A DNA stretch of 64,000 nucleotides, from NCBI RefSeq assembly GCF_000319385.1, contig NC_019566.1, positions 697,266-761,265 on the forward strand, read 5' to 3'. Below the pieces are notes generated by a model. That model saw nothing but the letters and a program-made list of their open reading frames with translations. It was not told the origin of the DNA and searched no databases. Positions 1 to 64,000 of the stretch are shown here, piece after piece; positions within the stretch are counted from its first letter, which is position 1; every line of letters begins with the position of its first letter. The DNA comes from Candidatus Endolissoclinum faulkneri L2. GTDB lineage: Bacteria; Pseudomonadota; Alphaproteobacteria; Thalassobaculales; Thalassobaculaceae. Made by a program: the position numbers and the translations under genes.

Positions 1-956
1 AATTTTAACCTTAAATACCTAATAAAACTACAATAATTATTTTGTATACTTAGCAATATATTAGTTTTAGCCAAAACTATTTTGGTCTTAGTCTAACCTT
101 GTCTTGCCTTAAAGCGTGGCTTAGATTTATTTATTACATATAACCTCCTCTTACGCCTGACAATTCGACAAGCTTTGTGACGACTTTTTAAAGTTTTAAG
201 TGAACTTACAACACGCATCAGATTGCCTTTCAAAGTCTAGCAGAGACTGCATAAAACATAAATTTTCCGACGATTAACAAAAACTATTAATAATAAATCA
301 ATCATCTTTTATTATTTTTAACTATTATTAATGATTAACAATATAATCACAAACTATGCTTTGGTGTTATTTTTTATGTAAATTAAAGTTTTTTGCTCAA
401 AAATCATATTATATAAACTAATAACCATTTAACATGATTTTACTACACAACGAAATAATTTTATTATTACTAAACAATTTAGTAGATGATTGCAAAAATC
501 AATGAATCTTTAACGAATTAAGAAAATATTATCAATTAATCGCTCACATAATAACAGAAATTATTTAGTTTATAAGCCAAAGTAGTGTAATTATTGCTCT
601 TTTTTTCAAAAAAAACACAAGATTATTATCAATCCACCATATAATGGAGGAATGATTCAATTAATTTTTTATAGTTAGCTTAAACAATAAATTACAAAAA
701 ATTCTAATTAATCCAACCAACATAACAATATTAAATAGCTTTAGTAATAGCTAATTTACACCTTAATACCAAACTAAACTTTATAAAATAAAGATGCTCT
801 AGGTAAAATTTTTTATTTTACAATTCTGATTTATCTTTTACATATTGTAATTTAGTCTAAGCATTTAATTTCTGCCTGAATAAGTAAAAAGATAGTTCAA
901 GAAGCACATCGAAGTTAAGAATATGTGCCAGAATTTTTTTTTGAAATATCGTAAAG
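1..956. other. AT-rich spacer without recognisable gene
   Basis: Very AT-rich, with stop codons in all frames and no open frame of protein-like composition. No RNA-like GC-rich block is visible. It precedes the 3' end of the iron-binding protein gene on the minus strand. Read as eroded non-coding DNA. Confidence 0.6.
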
Positions 957-2033
957 CTAATTATATCCGACTGCATCATAAATTTGCTGAGCTAATGGCT
1001 GATGCTCTCCAAGCTTGGACAAATTCATGGTGTCTTGACGAAATATACCAAGTTTTGCGAGAGCACAGCTAATTGCTACACCTGGCACTACTGGATATTC
1101 ATCATTGCCTGATGAAAAATATTCTTGGGCACTATCAGAAGCTAGATACTCTAGGAACTTAATAGCATTTTTTCTGTTAGGAGCTGTGGCAACGATACCA
1201 GCGCCAGAGATGTTTACATGAGCACCGGTTGTATCTTGATTGGGAAATACCCAGCCAATTTTAGCAATACTAGTTTTATTTATCCCTTCTACTTCGCCAC
1301 GCAAAGCACGAGCAAAATAGTACGTGTTGGCTAATGTAACTCCACACTCACCAGAAGCAACGGCGCGAAGTTGGTCTGTATCTGACCCTTGCGGACTACG
1401 AGCTAGATTTTTATAAACTCCAGAAGCCCAATTCCTAGCTCCATCCACGCCAGCGTGCTCGATTTGCGCGGACATAAGAGACAGCATGTAAACATTCGAA
1501 CTCGATCGTGTGCAAACCATACCCTTCAAAGAAGGCATAGTCAATGAGTTATAGTTTTGAACCTGCAATGGTGAAACACGAGACTTATCATAAAAGATGA
1601 TTCTCGCACGCTGAGAAAAACCATACCATAAGCCATCCGGATGTCTCAAGTAGACTGGTATTCGAGAATCGAGAAAAGTAGAGTGTACTGATTGAAAAAT
1701 GCCCAGATTAGTAGCTCGCCAAAGTCTTCCAGCATCAACGGTTAAGAGAACGTCAGCCGGGCTGTTATGACCCTCGCTACTGATACGCTGAATCAATTCA
1801 TCAGCATCACCTTCAATTCGATTAATGGTTATGCCAGTTTGTTTTTCAAACTCAGAATACAATCGTTCATCTTGATCATAATGCCTGGAAGAATAGAGGT
1901 TAATTTCTTCTGTTGTAGCGAACACCTCCTCAGCTAGAAGGCTGCTAATACCGCATACAAGCAGGAGTATAATTACACCCTTTAGCGACATAATCAAGCT
2001 CTTAAGGTGCCATTTCCCTAATGCGCTTTGCAT
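957..2033 (-). CDS. Iron(III) ABC transporter periplasmic binding protein (FutA/FbpA type)
   Basis: Binds ferric iron in the periplasm and hands it to an inner-membrane ABC permease. The 358-residue product has a hydrophobic N-terminal signal segment (about residues 12-38). Family hallmarks follow: INLYSSRHYDQDERLYSEFE near residue 45, PADVLLTVDAGRLW near 92, and the tyrosine pair in NTYYFARAL near 240, where FutA/FbpA proteins ligate iron. Length is normal for the family. The ATG at 2033 is preceded on the minus strand by GAGGA at good spacing, which decides the start. No permease (FbpB) or ATPase (FbpC) lies nearby, so its partners must be elsewhere or lost. Iron as substrate is inferred from family resemblance. 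Confidence 0.9.
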   Translation of the reverse strand: MQSALGKWHLKSLIMSLKGVIILLLVCGISSLLAEEVFATTEEINLYSSRHYDQDERLYSEFEKQTGITINRIEGDADELIQRISSEGHNSPADVLLTVDAGRLWRATNLGIFQSVHSTFLDSRIPVYLRHPDGLWYGFSQRARIIFYDKSRVSPLQVQNYNSLTMPSLKGMVCTRSSSNVYMLSLMSAQIEHAGVDGARNWASGVYKNLARSPQGSDTDQLRAVASGECGVTLANTYYFARALRGEVEGINKTSIAKIGWVFPNQDTTGAHVNISGAGIVATAPNRKNAIKFLEYLASDSAQEYFSSGNDEYPVVPGVAISCALAKLGIFRQDTMNLSKLGEHQPLAQQIYDAVGYN

Positions 2034-2611
2034 TTTTATTCCTCAATAAAAAATTCACCAGTAAACTTAAGAAGCTTAAGATATAAAGATAATTTAAACT
2101 AGCCACCTCAATAAACTATACATTTTTGTAAGATATAGATTTTATAGTATCTTCCGAAATCACATAAAAATTCAAAATAATTTTAACCTTAAAGTCTTCT
2201 GTGTTAGATGCGTTGGTTCAACTGTAATGTTGATATTTTATACAATGTACTGGACTAGCTATCTAAAAAATAACTTAGCCTAACATTAAGCATTGTTTTT
2301 TTTAATTAGCTGGAATACACTTCGTAAATCATTTGGATCCAAATGATTTAGTTTAATTTTGCATGCTAGCTCATTGAAGTGTAATAAAACTTACTTTTAA
2401 TGAGCATTAAGAATTATTCTTCGTGTATCTTGAGCGTTCATTAGTTAATTAAGAAACTTTTTAGGTTGGCGAGTATGAAGTTATTCTTTGTTAAGAGTAC
2501 GTTGGCCTTGTCATCCTTTAGATACTATCTAAAGATACTTACTGAGTAGTATACTTCTAAAGTATGTTTTAGCAACAGCAAAGTTCTGTTGATATAGCGG
2601 AGGTTGTTATT
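2034..2611. other. Divergent intergenic region with a perfect palindrome
   Basis: Separates two divergent transporter genes, so both promoters should lie here. It contains a 26-bp perfect palindrome (2325-2350) and a small 8-bp hairpin near 2518-2536. A 24-codon open frame starts at 2475 but has no recognisable protein character. Confidence 0.5.
2325..2350. repeat. 26-bp perfect palindrome
   Basis: Both strands read identically from 2325 to 2350, centred on GGATCC with AAATCATTT arms and no unpaired loop. It sits between the divergent iron-binding and TAXI genes. It could be an operator or a cruciform-forming site; no known operator consensus is recognised. Confidence 0.75.
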
Positions 2612-3676
2612 TTGCCCAAGCTTTGTACTGCAACTAGATATTTGTGGATACTTTCTCAGCGCAAAAGTTATCGTTCTTTGCGGAAAATTCATATGAGGCA
2701 GCTTGTTATTGCGTTATTTGCTGTATTGTTGGAAGCAAGCACGATTCTTACTATCAACTTTTCTTCAGCATCAGCACAAAAACAACAATTTATTTCTATA
2801 GGTACCGGTGGAGTCACCGGCGTATATTATCCAACTGGAGGAGCAATTTGCCGTTTAATTAATCGGGATCGGAAAAAGCATGGTATACGTTGCTCTGTGG
2901 AATCTACTGGTGGTTCGATATACAACGCAAATACCATCCATTCAGATGAACTCGAATTCGGCATAGTGCAATCGGATGTACAATACGATGCTTACAATGG
3001 TACAGGTACCTTTGGGAACGTCGGCCCATTTAGGGAACTACGCAGCGTATTTTCTCTTCATGCTGAACCGGTAACTATAGTAGCTCGTAAAAACGCAAAC
3101 ATCAGGACCTTTGATGATTTGAAAGGCACTAGAGTTAATATTGGCAATGCCGGCTCTGGTACACGCAATACTTGGGAAATCATAGAACAGGCACTAGGCT
3201 GGAAGCGCAATAATTTGAAACTTGCTGCCGAACTTAAAGCTTCTGAGACTGCTGAAGCTTTGTGTGATAATAAAATCGATGCAAATTTCTCGATGGTCGG
3301 TCATCCAGCAGCTATAATCTCCGAGACGATGTCAACCTGTGAAGCTAATCTGGTAAGTATCACGGGTCCTGCTTTTGACAAGCTGGTTGCTGATCATCCT
3401 TATTATCGCAAGGCTACGATTCCAGGCGGTCTTTATCCAGGTAGCTCCAATGATATCGATACTTTCGGCGTAGGAGCTACCTTAATGACTTCATCTAAAG
3501 TATCTGATGAGGTGGTTTATACACTTACTAAAGCTGTTTTTGGCAATTTGGAAGATTTTAAGAAACTGCATCCAGCTTTTGCCAACCTCAAGGCTGAAGA
3601 AATGATTAAAGAAGCTTTATCTGCTCCGCTACATCCAGGAGCAATTAAAGCTTATAAAGAACTTGGTTTGATGTAA
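2612..3676 (+). CDS. TAXI-family TRAP transporter solute-binding protein
   Basis: Periplasmic substrate receptor of a TRAP transporter of the TAXI class. After the export signal the protein opens with ISIGTGGVTGVYYPTGGAIC, the defining N-terminal motif of the family. VESTGGSIYN and FGIVQSDV follow, and the C-terminus LHPGAIKAYKELGLM is also typical. The chosen TTG at 2612 lies 8 bases after a full GGAGG Shine-Dalgarno. However, an in-frame ATG at 2693 would give a more classical signal peptide (MRQLVIALF...SASA), so either start is possible. The fused permease follows 166 bases downstream. TAXI systems elsewhere import organic acids or amino acids; the ligand here cannot be read from the sequence. 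Confidence 0.93.
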   Translation: MPKLCTATRYLWILSQRKSYRSLRKIHMRQLVIALFAVLLEASTILTINFSSASAQKQQFISIGTGGVTGVYYPTGGAICRLINRDRKKHGIRCSVESTGGSIYNANTIHSDELEFGIVQSDVQYDAYNGTGTFGNVGPFRELRSVFSLHAEPVTIVARKNANIRTFDDLKGTRVNIGNAGSGTRNTWEIIEQALGWKRNNLKLAAELKASETAEALCDNKIDANFSMVGHPAAIISETMSTCEANLVSITGPAFDKLVADHPYYRKATIPGGLYPGSSNDIDTFGVGATLMTSSKVSDEVVYTLTKAVFGNLEDFKKLHPAFANLKAEEMIKEALSAPLHPGAIKAYKELGLM

Positions 3677-3730
3677 TTTCAGTGGCAGCTTTGCTTCTTT
3701 ACTATATTCGACTCTGTTTGTTTGCAGCCC

Positions 3731-3747
3731 CACCGAAAGTTTCGGTG
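3731..3747 (+). promoter_or_regulatory. Intercistronic hairpin between TAXI receptor and permease
   Basis: CACCGAAA, one unpaired base, TTTCGGTG form an 8-bp stem in the gap between the binding-protein and permease genes. No T-tract follows, so a processing or attenuation hairpin is likelier than a terminator. Such a structure could set the high receptor-to-permease ratio usual for these operons (inference). Confidence 0.45.
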
Positions 3748-3842
3748 CTGACTAAAATTAAGTATTTTCCTGCCATAGTAATGCTTTGATATCGCCATAT
3801 TATCTGCCACGCGTTCCTAAGATTTATAAGGATCCGTAGATT

Positions 3843-6479
3843 ATGAATAATCAGAACGGCACATCCAACGCTGTCGATCTTGAAGATCTCGTCGCTTCTA
3901 CTGATACTGGCAACAGGGTACTTGTAGGGTTTGTGGCCAAATTATTAGCCGGGTTAGCACTGGCTTGGTCTCTATTTCAGCTCTACTATGCATCTAATTT
4001 GCCATTCACTATTAGTAATATCACGGGCCTTCAGGTGGTTTTTAACTCCGACAATGCCAGGGCCGTACATTTAGCTTTCGCTTTTGTCCTTGCCGCTTTG
4101 TCTTATCCTCTATTTAAATCCTCCCCACGTGATCGGGTACCATGGTACGATTGGATTTTGGCATTTCTTGGAGTAATATCCTGTTGCTATTTGATACTGT
4201 TTGAGTATGAAATAGCGCAGCGAGCTGGATTGCCTACTGAGGTGGATTTATTGATTTCCACATTAGGTATCTTTTCGGTTTTAATCTGTACCTACCGGGC
4301 TCTCGGCTTACCATTGGTAATAATCGCTTTGGTATTTCTCACTTATGTTTTTTTCGGCCACCAAGCCTTTATCCCGGAAGTTATTCAGTGGAAGGGTGGT
4401 TCTTATGGGAAGGCCATGTGGCACTTTTGGATGCAAACAGAAGGTGTTTTTGGAGTTGCTCTCAGCGTATCAACGTCAATGGTATTCCTGTTTGTGTTAT
4501 TTGGTTCGTTGCTTGATAAGGCCGGCGCAGGCAACTACCTCATTAAGGTTTCTTTTGCTTTGCTGGGCCACCTGCGAGGTGGCCCAGCAAAAGCAGCGGT
4601 AATTTCTTCAGCAATGACTGGACTAATCTCTGGATCATCCATAGCTAATGTGGTTACTACAGGAACTTTTACCATACCATTAATGAAGCGTGTGGGTTTT
4701 TCTGGAAACAAAGCTGGAGCCGTAGAAGTTGCTTCTTCAGTAAACGGTCAGATTATGCCTCCAGTTATGGGGGCTGCAGCTTTCCTTATGGTAGAATATG
4801 TTGGCGTGACTTATCTTGAAGTAGTACGTCACGCAATTTTACCAGCTTTAATTTCATATATAGCATTGCTATACATAGTCCATCTAGAAGCGCTGAAAGC
4901 TGATATGACTGCTTTGCCAAAACCAGGTGGCCCACGCTCAATGTTAGAAACTGTTATAGGCTTGCTGACTGGCTTTCTTTCTATAGCTATTCCGGCAGCG
5001 ATGGTTTATTATTCGCTTGGCTGGACTAAGAGAGTATTTGGTGAATTCACTTTTTATGCCGTGTGCATTTTGTTTTTGGTGGCCTATATTGTATTGTTAA
5101 TAGTGGCCGCTCGATTGCCAGAACTGGAAATGGACGATCCTAACTCTCCAGTTACTAGCTTACCCGAAATAAGGCCGACAATTCTATCCGGCCTTTATTT
5201 TTTGTTGCCTATTATAGTTCTGGTTTGGTGTCTAATGGTTGAGCGATTATCTCCCGGACTTAGCGCTTATTGGGCGACCATTGCAATGTTGTTTATTTTA
5301 ATTACTCAGCATCCTCTTAAAGCGATATTTCGTAAATCTGGAGGCTTATCTACAGGATTAACACGTGGTTTATCAGAGATTTTAGAAGGATTAATCGCTG
5401 GTGCTCGAAACATGATCGGTATTGCGATTGCTACTGGTGCCGCTGGAATCATCGTCGGTACAATCTCGCTTACTGGTGCTCACCAGGTAGTTGGTGACTT
5501 TATCGAGTTTCTTTCTGGAGGCAATCTGATGGCTATGTTAGTCTTAGTAGCAATTTTTTCTTTAGTCCTAGGAATGGGTTTACCAACCACAGCTAATTAC
5601 ATAGTTGTATCTTCTTTAATGTCTAGCGTTTTACTTAAAGTTGCTGCGCAAAACGGTTTGATTGTACCTCCAATAGCAGTACATTTGTTCATTTTTTATT
5701 TCGGCATAATGGCGGATGTTACTCCACCTGTAGGTCTTGCTTCCTTTGCTGCAGCTGCGATTTCAGGTTCTAACCCGATCAACACTGGTTTTACTGCCTT
5801 CTACTATTCTTTACGCACAGTAGCACTTCCTTTCTTATTTATTTTTAATACGGATTTGTTACTAATTGATGTCACTTCAGTAGAAGCGGTATTTGTCTTT
5901 ATAGTTGCTACTGGCGCAATGTTACTGTTTGCTGCGGGAACTCAGGGCTATTTCTTTGCTAAGAATCGTCTCTGGGAAGCGATAGCATTGCTTCTGGTAG
6001 CCTTCACCTTATTTCGTCCGGGATTTTGGCTTGACCTAATTGAAGATCCATTTGAGAAAATTGAACCGGTACATATTGTTGAAATAGCAAATAAAATACC
6101 TGAAAATAGTGATTTGCGTTTGGTCATAAAGGGGCCGAAATTAGATGGATCAGATTCAGCAGCTTACACTACTATCGTAGTACCTCTTGGGGCGGATGCT
6201 GGTGGAGAAGATAGGTTAAAGAACGCAGGTATTCTAGTAAGGATAGAAGATGGTATTGTTAAGTTGGATGAACCACTCCAATTTGGTAATTCTAGTAATA
6301 TTACTAGTCGAAATCTATCAGATTTTGACTTTTATGACAAAGACAACCCAGTACATATCTGCGAAATTCATGTTAAGGCAAGTCGCATACCAAAAGAGAT
6401 ATTTTATATTCCTGCACTCTTGCTCCTTTGGTTAGTTATCTCACTACAACGTAGACGTACTAAACTATTAGCATTTTGA
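3843..6479 (+). CDS. TRAP transporter fused permease (DctQ-DctM type, TAXI partner)
   Basis: Inner-membrane subunit that moves the TAXI-bound substrate using an ion gradient. At 878 residues it is a fusion of the small four-helix subunit (about residues 35-200) with the large DctM-like subunit (about 200-690). The latter has the family segments GHLRGGPAKAAV, SGSSIANVVTTGTFTIPLMK and GLPTTANYIV. The C-terminal part (about 690-878) has further membrane helices around a polar stretch, matching the DUF3394-type extension of these fused permeases. The ATG follows AAGGA. The universal stress gene begins 13 bases after the stop, pointing to one transcript. A strong hairpin lies inside the gene at 4559-4591. 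Confidence 0.95.
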   Translation: MNNQNGTSNAVDLEDLVASTDTGNRVLVGFVAKLLAGLALAWSLFQLYYASNLPFTISNITGLQVVFNSDNARAVHLAFAFVLAALSYPLFKSSPRDRVPWYDWILAFLGVISCCYLILFEYEIAQRAGLPTEVDLLISTLGIFSVLICTYRALGLPLVIIALVFLTYVFFGHQAFIPEVIQWKGGSYGKAMWHFWMQTEGVFGVALSVSTSMVFLFVLFGSLLDKAGAGNYLIKVSFALLGHLRGGPAKAAVISSAMTGLISGSSIANVVTTGTFTIPLMKRVGFSGNKAGAVEVASSVNGQIMPPVMGAAAFLMVEYVGVTYLEVVRHAILPALISYIALLYIVHLEALKADMTALPKPGGPRSMLETVIGLLTGFLSIAIPAAMVYYSLGWTKRVFGEFTFYAVCILFLVAYIVLLIVAARLPELEMDDPNSPVTSLPEIRPTILSGLYFLLPIIVLVWCLMVERLSPGLSAYWATIAMLFILITQHPLKAIFRKSGGLSTGLTRGLSEILEGLIAGARNMIGIAIATGAAGIIVGTISLTGAHQVVGDFIEFLSGGNLMAMLVLVAIFSLVLGMGLPTTANYIVVSSLMSSVLLKVAAQNGLIVPPIAVHLFIFYFGIMADVTPPVGLASFAAAAISGSNPINTGFTAFYYSLRTVALPFLFIFNTDLLLIDVTSVEAVFVFIVATGAMLLFAAGTQGYFFAKNRLWEAIALLLVAFTLFRPGFWLDLIEDPFEKIEPVHIVEIANKIPENSDLRLVIKGPKLDGSDSAAYTTIVVPLGADAGGEDRLKNAGILVRIEDGIVKLDEPLQFGNSSNITSRNLSDFDFYDKDNPVHICEIHVKASRIPKEIFYIPALLLLWLVISLQRRRTKLLAF

Positions 6480-6492
6480 AAAGGCCAGCGAT

Positions 6493-6921
6493 ATGTTTTC
6501 AGATATTTTGCTAGCTATAGATTTGATAGCTCCACAAACTCAAGAAAAAGCTGTTGCGATTGCTGTTGAGCAAGCCAAACTATTTAATAGTCGATTACAT
6601 GTCTTAACCGTAGTGCCAGAGGTTCATTCAGGTATAGTAGCTGGTTTTTTCCCTAAAAACTTTGAGAGTGAAGCAATAGAGGCTGCTCGTCAACAGCTAC
6701 ATGATTTTTGTGAGAAAAGAATACCAGCTAATCTAAAGCTGCAGCATGTAGTCGCTCATGGCACTATTTATCAGGAAATCGTTAAGGCTGCTCGACAAAC
6801 TGCGTGTAATCTTATAGTGATGGCTTCACATCGTCCAGAACTATCGGACTTTTTATTGGGGCCAAATGCAGCAAGAGTTGTGCGTCATGCCTCATGCTCG
6901 GTAATGATTATTCGCGATTAA
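6493..6921 (+). CDS. Universal stress protein (UspA family) of the TRAP operon
   Basis: Small cytoplasmic UspA-fold protein, 142 residues, the normal single-domain length. It begins MFSDILLAIDL, the first strand and nucleotide-binding Asp of the fold. Near the end come IVMASHRPELSDFLLGPNAARVVRHASCSVMIIRD, equivalent to the ATP-binding G-2x-G-9x-G(S/T) segment, here with G, NAA and ASCSV. It starts 13 bases after the permease stop with AAAGG upstream. In other bacteria a UspA protein tied to a TRAP transporter (TeaD with TeaABC) modulates transport; the same role here is inferred from position. Confidence 0.92.
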   Translation: MFSDILLAIDLIAPQTQEKAVAIAVEQAKLFNSRLHVLTVVPEVHSGIVAGFFPKNFESEAIEAARQQLHDFCEKRIPANLKLQHVVAHGTIYQEIVKAARQTACNLIVMASHRPELSDFLLGPNAARVVRHASCSVMIIRD

Positions 6922-7089
6922 AAATGAGGGGCATTGTAAATCTGCGATTTTTAGTTTATTGAGATTTATCTCATACCGATAATCTATTAATTATTGATAA
7001 ATATGAAGATTTTTTATTAATCGCACTGATAAAATGAAGTTAAAATTTAACATAGAATACAAAATACCTTTATTGCAAACATAAACTTG

Positions 7090-7123
7090 AATATGTTTGG
7101 TTAGTATAAAAACCAAACATATT
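7090..7123 (+). terminator. 13-bp hairpin downstream of the TRAP operon
   Basis: AATATGTTTGGTT pairs perfectly with AACCAAACATATT around an 8-base loop, 170 bases after the stress-protein stop. No clean T-tract follows, so termination is inferred from position and perfect pairing. Confidence 0.45.
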
Positions 7124-8076
7124 AACATAATATCGAGCAAAATTATTTTTAATGTTTTTATATAATTGTCTATTAATTCGACTATTCGTTAGTTAAGCTT
7201 TAAAGCTATTAAACCCCAAAGGAATTTAATAGGCCAATTTACTATATACCATTAAATTTAATCAAATAAATTAATTTTACAACTAACTTTAATAGATTTC
7301 TACTTATTTTTTAATAAGTATGTAGTTAATACCTGACTTCTGTAGTTTACTAACTATTACTATTTTAGCTATCAATAATAGCTTGGCGCTAGATAATTTT
7401 TGTCGACAGAATTGTATTTCAAAGTTCAAGCACTGAGCAGACATACCATCGCTTTATTAATAATATTAAAAGATAAAGAATAAAATACTCAGGCAAAGAT
7501 AAAAAAACAAATGACTTAACGATAAGTAAACTATAGGTTATATTTTTGTGTAATCAATCAAATAATATTTTTTTTGTTCAATGCCTAACAAAAATTAACA
7601 TATAGTTTTAAGCAGTATATCAGTGTATTTTGCTAAAAGAAAATTATAATTTTATATATTAGTTTTTTAGCAAAATAATAAACATTAAATTATCGAGTTA
7701 ATTAGCTTGCCTGAATATAATCGATGACTGTATCCTTTTTAACTAATCTCAACTAACTATAATATTAAGAGTATCAATATGTTATTTTATTCACAATAAA
7801 AAATTGCTCTATAAAAGCAAAGCAAATTCTTTCTAAAAAACAATACATTGCTGATTTGATTTAGCGTAAATTATACTTAATTTGTTTCATTTTAAATATA
7901 TTAGGTCAAATCGTCACTTATAACAATAACTAACATTGCACTGACTGCACAACAATAAAGAAGTTAAAAAATATTTTACGTTTTGTTTGCATCCTCAACA
8001 AAATAACTCAGCTATAATTCCTTACATCGTTCTATTTTTTAAAAGTCTCATGGTTTATACGAAATCAATTATCACA

Positions 8077-8126
8077 ATAAACACTATCTTAGTCATTGTA
8101 TTACCAATGACTAAGATAGTGTTTAT
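8077..8126 (-). terminator. 22-bp perfect hairpin between convergent genes
   Basis: A 22-base arm (8077-8098) pairs perfectly with 8105-8126 around a six-base loop. It lies about 135 bases beyond the sspB stop and could end sspB transcription from the right or read-through from the left. No long T-run flanks it. In such AT-rich spacer DNA, perfect pairing of this length suggests selection or recent origin. Confidence 0.5.
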
Positions 8127-8260
8127 AATTAAATATAATTTTTCAGTGAAAAAGAATCATTCAAAGAATTATTTCTCAAAAATAGAGGATTATTATCTTA
8201 ATTAAATTTAAAATTTCGTGAATAAAAACAATTAAATTCATCGTCAATGATAAATAATTT

Positions 8261-8719
8261 TTATTTCTTATTTCGGAATTGATCTAAAGAAACTACATCG
8301 GCCGATACAGTAGAGCTATTTTTTTCTGCAGGAAATTCCTCCTGAAGAGTAATATTACGATTAACAACGTGCTCAAATTGTAAGCCAAATTTAACGGAAG
8401 GATCCGTAAAACCAGTAATAGCCTCAAAAGGAACTTCTAGTGACTCAAGCACATCGTTGAAACTTAACATTATTGAAAACTTATCCTCCATTACTTCCAG
8501 TTTCCAAAACTGAAACTGTAGAATGATTGTCATCTTATCTGGATAACGCTTAACTAAATACTCCGGAATTTTTACTCCATTAGCACGCGTTTTAAATGTG
8601 ATATACAAACTTCTATTATCAGAAAGACCACGCTGAGATACTAGCTTAAGGGTTTCCTTAACTACACTACGCAAGGCCGTTTCGACCATTAAGTCGTATC
8701 GAAAAATATCTTCAACCAT
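8261..8719 (-). CDS. sspB: SspB-type ClpXP adaptor protein
   Basis: Adaptor that binds the ssrA tag on stalled-translation products and delivers them to the ClpXP protease in the cytoplasm. The 152-residue protein has the alphaproteobacterial SspB layout. An N-terminal helix (IFRYDLMVETALRSVVKETL) leads into YITFKT and the groove-forming KRYPDKMTIILQFQFW. Then comes LSFNDVLESLEVPFEAITGFTDPSVKFGLQFE. A charged C-terminal tail ends in VSLDQFRNKK, resembling the ClpX-docking tail. The start ATG has only a weak TAAAG upstream. Its position 110 bases downstream of ssrA on the same strand puts adaptor and tag source together. Confidence 0.92.
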   Translation of the reverse strand: MVEDIFRYDLMVETALRSVVKETLKLVSQRGLSDNRSLYITFKTRANGVKIPEYLVKRYPDKMTIILQFQFWKLEVMEDKFSIMLSFNDVLESLEVPFEAITGFTDPSVKFGLQFEHVVNRNITLQEEFPAEKNSSTVSADVVSLDQFRNKK

Positions 8720-8828
8720 ATGCTTTAGTACATTTGTAATGCTTAGTCCTAGTAGATTAACAGAAAATTTGTTCTTCCTTAAAGAAAGATCTCAGTTAAA
8801 TTCATACATTAATCTAAAATAACAATAC

Positions 8829-9176
8829 GAGCCTTCTGTTGCTAGGCGGCTCGCAGGCCCCACGTTTAGGTCCAAAGCCGAAACGAATTAGTCAGAGGAA
8901 GCTGAGCTGTATCACGCAGCCAAGCGAGCCTCAAAATAGTTGTCGTTCGCAACTAATATAAAAGCCCGATAACGGTGGAACAATGCCGAGCAAAAAGTGA
9001 TCCTTTATTACGCACGTCGACCCTGTTTCGCCCCCATTTAAAACCTTACTGTTTCTTAACATAAGTATTAATTCATGGTGGAGGCGCCGGGTACCGCCCC
9101 CGGTTCCGCTTCGCTTATTCCGAACACCATTTATCGCCATAGTCGACCGGAAAGCCGACGCTAGTTGATGTAGGCG
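8829..9176 (-). ncRNA. ssrA: Two-piece (circularly permuted) alphaproteobacterial tmRNA
   Basis: Rescues stalled ribosomes and adds a degradation tag. On the minus strand the acceptor half comes first and ends in GCGCCTCCACCA at 9076, with a T-arm CCGGG/CCCGG closing the loop GGCGGTA. A spacer of about 40 bases (9036-9075) follows. The coding half then starts with GGGGGCG at 9035, which pairs with CGCCTCC of the acceptor end. This permuted order is characteristic of alphaproteobacteria, whose tmRNA is processed into two RNAs. The tag frame at 8950-8912 follows UAGUU and reads ANDNYFEARLAA then stop. The 3' end is a GAGCC/GGCTC hairpin near 8829. Outer limits are approximate. Confidence 0.93.
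8912..8950 (-). other. tmRNA tag-peptide reading frame
   Basis: The resume codon GCG at 8950-8948 opens a 12-codon frame, A-N-D-N-Y-F-E-A-R-L-A-A, ended by TGA at 8914-8912. AND-N at the start is the SspB-binding half in alphaproteobacteria, and the final L-A-A is the ClpX recognition end. The tag is intact. Confidence 0.92.
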
Positions 9177-10127
9177 TTTGTTAACAATTATTAAAGGGGA
9201 TAAGAGAAAGTAAATATGCGAATGTTATATTAAATTTTAATTTAAGAAATTTTATTATAATCTCAAAAAAATTTAATATTAATTAAACCGTAGAACGATA
9301 AAAGCACACTTTTTGGTTATTGTTAAGGTTATATTTGATATATAATTAATCAATGCTCCCCTTAATAAGCTTGTTAATAAAGATGAAAAATCAGGGAAAT
9401 AATCTTAAAAAATTGTCGGCAATATGCTTATTAAGATTATAATTGAGACTGGTCAATTTAATGTAAAAAATGATTTTTTATTCTTGGTTAAAAAAACAGC
9501 CAGTATTAGTCAGAATTAATAAATAAAATTCCCGCTATTAACTAATATATTTTCACGATTGAATATAGCTTGGCCTACAAAAACATCTCTGTAATTATTT
9601 TTTGACCTAAAATAGCAAAGATAATTTTATCATGTTCTTGTTAACTACTTAAAAAACTATTTTCAGTTTATATAAAATTTCTACGTCTTGATTGTATAAT
9701 AAAATTTGTCTATCAAACCAATATAAACTTTTGTTTTTTAATTCAAATGATTATTCTTTTAAAGATAATGAAGTTACAATAACACAATTTTATTGCTTGA
9801 TTTTAAATCGTACCATTATATTAATATAATAATTAGCATTTTCTTGAAAGCAAAGATTAAGAAGTAATTAAAGTTAAAAATGAGTAGATCTTAGCTATTA
9901 AATATAATATTTAAGAACTTATAAGTAATTTGGTTAGTGGAATAATACCAGAAGTAGCAATTGTTATACAAGCTATACAATTAGATAATTATTTTCAATT
10001 TAGATAAGTTATAATGCTTAATTCAATTTTGACTAATAGCGAGTATAAAAATTATTATAGTATTCTTTTTATGGCTAATTAGCATAGTTGATATCATAAT
10101 CATTTTGATTAAATTTATGAGGATAAA
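9177..10127. other. AT-rich spacer where thyA would be expected
   Basis: About 950 bases with no open frame or RNA-like block. In many alphaproteobacteria thyA lies just before folA, and this gap is roughly thyA-sized, but I can read no thymidylate synthase motif in any frame. Confidence 0.5.
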
Positions 10128-10616
10128 ATCACTAAAATTACAATCATTGCAGCAATGGCTGACAACATGGTAATCGGTCGCAATAATGGTAGTTTACCTT
10201 GGTTAATACCTAAGGACCTTGCTCGTTTTAAACATTGTACACTAGGTCACAGCATATTGATGGGGCGACGTACATGGGACACAATCGGTCATCCTCTGCC
10301 GTTTCGTCGATCAATAGTCTTTACTCGTAATGTGCACTGGGCTGCAAAAGGAGCATATCCGGTAAAGAATCTAGATGCCGCCCTCGCTGTCTGTGTTAAA
10401 GAAAAGGAAGTATTTGTCGTTGGCGGAAGGGATATCTTCGCCTTAACGATACCATTAGCTGATGCTTTATTTCTTACTTTTGTACATACACAGGCTCGCG
10501 GTGACGTTCAATTTCCAAATATTAACTGGTCTGCCTGGCGCGAAATCTGGAGAGAAAATCATCCACCTGATGGTAATCGACCTGCTTTTACTTTTACTAA
10601 TTACTTGCGTACCTAG
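10128..10616 (+). CDS. folA: Dihydrofolate reductase (start codon non-canonical or damaged)
   Basis: Reduces dihydrofolate to tetrahydrofolate with NADPH in the cytoplasm. Seen: AAMADNMVIGRNNGSLPW, the catalytic Asp in IPKDLARFK, ILMGRRTWDTIG, VFVVGGRDIF for NADPH binding, and ADALFLTFV. The first canonical ATG is at 10155, but the family's conserved first strand (here KITIIAA) is encoded upstream of it. GAGG at 10119-10122 precedes an in-frame ATC (10128); an ATT is at 10137. I therefore extend the gene to 10128 (about 162 residues). An out-of-frame ATG at 10117 would fit if one A were added in the following A-run, so a small 5' deletion is possible. Confidence 0.85.
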   Translation: MTKITIIAAMADNMVIGRNNGSLPWLIPKDLARFKHCTLGHSILMGRRTWDTIGHPLPFRRSIVFTRNVHWAAKGAYPVKNLDAALAVCVKEKEVFVVGGRDIFALTIPLADALFLTFVHTQARGDVQFPNINWSAWREIWRENHPPDGNRPAFTFTNYLRT

Positions 10617-10623
10617 ATAGGTT

Positions 10624-10640
10624 TTTATAATTGTTATAAA
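10624..10640 (+). terminator. Short hairpin just after folA
   Basis: TTTATAA-TTG-TTATAAA begins seven bases after the folA stop, followed by GATTTTA. It is a weak AT-only stem, but its position fits a simple terminator. Confidence 0.3.
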
Positions 10641-10809
10641 GATTTTATCAATTATTAAAATTTAGTTAAATTAGCTCATGAAATATCTGAGCAAAATTCT
10701 TCTCAATTAATAGATCATCCCTGCTGTAAAAATTAATTTGCGAAGTAGCTAAATAATCATACAAGACTATTTTTTGATAAAAACCTTCTAAATTGTCGTT
10801 TGTTTTGTA

Positions 10810-11868
10810 TTAACAAGAACTAGAGATAGTTAATTCTAGTTTAGTAGCAATATTAGTAAATGCGATTCCATGTGGAGATAAAGGTTCGCTAGCGATGATC
10901 GGAATGCCATTGTCGCTAGCAACTCGAATGTCCAGGTGTAGAGGAACCTCGCCCAAGAACGGTACGTTGAGTTTTTTCGCTTCCATACGTGCTCCTTCGT
11001 GACCAAAAATATCGCTACGCTCACCACAACACGGGCATATAAAATAGCTCATATTTTCTACAATTCCTAAAATTGGAACAGCTAATCGCCGAAACATATT
11101 AAGGCCTTTGCGCGCATCAAGCAAAGCAATGTCTTGCGGTGTAGAGACAATTACTGCTCCAGCCATAGGTACTCGTTGAGCCATAGTAATCTGGGCATCT
11201 CCAGTGCCAGGCGGCATATCAACTACAAGAAGATCCAACTCACCCCATTCAACGTCACGAAGCATCTGCTCTAGAGCTCCCATTACCATTGGTCCACGCC
11301 AAATAGTTGGCGTATCTTCTGCTGCCAAAAAGCCCATTGACATGCATTTAATATTGTGACTTTCAAGCGGAAGCATTTTAGTCCCTTTAAAAATCTCTGA
11401 TTTATGTTTAATGCCCATCATACGCGCTAATGAAGGACCATAAACATCAGCATCTAGCATACCTACTTTCAAACCATTGTTCGAAAGAGCTACTGCCACA
11501 TTAGTGGCAACGGTTGATTTGCCTACTCCACCCTTGCCAGAAGCAATAGCGATAATGGATTTAATCTTCGGTATCGATTGGCGTGCGGGTATACGACTTT
11601 GCTGAGGGCGCACAGCACTGCGATGAGCTGTAAGCACAGCGTTTACTGAGGATACGCCAGATATCAGTAAAACAGCAGCTTCCGCAGCCTTTCGCAAACC
11701 TTCCATGGTATGGCCCTTGATTGGATCAACCTCTAGCGAGAAGCTAACATTACCTTCGTTGATTACTAATCCTGCTACCTTAGCAACTGTAAGTAATGTA
11801 GCTCCGGAAGTAGGATCAATTACTTTTGTTAAAGCATTTTGAATAGATTCTTTGGAAACCATTGTCAT
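10810..11868 (-). CDS. mrp: Mrp/ApbC-family iron-sulfur cluster carrier ATPase
   Basis: P-loop ATPase that carries and transfers Fe-S clusters in the cytoplasm. An N-terminal DUF59/MIP18-like domain (about residues 1-90) is followed by the deviant Walker A GKGGVGKST near residue 111. Then come DADVYGPS, VVDMPPGTGDAQ, and a C-terminal cysteine motif C-P-C-C in ENMSYFICPCCGERSDIFG, the cluster-binding site of the family. I prefer ATG 11868 because AGGGA lies 9 bases upstream; an ATG at 11898 would add ten residues and has no ribosome site. It is transcribed away from hflK, with 162 bases between the chosen starts. Confidence 0.92.
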   Translation of the reverse strand: MTMVSKESIQNALTKVIDPTSGATLLTVAKVAGLVINEGNVSFSLEVDPIKGHTMEGLRKAAEAAVLLISGVSSVNAVLTAHRSAVRPQQSRIPARQSIPKIKSIIAIASGKGGVGKSTVATNVAVALSNNGLKVGMLDADVYGPSLARMMGIKHKSEIFKGTKMLPLESHNIKCMSMGFLAAEDTPTIWRGPMVMGALEQMLRDVEWGELDLLVVDMPPGTGDAQITMAQRVPMAGAVIVSTPQDIALLDARKGLNMFRRLAVPILGIVENMSYFICPCCGERSDIFGHEGARMEAKKLNVPFLGEVPLHLDIRVASDNGIPIIASEPLSPHGIAFTNIATKLELTISSSC

Positions 11869-12030
11869 AGGTTGAAATCCCTGCCATTTCGCCAACATAC
11901 TGGAAATCGTAACATACTACACCCGCAGTATTTGGGATATTAGATTATTAAGCTGTGCCTTATAATACGCCGGCAATATACTACTTTCCCCGCGTTTAAA
12001 ATATTATATGTAGAGAGAGGATATAGAGCT

Positions 12031-13209
12031 ATGCCTTGGAGTGATCAAGGAGGCCGCAGGCGAGGTCCTTGGGGTGGTAGCAGCGAAGGGCAGGGGCGTA
12101 TCAATTCACCCTGGGGGCGTTCTCCAGGAAATGATAGCGGTAATCAAGGACCAAACCAAAATGACATCGAAGATATTTTGCGCCGTCAGCAGCAAAAATT
12201 TCGCGGTATGATGCCAAGTGGATTTCTCGGTCCCAAATTTATTATTTTAGCAATTGTTATTGCTACTTTTATTTGGCTGTCGTCTGGCTTTTATAGAGTG
12301 CAGCCAAACCAACAAGGTATTGAACTAGTTCTTGGGAAATATGCAGGTACACCAAAAGAACCTGGCCTGCAATGGAATTGGCCAGCTCCGATTGGTGAAA
12401 TATTCCTTCCTGATGTTACACGCGAAAATAGGATCGAGATTGGTTTTCGTTCCGGAGTTGATGCACGCACAAGCACTAGGCGCGATGTGCCAGAGGAAAG
12501 CCAAATGATCACTGGCGATGAAAATATTATTGATATTGATTTTGTTGTATTTTGGCGTATTCGCAATGCCGGTAATTTTTTGTTTAACTTGCATAATCCT
12601 GAACAAACTGTGAAGGTTTCTGCTGAGGCAGTAATGCGTGATATTGTTGGCAATACAAGGATTCAGGATGCCTTAACCGAATGTCGTGGTGCGATTGAAA
12701 CTGCTGCGCACGAACAACTTCAGTTGCTAGTTAATGAGTATCAAGCTGGCATAGAGATCCGTTCTGTTCAACTCAACGAGGTTGATCCCCCTGCTCAAGT
12801 AATCGATGCCTTCAACGAAGTCACGCGCGCAAGACAGGACCGAGAGCGACTTAAAAATGAGGCAGAAGGTTATCGAAATGATGTGGTGCCTAGAGCTCGA
12901 GGAGAGGCTGCCCAAATAATTGAAAACGCCGATGCATATCGCCAGGAAGTGGTCAACCGAGCTCAAGGGGATGCTAACCGGTTTAACTCAGTTTACGAAG
13001 CTTATAAACAAGCTAAGAACTTAACAACTAGACGTATCTACTTAGACACGTTAGAAGAGATTCTATCAAATGTAAATAAGGTGATCATTGACGATGACGT
13101 TAAGAATAGTGGCGTTATACCTTACTTACTACCTTTGCCGGAAGTTCATGAATTATTCAGCAATAATCGCTTAATAAAAAATACTAGCACTAAAGGGGAG
13201 AATAACTAA
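12031..13209 (+). CDS. hflK: HflK, membrane regulator of FtsH protease
   Basis: SPFH/band-7 membrane protein that forms, with HflC, a large periplasmic cage around FtsH and tunes degradation of membrane proteins. The 392-residue product has a Gly/Arg/Trp-rich cytoplasmic head (MPWSDQGGRRRGPWGG). One transmembrane helix (about 69-88) follows, then the band-7 domain starting YRVQPNQQGIELVLGKY. Near 255-330 a coiled-coil with repeated RAxG-type segments (VPRARGEAAQIIENA, VNRAQGDANRF) matches the family. AGAGAGGA precedes the ATG. The stop TAA abuts the hflC ATG directly, so the two are translationally coupled. Confidence 0.95.
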   Translation: MPWSDQGGRRRGPWGGSSEGQGRINSPWGRSPGNDSGNQGPNQNDIEDILRRQQQKFRGMMPSGFLGPKFIILAIVIATFIWLSSGFYRVQPNQQGIELVLGKYAGTPKEPGLQWNWPAPIGEIFLPDVTRENRIEIGFRSGVDARTSTRRDVPEESQMITGDENIIDIDFVVFWRIRNAGNFLFNLHNPEQTVKVSAEAVMRDIVGNTRIQDALTECRGAIETAAHEQLQLLVNEYQAGIEIRSVQLNEVDPPAQVIDAFNEVTRARQDRERLKNEAEGYRNDVVPRARGEAAQIIENADAYRQEVVNRAQGDANRFNSVYEAYKQAKNLTTRRIYLDTLEEILSNVNKVIIDDDVKNSGVIPYLLPLPEVHELFSNNRLIKNTSTKGENN

Positions 13210-14097
13210 ATGAACTGGGCAGTTGCCGGTGTTTGCATCGTATTCGCCATGGGAGTCATTCTTTCACAAGCCTTATTTATTGTTAATGAAACTGAGCAAG
13301 CATTGGTAGTTCTGTTTGGTGAACCGGTTCGCGAGATTCGAACACCAGGTATTAATTTCAAAATTCCTTTGGCGGAGAACACAACTTATTATGAGCGCCG
13401 TGCACTTGATGTCGATCCACCGCGCCAGCAAGTCATTTTAGCTGACCAGAAAAGACTTGATGTCGATAGCTACGCTCGGTATAAAATCATTGATCCGCTA
13501 CAATTTTTTCGAGCAGTGCGTGCTGAACGTGAGGCAGCTTCCCGACTGTCAATAATTATCAACTCTTCGCTAAGACGTGTTTTAGGTAATCAAACGTTAG
13601 CTGATGTCTTGTCGAAGAAGCGTGCTAGAATTATGACCAATATCAGAACAGAGGTAAACGATAGCGCACATCGATTCGGTATGGAGATAATTGAAGTACG
13701 CATTCGTAGAGCTGACTATCCAGATGCGACTAAGCAAAACATCTTCGATCGTATGACTTCTGAGCGAGAGCGTGAAGCAAGAGAGTTCCGTGCTCAAGGA
13801 AATGAGCAAGCGCAAAAAATTAGGGCAGATGCCGATAAACAACGCACAGTGATTGTTGCGGAATCTCAAAAGAACGCAGAAACTTTGCGCGGTCAAGGCG
13901 ATGGTCAGGCGATCAAAGTTTACACAGATGCTTTCAGTCGTGATCTTGCATTTTTTGATTTTTACTGGTCTATGCAAGTATATAAGAAGATGGTGAATAA
14001 TGGAAGTGCTGATACCACTATGTTGCTTTCTCTAAACAGCGAGTTTTTCAAGTATTTTAACTCCATAGCCACTAGGCATCCCGTGGATGCTCGGTGA
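13210..14097 (+). CDS. hflC: HflC, partner of HflK
   Basis: Second subunit of the HflKC complex. The 295-residue protein has an N-terminal membrane anchor (about 3-23). The band-7 domain follows, with FIVNETEQALVVLFGEPVREI, ERRALDVDP and DVDSYARYKI. A helical region contains SEREREAREFRAQGNEQAQKIRADADKQRTVI. VYTDAFSRDLAFFDFYWSMQVYKKM near the end is the conserved C-terminal family segment. It starts immediately after hflK. In related bacteria a small DUF2065 gene and a DegP protease often follow; here nearly 2 kb of spacer follows instead, so that tail of the operon appears lost. Confidence 0.95.
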   Translation: MNWAVAGVCIVFAMGVILSQALFIVNETEQALVVLFGEPVREIRTPGINFKIPLAENTTYYERRALDVDPPRQQVILADQKRLDVDSYARYKIIDPLQFFRAVRAEREAASRLSIIINSSLRRVLGNQTLADVLSKKRARIMTNIRTEVNDSAHRFGMEIIEVRIRRADYPDATKQNIFDRMTSEREREAREFRAQGNEQAQKIRADADKQRTVIVAESQKNAETLRGQGDGQAIKVYTDAFSRDLAFFDFYWSMQVYKKMVNNGSADTTMLLSLNSEFFKYFNSIATRHPVDAR

Positions 14098-16062
14098 TTG
14101 TATAATTATTAGACTTAGTGGGTATAATGAAATACATATATCATTTTATTCTATGATAATTGCTTGTTGTTGTTAATTAAATGAACCGCTTTATGGTATT
14201 GTCTTGAAATGAAAAGATGTACTTTGCTAGTAAAATTGATGTCATCACTTAGGCAATAGTTAAGCTTTGACTTAAAAATGTTAATTTAGTATGATAAGTT
14301 TAATTTTATATAAAAATTAGCTTATTAAAAACTGTACTATATATCGATAATTATTTATATATAGTCTACATATACAATATGTGTTTATGATTAAATTTAT
14401 TTATATGGAAAAACCAGCTTTGCTGACTACTATCGTCGTACGATAAAAACTTTATTCAAAGTAAGATTTGAATTTAATTCGATAAAATAGGAATAATAGA
14501 TTACTGTTTTATAACTTAAATATGTAGTTTTTTGCTTAGTACTGCGTTATATGCAAAAAAATTATAGACATAACTAATAATTATAGCGCTATGATTCATA
14601 TATATGAATGAATTTATTATAACTTAATAAAAGCCTTTGCTTTTTTTAAATTTACTCAAGTTTTAACTTGATGCTAATCTTCTGGTTATATAAAACCGTT
14701 GTGAATTGTAATTGATCAATTACTGACCGCATCTGAATCAAACATTTTAATAACTATTTACTTTAAATTAATGAAAGTTTCTTAATTATAAGAGAGTGAG
14801 GAATATGATCAACTATAGTCTTTGCACTTATTTTGTTATACATTATAACTTATTATAAGAAAGATAATTCAATAAAGAATACAATTGTTATTCAGTGGAA
14901 TTGATATTGCTGAAGTGATAATTCATCTTTTATAAAAATTGAATAAGATCTCTTTACTATAGTCAGAAATTAATCATTGTGACTAAAAATAAAGTTAATT
15001 TGGTAAGTGATTTTAGTACACTTCATTGATGCCATTCTTGGTTTAGTTTCATTGCGAAGTAGTATTTCGTACTGGAGGATAAGCAAGACTCATTGAGCTT
15101 TCTATGAAAGAATGGCAGTAAACTTAAAAAAAAAATAATTTTTATCAAGTTGTTTACTGATCGACGATCATCAAAGTTATCATCTGTAAAAAATCGCTAA
15201 GTTATATCGCTAGACTTTTTTAGGACAATTAAACCTGAAGCATGATATACTTGAAGTATATTTGATCAAATCATAATTTTTTTTTCATATAATCCTCTAA
15301 TAGATCTAAAAAAGTAAGATTAATTCTTGTATCGAGAACGATTAATCTATAGTGGCGTATATTTCTACATGATGAGATAAAGTTATCTAATCAAAATGAG
15401 TGGATAATATATCCGACTACACAGCTAGCGTATATATTAATCTAAGTTTCCTTCAAGGAAATTAAAAAGACCAACATACAAATTTTTAGCAAGCATTTAT
15501 TTCATATTCCTATTTAATAGGATAAACTTTAAACATTGCAATTTACTATACATTATTATAGAATCGCTTGTTAGTATTAAAAATATTATTTGACGCAGTG
15601 ATAAATAAGAGAATCCATTCCTAATGGGCACTATAAACAAAGAAATAAAATTTGATCACATTATTTAAACTATTTTGAAGCAGCTTATGCACTCTATTGA
15701 ATACAATCATTTATTAAGATGATCTCTGCTTAAGTTCATTTCTACCATATATTTTCTACCTAGAATACACTGTTGATAAATTAGAGATTCAAGAATTATG
15801 CCTTCAAAAGGACAATCAAGTGAAGCTATTTTATTTATCTTTATAGTGATATTATTGAGCTGCTCTAACAATTTTTCCTGAATTTGCGTAACACAGAGCC
15901 ATAATGAAATCTGTATTGTAGACGATGGCACTTTTACAAGGCAATCTTCCAATATAAGTCATCGTTAGATGCCGCGTAGAATGTATTACGATCATTAAAA
16001 AAAATTAAACTTAATTGCTAACTTATTAGTAATAATATTATGTAACAGCAAAGGAGTAATTT
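14098..16062. other. Nearly 2-kb AT-rich spacer with one structured island
   Basis: No gene is recognised. The only structure that stands out is at 15030-15117. A minus-strand frame of 81 codons (15707-15952) starts at TTG without a ribosome site and resembles nothing I know. The degP-like gene often found after hflC is not seen here. Confidence 0.5.
15030..15117. other. Possible structured RNA or gene remnant
   Basis: TGCCATTCTT (15030-15039) can pair over all ten bases with AAGAATGGCA (15108-15117), enclosing about 68 bases that are less AT-rich than their surroundings and contain a small CGAA/TTCG stem. A run of ten A follows. I cannot assign it to a known RNA family; a decayed gene piece is an alternative. 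Confidence 0.25.
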
Positions 16063-16851
16063 ATGCCCTTATTTGCAACAGTTAATCCGGCAGATAAGGT
16101 AGCTTTGTTAAACTCTGTAGCAGTCATAGCTAGAGCAGCTGGAGAAATTGAGTTGTTTTATTATCGTACTGATACTGTAACTTTTACTAAAATGGATGGA
16201 AGCATTGTCACTTCTGCGGATCAAGCAGCTGATAATTATATAGTACAGAATCTTAATTTACTTACACCAAATATACCGGTGGTAGCTGAGGAAAGTTTTG
16301 AGGCTGGTAATATACCTGATATTTCTTGTGGGAGATTTTGGTTAGTTGACTCACTTGATGGTACTAAGGAATTTGTCAATAATAGTATTGATTTCACAGT
16401 TAATATTGGATTGATCTGGGATGGCATTCCTATACTTGGTGCCTTGCATACACCTGAAAATGGTATAGTTTGGGGCGGCATACTGGGTGAAGGTGCATGG
16501 GAAGAAAGCAAAGACGGTACCCGCAAAATTATTACCGTTCGTAAATCTCATCCAGATAAACTAACCATAGTTGCTAGTCGCAATCATTATAGTCTAGAGC
16601 TAGATGGTTATATCAGGAATATGCATGTGAAAAAAATTCTGTTACGTGGTTCTGCTTTAAAATTTGCTCTTCTTGCTAGAGGCGACGCCGATATTTATCT
16701 TAGAACTAGTCCGACAATGGAATGGGATACGGCTGCGGGTCATGCTTTACTGTTAGCAGCTGGGGGAACAATGACAAAGTTTGACGGTTCTCAATTGGAT
16801 TACGGCAAGCCAAAATTCCTCAATGATCATTTTATCGCTCGAGGTCGTTAA
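16063..16851 (+). CDS. cysQ: 3'(2'),5'-bisphosphate nucleotidase CysQ
   Basis: Magnesium-dependent phosphatase of the inositol-monophosphatase fold. It hydrolyses 3'-phosphoadenosine 5'-phosphate (PAP) left by sulfate assimilation and phosphopantetheine transfer. In 262 residues the metal-binding motifs are visible: VVAEES (Glu77/78), LVDSLDGTKEF (Asp96, Asp99, Gly100, Thr101) and EWDTAAGHALL (Asp222). The usual Pro in D-P-L-D-G-T is Ser here, a mild change outside the metal ligands. AAAGGAG lies 9 bases upstream of the ATG. It stands alone between two spacers; no sulfate-reduction genes are near, so recycling PAP from acyl-carrier or other sulfur metabolism is possible (inference). Confidence 0.92.
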   Translation: MPLFATVNPADKVALLNSVAVIARAAGEIELFYYRTDTVTFTKMDGSIVTSADQAADNYIVQNLNLLTPNIPVVAEESFEAGNIPDISCGRFWLVDSLDGTKEFVNNSIDFTVNIGLIWDGIPILGALHTPENGIVWGGILGEGAWEESKDGTRKIITVRKSHPDKLTIVASRNHYSLELDGYIRNMHVKKILLRGSALKFALLARGDADIYLRTSPTMEWDTAAGHALLLAAGGTMTKFDGSQLDYGKPKFLNDHFIARGR

Positions 16852-17106
16852 GCAAATTTAAACCATTATGCTATTTTAACTATAGTACTATTTTTAAAAT
16901 AATTTAACCGTTCGTAGATCTAAAAACAAACAAAAGACTAATTTTTAGTTTACTATTTGCAATAGATTAGTTAGAGAGAGCTTCGTTTAAATAAACGTGA
17001 TAAATTAATTTAACTAAAAATTGTTAGACTCAATGCGTAAGAACTAACAAAAATAAAATATTTTTATTCCGCAAAGCATTTAATTTATTAAATTATACAT
17101 TTACTC

Positions 17107-17161
17107 TTATATTAAAAAAGCTTTAATTAGATGCTACCTAATTAAAGCTTTTTTAATATAA
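17107..17161 (+). terminator. 24-bp perfect hairpin downstream of cysQ
   Basis: 17107-17130 pairs over 24 bases with 17138-17161 around a seven-base loop. The arm contains AAAAAAGCTTTAATTAG, so the 3' arm carries a run of six T. It lies 255 bases after the cysQ stop and may end that transcript or the convergent one. Confidence 0.5.
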
Positions 17162-17649
17162 ATACTTCTCATCTTTCAAATTATCAGAATAATTAATATC
17201 AGAATAAAAAACAAGATATGACAAGTAAATCGTAAGGATACAGATAAATAATTGATTTGATCATCGTAAATTCTATGAAACTTACCAGGAAAATTTTTAT
17301 ACTTTAAATTAAAATCTAACGAAGCGCAACCTCGCTAATTTATAATAAGAATAGTTTATAAGAAAATGATAATTGATATAATTCTATTCATCTCAGTTGA
17401 TGGCTTATTGAATACAACCAACGAGAACATAATAGTATCAATTATTAATATAGTCCAATCTTAATTAGATAATCCATGCATAGACAAGAAGCGTAAGTTT
17501 TCTCATTTATTAAAATATCTTACTTTTATCCTATTAAGTAAATTAAAAATAAAACGTTTCGTACAGAACATTTCGCACTGGTATTGGCAAAAAATTTGTT
17601 AAAAACTTTAAAATATGAAAATATATACCTAAAAGACGGGAGGTAAGCA

Positions 17650-17712
17650 GTGCTCAGTGTCACTAGTAATCAAATTTTGAATACTTACTTGCACAATTAT
17701 GTTGTTTTTTAA
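17650..17712 (+). other. 20-codon open frame behind a strong Shine-Dalgarno, possible gene remnant
   Basis: GGGAGGT (17638-17644) lies five bases before GTG at 17650, and the frame V-L-S-V-T-S-N-Q-I-L-N-T-Y-L ends at TAA 17710. The ribosome site is far better than chance in this AT-rich spacer. The encoded peptide is not recognised; it may be the 5' stub of a deleted gene or a real small protein. Confidence 0.25.
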
Positions 17713-18041
17713 ACGGTGTATTTATTTTTTGCTTGATATATAATCGCTTTAATGAATTAACGATAGCTAATCTACATTGCTATAATCAATGGCACTAATT
17801 TATCATTAGCATAAATTCTAACCGTTATTCCTATTATAGCATAATGTTAGTCCCATTTAATTATTGATACAACCGAACAGCATGTGCCGTTTAAAATTAT
17901 TATTTTATCCTAACCAAATAGATTTGGCGTCAACTATGTACAATAACCAATATTCATTTAATGGAAATTAACCCTTATAAGGCTAAAAAATAGCGTATTA
18001 TCCGATTTCCTCTATTTTAACAAAATTATGCAAGATTTGCT

Positions 18042-18707
18042 TTACGTTACAAGAACTTTACTCAAAAAAGCCCCTCCTGATTTCAAACCATCCTCATCGA
18101 TGCTATGGCCAAGACCAGGCCGTGAAATAGATGTTACTGCTATGCCCGCAGATATGAGGCAACTTTGTGCTGCTTCCATGGCACTAAATGGCACGATATT
18201 GTCTAAAGTACCATGAATTAGTAAAACTTGTGGCTTTGAAGTGATAGGATCTTCAGGTATGTCTTCAACGATTAATGCACCGGAATAACCAACAATACCT
18301 GCGATAGGCGGAAGCCTACGTAAAGCAGCATACAATGCTATCATCGTACCTTGGCTAAAACCTACTAAAGCAAGTTTGTTAGCAGTAATAGACAAGCGAT
18401 CTAACTCAGTATTAAGAAACTCATTCAGCATTTCTGCTGTGCTACGCATACTAGCATGCATGTTAGTATAATCGCCATCATGCATAAAATCAAACCATTG
18501 GCGACCAGAAGGAGTCATGTCGCAAGGAAAAGGAGCGTGTGGTGCAACAAAGGCTACTGAAGCCATTTGTGGTGCCCAAATCCGAGCAACTTCTATAAGG
18601 TCATTTCCATCAGCCCCTAATCCGTGTAACATTACTACTAAAGCTTCTGCTTTCTTTCCGCTCGATGGTTCTAATCGTGGACCATAAATTTGCTTAATTT
18701 GTGTCAT
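18042..18707 (-). CDS. Alpha/beta-hydrolase carboxylesterase (phospholipase/carboxylesterase family)
   Basis: Serine hydrolase of the small carboxylesterase/acyl-thioesterase family (YpfH-like), probably cytoplasmic because no signal is seen. The 221-residue product has the oxyanion-hole segment VVMLHGLGADGNDL (near 25-37) and the nucleophile elbow GFSQG (Ser118). HGTLDNIVP supplies the acid (Asp169) and GLGHSID the histidine (His201), so the triad is complete. Length is normal. It is a single gene facing away from ubiB/ubiE, with 680 bases of spacer upstream. Substrate cannot be predicted; short-chain esters or lysophospholipids are typical for the family. Confidence 0.88.
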   Translation of the reverse strand: MTQIKQIYGPRLEPSSGKKAEALVVMLHGLGADGNDLIEVARIWAPQMASVAFVAPHAPFPCDMTPSGRQWFDFMHDGDYTNMHASMRSTAEMLNEFLNTELDRLSITANKLALVGFSQGTMIALYAALRRLPPIAGIVGYSGALIVEDIPEDPITSKPQVLLIHGTLDNIVPFSAMEAAQSCLISAGIAVTSISRPGLGHSIDEDGLKSGGAFLSKVLVT

Positions 18708-19390
18708 GATTGCTTAATCTGTCATGTTAATCAATTTAGTTAATCAATACTGTCTATCGATTGTCATTTAGAAGCTAAACTACTATAGCTTGACATAAAA
18801 TTCACAATACACGCTACTTCATCGAAAATATGAGCTTAATTATTAAGCTATGTTTGATCGCCTATTTAAATTATGGCTATTCAATTAGTTCATAAATTAA
18901 ATCAAATTAAAATTTGATTTTGGTATTCATACATTGCGTTGATATAATCACACTTTAATTAAAAGCAACGTATTTTTAATCTGATATACCCAATGCCTAT
19001 GCAATCACTTTTTGTAGATTATACATTAAAATACCAATAAAGAAGATGATTAATCCAATATTTTTTTGCATAGTTACTAAGACTAAGATTTTTTTAAGTA
19101 TTTTAGCTGTGCTGTTTTTATATTAGTAAATAATTTGAAGTAAGTTCGTTATTAGTTAATTAACCGCATCCAGGCGCATAGGCATTATCAGTTAACATCT
19201 AATTGCACTTAATCGTAGGTAAAAATTCTCTATGAATAAAAATACCTAAAACACAAAAAATAATCTTAACAAAAACTTACTTATCGAACTACATGTTCAA
19301 TCGTATCATCACATGTTTAAAATGAGTTTTAATTTTGTCATGGGGTGGAAATTTTAAACACAAATATGAACCGGTTAAATTAAAATTAGC
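18708..19390. other. AT-rich spacer
   Basis: Lies between the esterase start and the ubiB stop. A 10-bp AT-only hairpin (18899-18920) is present, but nothing gene-like. Confidence 0.5.
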
Positions 19391-20950
19391 TTAGTACATC
19401 AAATCAAAAAAAACAGTGTATCGACCAAAGGCCCAGCCAGCAGCAAATGCAATTAAGACGGGCCAATAACTTAGCTGAGTACGTGCTTGTAAAATCAGTC
19501 GCATAGTATCTGGGTGCAGTTTGATGCCACCATCTTTTATATAACCGAGCGCCTTATCGCCCTGAAGAATCAGCGAAGGCATTTGCTCAATACTTCGGAT
19601 AATCTTCGCAGTGACTAGTGCTATACGAGCTTCCGGCCCTCTGTTTTCACGCATCCATTCCTCGATTAGCGGTTTAGCTAGATCCCACATGTTAATGTTT
19701 GAATTCAAACTTCTACCTACCCCCTCCGACATTACCATAGTTTTATGCAACAATAAGAGCTGAGGCTGGGCTACCATATCAAAATTCTCTGCAATGCGTA
19801 AAACTTGACCGAATAATTTAGCTATAGATATTTCTTTCATAGATTTGTTAATCATTGGCTCGCCAACTGATCGAACAGCTTGAGTGAATAGATCGATAGA
19901 CTTATTGGCTGGGACCATACCCATTCGAAAATGAACTTCTGCTACCTTACGCCAATTACCTAGCAAAAAACTAGCGAGTATGTCAGCCAGATAGTATCGT
20001 GTTTCTAAATCAAGTCGACCCATAATTCCGAAATCTACAGGCATTAGTACACCTTCTGACGATACTAACATGTTACCGGGATGCATGTCGGCGTGGAAAA
20101 ATCCGTCACGGAATACTTGATTAAAAAACACAGCCGCAGCACGAGTTAGTAACATTGTTGCCTCCAAATTAGCCTTAGCGAGTGCTTTAGTATCGTCTAT
20201 GCGAAATCCATCAATCCATGCATTAGTGAATACTCGACTGGTGGTTCGATCCCAATCAACCTCAGCAACGGCAAAACTCTTATCGCCAATAAAGTTTTCC
20301 GCAAGCTCAATAGAGGCTGCCGCTTCTAGGCGGAGATCTATTTCAATCTTAAGCGTATCGCGAAAAACATTTATAATATCAACTGGTTTAAATCGATGAG
20401 ATTTAGCTAAGTTACGCTGTAATATTCTAGCAATCCAAGAAAGCAAACTAAGATCGCGAGCAATGGCCGTTTCAATGTAAGGTCGTAAAATTTTTACCGC
20501 AACTTTGCGTCCATCTGAGGTAATTGCACGATGCACTTGAGCTATAGAAGCGGCGGCAACCGGAGTTGCATTAAATTCCGAGAACAAAGTCTCAATAGGT
20601 GCACCTAGTTCATGCTCTAGTATACTGCGAGCAATCGCATAGTCGAATGGAGGTAGACGATCCTGAAGGTGCGTAAGATCTTCGGAGGCCTGTTCACCAA
20701 TCAAATCGCCACGAGTCGCTAAAGACTGACCAAGTTTGATAAATGTTGGGCCAAGCTGGGTTAGTGCGCCAGCAAGTCTTTGACCCCAACGGCCGGTAAT
20801 TGAATCATTACGTAAGTGCCGAGCGATCTTGGCTAGATTAGAAATGGCGGGTGCTGCGTTTGCTGTTTCCAGTGGTTCAAAAACACCATTCTTGGACAGA
20901 ACCCAAAATATACGTAACAGAAAAATTAGATTTCGCAAAGAACGTATCAT
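19391..20950 (-). CDS. ubiB: UbiB, ubiquinone-biosynthesis ABC1/ADCK-type ATPase
   Basis: Atypical protein-kinase-like ATPase needed for ubiquinone synthesis at the inner membrane. The 519-residue protein carries the UbiB-specific signature FIKLGQSLATR (the KxGQ motif, near 72). The nucleotide-binding Lys lies in KVAVKILRP, then HADMHPGNML and the metal-binding DFG in MPVDFGIMG. Two hydrophobic segments at the C-terminus (about 490-515, WPVLIAFAAGWAFG) are the membrane anchor. It starts 18 bases after the ubiE stop, so the two form an operon in the common alphaproteobacterial order ubiE-ubiB. Its presence implies aerobic quinone-based respiration. Confidence 0.94.
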   Translation of the reverse strand: MIRSLRNLIFLLRIFWVLSKNGVFEPLETANAAPAISNLAKIARHLRNDSITGRWGQRLAGALTQLGPTFIKLGQSLATRGDLIGEQASEDLTHLQDRLPPFDYAIARSILEHELGAPIETLFSEFNATPVAAASIAQVHRAITSDGRKVAVKILRPYIETAIARDLSLLSWIARILQRNLAKSHRFKPVDIINVFRDTLKIEIDLRLEAAASIELAENFIGDKSFAVAEVDWDRTTSRVFTNAWIDGFRIDDTKALAKANLEATMLLTRAAAVFFNQVFRDGFFHADMHPGNMLVSSEGVLMPVDFGIMGRLDLETRYYLADILASFLLGNWRKVAEVHFRMGMVPANKSIDLFTQAVRSVGEPMINKSMKEISIAKLFGQVLRIAENFDMVAQPQLLLLHKTMVMSEGVGRSLNSNINMWDLAKPLIEEWMRENRGPEARIALVTAKIIRSIEQMPSLILQGDKALGYIKDGGIKLHPDTMRLILQARTQLSYWPVLIAFAAGWAFGRYTVFFDLMY

Positions 20951-20968
20951 AGGAATTAGCGCATCACT

Positions 20969-21793
20969 TTAGAATCGCCAACCAGAATGAATTGCGACAA
21001 TACCGCCAGATAAGTTACGCCACTGAACATGCTCGAGTCCAACCCGGCTCATACGTGTTGCTAGATCATGTTGGTTAGGAAATTGTCGAATACTTTCAAT
21101 AAGATAATTGTAAGCTGCTCGATTATGTGCTATCTGCTCGCCTAGCCAAGGTAGTACTCTAAAAGAATAAATATCGTAAATAGAATTAAATAATTTCTGA
21201 CTTGGTTGAGAAAATTCTAAGCACATAAAACGACCTCCACGACGTAATACTCTAGTCATTTCTGCCAATGCTGAGTCAATGTCGGTTACATTGCGTAAAC
21301 CAAATGCAATAGTAACCCGATCAACTAAACCTTCACCTAATGGAAGGTGCTCAGCGTTGCCAACTATCCAATCCATTATATTGCTATTATTTTTTTTCAT
21401 ACGATTTTGTCCAACAGCAATCATTTTAGCGTTGATATCACAAACCGTGACTCTTCCACCCCCGCGCTTTTGCCAAAGATTTGCAATATCTCCTGTGCCG
21501 CCTGCAACATCTAGCAGCCAGTGTGCCTGTCGCGGTGCTAATAAGTCGACAAATGCTTGCTTCCATATTCGGTGAATTCCAAAGCTCATCAGATCATTCA
21601 TTAAGTCATAGTTTGGTGCTACGTCATCAAACAACTCGCGAATCATTAGGCTTTTTTTATTTGCAGCAACATAAGTAAACCCGAAATTGGTCATATCTTT
21701 ATGAATTTTAGGATCGGAAGCAAATTTTTCATCTTTTGAGCAAATTAACTTGCGAACATCACCATTATCGTCAATCACTTTATAATATTCCAT
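20969..21793 (-). CDS. ubiE: UbiE, demethylmenaquinone/2-polyprenyl-benzoquinol methyltransferase
   Basis: SAM-dependent C-methyltransferase of ubiquinone synthesis. Seen: FDDVAPNYDLMNDLMSFGIHRIWK, the SAM-binding loop LLDVAGGTGDIA, VTIAFGLRNVTDIDSALAEM and the C-terminal GGIVAIHSGWRF, all family signatures. The frame is open from ATG 21793 (274 residues). Typical UbiE proteins begin at the MTNFGF equivalent, here ATG 21694, so 33 extra N-terminal residues may or may not be translated; neither start has a strong ribosome site. Its 5' end faces mutM across a gap containing a 34-bp perfect palindrome. Confidence 0.94.
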   Translation of the reverse strand: MEYYKVIDDNGDVRKLICSKDEKFASDPKIHKDMTNFGFTYVAANKKSLMIRELFDDVAPNYDLMNDLMSFGIHRIWKQAFVDLLAPRQAHWLLDVAGGTGDIANLWQKRGGGRVTVCDINAKMIAVGQNRMKKNNSNIMDWIVGNAEHLPLGEGLVDRVTIAFGLRNVTDIDSALAEMTRVLRRGGRFMCLEFSQPSQKLFNSIYDIYSFRVLPWLGEQIAHNRAAYNYLIESIRQFPNQHDLATRMSRVGLEHVQWRNLSGGIVAIHSGWRF

Positions 21794-21852
21794 AATTATC
21801 CATATCTAACTAGTCTAGTGTAGTAGGTCTGTAGGAATTTGAAATCAAGGGT

Positions 21853-21886
21853 ACCAACTATTAGATCAGCTGATCTAATAGTTGGT
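21853..21886. promoter_or_regulatory. 34-bp perfect palindrome between divergent ubiE and mutM
   Basis: The 17-base arm ACCAACTATTAGATCAG is followed directly by its exact complement, centred on CAGCTG with no loop. It lies 60 bases upstream of ubiE and 31 bases before the mutM start. Possible roles are a shared operator, a cruciform, or transcript-end hairpins. No known regulator site is recognised. Confidence 0.7.
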
Positions 21887-21916
21887 GGTGAATGTTGCTT
21901 AGGACTGTTAATTATT

Positions 21917-22747
21917 ATGCCTGAATTGCCTGAAGTAGAAAATGTAATGCGTGGACTTGCCCAGAGATTAACAGGGCAAAGATTGGTTGGGATTGAACTA
22001 CGTCGGTCAGCACTACGTTGGCCAATACCAAAGGAGATAGTTGAACAGCTAACTGGTAAACGTATCACTGGCTTTCGCCGTCGCGCTAAATACATCATTA
22101 TCAATTTTAGCAATAATATAAGCTGGATAATTCATCTAGGCATTTCTGGCCGGATGCTGGTATTCAATGGTTCAAAGCCTTTGATTGACATTCATGATCA
22201 CGTAGTATGCTATACAGATAGCTCGCTTTGGATAAAATTTAATGATTATCGTCGCTTTGGTATGATGGATCTGTCGCCAACAAATGAAATTTATCAGCAC
22301 AAATTGCTTAAAAATATCGGGCCAGAACCTTTGGATAAAGGATTTTCTAGTAGAACACTAGAATCTGTATTATCCGGCAAACATGTACCGATTAAAGCGG
22401 CTCTGCTTAATCAAAAATTAGTAGCCGGAATCGGCAATATTTATGCATGTGAAGCCTTGCATCGTTCCGGTATCTTACCTTCCCATTTTGCTATGAATAT
22501 TACCAAAAAACGAGCAAAAAAATTGGTTTTCGAGATAAAATCAGTACTTACCGAAGCGATAGCCGCAGGCGGAACAAGTATACGAGATCACCGTCAAGTC
22601 AATAATGAACCTGGATTTTTCCAAAATGCTCTCCGGGTTTATAATCGTGAAGGAGAAAGATGTTTATCTGATGGATGTTATGGAACGGTGAAACGCGTAG
22701 TTCAATACGGAAGATCGACTTTTTATTGTCCTCAATGCCAAAGCTAA
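21917..22747 (+). CDS. mutM: Formamidopyrimidine-DNA glycosylase (Fpg)
   Basis: Base-excision repair enzyme removing 8-oxoguanine and nicking the abasic site. The start at 21917 is fixed by biochemistry: the mature protein must begin M-PELPEVE because Pro2 is the catalytic nucleophile, even though the frame is open to 21839. Visible are PELPEVENVMRGL, RRAKYI with the conserved Lys, GISGRM, and VAGIGNIYACEALHRSGI. The zinc finger C-x4-C...GRSTFYCPQCQ ends the protein. Length is 276 residues, as usual. Retention of this repair glycosylase in a decaying genome is notable. In many relatives it lies in the same mutM-rpsT-dnaA neighbourhood. Confidence 0.95.
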   Translation: MPELPEVENVMRGLAQRLTGQRLVGIELRRSALRWPIPKEIVEQLTGKRITGFRRRAKYIIINFSNNISWIIHLGISGRMLVFNGSKPLIDIHDHVVCYTDSSLWIKFNDYRRFGMMDLSPTNEIYQHKLLKNIGPEPLDKGFSSRTLESVLSGKHVPIKAALLNQKLVAGIGNIYACEALHRSGILPSHFAMNITKKRAKKLVFEIKSVLTEAIAAGGTSIRDHRQVNNEPGFFQNALRVYNREGERCLSDGCYGTVKRVVQYGRSTFYCPQCQS

Positions 22748-23622
22748 GTTTGAAACTTGTTCTCATAAAATATCAGATTTGACAACTTCTATCGTAAAAG
22801 ATGATATAGAATCCATAAAATATCAAGATCAAATGCTTTACTTTTCAATCTAAGCTAAAAATACCAAACCTTTGTATCAAAAGAGGTTAGTCGATTAAGA
22901 GGCTTTTACTGGAGATGACACAAACCTACAAACTGCGATTATTAGATTACAATATAATTTTCGCTTAGGAACCGTATTGTTGATATATTTCTCTAGAAAA
23001 TGCTATCTAGCAAACTGGCGATTTTTTTACACTTGATTATTGGCTCGCTGTAAAGATTGACCGAATAAGTAAATATAGTATCATTACAATCTACTTGATT
23101 GATTATGTCATGCTAACACTCATAATTTATTGTATTTAACAATAGGAACCACTGAAGATCGTTCTACTATTATCGAGTAAATCTGAGCAGCTGTTAGCTG
23201 CTTTATGCGAGAATAGCCGTGAGAATAACTTGTTTTGTATAATATAAACAAAAGTACAGTTTTATTTTTTTTTTTATCATAAAAATGATATTTCCAGCCT
23301 GCGAAACAATAACTGAGCTATCAAGCTTTAATTTAAATTGTTTAATTGTACGACTGTTTAACTAGTAGTACTAAACTTAATTGCCCTATTGGGTCATAGT
23401 AGCGAAGCTTTGCTCGATAAGTCAATAGTTTTAATGTCTTCTAGAGGATTAATTAAATCGTTTAAAAACCCCACAACATGATACTATAAAAGCTAAATAA
23501 TACCTTAAAGGAAGATAATTATTTTTTAGGAAAAAATAATCTTTGTTTACTTAGTGCATCATGAATGTTACTGTCTACTATAGTAATAAGAATTTGCTCT
23601 GCAGAGAGGGAGGAAAAAAATA
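22748..23622. other. AT-rich spacer between mutM and rpsT
   Basis: An enoyl-CoA hydratase gene often sits here in relatives; no trace is readable. The last 25 bases form the rpsT ribosome site. Confidence 0.5.
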
Positions 23623-23889
23623 TTGGCTAACCACATTTCGGCGGAGAAACGCATAAGACACAATACAAGGCGTTATGCGATAAATCACTCGCGTATCTCG
23701 CGTATTCGGACTCAGATCAAACACGTAAAAAAAGTAATCGCTGATGGCAATCATGCTGGTGCAATGGAAGTTTTTAAAGTACTTCAGAAAGAGATGCATC
23801 GTGGAGTATCAAAGGGAGTTATGCATCGTAATAAAGTCGCTCGTAATTTATCTCGACTAAATAGTAAAATTAAAGCTATTAGTAATTAG
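23623..23889 (+). CDS. rpsT: 30S ribosomal protein S20
   Basis: Binds 16S rRNA early in 30S assembly. The 88-residue, strongly basic product starts MANHISAEKRIRHNTRRYAI and contains the helical repeats typical of S20 (SRIRTQIKHVKK, GVMHRNKVARNLSRLNSKIK). The start is TTG, with GGGAGGA eight bases upstream. A UUG start is also known for Escherichia coli rpsT, where S20 represses its own translation, so the rare start may be a conserved control feature (inference). It is monocistronic here and lies upstream of the former dnaA gene, as in related bacteria. Confidence 0.96.
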   Translation: MANHISAEKRIRHNTRRYAINHSRISRIRTQIKHVKKVIADGNHAGAMEVFKVLQKEMHRGVSKGVMHRNKVARNLSRLNSKIKAISN

Positions 23890-25369
23890 TGTTGTATTGT
23901 TCGTCTATTGTTTAGAACAAATTTCAATTAATCTCACTAATATTTTAGCTTAAGTTTAATTCTAAGCTTTGCAATTACCAGGCAAAAAATTATATTTTTT
24001 ATATTTTATGCAATTGATTTATCCAAAACATTACCTGTTTGGTATTTTTGTTGGTACAGTCAATCTTCTAACTTAAACATAATTTTGTTGTAGTGTATTT
24101 AAGCCTTTCGAGTAAATTAGGCATATTTGCTGATAAAGGGTAATTAGGTATTTTGTAGATTATGGTGTAAATTATGAATTTTAATATTGCTACTTATTAC
24201 CGTGAAGCAAAAATACAGAAAAATTTAACGAGACTAAGCAGTAGTGTTCAGATTGCTTAATAAATGTGAACAGCTCTAATTTAAAATTGGATTATCTATT
24301 ATACAATCTGGTTATCGCTGTTAATGTTATAACATTAGATAAAAAGATAATAATATTGCTGATCGCTAAATTCATCAGATTTTATACTTTTTATAAAGAT
24401 ATCTTGAATAATTACGTTATAATGTAATGTAGTAATTGAGCATAATCCTTACACTATACTAGGTATAGTGTATAGTTTCAGTCTACTAAGATAATACAAA
24501 TTTTAAGTGATATCAATTTGTTAGTTCTTTAATAATTTGTTTATGTATTAGACTAAACAAATTAGTTGTTAAACAGTCGATTACTTATGACTAATGCTTA
24601 CTAAAATATTAGTATATTCATAGCCCTTCTCAATATAACTATTACACTTACAAATAAAAGTAATCCATTATAGAATAATCTAACAAAAGCTTGCAAATTT
24701 ATCTTCATGCATAAAGCCGTTATGGAATTTTTTGAATAGCTAACTATAATTCTTATAAATTGTGTATAACGCTTATTTAAAGACAGTAGATATAAATTTA
24801 AATTTCCATCACATATTGTAAATAATGAAGCAGTTAGTCTCATAAAGTTTAAAAGTTTTACCTTGTATATTAAAAACGTTTATATGATTACGCAAGAATT
24901 GCCACAAAGTATCCTAGTAGATTGTGAGCTGATCTAATTGCTAAGTATATTTTTACCTTTAGAATCTAAATAAATTAGTTTTAATTTGTTATTAAAACAG
25001 TAATTTTAATTATTTGTCTAGTACAGAGTATATTTTTATTCTATGTAATGAATTTTTCAAGATTAATTACTAGCTAAATTATCAAATTTTAAATAAATAT
25101 TAAAAGCATAATTGAATAATTATTCATAATAATCTTTAAATAATAAAAACTATTATTTTGATAGAATATTAGAAATGCTATCCTTAATTGTTAAGTTAAA
25201 ATAATTAATAGAATTTCTTAGTTAGGAAAGTATGAAAAGACTGTTGATACAGATCCGCGCGATAAGCCAAGCACAACATGCGTAGCTAAAATGAAAATAT
25301 TGTAGCATTATTCTAAATCAATCGCCGATTGGTCAGCAAGCAATCTTTCTAGAGTTAGCGTTGTCTGAA
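23890..25369. other. AT-rich spacer upstream of the dnaA remnant, former origin neighbourhood
   Basis: About 1.5 kb without a gene. In relatives the segment around dnaA is near the replication origin, but by eye I find no exact DnaA box (TTATCCACA). A 10-bp hairpin lies at 24450-24472. The 80-codon minus-strand frame at 24601-24843 has no protein character. Confidence 0.45.
24450..24472. repeat. 10-bp hairpin/inverted repeat
   Basis: TACACTATAC-TAG-GTATAGTGTA is a perfect ten-base inverted repeat with a three-base loop, 560 bases after rpsT. Function unknown. Confidence 0.4.
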
Positions 25370-26739
25370 TTGCCAGATTGCAATGAATTGATTGCTCATT
25401 CGGTGCGAGTGAAGATGCGTTTGCACTCATAATGTGCTGAAACAGTGTATCATGGTTGGTTGAAGTCTCTGAGTTCAGCTTAGCGCAACGATTAAATTGT
25501 CTATTTGATAATTCCTCCAAAGTTAAAACAGGATCGGGTATTCACACAATACGGTGAAAGACTACGAGTTTTTTGGCAGGGTGAAGATCCAGCTATTACA
25601 GTCGTAAAGTGATTGCCAATGCTAGACTCAAAAATGGACTATACCCATTGGCTAAATTACCAGAGCAAAACGTGCCAGAGAAGCTAATTGCAAAATATTC
25701 TGTTGACACAAAAAAAAGATCGTCTCGGATCCACTAGGTGACTTAAATTCAGCGTAGCTGGACGCTCGTTTCACTTTTAATAATTTCGTTGTTGATAAAC
25801 CAAATGAATTTGCCTTCGCTGCAGCTCAGCGCGTAGGGGAGAATGATACAGCACTCTTTAATCCATTTTATATAGCGAAATAGGTCTAGGCAAAATGCAT
25901 TTGATCTGCGCTATCGCTTGAGAGATCCGCAAGAAATATCTGCAGCGAAGAGTGATATGTGTTTCATCCGAAAGGTTTATATATTAATTTATTCGTGCTC
26001 TACTCTAATGAGATACGATATCTTTTAAAGATCTATTTCGCTCCATAGAGGCGCTAATGATTGATGACGTGCCGTTTATCAGCAGTAAAGGAGGAATTTT
26101 TCATACTTTTAATGCACTAGCGGGCAATAATCGCCAAGTTCGTAATTTCCGCCGACAAAAGCCCCAACGAATTTAGAGCGGCTGCAGGCAAGGCTGCGCT
26201 CACGTTTAGAATGGAGCCTCTTGTAGCGAACTCACCTTACACAGAATACGAACTTTGCTTGGGTATTTTGCAGTGTAAAGTAAAAGAATTAAAGTAGATA
26301 TTCCGAACAAAGTTATAGAATTTTCATTATATACAATCAGCACGCAATGTGCGTAAACTTGAAAGGGGCATTAAAACGCGTCATAGCACAATCCACCTTA
26401 GTGGGTTTAGCTACTATAACATAGAAATGGTGCAATGAGAGGTTGTTGGACATGTTCAAGGCGAATAATTGACAATTGAGATGATCCAACTGCAGGTTGC
26501 ATCACACTACAACATGTACGCGGCTCGCCGATCCCAAAAGCAATCGCCCGTCAGCGACAAATAGCAATGTACTTAGCAAAAAAACCTCACTCAACATTCT
26601 CTTCCAGAAATTGTTTATAAATTTGGTGGCCGTTACCATACTATCGTTATACATGCAAGAAAAAGTTGATAAATTACGTTCAACAAATCGTAGTTTCGAC
26701 ACTGATGTTGCAATTCTATGTAGAATGCTTGAGAAATAA
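25370..26739 (+). pseudogene. dnaA: dnaA pseudogene (replication initiator), many stops and frameshifts
   Basis: Fragments of DnaA read in order across three frames. Domain I: CAETV-HGWLKSLS near 25430 and ERLRVFWQGEDPA near 25545. Start of domain [23 protein letters not shown] from 25758. A ruined Walker A (IGLGK followed by Met, out of frame) lies near 25883. Then LMIDDVPFISSKGGIF near 26050, FHTFNALAGNNRQV, and YELCLGILQCK near 26250. The domain IV end reads KFGGRYHTIVIHARKKVDKLRSTNRSFD and RRMLE-like to the TAA at 26737. In-frame stops include TAG at 25755 and 25881, TGA in the helix after Walker A and TAG in the box-binding domain. Several indels are needed, so no functional DnaA can be made. 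The 5' limit is approximate. It lies 178 bases before dnaN, the ancestral position. Confidence 0.93.
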
Positions 26740-26917
26740 TTTTCTTTTTACTATAGTTATCAAAAGATAAATTTCCTCGTTTAAGATTATTATTATGTAA
26801 TAAATAATTATGACATTTTATTAAGTATAGAGCTGTTATGAGCCGTGGCAACTAGCATTACTAAGCTTTTTATAATACAACTTTTTTCTACTTATCAAAT
26901 TAAGTTATAGCAATCAG

Positions 26918-28039
26918 ATGAAAATTACGATTGATCGATCATCTTTTCTTAAACCAATGGCCCACATTCAAAGCGTTGTTGAGCGACGAAATACTATCCC
27001 AATCTTAGCTAATGTGCTCTTACAAGCTAAAGCAGGACGTCTATCAATGACTGCTACTGACATGGATATGGATTTAGTTAATAGCACCGTCTGTATAGTT
27101 GATCAACCTGGCTCTATTACTGTATCGGCTTTTACTCTTTATGATATCATCCGAAAACTGCCAAACGGATCAGAGGTTAAGCTAAATATGGATAAAGATA
27201 GTGTAAGTCTATCAATTAGTGCTGGACGTTCTAAATTTTTGCTACCAACCCTAAAAGCAGATGAGTTTCCTAGTCTACCTAACGATCAAATAACTATTAA
27301 TTTTATGCTTTCTGCGGTTAATGCAAAATCACTAATCGATCGCACTCGTTTTGCTATTTCCACAGAAGAGAGTCGATATTACTTGAACGGTATGTACCTG
27401 CACGAAACCCAGGTTAATAACATATCTGTTCTGCGTGCTGTAACCACTGACGGGCATCGACTAGCTCTAATGGAAATTCCGCTGCCTGAATCAGCATCCG
27501 GCATACCACCGGTGATAGTACCACGCAAAGCTATAATTGAAATACGCAAGCTGATTGATGAAAGCGAAGGCTCGGTACATGTAGCTTTTAGTAAAAATAA
27601 GCTTCGTTTTAACTTCGTTGATACTGCGATAACAACTAAGTTGATCGATGGCAATTTTCCAGATTACGAACGGGTAATCCCGACTTCTAACGATAAGATT
27701 ATGCGACTCGAGTGTAGATCTTTAAAAAAAGCTGTCGAGCGTATCGCAATTATTTCTACAGCAAAATCTCGTTCAGTTAAACTAGAGATTAACAAAGGAA
27801 ATTTGATATTATCAGCTAAAAATCCTGATAATGCTTGGGCAACTGAAGACATGAATGTGGACTATGATTCTGATCCTATAGAAATAGGGTTTAATTCTCG
27901 GTATTTGTTAGAAATAGCTAATCAATTTAACGATAGCGCTACGGTGCTATTTCATATAGCAGACAAAACTTCTCCCGCTATAGTCACCAACGAGAAAAAT
28001 GACGGTGCACTTTATGTAATTATGCCTATGAGAATTTAG
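26918..28039 (+). CDS. dnaN: DNA polymerase III beta subunit (sliding clamp)
   Basis: Ring-shaped clamp that tethers the replicative polymerase. The 373-residue protein shows the three repeated clamp domains. It begins MKITIDRSSFLKPMAHIQSVVERRNTIPILANVLL. FAISTEESRYYLNGMYLH and AVTTDGHRLAL mark domain 2, and the end INEKNDG-type loop and YVIMPMRI match the canonical VMPMRL terminus. No premature stop is present, unlike the dnaA remnant directly upstream. In the ancestral order dnaN would be co-transcribed from dnaA; with dnaA destroyed, a promoter within or after the remnant must drive it (inference). Confidence 0.96.
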   Translation: MKITIDRSSFLKPMAHIQSVVERRNTIPILANVLLQAKAGRLSMTATDMDMDLVNSTVCIVDQPGSITVSAFTLYDIIRKLPNGSEVKLNMDKDSVSLSISAGRSKFLLPTLKADEFPSLPNDQITINFMLSAVNAKSLIDRTRFAISTEESRYYLNGMYLHETQVNNISVLRAVTTDGHRLALMEIPLPESASGIPPVIVPRKAIIEIRKLIDESEGSVHVAFSKNKLRFNFVDTAITTKLIDGNFPDYERVIPTSNDKIMRLECRSLKKAVERIAIISTAKSRSVKLEINKGNLILSAKNPDNAWATEDMNVDYDSDPIEIGFNSRYLLEIANQFNDSATVLFHIADKTSPAIVTNEKNDGALYVIMPMRI

Positions 28040-31606
<3,567 letters not shown>

Positions 31607-32917
31607 TTAAGTGATTATTTTTTAATAACCATGTAAGCAAGACAAAACACTGCTAAATTGATTGTTGATCTATTTTTACGATATATCAGATCAATGATAC
31701 TTGTAGTTAGTTGAGCAGGCTACACAGTAATTCTTGCTCCATTTCTTTGGTAAAATATTCTCTTTACAAATTCGATGATATATTGTTATTCGTTGTGAAT
31801 AAGGTGATTTTTTGTTTATTTTATTAAATAAACCGTTAATTTTAACTTAATGAATGTCTTTTCGCATATGCGAATGTACAGCATATTGTTTTATTGATTA
31901 AAATAAGTTGATTTTGCACTGTGTTTTCTATAAGAAAATTTAGTAGTCAATAGCATTCTTGCGTATTTGGCTGTATTATGAGATTAATTATTACTACTTA
32001 ACAAATCGTTACGTTAATAAAATAAATTGTGATAGCTAAATGAATCGTAAGTTATGTAGTATATTTGGTTATCTGTAAAACAGGATCTTATTTATGATTT
32101 ATTTATAAAAATATTGACTGATAATAGTATAAAAATCTGCAATTATATCGTTATCTGATATATAACTTAATATAAAAAATAGCTTTAGCGTTAGGTTGTA
32201 ATATGCTTTAGAATTAGTAAAAATAATTATATTATTTGTTTTTTTAAACATATAAATTAACTGCTTAATTAAGGCGATTTATCCAAACTAAGATATTCTA
32301 TTGTTAAAATAGGTTTACGTTCATCTCTAGTTATGTATTCTTTAAAAAGATCAGTTATTTTTTTAGACATCGCTTATTTAAGTTCATAAAGAAGCATTAT
32401 GCGAAATAAAAAGCCAAAAATAATTACTTTTTGATAAATCAATTAACTGAAATAAAAAATTATAAATTTTATGTTCGGCAGGAAATAACAGACATCTATA
32501 TTTATAAATATAAAGTACAAATTTGTTGTTGATAAAATTCAATGCAAAATGCTAATCGAAATTAGTTTCGCAAAAGCTATTGCGCATGCTATACAGCGAT
32601 CAATGAATATTTGTTTTTTTTTAAATACTTAAAAGTTTTTTTCTGACACTGAACTCTTAAAATAGAAAACTATCTGTATATAAACAGGGTTTTATTAGCA
32701 TGGATTTTTACTTTTAAATTAACTACTAATTCGCAAATGATAAATAAAATAGCTACAATAGCGCCACTTAATATTTTGTGTTTCCAATTTTGTCAAAATG
32801 ATAAGATGATTATGAATAGTATTGTTATTCATATACTCATTTAAACGTTAAAAAATACCTTATAAATACTTTTTTATAAAAAAAATATTATAAAAACGGG
32901 GATGCATAACATTGTTG
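31607..32917. other. AT-rich spacer between gyrB and tsaD
   Basis: 1.3 kb with no gene. A 14-bp perfect palindrome with GC-containing arms, TTCGCATATGCGAA, lies at 31861-31874. The last 20 bases contain CGGGGA upstream of tsaD. Confidence 0.5.
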
Positions 32918-33976
32918 ATGACACATGCTGTTCTTGGCATAGAGACAAGTTGTGACGAAACTTCAGCCTCGGTAGTCGCAAACGATAGAAAAATTTTATC
33001 GAATGTCGTTCTAAGTCAGCTTAATGAGCATCGATTATATGGTGGTGTAGTACCAGAGGTTGCTGCTCGCGCTCATATCAATCACCTAGATGCCATAGTA
33101 ACTAGGGCTATGATTGAATCTGGAATTAAATTCGGTGATCTCGCGGGCGTAGCAGCAACGGGAGGTCCTGGATTGATCGGGGGTGTACTAGTCGGTAGCA
33201 CATTCGGAAAAGCAATTGCCACTGCTCACTGTAAACCTTTTATTGCGGTTAATCATCTGGAAGGACATGCACTTACAGCCAGATTAACTGATGCTATTGA
33301 TTTTCCTTATTTATTGCTGCTAGTTTCTGGTGGTCATTGTCAACTTTTGTTTGTAAAAGGGGTAGGTTTGTATCGTAGGCTTGGCACAACTATAGATGAC
33401 GCAGTAGGTGAGGCTTTTGATAAAACAGCAAAACTCCTAGGTCTGGAATATCCTGGTGGGCCTGCAGTGGAATATGCAGCAGCCTTTGGCGATTGTTCTA
33501 ACGTTAAGCTACCTAGACCCATGTTAGGTAAACCAGGATGCGATTTTTCCTTTTCCGGCTTAAAAACTGCCGTGCGTAGGCACGTTAATCGGTTAAAAGA
33601 CATCCTTAATGCACAGATGGTCGCAGACATAGCAGCCGCTTTTCAACAAGCAGTGTCTGAATCTCTAGTCGACCGTACTAAACAAGCAATAGATATACTA
33701 GAGATAGAAAAAATTAATAATCAGCTTCTAGTAATGTCTGGTGGCGTAGCAGCTAATCAGACGATCCGCTCTGCTATTGCAGATCTAGCCAAAGTCCGTG
33801 GGTTGCAGTTCGTTGCACCTTCGATGACTTTATGTGGCGATAACGGTGCAATGATTGCTTGGGTTGGACTAGAGCGTTTAAGATTAGGACTAATCGATGG
33901 TATGAGTTTTCGCCCACGCTCTCGTTGGCCACTTGATCCGTATGCTAATTTATCTAGTAAAACTGGCAAACTGTGA
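32918..33976 (+). CDS. tsaD: tRNA N6-adenosine threonylcarbamoyltransferase TsaD
   Basis: Catalytic subunit that moves the threonylcarbamoyl group onto A37 of ANN-decoding tRNAs. The N-terminal signature [16 protein letters not shown] is followed by [20 protein letters not shown] with the metal-binding histidines. Next come [62 protein letters not shown] and [12 protein letters not shown]. Length (352-354 residues) is normal. ATG 32918 is preceded in frame by two TTG codons (32912, 32915), either of which could serve with the GGGGA upstream. The partners TsaB, TsaC and TsaE are not in the window. Confidence 0.95.
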
Positions 33977-34543
33977 ATTAAACAACTTTTAAAAATAGCT
34001 TAAATGATAACTTAGCTGAACTATCGAAATGTTCTATCTAAATAGAAAACAATCTTATGTATGATAACAGCAAAATGCGATAATAAAATTTAAAAAATGC
34101 TAATTAATAGGTTAAACTAATTTAATTATTAGCAAAAAGATAACTTTAGCGTTAATTAGTTTTAATTATAAATTAAATATTAGTATACCTTTATGTAAAT
34201 TACCTAATGTATAAACATAATTAATAATAACTAATCTGGCATTTTATATTGCATTAAACATTGAGATTAACAAAATCGTAGAAATTAACAAAATTTTTTT
34301 GATTAAAATAATCAACAATACTAGAAGTAACCTTTTTTATATTATAAATTTTTGCGTGAAAATAAATATTTCGAGTTCTAATAGAAGACAGCAATTTTTA
34401 ATAACATTAAACTATTTATGGGAGACTAATGTAAAGAGGCAACCCATTGTGCTGAGATACTAAATGGTCTCGGAATAGAATATTATAGTGCGGACTAGAT
34501 TAATGAATCCCAAAAGCTACGGCTAAACTTAGGAAGAACAGAC
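33977..34543. other. Spacer upstream of glnA
   Basis: Mostly very AT-rich. The last 130 bases are richer in GC and form the glnA leader. PII gene glnB often precedes glnA in alphaproteobacteria; it is absent, apart from a very weak resemblance to the PII C-terminus near 34460-34510. Confidence 0.45.
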
Positions 34544-35956
34544 ATGTGTAACGACGTAAAGAGGGTTATGAAATTAATCCAGGAACGTAACGTTAAATAC
34601 GTTGATCTCCGATTTACAGATCCGCGAGGTACACTCCAGCACCTTACGCAGCACGTGCGCACGATTGATGAGGAAAGCATAATCGAAGGATTTATGTTTG
34701 ATGCTTCATCTATCGCAGGTTGGAAGGCTGTTGATGAGTCTGACATGGGTCTAAATCTAGATTTATCTACCGCTGTCATGGATCCTTTTTTTGCACAACC
34801 TACTCTTGCTATTATTTGCGATACATTTGATCCTTCTACCGGTAAAGCGTATGAAAGAGACCCACGTTCAACGGCTAAAGCTGCAATCAACTATATGGAG
34901 AAACTAGGTATTGGCGATACAGCATTTTTTGGTCCAGAAGCTGAGTTTTTTCTGTTTGATAATGTAAAAATTGCAATTAGCATGAATAAGGGGTATTATG
35001 AAGTGGACAATGAAGAAGGAGCGTACAATTCTGGGCGCGAATATGAGGAAGGCAATTTAGCGCATCGTCCAGGTGTTCAAGGTGGTCACTTTCCAGTCCC
35101 TCCAGTTGATAGCAGTCAAGACATTCGCTCCGAAATGTTATCCGTAATGCTTGAGATGGGTATTAAAGTTGAGAAGCATCATCACGAAGTCGCACCTTCT
35201 CAGCATGAATTAGGTATAGAGTTTGGAACTTTGATTCAAGTTGCAGATCACCTACAACTTTATAAGTATGTGGTAAAACAAGTTGCAGCTTCTTACGGAA
35301 AAACTGCTACCTTTATGCCAAAACCAATCTCTGGTGATAACGGTTCAGGTATGCACGTGCACCAGTCGATTTGGAAAGACGGCAAACCAATGTTTTCTGG
35401 TTCGAAATATGCTGACCTATCTGATATGGCACTATACTATATCGGTGGCATTATTAGGCACGCTTGTGCCATCAATGCCTTTACCAACTCTACGACGAAT
35501 AGTTACAAGCGTTTAATTCCAGGATTTGAAGCTCCCGTGTTATTAGCTTATTCTGCTCGTAACAGGTCCGCTTCTTGCCGTATACCACACTCAAGTAGTC
35601 CTAAGGGTAAAAGAGTAGAGGTTAGATTTCCTGATCCAGCTGGAAATCCATATTTGTCATTTGCAGCCATGTTGATGGCTGGATTACATGGTATAAGGAA
35701 CAAAATACATCCTGGCAATCCAATAGATAAAAACCTATACGACCTTCCTTTTAAAGAGATATCAGCGATACCAAAGGTATGCGGTTCTTTACGTGAAGCG
35801 CTAAATAATTTGGATAAAGATCGAAATTTTCTAACTCAAGGTGGAGTATTTACTGATGATCAGATTGATGGCTATATTGCACTAAAGATGGAAGAAGTAT
35901 ACGCATTCGAACATGCGCCGCATCCAATTGAATTCGATATGTATTACTCTAATTAA
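34544..35956 (+). CDS. glnA: Glutamine synthetase, type I
   Basis: ATP-dependent synthesis of glutamine from glutamate and ammonia; dodecameric cytoplasmic enzyme. The 470 residues carry all signature blocks: [67 protein letters not shown], and NRSASCRIP with the ATP site. [20 protein letters not shown] includes the tyrosine that is adenylylated in the GSI-beta form, so the control site is kept. AGGA lies upstream of the ATG. It now stands alone without glnB. It probably feeds nitrogen from host ammonia into biosynthesis (inference). Confidence 0.97.
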
Positions 35957-36633
35957 TTTAGCTAGCTGTGATACCAAACACGCAATAGACACCAAGCTTA
36001 GCTAATAATTTTTGCTAATCTAATCATAAATATTGCCTTTATTTTCTTTATTTGTTTTAATTATGCATCTTATAGTATAAGACTTGCTTCGATTGTTTTT
36101 TTACTGTCTATAAAGATAAGTTATTTATAAACTATAAACACCTTCACTTTGTCGTTTACTTTAACGTTAATTTTGCATGAAGTCATTTGTTTGATTGTTA
36201 AATTTTAATTATTACTTAAGATATTCAAATGTTAATTAATCTTTGTATGATATAAATTGCACCGTGCAATTTTGCACTTGTTATTTGAATTAATACTTTT
36301 TTAAGAAAAACTATGGTAGAGGTTTTGTAAATTTAAATGTAAAATACCTGCATAATAGAAGCTGTATAGGTGAAATTATTATTTGCTTAATGTTTAACAA
36401 GTTCATGAGATTAGTGTAAATGGAAGGAATTTTAATCAGCTTAAATACTTAAGCTATTATTTAATCTACATTGTCTTGCTATTTTAAGATTTAACAGATG
36501 TCAATTACTAATGAGCTTTTTATTTATCGAATACTATTGTTTAAAAATAATATTCTATTATAATTATATCCTGCAACCCTAATAAGTTTTTTGTAGAAAA
36601 CTTAATGTCAAATTTTTTGCGAGTAATATTTCC
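35957..36633. other. AT-rich spacer between glnA and parE
   Basis: No gene or strong structure seen. A short inverted repeat, TGCACCGTGCA-like, occurs near 36258-36275. Confidence 0.45.
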
Positions 36634-38616
36634 TTGAATATATCGAGCTATTCTGCTAAAGATATTGAAGTACTTGATGGCTTGGAGCCTGTGCGTCGTC
36701 GACCTGGCATGTACATTGGTGGGACCGATGAGCGTGCTATGCATCACCTCGTCGCAGAAGTACTAGATAATTCTATGGATGAAGCAATTGCTGGTTTTGC
36801 CTCACGAATTGGAATAGAGCTCTCTGCTGACCAAACTGTAACGATTTACGATAACGGCCGTGGCATTCCTATTGATCACCATCCAAAATTTTCCGATAAA
36901 TCAGCCTTAGAGATAATTCTTACGACATTACATACCGGCAGCAAGTTTTCCGAAAAAGTTTATTCAACTGCCGGGGGATTGCATGGAGTTGGTATTTCAG
37001 TAGTCAACGCCCTGTCAGATAAACTAGAAGTTGAAGTTTCTCGTGAACAGCAACTCTACAGGCAACATTTTTCGCGTGGTGTTCCCACTGGAGCCTTGGA
37101 AAAGGTCGCTGATAGATTGGGCGGCCAAGGTACTACCGTGCGATTTCATCCAGATCCTGAAATATTTGGCGCCACGCTGAAATTCCGCCCATCTATTTTA
37201 TTTCGCATGGCACGTTCCAAAGCTTATTTATTTAACGGTGTAGAAATTTATTGGAAATGCGACTCTGTTTTATTACATGACGATCATGCTACACCGCAAG
37301 AAAGTAATTTACATTATCCCGGTGGGCTATCTGATTTTCTAGCTAGTGCTATAAAGGGTCGTCGCACCGTTGCTGCTCAGCCGTTTATAGGTGATGTAGA
37401 ATTTTCTACTGATAGAGGTCGTGTAGAATGGGCTGTGACTTGGCCTGATGATCAAGACAATGGTTTTCTACATGCTTATTGTAACGCAATTCCTACACCA
37501 CAAGGCGGTACTCACGAGTCTGGTCTACGCAACGCTTTGGCGCGTGGCATTAGAGCTTATGGAGAATTAATTAATAACAAAAAAGCAGCGCAAATTACAT
37601 CAGAAGATGTAATGGCTGGCGCTTGTGTTATGCTAAGCATTTTTATTTCTGATCCAGCTTTTCATGGTCAAACAAAAGATAAGCTTGCTAGTGCAAGTGC
37701 AACTAGGATGGTAGATCAAGCTGTAAAAGATCATTTTGATCACTGGTTATCTGGCGATCCAGATACTGCTAATCAGCTTTTAAATCTACTAATCGAGCGA
37801 GCTGAGGATCGCCTACGGCGCCGCCAGCAGAAGGAAGTGAGTCGGAAAACCGCTACTCGTAGGTTACGACTACCAGGTAAGCTTGCAGACTGCTCGCGCT
37901 CTGACAACGAAGGCACTGAGATCTTCTTAGTTGAGGGTGATAGCGCTGGTGGATCGGCAAAACAAGCTCGCAATCGAGAAACTCAAGCTATTTTACCATT
38001 GCGTGGTAAGATACTGAATGTAGCTAGTGCTACAACAGAAAAGCTACGAGCTAACCAAGAGCTTAGTGACTTACTTCTGGCACTTGGTTGTGGTTCTGGG
38101 TCTTCTTATCAGCAAGATGCTTTGCGCTATGAGAAAGTTATTATTATGACTGATGCTGACGTAGACGGTGCTCATATAGCATCGTTGTTAATGACTTTTT
38201 TTTATAGAGAATTGCATAAGTTGATTGCTGATGGCAATCTTTACCTAGCTATGCCACCTCTTTATAAACTGGTTCATAATGGTAAGACTATTTATGCTCG
38301 TGACGATGCACACCGTGCAGAACTTGTGCATAACTATTGTAGTTCTAGAGGTAAAATAGAAATAAGTCGCTTTAAAGGTTTAGGAGAAATGCCGCCAGCA
38401 CAGCTTAGAGAGACGACTATGGATCCCAGATCACGCCAGCTTATGCGTATAAGGATTCCTCCAAACTATGATTCAAAGCTGATGGTAGAGCCAGAACTAG
38501 AAAGTGAAAATGTACGTACCCGTGATCTAGTTGACACTCTTATGGGTAAGAAAGCTGATAAGCGTCTGGAATTCATACAGTCAAATGCTCAATTTGTATT
38601 GAATATAGATATTTAA
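36634..38616 (+). CDS. parE: DNA topoisomerase IV subunit B
   Basis: ATPase subunit of the decatenase that separates daughter chromosomes. At 660 residues it lacks the extra C-terminal insertion of gyrB, as ParE should. Motifs: LDGLEPVRRRPGMYIGGTDERAMHH, EVLDNSMDEA, DNGRGIPID, GGLHGVGISVVNALS, the [45 protein letters not shown] and FKGLGEMPP. The frame starts at TTG 36634 with only a weak GCGAG upstream. Homologues have a few more N-terminal residues, so the exact start is uncertain. The gyrB paralogue lies 5 kb upstream, and the two keep nearly identical ATP-site codons. Confidence 0.95.
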   Translation: MNISSYSAKDIEVLDGLEPVRRRPGMYIGGTDERAMHHLVAEVLDNSMDEAIAGFASRIGIELSADQTVTIYDNGRGIPIDHHPKFSDKSALEIILTTLHTGSKFSEKVYSTAGGLHGVGISVVNALSDKLEVEVSREQQLYRQHFSRGVPTGALEKVADRLGGQGTTVRFHPDPEIFGATLKFRPSILFRMARSKAYLFNGVEIYWKCDSVLLHDDHATPQESNLHYPGGLSDFLASAIKGRRTVAAQPFIGDVEFSTDRGRVEWAVTWPDDQDNGFLHAYCNAIPTPQGGTHESGLRNALARGIRAYGELINNKKAAQITSEDVMAGACVMLSIFISDPAFHGQTKDKLASASATRMVDQAVKDHFDHWLSGDPDTANQLLNLLIERAEDRLRRRQQKEVSRKTATRRLRLPGKLADCSRSDNEGTEIFLVEGDSAGGSAKQARNRETQAILPLRGKILNVASATTEKLRANQELSDLLLALGCGSGSSYQQDALRYEKVIIMTDADVDGAHIASLLMTFFYRELHKLIADGNLYLAMPPLYKLVHNGKTIYARDDAHRAELVHNYCSSRGKIEISRFKGLGEMPPAQLRETTMDPRSRQLMRIRIPPNYDSKLMVEPELESENVRTRDLVDTLMGKKADKRLEFIQSNAQFVLNIDI

Positions 38617-40026
38617 ATATTTTGTTAACATTGATTTTTAGTAGTTAATGTGTTTTTAAGTTAATTATTACTTTTAAATCTTAGATTTAATTTAGGTTAT
38701 TCACAATAATAAATTTATTATTTTGTATTAAAAGTTTAATTGCTTTCTTGGGAGGAAAGCTATTTTCAAAAAACTTTTATAAGATAATCAACATTATAAT
38801 TATTTTTTTAAATAAATATTTACACTTATGAGCAAATAATCACCTATTCTGCGCTAAATATTTAATCTATAGAAAAGATCTTTAATATCTAATCATGTAC
38901 TTTTATTTAGATAAAATTCTTCAAATCTTATCTTTAATTAAATTAAAAATTTTTATTTATTGTTATCTATCATAGTAAATCATACATTTTTTAATATCTG
39001 ATTATTATTCAATAGTTTGATTGAAAACTACTGATTTATTTACATAAAGTATATTATAAAAATTGAGTATCGTATTTGGAATACAGGAAAGTACCAAAGA
39101 TCTGTTGAAAAAACTTTCAGTGAATTAGGTAGGGTAGAGATAATTGAGTTTTGAAGGAGTAGAAATTAAGATTGACGTTACTCAGACGATTAATTTATTG
39201 TTAGAGGATCCTTTGGCTAGGTAACTAAATTTATGTTCTTGATTACTATTAAAATATGACTATAAATAGGATGCTTAAAATATAATAGGTAATTATTTTA
39301 TGATACGTTACTCCAAATAATTCGCTATATAGATAAGCGACTAGATAATAGTTACCTAGATAATAACGTATCGTACTACTTATCATTTATTTGAACAAAC
39401 TGAGTGAATAATTATAGAATGTACATATGCTTGATCCTTTATTTTAATAAATAGCAATGATATTATAAACTATCAATCAGTTAATTAATACCTAGTTATA
39501 CTTTTCATAAAACGCAGCTACTTTTTTATAGTATGGTTATCTATAAACAATTCTTGTTTTGATGAATCAACTATAAACTAAAATAGCTATGTTAATCCAA
39601 ATATGTCGAATTAGTAATATTATTTAACTATAATTATTGCAACAAACTGATTTATCAATAAACTACCTATAAGTTATGAATCAATCCATAGCCTGGAGAA
39701 ATGATTGATAATCAAAGTTATTCAATTAGCACTAAAAATTATACTAAGATAGCTAGCTATGGTTAATTCCAGCACTACAGAAATAAAATATCTATATATT
39801 AAAAAAGCGCAACTATACATCCATTATTTAATGAATGTGAATTTTGTACATAGATCTTTGCTAGCTTCTAATAAAATAATCTAAAATACTATGTTTTAAT
39901 TTAATCGATCTAACATTTCATATCATAAAATATGATTTACCTCCTTAAGGTTATTCTGATTTTCCTGTATTGCGGTCGTCTATAGATGTTAAATATAACT
40001 TTAATCTTTAAAGACTTAGTGATTCC
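38617..40026. other. Spacer with a probable gene remnant and a long-arm inverted repeat
   Basis: 1.4 kb without an intact gene. A frameshifted coding-like stretch lies at 39105-39223, and GATACGTTA/TAACGTATC arms at 39302-39372 enclose a smaller TCGCT/AGCGA hairpin. Confidence 0.45.
39105..39223 (+). pseudogene. Short remnant of an unidentified gene
   Basis: Reading across one frameshift gives S-V-E-K-T-F-S-E-L-G-R-V-E-I-I-E-F then F-E-G-V-E-I-K-I-D-V-T-Q-T-I-N-L-L-L-E-D-P-L-A-R and a stop. The amphipathic, charged composition is unlike random AT-rich spacer and looks like the C-terminus of a lost protein. I cannot name the family. Confidence 0.35.
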
Positions 40027-40758
40027 ATGATTTATTTAAGATCATCTTTCTTCAATTTGATTTGGATACTTTGGTCGCTTTTGATGGTATTTACAATACC
40101 AATTAGCTTGCTGTTCTACAGCGGGGATGATGGCCGTTACGCTCGTCAGGTAAGTCGAGTGTGGTCTCGAGGTACTACTTGGCTATTAGCAATTATTTGT
40201 GGATTACGATATCGTGTAGAGGGGGTTGAGCACTTACCAAATGGACCAGCATTTTTAGCTTGTAAACACCAGTCAGCTTTTGAAACATTCGTGATGAATG
40301 TAATCGTTCCAGATTTATGTATTGTTTACAAAAGTGAGCTAAACTCCGTGCCCATTTTTGGTTGGTTTCTACGACATTCTAAAATGATGTCAGTTAATCG
40401 CAATGGCGGCGCTTCAGCATTACGCGATATGATGACGCAAGCAAGAAAAGAGTCTAACAAAGGTAGATGCGTACTTATCTTCCCTGAGGGTACTAGAGTT
40501 GCAGTTGGTGAGTGCGGTAACGCTCATGTTGGGCTTGTTGCTATGGTGCGTGATTTAAAACTACCTATCGTTCCCGTCAGTCTCAATTCCGGACTTTATT
40601 GGCCAAGAAAATCGCTATTACGTTATCCAGGTGAGATCATAATTAGGTTTATGCCGGTTATCGCATACGTTGATAAATTCGGTAAAAAAGACCTAGAAGA
40701 TTTAGTAGAAACAATAGGATATGAGTCATATAGGCTATGTTCCATTAAACATAATTAG
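40027..40758 (+). CDS. plsC: 1-acyl-sn-glycerol-3-phosphate acyltransferase
   Basis: Adds the second acyl chain to lysophosphatidic acid, giving phosphatidic acid for membrane lipids; inner-membrane associated. The 243-residue protein has a hydrophobic N-terminal anchor (about 8-30). The acyltransferase motif H-x4-E follows in CKHQSAFETFV, the variant of H-x4-D common in alphaproteobacteria. FPEGTRVAVG is the glycerol-phosphate-binding block and LPIVPVSLNSGLYWPR the third. Its product is the substrate of CdsA, encoded near the right end of the window. A good hairpin follows the stop by about 45 bases, so it is likely monocistronic. Confidence 0.93.
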   Translation: MIYLRSSFFNLIWILWSLLMVFTIPISLLFYSGDDGRYARQVSRVWSRGTTWLLAIICGLRYRVEGVEHLPNGPAFLACKHQSAFETFVMNVIVPDLCIVYKSELNSVPIFGWFLRHSKMMSVNRNGGASALRDMMTQARKESNKGRCVLIFPEGTRVAVGECGNAHVGLVAMVRDLKLPIVPVSLNSGLYWPRKSLLRYPGEIIIRFMPVIAYVDKFGKKDLEDLVETIGYESYRLCSIKHN

Positions 40759-41072
40759 AAGCAATAACAATGACATAAACTTCAGGACATCTGACTATAT
40801 GAGTTGCTTATGTAAGCAACTTGTTCATTTATAGTAATTTGATATTTGTTTACTGAATTAAGTTAAAAATAATAGTTAAACATTAGAGCGAAAAGCTTAT
40901 TTTTGCTTACTATATTTAAATTTTACCTATGATTATACTAATTATACTATTAATATATTTAATCTTTACTTGTAACAAAATTAATAAAATATTTTAGTAA
41001 TTAATGTAAGATCCAGAAGTAAAAGATTTTTAGATAAAGAAAAGTGGTTAGAGTTAATAATTTACTAACCAC
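40759..41072. other. Spacer between convergent plsC and apaG holding both terminators
   Basis: Contains the plsC hairpin (40802-40821); its right edge carries the apaG hairpin. Otherwise AT-rich with no gene. Confidence 0.55.
40802..40821 (+). terminator. Hairpin terminator of plsC
   Basis: AGTTGCTTA-TG-TAAGCAACT is a nine-base perfect stem 43 bases after the plsC stop, followed by TGTTCATTT. GC-containing stem plus T-rich tail fits factor-independent termination. Confidence 0.6.
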
Positions 41073-41074
41073 TT
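41042..41074 (-). terminator. Hairpin terminator overlapping the apaG stop
   Basis: On the minus strand AAGTGGTTAG, overlapping the TAA stop of apaG, pairs with CTAACCACTT across a 13-base loop and is followed by TTCTTTATC. The ten-base stem and T-rich tail indicate the apaG transcript end. Confidence 0.6.
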
Positions 41075-41465
41075 AGTTGATTTGGATTGTATCGTGTGGA
41101 CTGTCGAGAGAAAAGGCTGGAATAGATACTTTAAATATTATCCCTTCATTGGTTTCCATGGTGTAGCTACCTACCATTATTCCTGATGGAGTAGTTAATG
41201 GACAGGCGCTAGTATACTCAAAATGCTCTTCTGGCTTAAGTATAGGCTGATTTCCTACAACCCCTATACCACTTATTTCTCGGATAATTCCAGTAGAATC
41301 TATGATTTGCCAATGACGTTTTGTTATGCGAACGATTTCTTTGCTGCTATTTTTGATTTTTACTCTATAAGCCCAAACATAGTGATTATTCGACGGGCTG
41401 GAGTATCCATCAAGATATACCGAAATTACTGTCACATGGATGTTGCGTGTAGTCTTGCTGTACAT
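41073..41465 (-). CDS. apaG: ApaG/CorD family protein
   Basis: Small beta-sandwich protein of the ApaG family, implicated in magnesium/cobalt tolerance; molecular role not settled. The chosen ATG 41465 gives 130 residues, the family length, and has AGGG ten bases upstream. The frame is open to 41603, but those 46 residues are Asn/Lys/Ile-rich translation of spacer. Motifs: ITVISVYL-type first strand, NNHYVWAYRVKIKN, RHWQIIDSTG, the glycine signature GIGVVGNQPILKPEEHFEYTS and GSYTMETNEG. It stands alone, convergent with plsC. Confidence 0.92.
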   Translation of the reverse strand: MYSKTTRNIHVTVISVYLDGYSSPSNNHYVWAYRVKIKNSSKEIVRITKRHWQIIDSTGIIREISGIGVVGNQPILKPEEHFEYTSACPLTTPSGIMVGSYTMETNEGIIFKVSIPAFSLDSPHDTIQIN

Positions 41466-42178
41466 CGCCAACCCTGTATTTTTATTAAAAGTATTTAATA
41501 GATTAAGTTGGCACTTAAATATATAAAAATTGTAAATTTTTATATATTTATTTAATACATTTACCTTATTACACAATTTAATAAAATTGTAAATTTTCCT
41601 CAAACTTAATTAAGCCAACTAAAGGTTTCGATTTAAAGAATTTTCTTTTTTTGCTTGTTAATTTTATAAATTTAATTAAACAGAAATTATTTAGATTAAT
41701 TAAATGATGTTTCATTTTATTGTTAGCAATAAGTATAATTTTTTAATTAGTTCCATCAGAATTTCTTTGAAAAGTGATAATTAAGCGTTAGTAAGGAAAA
41801 TTGATTCTATTTATATCAACAAATATAAATAATTGTAATTACGATCAATCATTTTCTTTAGTAATTAAATAGTATTTATTAGTATATAAAAAGCTTGTAA
41901 AGCATTTCCTGGTAAACAAAAACAGAATAATAATTAATATCAAATGCTTTAAATTTTATTAGATTCATTAAAATAATTGTACTAAATGTTTAATAGTTGT
42001 TTAGAAAATATGTTATCTAAACTAATAGAATTAACCAAGCTTGTTTTTTTAAGCAATTAATTGTTAGATTGATAAGTAACAAATTTGCTAAACTAATGTT
42101 TATAATCAAGTTAAAATATAATTTGCTTATTTACACAAAAAAGACAATTAATTTCTTAATTATTCGTTTAAATAAAAA

Positions 42179-42203
42179 AAATTACTTTTTTAAAAAGTAA
42201 TTT
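42179..42203 (-). terminator. Hairpin with T-tract on the minus strand, no gene attached
   Basis: AAATTACTTTT pairs with its complement around a three-base loop. Read on the minus strand it is followed by a run of about eight T, the form of a factor-independent terminator. The nearest upstream minus-strand gene, livM, ends 1.7 kb away, so it may be the leftover terminator of a vanished gene. Confidence 0.45.
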
Positions 42204-43683
42204 GAGTAGACTTTTGTCATTATATTTAGCAAAATTAAGTCAGTTTAGGTGTATTTTAGATTATTCCTCAAACTATAGCATTTATTTCACTTAATATTAC
42301 GGAATTTTATTCTCTAATAAATCTAACCTAAATAGGTATTTTTTAAAAGAATAACAGCAACGGTATACTATTAATATTCATTGCTTAATGGTAATTCTTA
42401 TATATAGATAATATCTATAACATAGAAAATTATGAAATCCTAGAAAGACTTCTGCTCTTTATTAAGAATAGAGCAGATTATAATATTAATATCGTTTTTA
42501 TAATTAATAGAATAGTTTATTCTGTTATCTTAAATTTTAGGTTAAATACCTAAGTCAGTAAAAATCTTTGCAAGATAAACGTATAATAGATAAAAATGTA
42601 TTATAATGTGGTTTGCTTTAATTTAAGTTAAAAACATTAAAAAAATCTAATTTAATCTTAGAAATGTAAGCATAACGTTTTGTCTTGAATAATTTCGATA
42701 TTATATAGACGTTTTTTAGTTAAAAATTCACGCTATATTAAATCTGTTAAATTATTAACATATTTAACTTACCCAATAATTTAATTACATCAATACTTTA
42801 ACAATTCAGTTAACATAGCGTATATTGCTACAAAAGTTAAATTGCTAAACAAACGGCACTCACTGTGTAAAATACTTTATTCGCTTATTTGAATAAATTC
42901 AATTTATTGGAGTTAAAAATTAATTAATAGTTTTTTTTAAGATAATAAAATTAAACTTTACACACTATCACTAATAATTATTTTTAAGGGAAACTGCTTT
43001 GTGCTGTTTATAAAAAAATATATTTTATACAGATCTTCACATAAAAGAGAAAAGTAAAGATTTTATCTCTAAATTATGACCTTTATTAAAAAGCAAGAAA
43101 GCGTTCCAATACAAATAAATTATCTATATTATTCTTTGCATTGGAAATATAAGTAATCGAATTTGGTTGTCGGCAATAGTAAAATTGCCTGGATTATTGT
43201 AGCAAAAATTTTATATGGATAATTGTAATGCAATTATACTAAATAGCTTGAATAAGTTTAGCTAAAAAATAGATTATAATAAATCTTTATGATAAGATTT
43301 CATATGAAAAGTTCATATCAATAATAAACATCAAGCGTTATTTATTAGTGTTGTACAGAAGAAAAAGTATATTATAAAGTTAATTTTTAAAATTAACAGT
43401 AATGCCAAATAATAATATAATAAAAATTATTTTTTTGTTATATTATTAACAATGCTGACGCCAATATATAAATATTATTCATTAATATTACTTTAACTGT
43501 CAATTAGCATATAATAATAAATCTCTCTATTATGTAAAAAAAAATAACTTTACGTGAGATAAAAAGCTTCCTAGTTTATTAGACCAAGCATTGGTTTTTA
43601 ACAAAGAAAATGAATGTGTTGTTGTGAACGCTAAATAAAATACTATAGATTAATTTAATATATTGCTTAGTCATTAAGCATAG

Positions 43684-43739
43684 TATAGTAACATGCCATT
43701 ACTATATTTGCTCAATGACTAATCATTGTAATGAGCAAA
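43684..43739 (-). terminator. Tandem hairpins downstream of livM
   Basis: TATAGTAA/TTACTATA (43684-43706) and TTTGCTCA/TGAGCAAA (43707-43739) lie back to back, starting about 135 bases beyond the livM stop. Position suggests the 3' end of the liv transcript. Confidence 0.45.
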
Positions 43740-43872
43740 GTATTATTTTAAACTCCGCGCCAAAAATTAAGTTTCTTACTTATTAAGTAAACTAAGTAAT
43801 CACCGCATGAATTTAATATTCACACCCTTAAAATTTTTTTTATAACGGTCCTCGCAATTAACCTAGAAAAGA

Positions 43873-45177
43873 CTAACGTGCCGGTATAATCCCCTTTGGG
43901 GCGAATCGCATCACTAATAATAAGATAATTCCCATCAATAAATAACGAGTATAGGACGCGCCTGCTATTAAGTGAGTAGCAATAGCAGAATTTTTGGATA
44001 GATTAATGGTGATTATACTCATAAACCAATTTCCCATTGGCTCAACCTCAACCCACAAAAACCAAATTATAACCCCACCCAAAATCGCTCCCCAATTATT
44101 CCCTGAACCACCTAATATAACCATAACCCAAATCAAGAATGTGAAACGTAAAGGGATGTAACTAGCAGGGGTAAGCTGACCTTCGAAAGTTGCAAGCATA
44201 GCGCCAGCCACACCACAAATGGCGCAACCTAAAATAAATACTTGTAAATATCGTGCGTTAACATCTTTTCCCATAGCCTCTGCCGCATCACGATTATCAC
44301 GAATAGCTCGCATCATTCTTCCCCAAGGGGATTTCAATGCCATCTCAGAAAACCACAAGATAATAGCTAACACAGTAACAAATAAAATACTGTAACACAA
44401 CTTTACAAATAAGCTAGCAGCATTATTAATATCAATAATGCCTAAAAAATGTGTCAAACTAATAAACCAAGAAAGATCTACTAAATTAACCTCGTAAGGT
44501 ACTGGACGTGGTATGCCTGTGACATTTCTTACTCCGCGGGACAACCATTCCTCATATTTGACTATTGCAATAATGATGTCAGAAATACCAAGGGTTGCTA
44601 TAGCTAGATAGTCTGCACGCAATCCAAGTGATACTTTACCAATCAACCAAGCTGCTAATCCGGCAACCATACCAGCTATAGGCCATGACAAAAGGACTGG
44701 TAGCCCCATACCACCAAGATAACCAGATAGTATCGGATTAATTGATTCAATTTTTTTAGTAGTCGGTAAGAAAAAATGACCGATTAATAAATACCCAATA
44801 ACCAACAAAGCGATCGTAGCGGGTAAACGAAATCTTGAAGTAAGCGGTAGTAAACTACGTACCAAAATAATAAAAAACACGATAGCTATAAGACTGAGAA
44901 AAGATAATGCAAGTCCATTGCCAGCAACCAACCAAGCCTGCTGTACTTTAGGCATTGATACCAATACAACAGTTAACGCTCCCAAAGCAGTAAAACCCAT
45001 GACGCCGACATTAAACAATCCTGCATATCCCCACTGAATATTTACACCTAATGCCGTAATGGCAGAAATAATGCATAAATTAAAGATGTTTAAAGCGATA
45101 CTCCAACCCTGAAATAAACCTACCGCAAGTAGAGCGATAGCAGTTATGCAATAAACGATTGTCACATGTTTAGTCAT
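43873..45177 (-). CDS. livM: Branched-chain amino-acid ABC transporter permease LivM
   Basis: Second membrane subunit of a HAAT-type importer. The 434-residue protein has about ten hydrophobic helices. NLCIISAITALGVNIQWGYAGLFNVGVMGFTALGA shows the LivM signature of an extended sugar/amino-acid permease. LATLGISDIIIAIVKYEEWLSRG and the coupling-loop block WGRMMRAIRDNRDAAEAMGKDV follow, with GAMLATFEGQLTP further on. It overlaps livH by four bases and is the last gene of the operon. The sequence cannot say whether leucine-type amino acids or a related substrate is carried. Confidence 0.93.
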   Translation of the reverse strand: MTKHVTIVYCITAIALLAVGLFQGWSIALNIFNLCIISAITALGVNIQWGYAGLFNVGVMGFTALGALTVVLVSMPKVQQAWLVAGNGLALSFLSLIAIVFFIILVRSLLPLTSRFRLPATIALLVIGYLLIGHFFLPTTKKIESINPILSGYLGGMGLPVLLSWPIAGMVAGLAAWLIGKVSLGLRADYLAIATLGISDIIIAIVKYEEWLSRGVRNVTGIPRPVPYEVNLVDLSWFISLTHFLGIIDINNAASLFVKLCYSILFVTVLAIILWFSEMALKSPWGRMMRAIRDNRDAAEAMGKDVNARYLQVFILGCAICGVAGAMLATFEGQLTPASYIPLRFTFLIWVMVILGGSGNNWGAILGGVIIWFLWVEVEPMGNWFMSIITINLSKNSAIATHLIAGASYTRYLLMGIILLLVMRFAPKGIIPAR

Positions 45178-46196
45178 ATTGTTTTACCGGGAATAAGACC
45201 AGTAGGTCTCACTAACAATACCAAGATCAATACGAGAAAAGAAACTGCATACTTGTAATCAGTAGATAGAAGCTGTACTAAACCTTCTGGCTCCCAGTTT
45301 GTTGGGCCAAGATATGCTAAAAATTTTTTAAAAGAATAAGTCACTGTTACTTCCGAAAAAGCAACGACAAACCCTCCAAATACTGCACCAAGAGGCTGTC
45401 CAATGCCTCCGATAATTGTTGCAGCAAAGACGGGTAACATAATCTGCATAAATATAAAAGGCTTGTAAATCTTATCTAGGCTATATAGTGTACCCGCAAT
45501 ACACGCAAGTGTACCAGCAATTATCCAAGCAATTAACACTACACGCTCTGGGTTAATTCCGGAAAGCAAGGCTAAATCCTCGTTGTCAGAATAGGCGCGC
45601 ATCGCTTTACCCCAGCGGGTTTTATAAATAAACCAGAATAAACTAATAACCACTATTAGAGTTACCAGTAAAGTGATTAGCTGGGTTTGTCTAATAGCTA
45701 TTCCCTGATCCAATCCTGTAATCGCCTTGAAATCGCGAAAACTAATTAAAAATCGAGCACCGTCAGCAAAATTATGCTCATTAGGGCCAATAATTATTCG
45801 AATTAAGCCAGCCATAAAGAACATTAATCCAACCGAAACTATAGTAAAAGTTATTGGCGTTGAACGATTTTTTCGATAAAATCGAAATATGATTTGGTCT
45901 TCTAACAAAGCTATCACTATAGTTGCAAGAATTCCTGCAGGCAGTGCTAGCAAAGCTGTTGGCATAGGTGAGATACTAACTCCTTTCGTTTGTAACAGGT
46001 GAGTGGTTAGAATAGTGACCATAGCTCCGAAAGACATTAACTCTCCGTGGGAGAAATTAGCAAAGCGCAAAATACCAAAGACAATAGTTACACCAAGTGC
46101 GCCAAGAGACAGCTGAGCGCCGTAGGTAATAGCCGGCAAGATAACAAAATTTGTGAGTAAAGCAAAAGCGTTGGCTATTTCCATTCTAACCTCCAA
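45174..46196 (-). CDS. livH: Branched-chain amino-acid ABC transporter permease LivH
   Basis: First membrane subunit of the importer, 340 residues. Signature blocks: YGAQLSLGALGVTIVFGILRFANFSHGELMSFGAM near the N-terminus and WGKAMRAYSDNEDLALLSGINPERV, the ATPase-contact loop. AGTLYSLDKIYKPFIFMQIMLPVFAATIIGGIGQPLGAVFGGF then follows. It overlaps livF by 11 bases upstream and livM by four downstream, so translation is coupled through the cluster. A second ATG four codons in (46184) is an alternative start. Confidence 0.93.
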   Translation of the reverse strand: MEVRMEIANAFALLTNFVILPAITYGAQLSLGALGVTIVFGILRFANFSHGELMSFGAMVTILTTHLLQTKGVSISPMPTALLALPAGILATIVIALLEDQIIFRFYRKNRSTPITFTIVSVGLMFFMAGLIRIIIGPNEHNFADGARFLISFRDFKAITGLDQGIAIRQTQLITLLVTLIVVISLFWFIYKTRWGKAMRAYSDNEDLALLSGINPERVVLIAWIIAGTLACIAGTLYSLDKIYKPFIFMQIMLPVFAATIIGGIGQPLGAVFGGFVVAFSEVTVTYSFKKFLAYLGPTNWEPEGLVQLLSTDYKYAVSFLVLILVLLVRPTGLIPGKTI

Positions 46197-46890
46197 GAAA
46201 CGAACGGCGAACTTCTTCGTTAGCTAATAGCACTTTACCAGTATCGACAAAGCGGTTGCTTCCCTGAACTAGGACAAACCCTTGATCAGCAATCTCTAGT
46301 GCTTGACTTGCATTCTGCTCTACCATAATGACGGCGACTCCGGTAAGTGCAATATCGACTATGCGCTCAAACAGTTCATCCATAACTATTGGTGATACAC
46401 CAGCAGTAGGCTCGTCTAGCATTAGCAATCGCGGCTGGGTCATCATGGCTCTTCCGACCGCTACTTGTTGACGTTGTCCTCCGGACAAATTGCCTGCAGG
46501 TTGATTGCGTTTCTCAGCTAATATGGGAAATAATTCAAAGATTTGCTCCTTCATTTTGGAAACATCGCTATCATTAATAAATGCTCCCATTTCTAGATTT
46601 TCTTCTACACTTAATGACACAAAGACATTGCGATTCTGTGGCACAAATCCCATACCAACGCGCACTCGATCTTGAGGTGCAAGGTGAGTAATATCCTCGC
46701 CATTAAAAACTACATTCCCCTTACAAAGATTTAGCATTCCAAACACTGCTTTCATTGCCGTTGACTTTCCGGCACCATTAGGTCCAACAATTACGGCAAT
46801 CTCCCCCTTATTCACCCACAACGCGCAATCATTGATGATGTAAGCACCGCCGTAGCCGCATGTCATGCCAGTTGCCATAAGGAGACTCAT
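46186..46890 (-). CDS. livF: Branched-chain amino-acid ABC transporter ATPase LivF
   Basis: One of two ATPases energising the importer; 234 residues, normal for LivF. Walker A GPNGAGKST (near 37-45), FVPQNRNVFVSLSVEENLEMGA, ABC signature LSGGQRQQVAVGRAMM, Walker B LLMLDEPTAGVSP, and the switch histidine region replaced by EQNASQAL as in other LivF proteins. Its ATG overlaps the livG stop by four bases. All catalytic residues are present. Confidence 0.95.
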   Translation of the reverse strand: MSLLMATGMTCGYGGAYIINDCALWVNKGEIAVIVGPNGAGKSTAMKAVFGMLNLCKGNVVFNGEDITHLAPQDRVRVGMGFVPQNRNVFVSLSVEENLEMGAFINDSDVSKMKEQIFELFPILAEKRNQPAGNLSGGQRQQVAVGRAMMTQPRLLMLDEPTAGVSPIVMDELFERIVDIALTGVAVIMVEQNASQALEIADQGFVLVQGSNRFVDTGKVLLANEEVRRSFLGG

Positions 46891-47669
46891 ATCTCTGACA
46901 CCTGCTTATACTTACGCCCATTACCTAAATACGCTTCTATCACATTCTCATTATTCATTACTTCATTTGGCTTACCCTGAGTCAAAATACGCCCTTCTGC
47001 CATGACTAAGACCATATCACAGAGACGATTGATAAAATTCATATCGTGTTCTATCAAACAAAAAGTATAACCAAATTCGTGGTTTAAACGCAGAATAGAG
47101 CGCTCAATAATTTGCACCAATCTACGGTTTACACCTGCAGCAACCTCATCTAAAAAAATAATTTTTGGCTTAGCCATCATTGTGCGACCAAGTTCTAGCA
47201 ACTTCTTCTGTCCGCCCGATAGATTGCCTGCTAACTCGTTTTCCAATTGATGGATCTCCAAAAAATTGATCACTTCTTTAGCCTGCTTAAGTACTAATGC
47301 ATCCGCCTTACGGACTTTAGCGAAATTAAACCATGCTTGACTCAATTGCTCACCAAGCTGGTCACCAGGCACCACCATCAGATTTTCAAGTACTGTTAGA
47401 TTAGAAAATTCATGAGCAATCTGGAAAGTGCGAAGCAATCCCTTGTGAAACAATTCGTGCGGCTTAAGAAAAGTAATATTTTCGCCATCGAGATATACCT
47501 CTCCTGATGACGGTGATAAATGTCCAGCAATAATGTTAAACAGCGTGGTTTTGCCAGCACCGTTAGGACCAATCAAGCCAATAATTGATCCTTGACCTAT
47601 TTCAAAAGATACTCCATCAATTGCTTTGATACCCACAAAATTCTTACTAATATTATTAACTTTAATCAT
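46887..47669 (-). CDS. livG: Branched-chain amino-acid ABC transporter ATPase LivG
   Basis: First gene of the livGFHM operon; ATPase of 260 residues. Walker A GPNGAGKTT (near 34-42), LLRTFQIAHEFSNLTVLENLMV, ABC signature NLSGGQKKLLELGRTMM, Walker B IIFLDEVAAGVN and switch EHDMNFI. The residue after the catalytic Glu is Val where most LivG proteins have Pro (DEPAAG), a mild deviation. GGAT lies eight bases before the ATG. No periplasmic binding protein gene (livK) precedes it; 1.5 kb of spacer does. Confidence 0.94.
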   Translation of the reverse strand: MIKVNNISKNFVGIKAIDGVSFEIGQGSIIGLIGPNGAGKTTLFNIIAGHLSPSSGEVYLDGENITFLKPHELFHKGLLRTFQIAHEFSNLTVLENLMVVPGDQLGEQLSQAWFNFAKVRKADALVLKQAKEVINFLEIHQLENELAGNLSGGQKKLLELGRTMMAKPKIIFLDEVAAGVNRRLVQIIERSILRLNHEFGYTFCLIEHDMNFINRLCDMVLVMAEGRILTQGKPNEVMNNENVIEAYLGNGRKYKQVSEI

Positions 47670-49171
47670 TCAACAAATCCAAACCTAAAAACAATCTGGT
47701 TATAAAATAGCCTTTAATCGTTAGTATCTTTGATTAATCAGCAAATTAATTCACGAGTACTGCCAATAATATTTTAGAATTCAATAATTATCCTTATTTT
47801 AATCTTATACAAGATAGAATAATCAGCAACGTGCTTTACAGATCAAAGCAGTTAACATTGTTGACTTATTAAGTAATAAATCATACTCATTCTGGAGTTT
47901 GTATCATTAAGTGTAATAAAATAAACATATTGATTTTTCATTGGTAGAATTAATAAAATTTTTGGGATATTACCTTCATCAAATAAAACATCTATACTAA
48001 AAGTATACTGCGTATTATACATCAATTAGACTAATATAAATTACTCCAGTAAAACTTTGTTACTACTTGCTCCAGCGTCAAAGAGTAAAATATTGCTTCT
48101 TTCGATTGTTTGATTAACTTCTTGACAAGAAATGTAAAATTTTGTAGGAAATTTTCTAGCAGAAAAAATAGCCAGCATGAATCTATCAAAGTTAATAATA
48201 TGCAATTAAGTGTGTACCATAATCTTTGCCGCTTTACTGTGTAAAAAAATAGCATGGCTAACGAGAATCATAACATCTTTAAAAGTATTAGCTAAGCTAT
48301 AGATAATGAGATATTTGAAATCAAACTTTAATTATTATAAAATTAATATTTCTCCTATGTAGAAAAAATATAAAACTTCTCGAAATACTAAATTTACTTA
48401 GAAAAAATTCGTTAATAAGTTAATGATAGTAATTTGTTGAAAATACTCCATAATAAAGTTACATTCGCTTAATCAATACTTTCATTGATTAAGCTGTATT
48501 ATACTTTAGAGTATTAATACATTTCAAGCATAATTGTAATTTATGTATACTTGATTGAATAAAAATCATATTTTCCATATTAAATAAATTTAATAACCCT
48601 CTAGTATAAATAAATATTAGTCAATAATTCTTAAATGTTTTAAATTATGCTTCCATTTTTAAATTTAACTGCAGAAGCAAATTATTTTTACAAAAAATCT
48701 CAGCAATCTACTTACTAATTAGTAAAAAAAATTAATAATTAAAATTATCGCTAAATAGCTACATGATTAAAAATAAATTAAGCTATGCTATAATCAACCA
48801 CAATTGTTTATTAATTTCTTAACTCAACTGTAAATTTTATTTTATACTAATGATTTTGCTTTTAGCGAACAAGTAAATTTACTATTTTTCTTTTATTCAA
48901 AATTTAAATTAAGAATTTTAATACGAAAAACTATGATAAAATAATACAACAACAAGCATTGCGCCTTTGTTTATTTTTACATTTAACACATTTTATTAAA
49001 AATCTTTTTCTCGCAAGCATGCCGAGAACTATCCCAATTAAACAATACATTATTTAAAGCTAAGTTGATGATTGAAAATCATGGTTGACTTCTTAGACAT
49101 ATCAACTAATTATGCTAATAAATTTTCCACATACGTAGAAAAAATACTAGCAATGGCAATGAAGAAAAGCT
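47670..49171. other. AT-rich spacer where ccoN/ccoO (and livK) might once have been
   Basis: 1.5 kb, divergent between livG and ccoQ. No frame shows heme-copper oxidase or binding-protein motifs. An 11-bp hairpin GCTTAATCAAT/ATTGATTAAGC lies at 48467-48494. The 74-codon minus-strand frame at 48031-48255 has no family resemblance. Confidence 0.5.
48467..48494. repeat. 11-bp hairpin
   Basis: GCTTAATCAAT, six-base loop, ATTGATTAAGC, perfectly paired, in the middle of a gene-free stretch. No attached gene; function unknown. Confidence 0.35.
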
Positions 49172-49369
49172 ATGACATATGATTATCTTAGACAGGTTGC
49201 AGATAGTTGGGGGATAATTTATATCGGAGCGGTATTTCTTTTAGTCATCGCTTATACTTTTCGTCCTTCAGGACGCGAACGAGCAAATGACGCAGCGTTT
49301 ATACCCCTAAACGAGAATTTAGCTAACAACCAAGAAAAAACAAAAAAACTCAGCGATATAAAGCACTGA
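49172..49369 (+). CDS. ccoQ: CcoQ/FixQ, small subunit of cbb3-type cytochrome oxidase
   Basis: Single-helix accessory subunit that stabilises cbb3 oxidase. The 65-residue product begins MTYDYLRQVADSWGIIYIGAVFLLVIAYTFRPSGRERANDAAFIPL. This is the standard CcoQ layout: a short N-terminus, one transmembrane helix (about 13-30), then the conserved RP-GR-R-DAA-IPL patch. The tail is Lys/Asn-rich. GAAAAG precedes the ATG. Normally it sits between ccoO and ccoP; here both are missing and spacers flank it on both sides. The frame is intact, so either the other subunits are elsewhere or it is a short leftover. Confidence 0.85.
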   Translation: MTYDYLRQVADSWGIIYIGAVFLLVIAYTFRPSGRERANDAAFIPLNENLANNQEKTKKLSDIKH

Positions 49370-50368
49370 ATTGTTTGAGTAATACTGAATTGATAAGATG
49401 AACCATTCATTGTATTTAGCCTTGCTTGTTGTGCTAAATTATATAAAAGGCGGAGCATATCTTAAGCATGCATTTAATCATTCTATTTCTTCTGAAGATC
49501 TAAATAGATAGTTTACTTTTGCCGATAATATCTACAATCTTAACTGGTTCTAATTACGATTATTGTAGTGAGTATGCTTACAAACAAAATTAGGCATTTT
49601 ATTATCAATAAATTGACCTGGGCTTTATCAATCACGCATAATGGGTTTATTATTCGCCCAATAATATTTTTAATTGGTTTGTTTATTTAATAATTGCGCT
49701 TTTCTTTTAGAAAGAAGTTTAATGAAATTAACTATATCAATTAGTTCGTAAAATCCTCAGGTTTATAGTCAATAAATTATGAAGAGCAATAAAGCCTTAG
49801 TTATTCATATTGAGTTTTATTTATTAAAATAAATAATATTAATCAAAAGCATTTAATAAACATAGGCTATTTATATTGTAAATTAAATTTGTTTTTATCT
49901 CAACTATAATATGCTGTTTTATTTTTTAGTTGATTTTTCTTGTCTTATTAATTGATAATTAATAAAGCGCAGTATTTTTTTAGTTATGATTGATTTAATC
50001 TTGCTGCTACAGTTACTGTAGATAAGTTTGAATTAAGAGTAATAAAATTAAATATTTTTCATTTTATAATTCTATTATAATCTGTTAACTAGTGATCGGT
50101 TACAAATCACCAACTTATTTTATTATTGCGATTATTGAATCTATTTAAAAATCTTTAATGTTATTAATATAAAAGTAAAATGACAAGTCATTTACAATGT
50201 TTGGTTATTGATTCAGTTTAAAATTAATAGTTAAATATCATTAACTATTGCTAACCTTAAAGATATTTCTCGCTCAAAATAGTTTTATTATTTACACTTA
50301 ACTAAATAATGTTATGAGTAAGGCTTATCAATGATGAGTCAAGTCCGTTAAACAAAAAAAAGACTTAC
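49370..50368. other. Spacer in place of ccoP, ccoG and ccoH
   Basis: About 1 kb with no CXXCH heme motif or ferredoxin-type cysteine cluster readable in any frame, so the genes usually between ccoQ and ccoI have been deleted or fully eroded. Confidence 0.5.
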
Positions 50369-52627
50369 ATGTCCTGCTGCACCTCCTACAACCCAATTTT
50401 TTTGCCTAATAACACTCAACAAAGGCCAAGCAAGTGTGAATTGCTTAACGCGTCGCAAGATATTGGCAACGGGCTTGTTGTTACTCGTTTAGCTATACCA
50501 GACGCTCATTGCGCAGCTTGCATAACTACCATCGAAAAGGCAATAAGTAAGATTGAAGGAGTTATTGACGTACGAGTAAATCTTACTGAGCGCTTCGTTA
50601 GTGTGAAGTGGCCAAGTGCATTAGTTGACTCAGATGAAATTTTTAATGCACTAGACCATGCTGGCTATCGCGCAAATCTTCTTGAAGAGATTGAAATAGC
50701 GCCCGATGCGATTTTGCGTCGCTTACTCTTTGCACTCGCAGTAGCAGGTTTTGGTTCCGGTAATATTATGTTGCTTTCTGTATCTATTTGGTCTGGTGCA
50801 GATGATGCTACACGTGACTTATTTCATTGGATCTCAGCCTGCATCGCTGTTCCTACGATTGCTATTTCAGGGCGACCGTTTTTTGCATCAGCTTTGAAGG
50901 CAATTATAGCCAAGCACTTGAATATGGACGTACCAATTTCATTGGCTGTCATTCTAGCAGCTGGATTGTCTCTACATGAAACTTTGATAGGTGGAGTACA
51001 TACCTATTTTGATGCTTCAGTTACTTTATTATTTTTTTTGCTAATCGGTCAAACCCTTAACCATATGTTGCGCTCGCGCGCTGGATCAGCTCTTCGTACA
51101 TTGGATCGTACGACTCCAAGTGGAGCTTCAGTCATATCTTCTGATGGAACAATAAACTGGATCCCAATATCTCAAATTGTGCCCGGTAACAAAGTATTAG
51201 TATCTTCTGGGGATCGAGTACCAGTAGATGGTATAGTTATCAACGGTTTTTCGCGGGTTGATTTAACAATTGTTACCGGAGAAAGCGAAGCGGTCAATAT
51301 AGCAATCGGCGATACTATAGCAGCCGGTGCGATAGTGCTCGATGCCTCGTTAACCCTAAGCGCTACTAGAGTTGGCCAAGCATCTTTTCTTGGCGAAATG
51401 CGCTCAATGCTAGAGTCAGCAGAAAATAACCGACCGATGATTAGCAATTTAGCGGACAAAGCTGCAGTATTATATGCTCCTGCAGTGCATTTGATCGCTA
51501 TAGCAACCTTCATCGGTTGGTGGATAATTGGAAAAGAATTTCGTCAGTCTTTAAGTACAGCAATCACTGTTTTGATAATTACTTGTCCATGCGCCCTGGG
51601 ATTAGCGACTCCAATAGTACAGGTAATCGCCGCAGAGATACTGATGAAATATCGCATATTGTTGCGTGAAAGTAATGCATTAGAAATTCTAGCTAAGATT
51701 GATCAAGTTATCATAGATAAGACTGGTACAATTACTATCCCGACGATAGACGATTGCTGCGTGAAAAATTTTTCTAAAAGTGCTTTAAATATTGCCGCTA
51801 CGTTAACAAGACATAGCCGTCATCCAATATCTAAAGCCATAGCAGATTCAATTGGTTCAACAACATCTGTTGTCGGCATCGAGAACGTTAACGAGCATAT
51901 TGGTAAAGGCTTAGAGGGTTTGATAGACAGCGAGATATGGCGTCTTGGCAGACCTAATTGGGCCCTTTCTAATGAGGCTTTTTTAAAATACTTGTCCATG
52001 GATTATCTAAATGCTTCAGTGTTATCTTGTAACGGTAATTTGATAGGCGTATTCAACATGGTTGACCTGCCTCGTCCAGGTACTGACGCTGCAATAGCAA
52101 AGATGATTTCCTTGGGGCTATCTCCAATTTTGCTTTCTGGAGATAGTGAAGATAGAGTAGCAGACGTTGCGCGTCGTGTTGGAATTACAACTTGGAGTTC
52201 AAGAGCTACCCCAGATAAGAAGGTTAATGCTATAAAAACGCTACAGGCAAAAGGGCATCGTGTTCTAATGATTGGTGACGGATTAAATGACGCTCCAGCA
52301 ATGGCTGCAGCTGATGTATCTATTGCGCCTGGCAATGCTTCTGACGTAAGCCGCACAGTCGCTAAAGTAATTTTTCTTGGCAAAGATATGAATGCTGTTG
52401 TTATTGCTATTATAATTGCCTACAAAGCCAAGCAAATAATGTTACAAAATCTCATATTCGCTTTTTGCTACAACGGCATTGCTATTCCCTTGGCAATTGC
52501 TTGTTACGCAACTCCGCTTATTGCGGCAATTGCTATGTCTAGTTCTTCGATTATTGTGATTGTTAATGCATTACGCTTAATCATAATGTCAAACCGTATG
52601 ATCGCTTCAACCTATGCCAATAAATAA
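50369..52627 (+). CDS. ccoI: Copper-translocating P-type ATPase CcoI/FixI
   Basis: Pumps Cu(I) across the inner membrane, classically for maturation of cbb3 oxidase. The 752-residue P1B-ATPase starts MSCC, like FixI proteins. A heavy-metal-associated domain with C-A-A-C follows in IPDAHCAACITTIE (near 47-58). Then come the actuator TGES in IVTGESEAV, the membrane CPC in ITCPCALGLATP and the phosphorylated Asp in IDKTGTIT. The HP motif is in RHSRHPISKAIA, and MIGDGLNDAPAMAAADVSIAP is the hinge. No ribosome site is obvious upstream. It lies 1 kb after ccoQ, the ancestral order of the fix/cco cluster with the middle genes removed. Confidence 0.93.
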   Translation: MSCCTSYNPIFLPNNTQQRPSKCELLNASQDIGNGLVVTRLAIPDAHCAACITTIEKAISKIEGVIDVRVNLTERFVSVKWPSALVDSDEIFNALDHAGYRANLLEEIEIAPDAILRRLLFALAVAGFGSGNIMLLSVSIWSGADDATRDLFHWISACIAVPTIAISGRPFFASALKAIIAKHLNMDVPISLAVILAAGLSLHETLIGGVHTYFDASVTLLFFLLIGQTLNHMLRSRAGSALRTLDRTTPSGASVISSDGTINWIPISQIVPGNKVLVSSGDRVPVDGIVINGFSRVDLTIVTGESEAVNIAIGDTIAAGAIVLDASLTLSATRVGQASFLGEMRSMLESAENNRPMISNLADKAAVLYAPAVHLIAIATFIGWWIIGKEFRQSLSTAITVLIITCPCALGLATPIVQVIAAEILMKYRILLRESNALEILAKIDQVIIDKTGTITIPTIDDCCVKNFSKSALNIAATLTRHSRHPISKAIADSIGSTTSVVGIENVNEHIGKGLEGLIDSEIWRLGRPNWALSNEAFLKYLSMDYLNASVLSCNGNLIGVFNMVDLPRPGTDAAIAKMISLGLSPILLSGDSEDRVADVARRVGITTWSSRATPDKKVNAIKTLQAKGHRVLMIGDGLNDAPAMAAADVSIAPGNASDVSRTVAKVIFLGKDMNAVVIAIIIAYKAKQIMLQNLIFAFCYNGIAIPLAIACYATPLIAAIAMSSSSIIVIVNALRLIIMSNRMIASTYANK

Positions 52628-54217
52628 TCTCAATTAAGTTATCTTAAATATTTATTAAACATTTTTCTTACATTAAAATTTTTATCAAAAATTTATTATT
52701 CCAGCGTTTATTTTAAATAAATACTATTTTCCCTTTTGTTTTATAAATATAATTTCTTGTTGTTAATTTTGAGAAAATTCCTATTGCCGCTGTAAAACTA
52801 AGGCTTAAATTTTACATAATTAAATTTAATTTAAATTATTCTAGTTAATAATAATTTAAATTAAGGCAAGAGAATGCACCATGTTCCACAGCATGAGTAT
52901 TAGTATCAAATTAGAGATATCAATAATCATCTAAGCAGGTACTAAATTTCTATTAAAAATACGATAATCTTTAATAAAATTCAGCATAATTATTAATAGA
53001 ATTGATATTATTTATTTTTTAGCTAAGCTCCTTAACGGCAAGAAGAGCGTTAGAGATTTTGCTTAAAACAAGAGAATATTATTTATACCGCTTCCAATTC
53101 ATCCAAAGATTCGCTTTTTAAGTAAAGTTTACTCGTATCTCCTAGAGTTCAAACTTATTAAATAGTTTTAGGCATTTGAATAAAAATAGCAAATCCAGTT
53201 ACTTCTTAAGACATTTTTTATATAAATAAGGCTAAATAAATTTAACTAATATTATCTTAAAGAATAATCGATAATTTATGTCGAAGTTACTATACTTGAT
53301 TGCATGACTTGGATATTAAATTTCTGCACACTAAACTAGAAAAATTCTAACACCTAGACAATATTAGCTCATGTGTGCAGCCATTGTTAACTTTTTAGTA
53401 TGATAATTGCAAAACGGTTGAAGAAAAGGAAGATAAATTTTACCTGCTTTAAACCAAAAACTTATCGCAACAGATCTTTATTTATTTTTTAATCCTAAAA
53501 ATTAATCTATCTTATAAAGATAGCAAGCCATTATTGAATGGATACTATTTCTTATCATTTATCAGAAACTTATTTTCCACTAGAACACGGAAAATATTCC
53601 ATTTTTTAGAAAAAAAAAATTAACATATTGCCGAATATCCAGTCATTTAAACATCAATTGATTATATCATGCAAAGTATCAATATATACTTAAAATTAGT
53701 ATTAACTTCTTTAACAAAAAGAAAGTAAAAATACTACTTAAATAATTTTTTCATAAGTCTTTATATGAAAAATTTAGCATTTATATAAAAGTTTTAGTGC
53801 GCAATAGGTTATATTGATTAGTTTCAATAATAATTGTACAATCACTTAATATTGTTTTATCTTAAATACACTTGGAAAGATTTATAACACTTTACATAAG
53901 TAATTTGTTAAACCACTAATAGGTTTATTCGTATCAAATACTAACTAGTCATGAGTATCATAAAGTACTTTAATTAACCACAAACAAATCTATCCATACT
54001 TTAAATAAAATAGCTACAATCGTAATTAGTTTTTTTTTAAACGGTAGCTAATAAATATTGATTACGATCGCTATTGTAAACCATACTTCTGATTTTTAGC
54101 TTAAACCTAATTGCAGTAGGGATAAAAAGTAAAGCAATACTAAAATAGGCTACTATAGCATTTGCTCGATTTTTGCCTAACTAACCAGCAACACAATGGA
54201 ACATTTTTGATAAAGAA
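52628..54217. other. 1.6-kb AT-rich spacer between convergent genes
   Basis: No gene, RNA or strong hairpin recognised. It separates ccoI from the glycosyltransferase operon on the other strand. Confidence 0.5.
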
Positions 54218-55867
54218 TTATTGCTCAGCTAATCGATAAACCGTGATATTTACCTTATCGCCATGCGAGTAATTTAATCCACACACTTCTCCAATCGACT
54301 TTACTTGCATAAAGCGAGCTGCGGTAGCAGCAAGAAATTCTTCCTGCTGATTATGTTCGATCGCAGCTATGATACAAGTCGATTGCTTATTGTATAATAA
54401 ATCTGCTGCTCCCTCGGCATTGCTCAATTTGGTATTAGTGCCATGGACAAAAACTATGCTTGGTTCTGAAAATCCAGCGATAACTAATTGTCTATTCTTA
54501 CAATTTCTTTCTTTAAAAACAAGCTTATAGAGCGATTGAGCAATCCAAAGTCGATTAAGTGACGGAATCACCAATGCAAAAATTAAAGTGTAAAAAATAC
54601 AAACACTAACAGCTAAATGAATCAACCGCTGCAAAGATAATTCAATTAAAAAACGAACCATTAATATGACTAAAATAATGCCAGCGCTAAAAGCGCTGAT
54701 GCTTAAAAAAGTTACTCCGCCTGCAAGATAAATCTCAGCAATAATTGGGAAAATAGCCAACAAAATGCTTACTAAAATCACAATAAAATTAAACAGTTTC
54801 TGAACTATAAAGCCTTTTCCTACAGATACTAAATTAGTACCAGTTGTCAAAAATAGACCTGTAAGAATTGCAATAGCTGGATATGTAGGAAAAGTGTAGT
54901 GCGGTAATTTAGTTACAACCAATTCAAATACTACAAAGGTAGGTCCAATCCAACATATCAAGAATCGTATATCTGGAGATATTCGACGAGTCCACGCGAA
55001 AATCGCGGTGCCTGCACCCAAAGCACTACATGGCCAGAATACTAAAAAGAATAATAGCATGTGATATCCAGGCGGTGCACCATGGTGGTCATCCCCTCTC
55101 GTAATCTTCCCCAAGAGCGCATGACCAATGGATTCCTCTAGAAAGCTAGTCCCAGAATTCATGCTAATCGCTATAATCCAAGGAGCTACTATAACAACAT
55201 TTAGGACAATACCAGAAATCCAGTAAAGACGTTGTAGCAACTCACGATTATTGTTCCACAAGCACCAAAAAGTAATGGTAGTTCCAAGTACAAGAGTAAT
55301 TATCGGCCCTTTGATCAACAAACCGATCCCATGAAACATCCAAAAAGCTAAAGGCGAGCGTAACCTACCAGTAAAAAATCTTTCAGGTTTTTTGGGACGA
55401 GTAGCAATTCGGTGCAGAGCAATTTGTGCTGCCAGAATAGTAGCGACTAGAAGCGCGTCTGTTTTAGCAGTACGTGCTTCTACGCTTGTAATCAATGCCA
55501 GAGCTATAACAATACCTGAAACAACTCCCGATTCCGCCGATCCTAATTGAGCAGATAGCCATGTAGTCATTGCAACTATACTGATAGCTGCCAAGAGAGA
55601 TGGAAAGCGATAAGCCCAAATGCCAACTTGCGGACCACCAGCAAGAATTTTTGCACTGGCTGCCTGCAACCAATAAATACCAATCGGTTTCACATAGCGC
55701 GGCAAATTCTGGAATCTTATATCTACTAGATCACCAGTTTCTAACATTTGACGTGATGCTTGAGCATAACGTGCTTCATCACGGTCCATGACTGGTATTT
55801 GAAAAATACCAGGCATTAAAGCGATTAAAGCGATTGATAGTACTATAATCCAATGTCGAATTAACAA
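54218..55867 (-). CDS. ArnT-like glycosyltransferase family 39 membrane protein
   Basis: Polytopic transferase that uses a polyprenyl-phosphate sugar to modify an envelope acceptor, by family analogy lipid A or a surface glycan. The 549-residue protein has about twelve hydrophobic helices. It carries the GT39 acidic motif near the N-terminus (VMDRDEARYAQASRQMLETGD, first periplasmic loop) and FQNLPRYVKPIGIYWLQAA, then a soluble C-terminal part. It starts at TTG 55867 with AGGTAG upstream, 38 bases after the GT2 stop. The GT2 enzyme upstream would make the polyprenyl-phosphate sugar donor. Confidence 0.85.
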   Translation of the reverse strand: MLIRHWIIVLSIALIALMPGIFQIPVMDRDEARYAQASRQMLETGDLVDIRFQNLPRYVKPIGIYWLQAASAKILAGGPQVGIWAYRFPSLLAAISIVAMTTWLSAQLGSAESGVVSGIVIALALITSVEARTAKTDALLVATILAAQIALHRIATRPKKPERFFTGRLRSPLAFWMFHGIGLLIKGPIITLVLGTTITFWCLWNNNRELLQRLYWISGIVLNVVIVAPWIIAISMNSGTSFLEESIGHALLGKITRGDDHHGAPPGYHMLLFFLVFWPCSALGAGTAIFAWTRRISPDIRFLICWIGPTFVVFELVVTKLPHYTFPTYPAIAILTGLFLTTGTNLVSVGKGFIVQKLFNFIVILVSILLAIFPIIAEIYLAGGVTFLSISAFSAGIILVILMVRFLIELSLQRLIHLAVSVCIFYTLIFALVIPSLNRLWIAQSLYKLVFKERNCKNRQLVIAGFSEPSIVFVHGTNTKLSNAEGAADLLYNKQSTCIIAAIEHNQQEEFLAATAARFMQVKSIGEVCGLNYSHGDKVNITVYRLAEQ

Positions 55868-55905
55868 GATATTTACTACCTAAAATTTTTGAGACACATT
55901 ACAAT

Positions 55906-56616
55906 TTATTGTATCTTTTTGTGCTCTGTGATCAGAGTACTACCTAAAGTAGTGCGACGTAATAACCAAAATACACCAAGCAAATCGATGATTCCTACTA
56001 AGGCACGGCTAATATTATTATATTTAGATCTTCCTACTCTACGAGGCCGATCGTTAACTGAAACATGCAGCGTTTCATAGCCGTAGCGTTTAGTTAGCGC
56101 AGGCATATAACGATGCAGGCTATCAAAATAAGGAAAAGCTAAAAATAATGGCCTCAGGATTACTTTGAGTCCGCAAGCCGCATCGGGGCAGTTATCACGC
56201 AATAAAATTTGCCTCAAGAAATTCGCAATACGTGATGCTACTAAACGTCTAATTCCCGCAGTGCGGTGTCGACGTATGCCAGCCACAAGACCGACTTTAC
56301 CAACTTTTGTCAGATCTATTTGAGCAGCCATCGCTAGCACGTCCGCTGGATCATTTTCGCCATCGCCGTCTATTGTTGCTATCCAAAGAGCAGTTGCTAG
56401 CATTGCCCCAGTGCGCAATGCTGCACTTTTATTCGATCTTTTAGAGTGACGAGCCAATATTATGCGTGAATCATTAGTTGCTAGTTGCTGCACAATCTCA
56501 TAAGTTTCATCGCAACTGCCGTCATCAACAACTACAACTTGTACGTGATAGAATGCTCCAATCTTATCAAGCACCTCGTGCAATAAAGTTGCTATGGCTC
56601 CTGCTTCATCCCGCAC
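55906..56616 (-). CDS. Glycosyltransferase family 2 (polyprenyl-phosphate sugar synthase type), 5' end damaged
   Basis: Transfers a nucleotide-sugar residue to polyprenyl phosphate (DPM1/ArnC-like). Seen: VVVVDDGSCDETYEIV, TIDGDGENDPADV with the metal-binding DxD, CGLKVILR and a C-terminal membrane segment GIIDLLGVFWLLRR. The first usable canonical start, GTG 56616, would miss the conserved first strand, encoded just upstream as I-S-V-I-I-P-V-R-D-E. In the same frame ATGs lie at 56694 and 56679, but TAA at 56671-56673 separates them from the conserved region. Either a rare ATT start is used or a nonsense mutation has struck. The rest of the frame is clean. Confidence 0.8.
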   Translation of the reverse strand: MRDEAGAIATLLHEVLDKIGAFYHVQVVVVDDGSCDETYEIVQQLATNDSRIILARHSKRSNKSAALRTGAMLATALWIATIDGDGENDPADVLAMAAQIDLTKVGKVGLVAGIRRHRTAGIRRLVASRIANFLRQILLRDNCPDAACGLKVILRPLFLAFPYFDSLHRYMPALTKRYGYETLHVSVNDRPRRVGRSKYNNISRALVGIIDLLGVFWLLRRTTLGSTLITEHKKIQ

Positions 56617-56737
56617 GGGGATAATGACACTAATCGAAGATGGATGAATTTGATTGGCTAAACGAATAATTTATAGCATCTTTTCTATAAACATACTGGT
56701 GAATAATGCGAAAATAAAACCTATAATCTTAAATACT

Positions 56738-57760
56738 TCACCTTAACAGTCTTCGAAAGAGCGCCCTGTAATTAGCGATACAGGCAACCTTGCTAAACTC
56801 GGCAGCATGTCGAGCGCTACCAGCGTTACTTAACCGATGCGCTAGCTCGTTATTTTGTATCATCAAAAGCAAAGCATCACGCAGTGAGTTTACCTCATCC
56901 TTTGTAACTAACAAACCATCGCTCCCATTACATATAAATTCTACAGGTCCATCAGTATTGGTCGCGATTAGAGGTTTACCATAAGCCCATGCTTCAAGCA
57001 TAACTGTCCCAAAAGGCTCGTACCGTGAGGGTAAAACTACTATATCACAACTTCGAAAGAAAGCTCCAGTATCGCGTCTCCATCCGAAAAAACTTACCCT
57101 ATCGTTTATACCTAGCTCCAATGATAATCTTTTTAACAATTTTTTTTCTGGACCACTACCGGCTATCCATAGATAAATCTGAGTTTGATCTTCTATAGCG
57201 CGCATAAGCAAATCTAAACCCTTCACTCTATGGAGACGAGACGGAGTAAAAATTATTGTCGCTTCCTCAGGCACCCCTAGAGATGCGCGATCAAGTGCTG
57301 GGGTTTTGTCGCATTCAGCAAAATTATAGATCACACTGCATTGATCATTGGGCCAGCCTTGATCGATGACATAGCGGCGAATTCCCTCTGTTATGCAAAC
57401 CAGATGGTCGCAATTAAGAAAATAATTTAAGTTGTACAACCCGCCCAATCGAGCAACTTTAGCATGCGTTCCTTCTGGCATAAACGCGCTAGCACGCTTC
57501 ATGTAAGACAGCACAATATCAGGTTGAAATTTTGTTATCACATTATGAAGAGATTTTTTAGTATAAAAATCCATACAAGAGCAAAAAGGTGCTTCTGAAA
57601 CCCATACCCCAGCAGCTTCTAAAGCAGCACGACGGTGCTGATTAGGGCGAATTACTGCCCTGCATTGTTCACCTGCTTCGGCAAGTGCACTAGTTATGTT
57701 AACAAAAAATGTCTCTGCTCCACCGTTAACGGCACCCGCTATGATCGAAAGTATTCGCAT
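56738..57760 (-). CDS. Glycosyltransferase family 4 (GT-B fold)
   Basis: Retaining sugar transferase of lipopolysaccharide or surface glycan synthesis; acceptor unknown. The 340-residue protein has the GT4 N-terminal loop MRILSIIAGAVNGGAETFFVN. In the C-terminal Rossmann half are FTPSRLHRVKGLDLLMRAI, IAGSGPEKKLL, FFGWRRD and the E-x7-E motif EPFGTVMLEAWAYGKP. It is first of three glycosyltransferase genes on the minus strand (GT4, GT2, GT39), spaced closely enough for one transcript. No ribosome site better than a few purines is visible before the ATG. Confidence 0.9.
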   Translation of the reverse strand: MRILSIIAGAVNGGAETFFVNITSALAEAGEQCRAVIRPNQHRRAALEAAGVWVSEAPFCSCMDFYTKKSLHNVITKFQPDIVLSYMKRASAFMPEGTHAKVARLGGLYNLNYFLNCDHLVCITEGIRRYVIDQGWPNDQCSVIYNFAECDKTPALDRASLGVPEEATIIFTPSRLHRVKGLDLLMRAIEDQTQIYLWIAGSGPEKKLLKRLSLELGINDRVSFFGWRRDTGAFFRSCDIVVLPSRYEPFGTVMLEAWAYGKPLIATNTDGPVEFICNGSDGLLVTKDEVNSLRDALLLMIQNNELAHRLSNAGSARHAAEFSKVACIANYRALFRRLLR

Positions 57761-58682
57761 GATATTTTTAAGTCAGCATAGATGTTTAGGTTAATCAGTT
57801 GAAGTTTAAGTCATAAAACAAGTTATCACAAATTTAGATAAGCTGACGCAAAAATCTTTTAAAGAAAGCAGCGTCAAAATGCTTCTACAAGCTGCATGAA
57901 ATTTTATAAATTTTTCTAGCAAAATTTTTTGCTATTGATTTGATTATAGTAACTGACTAGTCAACTTAAAATTGAATCTATTTTATAGATACAATAAAGC
58001 GATATTTGCATTAAAAATAAATAACTAACACAGCGTCTGGTATCGGTTAGTTGGACTTTAAGTGTGGAAATTTAAGTTGATTTGCAATATGCTTAAGTAA
58101 TGATTATCAAATGCATTGTAGTAAGTAATTCAGTGCACTTAAACGCTCATGAATTTAACAAATATTTAGTAGATTATCAAAGTAAGGCAAATACTTTTAC
58201 GCATTGGCGACAATTTATCATCTGAAATTTCATAAAAGTTGAAATTTTATCATTAAATATTTGCTACCTAAGCAATAAAAAGTTTTTAAACTACTTTAAT
58301 ATAATCAATACAATATTGATATTGTCAAATGACAATTCGTAAACTATGATAACAAGCTTTAACTAACAAATCTCCTTTGAACTAATCACTATATTTAACT
58401 AGTAAAACAATATTTTTCTATATGCTTGCATATATGTCCGCAGCAGCGTTATAAAACGTCAAAGATTTCTTATGGAATAACTAGTTTTGCTTTCTGGAAA
58501 ATGGGTTTATGGGCAATAATTTTATGATTAGATGCTAACTTACAATAGTCTGCACACTAACAAGCTTTTTCCGAACTCAGTTTCTTGTAATTGGTTATGG
58601 ATTCCTCAGGTGTTCAAACCGTACCTTAAGCTGTTGCTCGTTAAGGTTGAACCAGAAAAAACAAATCCTTTAAGGAAAAAAC
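57761..58682. other. Divergent spacer upstream of the rpsB operon
   Basis: AT-rich except for the last 110 bases, which form the rpsB leader. That leader has GGTGTTCAAACC and AAGGTTGAACC able to pair, a possible autoregulatory hairpin, and AAGGA before the ATG. No gene seen. Confidence 0.5.
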
Positions 58683-59453
58683 ATGACTGTTCCTAATTTT
58701 ACCATGCACCAACTGCTCGAAGCCGGTGTCCATTTTGGGCATCATACCCGACGCTGGAACCCAAAAATGGAACCATATATCTTCGGCGTTCGCAATAACG
58801 TCCATATCCTAGATCTGCGTCAAACCGTTCCGCTATTGCATCAGGCTCTTGAGGCAGTGCGTGATATTGTCGCTAACAATGGACGAGTATTATTCGTTGG
58901 TACTAAACGCCAAGCTGCTGACATGATTGCTAAAGCTGCACAAGAATCCGGCCAGTATTATGTTAATCACCGATGGCTTGGCGGCATGCTAACAAACTGG
59001 AAGACTATATCTAATTCGATTAAACGTTTACGGGAGTTAGAGGAACGTATGGAAGCAGGGATAGATGGCTTAACTAAAAAAGAAACGCTCGGCTTATCTC
59101 GTGAACGCGATAAACTTGGACGCGCACTGGACGGAATTAAAGAGATGGGTGGGTTACCTAATATTATGGTCGTAATCGATACTAACAAAGAGTCTCTCGC
59201 AATTCAGGAAGCAAACACGCTTGATATACCTGTCGTGGCTATCTTAGATAGCAACTGTGATCCAGATGGCTTGACTTATCCAATTCCTGGTAATGACGAT
59301 GCTATACGTGCTATTGCACTGTATACAGAATTAATGGGACAAGCTGTCATTGGTGGTATTAAAGCTGAAGCAGCTGCTTCCGGTATTGGTGTTAGCGAGT
59401 GTAACGGTACTTCAACTGAATCAAAACTCGCTAATGAGAACGCTTCTTTATAA
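58683..59453 (+). CDS. rpsB: 30S ribosomal protein S2
   Basis: Small-subunit protein. The 256 residues start [29 protein letters not shown], a diagnostic S2 N-terminus with the zinc-region histidines. [39 protein letters not shown] and [30 protein letters not shown] follow. AAGGA lies seven bases before the ATG. It heads the conserved rpsB-tsf-pyrH-frr-uppS-cdsA-dxr order of alphaproteobacteria. Confidence 0.97.
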
Positions 59454-59460
59454 TTTGTCT

Positions 59461-59486
59461 TTACAGTTTGGTCAACCAAACTGTAA
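59461..59486 (+). promoter_or_regulatory. Hairpin between rpsB and tsf
   Basis: TTACAGTTTGG-TCAA-CCAAACTGTAA, an 11-base perfect stem starting eight bases after the rpsB stop, with no T-tract. It suits partial termination or transcript processing that lets S2 and EF-Ts levels differ; the rpsB-tsf gap holds such a site in other bacteria. Confidence 0.55.
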
Positions 59487-59554
59487 CTACTTAAAAATTA
59501 GGCTATAATTATGGTCAAATTAATAAAACATTACTAGCGCAAGAGGATTAAATC

Positions 59555-60478
59555 ATGACTGTTACTGCTTCTTTGGTGAAAGAATTGCGCGAGAAGTCCG
59601 GCGCAGGAATGATGGATTGCAAAAAAGCTTTGATTGAGACCGGAGGTTATCTCGATGCTGCTGTAGACTGGCTACGCAAAAAAGGATTAGTTGCAGCAGC
59701 AAAAAAATCAAGCCGCATAGCCGCAGATGGTCTAGTTGGTGTTGTGGTAAATGACAATAAGGGTGCCATATTAGAGGTCAACTCTGAAACTGATTTTTTG
59801 GCAAGGAACGAAGTTTTCAAAAACTTTGTTTCAACAGTAACCAATTTGGTAGTTCGACATGGGGAAGATATAGAAAACTTAAACAATATAACATATCCAG
59901 CAACTTGCCGTACTGTTGCCGAACAACTGGCTAGCAATGTCGCAATCATAGGAGAAAAAATCTCCTTACGTCGAGCAAAAATATTATCAGTATCCGATGG
60001 GGTTGTAGTGCCTTATGTTCACAACGCTGTGCAACCTGGATTAGGTAAGATCGGCGTCTTGGTTGCTCTAGATTCTACAGGGGACAAAGCTAAGCTCTAT
60101 GATATCGGCAAACAAATTGCTATGCATGTTGCCGCTGCAGCTCCGAGGTGTCTTTCTATCGAGGATTTGGACAAGGAAGCTACTAAGCGAGAGCGTAGCA
60201 TTCTTACAGAGCAGATTGATTCTATCAAAAATAGAGATGATATTACTGCCAAGATAATCGAAGGCCGTATGCAAAAGTTTTATCAAGATGTCGTTCTTTT
60301 AGAACAAAAATTTGTTATAAATGGAGAAATCCAAATTTCAGAGTTTGTTGAGAACGCAAGTAACAGTGTTGGCGCACCAGTTAACCTGAGTGGTTTTGCT
60401 CGTATTCAGCTTGGTGAAGGCATAGAACGCAAGGAGGCTAATTTCGCAACTCAAGTTGCTGCATCCCTGGCTTCTTAA
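59555..60478 (+). CDS. tsf: Elongation factor Ts
   Basis: Nucleotide exchange factor for EF-Tu. The 307-residue protein begins with the UBA-like N-terminal domain MTVTASLVKELREKSGAGMMDCKKALIETGG. The interaction block follows: EVNSETDFLARNEVFKNFV, with the TDF-x-ARN core that displaces nucleotide from EF-Tu. A second half contains KIGVLVALDSTGDKAKLYDIGKQIAMHVAAAAP. AGAGGA precedes the ATG. No sign of decay. Confidence 0.97.
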   Translation: MTVTASLVKELREKSGAGMMDCKKALIETGGYLDAAVDWLRKKGLVAAAKKSSRIAADGLVGVVVNDNKGAILEVNSETDFLARNEVFKNFVSTVTNLVVRHGEDIENLNNITYPATCRTVAEQLASNVAIIGEKISLRRAKILSVSDGVVVPYVHNAVQPGLGKIGVLVALDSTGDKAKLYDIGKQIAMHVAAAAPRCLSIEDLDKEATKRERSILTEQIDSIKNRDDITAKIIEGRMQKFYQDVVLLEQKFVINGEIQISEFVENASNSVGAPVNLSGFARIQLGEGIERKEANFATQVAASLAS

Positions 60479-60523
60479 GCTGGCTATAAAAAATAAAAGC
60501 CATAGCGACAAGGAGAGAGGCGC

Positions 60524-61285
60524 ATGGCAAAAAACAGCTGCCAAGAAACAGCAAAAAATGAAGCTAAAAAATCAACTACATCCTACAGACGTGTCCTTCT
60601 AAAAATCTCCGGCGAATTTATAATGGGTGACTTTGCCTATGGAATCGACCCGAAGATGGTTGATTGGGTAGCTCGCGAGATTTATTTGGTTTCTAAATCC
60701 GGCGCTGAAATCTGTCTAGTTATTGGCGGTGGAAACATTTTCCGTGGAATCTCTGCAAAAGTTGCCGGAATAGAACGAGTAACCGGAGACTATATGGGTA
60801 TGTTAGCTACAATAATTAATTCATTGGCCATGCAAAGTGCCCTAGAACGCCACAATATTCAAACCAGAGTTATGTCTGCCTTGCCAATCGCAGCAGTTTG
60901 CGAGCCTTACATACGTCGGCGTGCCATGCGGCATATGGATAAGGGAAGAGTAGTTATCTTCGCTGCCGGCACAGGAAATCCGTTCTTTACTACTGATACC
61001 GCTGCCGCTCTGCGTGCTTCCGAGATGGGTTGTCAGGCCTTATTAAAAGCAACCAAGGTTGATGGTGTGTACGACGCTGACCCGATGAAGGTATCAACCG
61101 CAAAACGCTATGACCGTTTGAGCTACATGGAAGTACTTACACGTGACTTAAAAGTAATGGATGCCTCTGCGATCTCACTTGCTCGCGAAAACGATATCCC
61201 AATTCTCGTATTTTCCATAAACAACAGCGGAGCATTTGCCGATGTAGTTCAAGCTAAAGGTCGTTACACGATTATTACGGAGTAG
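60524..61285 (+). CDS. pyrH: Uridylate kinase
   Basis: Phosphorylates UMP to UDP for nucleic acid and sugar-nucleotide synthesis. The 253-residue hexameric kinase shows [14 protein letters not shown], the usual KLSGE-type ATP site with Phe where Ala is common. [52 protein letters not shown] and [12 protein letters not shown] follow. A short Lys/Ser-rich N-terminal extension precedes the fold. AAGGAGAG lies upstream of the ATG; the gene is seven bases before frr. Confidence 0.96.
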
Positions 61286-61292
61286 CTTAAGT

Positions 61293-61850
61293 ATGGCAAA
61301 ACTAGATCTCGATGACATTCAACGACGCATGGATGGGGCCGTAGCTAATCTAAAAAGCGATTTCTGTAGTTTGCGGACCGGAAGAGCTTCAGCTAATATG
61401 CTAGATTCAGTTATGGTAAACGCATACGGTACGAAAATTTCCTTAAACCAGATTAGTACAGTTAGCGTTCTTGAACACCGAATGCTATCGGTACAAGTGT
61501 GGGATGGAGGTATGAACAAAGTAGTAGAAAAAGCAATTCGCGATAGCGATCTAGGTTTGAATCCGCAATCATACGGTAAGACAATACATATATCTTTGCC
61601 AGATTTATCTGAGGAGCGAAGCAAGCAAGTGAGAAGAATTGCGGCAAAATATGCTGAAAACGCAAAAATTGCCGTGCGTAACGTACGCAGAGACGGTATG
61701 GATATATTGAAGAAGCTGGAAAAGGATGGTTGTCTAAGCCGAGACGAACGTCGTTTATACGAACAAGATATTCAGGAGCTTACCAATATATACGTTAAAA
61801 AAATTGATGAGGCTTTAGAGGATAAAGACAAAGACATCATGCAGGTTTGA
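61293..61850 (+). CDS. frr: Ribosome recycling factor
   Basis: Splits post-termination ribosomes together with EF-G. The 185-residue product has the RRF blocks RRMDGAVANLKSDFCSLRTGRASANMLD, YGTKISLNQISTVSV and VWDGGMNKVVEKAIRDSDLGLNP. LPDLSEERSKQVRRIAAKYAENAKIAVRNVRRDGMD lies in domain I. GGAG, inside the end of pyrH, serves as ribosome site. The stop is one base before the uppS ATG. Confidence 0.97.
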   Translation: MAKLDLDDIQRRMDGAVANLKSDFCSLRTGRASANMLDSVMVNAYGTKISLNQISTVSVLEHRMLSVQVWDGGMNKVVEKAIRDSDLGLNPQSYGKTIHISLPDLSEERSKQVRRIAAKYAENAKIAVRNVRRDGMDILKKLEKDGCLSRDERRLYEQDIQELTNIYVKKIDEALEDKDKDIMQV

Positions 61851-61851
61851 A

Positions 61852-62592
61852 ATGGTGAATGCAACACCGTTCATTAGTTCTCTTTCTCCAGCTTCTCTCC
61901 TCCATGTGGCAGTTATCATGGATGGTAACGGACGTTGGGCTCGTTCTCGGGGGATGCCGCGCACTTTTGGACATCGAGAAGGGATGAAAGCAGTTAATCG
62001 AGTAGTAGATTGCGCTCCGCAACTCGGTATTACCCACCTAACTATGTTTGGTTTTTCCTCAGAAAATTGGAGCCGGCCTCAAGAGGAAATTTCTGAATTG
62101 ATGAATATCCTTCGTTACTATTTACAACGCGAAGTAATTGGGTTGCATAAAAATAATGTCTGCATTAGAATGCTTGGAGATCGAGATAGAATGACAGGTG
62201 ATATCGTAGCGCTTATTAATAAAGCTGAGCAGCTAACTGCTAGGAATACTGGTCTTAGTTTAAATATAGCGCTAAGCTACGGTGGTCGCTGTGAAATTAC
62301 TAAAGCGGTACGTCGCATCGCCAATGCTGTAGCAGATGGTAAACTCTCTCCCTCTGCAATCAATAACGAGATAGTAAATTCTAGCTTGGATACTAAAGGC
62401 ATTCCCGATCCTGATTTATTAATTCGTACCAGCGGTGAATACCGAATTTCTAATTTTCTACTTTGGCAAATTGCCTATGCTGAGCTTGTTTTTACCGACG
62501 TTCTTTGGCCTGATTTTGGTAAAACCCATCTAGTAAAAGCGCTAGAAGAATTTTCTCGTCGCTGCCGGCGTTATGGTCAGACGACCGTTTAA
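61852..62592 (+). CDS. uppS: Undecaprenyl diphosphate synthase (cis-prenyltransferase)
   Basis: Makes the C55 lipid carrier for peptidoglycan and surface glycans. The 246-residue protein has HVAVIMDGNGRWARSRGMPRTFGHREG with the catalytic Asp and FPP-binding Gly-Asn-Gly-Arg-Trp. Further blocks are TMFGFSSENWSRP, LNIALSYGGRCEI and PDPDLLIRTSGEYRISNFLLWQIAYAELVF. It is translationally coupled to frr. Its product, as undecaprenyl phosphate, would be the lipid used by the GT2/GT39 enzymes at 54-57 kb. Confidence 0.96.
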   Translation: MVNATPFISSLSPASLLHVAVIMDGNGRWARSRGMPRTFGHREGMKAVNRVVDCAPQLGITHLTMFGFSSENWSRPQEEISELMNILRYYLQREVIGLHKNNVCIRMLGDRDRMTGDIVALINKAEQLTARNTGLSLNIALSYGGRCEITKAVRRIANAVADGKLSPSAINNEIVNSSLDTKGIPDPDLLIRTSGEYRISNFLLWQIAYAELVFTDVLWPDFGKTHLVKALEEFSRRCRRYGQTTV

Positions 62593-62604
62593 TGAGGTAG
62601 GCAC

Positions 62605-63462
62605 ATGAAGATCTTCAAGGATGGTAGGATTGAGTATTTATCGGCATTAAATGAACGATTTGGTGATCTATGTAAACGAGTTATTTCCTCTTTGGTATTA
62701 CTTCCTGCGACTGGCTTACTAATATGGATAGGTGGCTTAGCATTTGATATCGGTATACTGATAGTCGCCAGTTGCATGTTATGGGAATGGGGTGGGTTGA
62801 TTGCTTCTCCTTTCGATCGTTACCGCACTAGACTAATTTTAGCAGTTGTCATGCTAGTATGCTTCTTGATGGCGCTTGCTTTCTGCTTTCCAGCAGGAAT
62901 GGTTTGTGCACTATTATTTGCCTCAATTCTTACACTATTCGCCAAACACCTTCGAATAGTAGAACAAATTTGGCTTGGCGTAGCAATAATCATGACAATA
63001 ATCCCCACCTTGGGAATCGTTTGGATGCGGTCATACATAGAATTTGGTTTAGAAACAGTAATCTATGTAATTACCAGTGTGGTAGCTACAGACATTGGCG
63101 CATATGTTAGCGGTAGCATTATTGGCGGCCCGAAGTTATTGCCTAAAGTAAGCCCATCTAAAACCTGGGCTGGATTAGGCGGAGGTATCGCGTCTTCAAT
63201 GCTGATTGCAACTATATTTACTATAGTGCTTGAAGAGGCTCGCATACCTGCACTAGTGCCGATAGCGATTTGCATTACCTTAGTCGCACAAATTGGTGAT
63301 TTATTAGAATCTGCCATCAAACGCCACTTTAATGTGAAAGATTCTGGTACTCTTATTCCAGGCCATGGCGGCGTTCTTGATAGGGTTGATGGTATGATGA
63401 CTGTTTTACCAATGGTTACGTTTGCGATTTGGATAAGCGGAAGGAGCGTTCTAAAGTGGTAG
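62605..63462 (+). CDS. cdsA: Phosphatidate cytidylyltransferase
   Basis: Integral-membrane enzyme activating phosphatidic acid to CDP-diacylglycerol. The 285-residue protein has about seven hydrophobic helices. The CDS signature is split across SPSKTWAGLGGG and GDLLESAIKRHFNVKDSGTLIPGHGGVLDRVDGM, which holds the metal-binding residues. It starts 12 bases after uppS and overlaps the dxr start by seven bases. It uses the product of PlsC (40.0-40.8 kb). Confidence 0.96.
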   Translation: MKIFKDGRIEYLSALNERFGDLCKRVISSLVLLPATGLLIWIGGLAFDIGILIVASCMLWEWGGLIASPFDRYRTRLILAVVMLVCFLMALAFCFPAGMVCALLFASILTLFAKHLRIVEQIWLGVAIIMTIIPTLGIVWMRSYIEFGLETVIYVITSVVATDIGAYVSGSIIGGPKLLPKVSPSKTWAGLGGGIASSMLIATIFTIVLEEARIPALVPIAICITLVAQIGDLLESAIKRHFNVKDSGTLIPGHGGVLDRVDGMMTVLPMVTFAIWISGRSVLKW

Positions 63463-64000
63463 ATAAAGCACGCTCGATCAGTATACTTGGGTCTACTGGG
63501 TCGATTGGCACCAATACAATCGATTTGATTAGTCGTATGCCTGAGCAATTTATCGTATCTGCCTTAGCTTGTAAGTGCAATGCTAGATTATTAGCAAAAC
63601 AAGCAAAGATGTTGCAAGCTGCCTTTGTAGCTATCGCAGACAAGAATGCCTGGCCAGTTTTGCGTGACTCGCTAGCAGGAACAGGAATTGAGGCTGCAGC
63701 TGGTAGCGAAGCAGTGCTGGAAGCTGCAAGACGTCCAGCGGAATGGATTATGTGCTCTATCGTCGGCGCAGCAGGCTTAGCTCCAACTTTAGAAGCAATA
63801 CGTCGCGGCTGTACAGTAGCACTAGCTAATAAAGAAGCATTAGTTTGTGCTGGTTCGCTGTTTATTAGAGAGGCAATGCGTACAGGATGTCAAATCCTAC
63901 CGGTTGATAGCGAGCACAACGCCATTTTTCAACTATTCGATACTCAAAAACGCGATAAAATCGAAAAGATCACTCTTACAGCCTCAGGTGGCCCGTTTCG
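63456..64000 (+). CDS. dxr: 1-deoxy-D-xylulose-5-phosphate reductoisomerase, 5' part
   Basis: First committed enzyme of the MEP isoprenoid pathway, feeding UppS and quinone synthesis. The GTG at 63456 has AGGAG ten bases upstream and overlaps the cdsA stop. About 181 codons are in the window; the rest lies beyond. Seen: SISILGSTGSIGTNTIDL (NADPH-binding loop), IVGAAGLAPTLEAIRRG, ALANKEALVCAG, ILPVDSEHNAIFQ (metal and substrate site) and ITLTASGGPF at the edge. No stop occurs in the visible part. Confidence 0.95.
   Translation, partial: MVDKARSISILGSTGSIGTNTIDLISRMPEQFIVSALACKCNARLLAKQAKMLQAAFVAIADKNAWPVLRDSLAGTGIEAAAGSEAVLEAARRPAEWIMCSIVGAAGLAPTLEAIRRGCTVALANKEALVCAGSLFIREAMRTGCQILPVDSEHNAIFQLFDTQKRDKIEKITLTASGGPF

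Follow-up and report, generated by a model that had tools for sequence, protein, structure and literature searches.

The adjacent tmRNA and sspB genes of Candidatus Endolissoclinum faulkneri L2: an ordinary alphaproteobacterial locus

In the genome of Candidatus Endolissoclinum faulkneri L2, a sea squirt symbiont, ssrA, the gene for tmRNA, lies directly upstream of sspB. The locus is an ordinary, known arrangement, and the adjacency of the two genes is a common alphaproteobacterial state, not an adaptation of the symbiont. The best explanation, which we hold to be very probable, is that of an ordinary trans-translation locus inherited from free-living ancestors, with SspB serving ClpXP. Two points follow from the analysis. 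The conserved linkage receives a number: among the matches listed, about three quarters of the alphaproteobacterial genomes in which both genes were placed have sspB immediately after ssrA. Moreover, a symbiont of low coding density retains trans-translation, with tmRNA-SmpB as the sole rescue route found, ArfB having been the alternative searched for.

The two genes and their products

The window is the whole stretch of DNA analysed, 64,000 nucleotides corresponding to positions 697,266-761,265 of the single 1,481,191-base contig of the L2 genome. Its features of interest are the following.

8821..9168, minus strand: ssrA, a circularly permuted (two-piece) alphaproteobacterial tmRNA gene, from ARAGORN and RF01849
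9076..9138, minus strand: tmRNA acceptor piece, the first part of the gene, with CCA at its end (9076); boundaries set by eye on the RF01849 alignment
9036..9075, minus strand: intervening segment that separates the acceptor piece from the coding piece; boundaries by eye
8912..8950, minus strand: tag reading frame, ANDNYFEARLAA and stop; coding part given by ARAGORN, bases 219-257 of the gene
8720..8820, minus strand: ssrA-sspB spacer of 101 bases, without terminator-like or structured element
8261..8719, minus strand: sspB, encoding the SspB (alpha type) ClpXP adaptor, 152 aa, from PF04386, solved relatives and dN/dS

The Rfam covariance model RF01849 (alpha_tmRNA; gathering cut-off 50 bits) matches 9199..8824 on the minus strand over its full length, 1-355, with 237.1 bits and an E-value of 1.6e-67, and finds no other match in the genome. 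The tmRNA_permuted model (RF04321) also matches, and ARAGORN calls a permuted tmRNA (tmRNA*) at 8821-9168, minus strand, with the tag ANDNYFEARLAA. These results uphold the two-piece ssrA with this tag that a preliminary description had proposed from the letters of the window, the full-length match above the cut-off being the check by covariance model that it had suggested. The gene order is permuted (ARAGORN, RF04321), with the acceptor piece 5' of the coding piece, which by eye begins at 9035. In this order and in the full-length match, as well as in the ANDN start and AA end of its tag and in the gene-encoded CCA of its acceptor, the gene resembles the two-piece tmRNA represented by RF01849 and by the ssrA of Caulobacter crescentus. 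It departs from that type in the sixth tag residue, which is Phe in L2 and its sister strain L5 and Ala in larger-genome relatives.

In the acceptor stem, read by eye as 5' GGGGGCG against CGCCUCC-ACCA, G3 stands opposite U70, and a G3:U70 pair is the identity mark of alanine tRNAs. The 3' arm is identical in L2, L5 and three larger-genome relatives, and the tag ends in AA followed by a stop, an AA end being found in 108 of 109 surveyed tags. The intervening segment is variable, both between L2 and L5 and among relatives; by analogy with the known two-piece tmRNA, as set out in part of PMC3985003, it is presumably cut out by processing.

The intact sspB that had been described on the same strand after ssrA is confirmed (8719..8261, 152 aa). 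Its product matches PF04386 (gathering cut-off 27 bits) with 121.5 bits and an E-value of 4.4e-35, phmmer matches it to the solved chains 2qaz, 2qas and 2nys, and the gene is present in a single copy. The distance between the two genes had been given as 110 bases; the gap is indeed short, but the exact figure is 101 bases (8720-8820), with sspB downstream of ssrA on the minus strand. SspB thus belongs to the same family as alphaproteobacterial SspB of solved structure and ends in the VV-SLD-F tail of its larger-genome relatives. Its linker, in contrast, is shorter than in four other genus members (152 residues in all, compared with 161-163). In the family alignment the linker is variable and the C-terminal tail, VVSLDQFRNKK, is kept; this tail would be the ClpX-docking element. 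The strict tail pattern occurs at 75 of 137 loci, and a VVTVDF-like variant is present in many sphingomonad-type loci. Within these 137 loci, a set biased to sphingomonads and Caulobacterales and holding some genomes twice, SspB of L2 agrees with 36 of the 45 columns in which at least 90% of loci share a residue, and differs in nine. Near-invariant residues of the family are altered in both L2 and L5: Gly34 is replaced by Asp, His36 by Arg, His37 by Ser and Glu62 by Lys, the original residues being found in 117, 122, 120 and 116 of 134 rows, respectively, of a set that enters three genomes twice. Given these altered residues and a stem distance that is the longest of ten proteins (see below), the adaptor activity of SspB could be weakened. 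The SspB of E. coli, to which there is only distant sequence similarity, presumably does the same job of passing ssrA-tagged proteins to ClpXP; the alphaproteobacterial type was reportedly studied by Lessner et al. in 2007.

Gene order in relatives and across alphaproteobacteria

The sister strain L5 (NZ_CP006745.1, locus L064) has the same local gene order, the same pair and the same tag. A member of the same family, G107 (L063), mirrors the window with hflK, mrp, folA, thyA, TPR-type, ssrA, sspB, fumarase, ..., Usp and TRAP, where the names thyA, fumarase and TPR-type are our reading of the translations. In a closer relative (L065), ssrA-sspB is followed by a fumarase-like gene, and later by Usp and TRAP. 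The order that G107 and L065 share with the window points to inheritance of the pair, and hence of the locus, from free-living ancestors, the free-living status of G107 and of G191-G194 being deduced from genomes of 4.7 to 5.6 million bases. The genes that intervene in relatives (fumarase-like, TPR-type and others) are absent around the symbiont ssrA-sspB, and six flanking proteins of L065 have no remnant in the window (tblastn, E up to 1).

Two long spacers, 6922-8260 and 9200-10127, are found where the relatives have fumarase-like, TPR-type and other genes, with protein remnants undetected. Beyond the second, folA (10128-10616) is kept; the gene read as thyA lies beside folA in G107 (L063 5330-6124), and a search for ThyA (PF00303) found none in the L2 genome.

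How common the arrangement is was surveyed in 190 alphaproteobacterial genomes, all searched both for SspB (168 positive) and for the alpha tmRNA (176 positive). Both genes could be placed in 130 genomes, among the 150 matches listed for each search, lists that favour better-scoring matches; gaps were taken from match positions, not from annotated starts. Among the matches listed, 98 of the 130 genomes have ssrA directly upstream of a same-strand sspB, with a gap below 1000 bases. The gap is at most 250 bases in 88 of those 98, and its median is about 110 bases when counted from ssrA up to where the SspB match begins, the value for L2 being 134 by this measure. The remaining 32 genomes, still among the matches listed, lack close adjacency by the survey measure: 15 have the genes on the same strand at least 1.2 kb apart, four on opposite strands, one in reversed order and 12 on different contigs. 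Named examples of adjacency are Caulobacter segnis (L094), Brevundimonas aurantiaca (L085) and Caulobacter sp. S45 (L129); in a Phenylobacterium (L123), the tmRNA is about 2 kb upstream of sspB. Four of 12 named loci, all sphingomonad-type (L071, L074, L110 and L112), have no tmRNA within the fetched 6-kb flanks.

The comparison of distances across alphaproteobacteria that the preliminary description had called for thus shows an adjacency that is common but not universal. The linkage, which had been put forward as a notable feature of L2, is the usual order of the class, and an arrangement special to this genome is rejected by the survey together with the mirrored gene order of G107. Chance is rejected as well, as random placement would give the same arrangement within 1 kb in about 1 to 4 genomes per 10,000; the adjacency goes back to shared ancestry. 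In the literature, genes on both sides of tmRNA are described as conserved in alphaproteobacteria in a section of PMC2245857 that leaves them unnamed, and an explicit statement of the ssrA-sspB adjacency was not found in open-licence literature, which is a weak negative.

The question arises as to whether selection holds the two genes together as a functional unit, such that producer and reader of the tag are co-expressed. We consider this doubtful, albeit possible. The short, same-strand gap in 98 of 130 genomes (among the matches listed) speaks for it, as do the survival of the pair when its neighbours on either side were erased and the lack of any terminator-like site in the spacer. However, many genomes separate the two genes, by the wide spacing, opposite strands or reversed order listed above; smpB, whose product tmRNA needs, lies about 170 kb from ssrA-sspB in L2; and the spacer itself is poorly conserved, with 65 of 98 aligned bases identical between L2 and L5. 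A regulatory element within the spacer was considered and dropped: 8720..8820 contains no terminator-like site, promoter-like sites in 8100-9500 number nine, compared with 5.5 (sd 2.3) in shuffles, and a fold z-score of -0.22 (8720-8823) indicates no structured element.

Selection on the pair and its place in ribosome rescue

Conservation between L2 and L5 differs along the locus. The two strains share 295 of 344 aligned bases in the tmRNA, whose tag peptide is unchanged with one silent difference in its frame, and 114 of 152 residues in SspB; in the flanks the figures are 405 of 787 and 161 of 268. The dN/dS of sspB is 0.31, to be compared with 0.32 for folA, 0.18 for mrp, 0.14 for hflK, 0.12 for TRAP and 0.10 for Usp. 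It follows that sspB is under purifying selection, and that both genes are under selection, unequally. A decaying remnant, intact in looks only, would suit the coding density of 57% published for this symbiont, but it is extremely improbable in view of an L5 conservation far above that of the flanks, of purifying selection, and of the single complete copy of each gene. The term 'decaying genome', used in the preliminary description, is itself misleading: the comparison of L2 with L5 in PMC3851785 reports a very low coding density (57%), but also that the gene inventory is stable and recent pseudogenes are very few. In such an inventory intact genes are the rule, so that retention alone says little. 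The main text of that paper is silent on tmRNA, SspB, ClpX and trans-translation.

A more delicate case is SspB itself, which may be drifting to loss, in which case the C-terminal LAA would suffice for ClpXP to take tagged proteins, and tmRNA-SmpB alone would be essential. Two of the larger-genome relatives, G191 and G193, share 94.6% of SspB columns, and the symbionts share 58.9% with them. Ten proteins were compared for symbiont-stem distance; SspB has the greatest value, 0.41, the others ranging from 0.10 to 0.28. These ten are eight of the 12 ORFs matched in all three genomes, plus smpB and clpX. Four ORFs were set aside: 12291-12653 and 13597-13977, which run antisense to hflK and the frame after it (read as hflC), and 46186-46890 and 46887-47669, which reach about 30% identity even between two larger-genome relatives and are probably paralogs; three of the four have stems longer than that of sspB. 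The stem distance and the replacement of several near-invariant residues in both strains favour drift, as does a ratio of symbiont-relative to relative-relative distance of 10.6, second after clpX (15.1). But hflK (9.5) and mrp (8.9) come close, so sspB is within the spread and not a clear outlier; it has kept an open frame with a dN/dS of 0.31 across the L2-L5 divergence, and, unlike the linker, its C-terminal tail is conserved. We therefore tend to regard drift to loss as unlikely. Relaxed selection on SspB was likewise dropped as a firm claim, its stem being the longest of ten but its ratio only the second highest.

As for the partners of an ordinary trans-translation locus, smpB, clpX and clpP are present once each in the L2 genome, as open frames without stops, clpX scoring over the cut-off. 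A genome-wide search for RF-1-domain proteins (E 0.001) returned only two (L255 and L256), which by length and sequence we take for PrfB and PrfA, the latter also by its adjoining methyltransferase-like gene; therefore no ArfB was found by this search in the L2 genome. In Caulobacter, according to part of PMC8012679, ArfB is essential once trans-translation is absent. With SmpB present, no ArfB found and this precedent, tmRNA-SmpB, and with it trans-translation, is probably essential in L2. Genomes reported without tmRNA or SmpB are mostly highly reduced ones, as stated in an excerpt of PMC4131195.

The preliminary description had deduced, from the intactness of both genes, a strong need for ribosome rescue and for delivery to ClpXP. 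This was half right. Strong need is supported for tmRNA-SmpB, given the tag unchanged between L2 and L5, the presence of SmpB and the absence of any ArfB found. It is not supported for delivery via SspB, which shows only ordinary purifying selection (dN/dS of 0.31, compared with 0.10-0.18 in four of five neighbours) and the longest symbiont stem of the ten proteins.

In the established pathway, as far as the consulted part of PMC3985003 describes it, a permuted precursor is cut into two pairing pieces, and the resulting molecule, alanine-charged and SmpB-bound, tags and frees stalled ribosomes, after which SspB tethers the tagged proteins to ClpXP. By likeness to the family, the permuted ssrA transcript of L2 would be processed into an acceptor and a coding piece, which by pairing would form an alanyl-tRNA-like molecule. 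Charged with alanine as in the family, and together with SmpB, it would rescue stalled ribosomes and append Ala and ANDNYFEARLAA to the unfinished protein. SspB would then probably bind the tag, dock on ClpX via VVSLDQFRNKK and speed degradation by ClpXP. Observed directly are the genes and their order, the tag, the conservation of the locus between L2 and L5, and the occurrence of SmpB, ClpX and ClpP in the genome; each biochemical step is carried over from the family.

Phenylalanine at the sixth tag position

Tags were collected from 136 loci, of which 109 received a tag from ARAGORN, a few of them doubtful; the 136 rows include three genomes twice (L042/L209, L044/L210 and L057/L214). Nine of the 109 tags, many of them unusually long, do not start with A.DN (L055, L164, L194, L195, L196, L200, L201, L202 and L223), and some of these may be miscalls.

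The tag is ANDNYFEARLAA in both symbiont strains and ANDNYAEARLAA in three larger-genome relatives. Tyr occupies position five in 31 surveyed tags; of these, 28 have Ala at position six, two have Phe (both symbionts) and one has Gly, counts in which at least two genomes are entered twice. The sixth codon is GCT in the relatives and TTT in L2 and L5, a two-base change. One may imagine that the change from Ala to Phe and the loss of near-invariant SspB residues arose together in the common ancestor of L2 and L5, so that the host-bound symbiont would have a tag-adaptor pairing of its own, but we judge this very unlikely. Judging from the tags compared, Phe at position six appears to be a small, lineage-specific detail of the symbionts.
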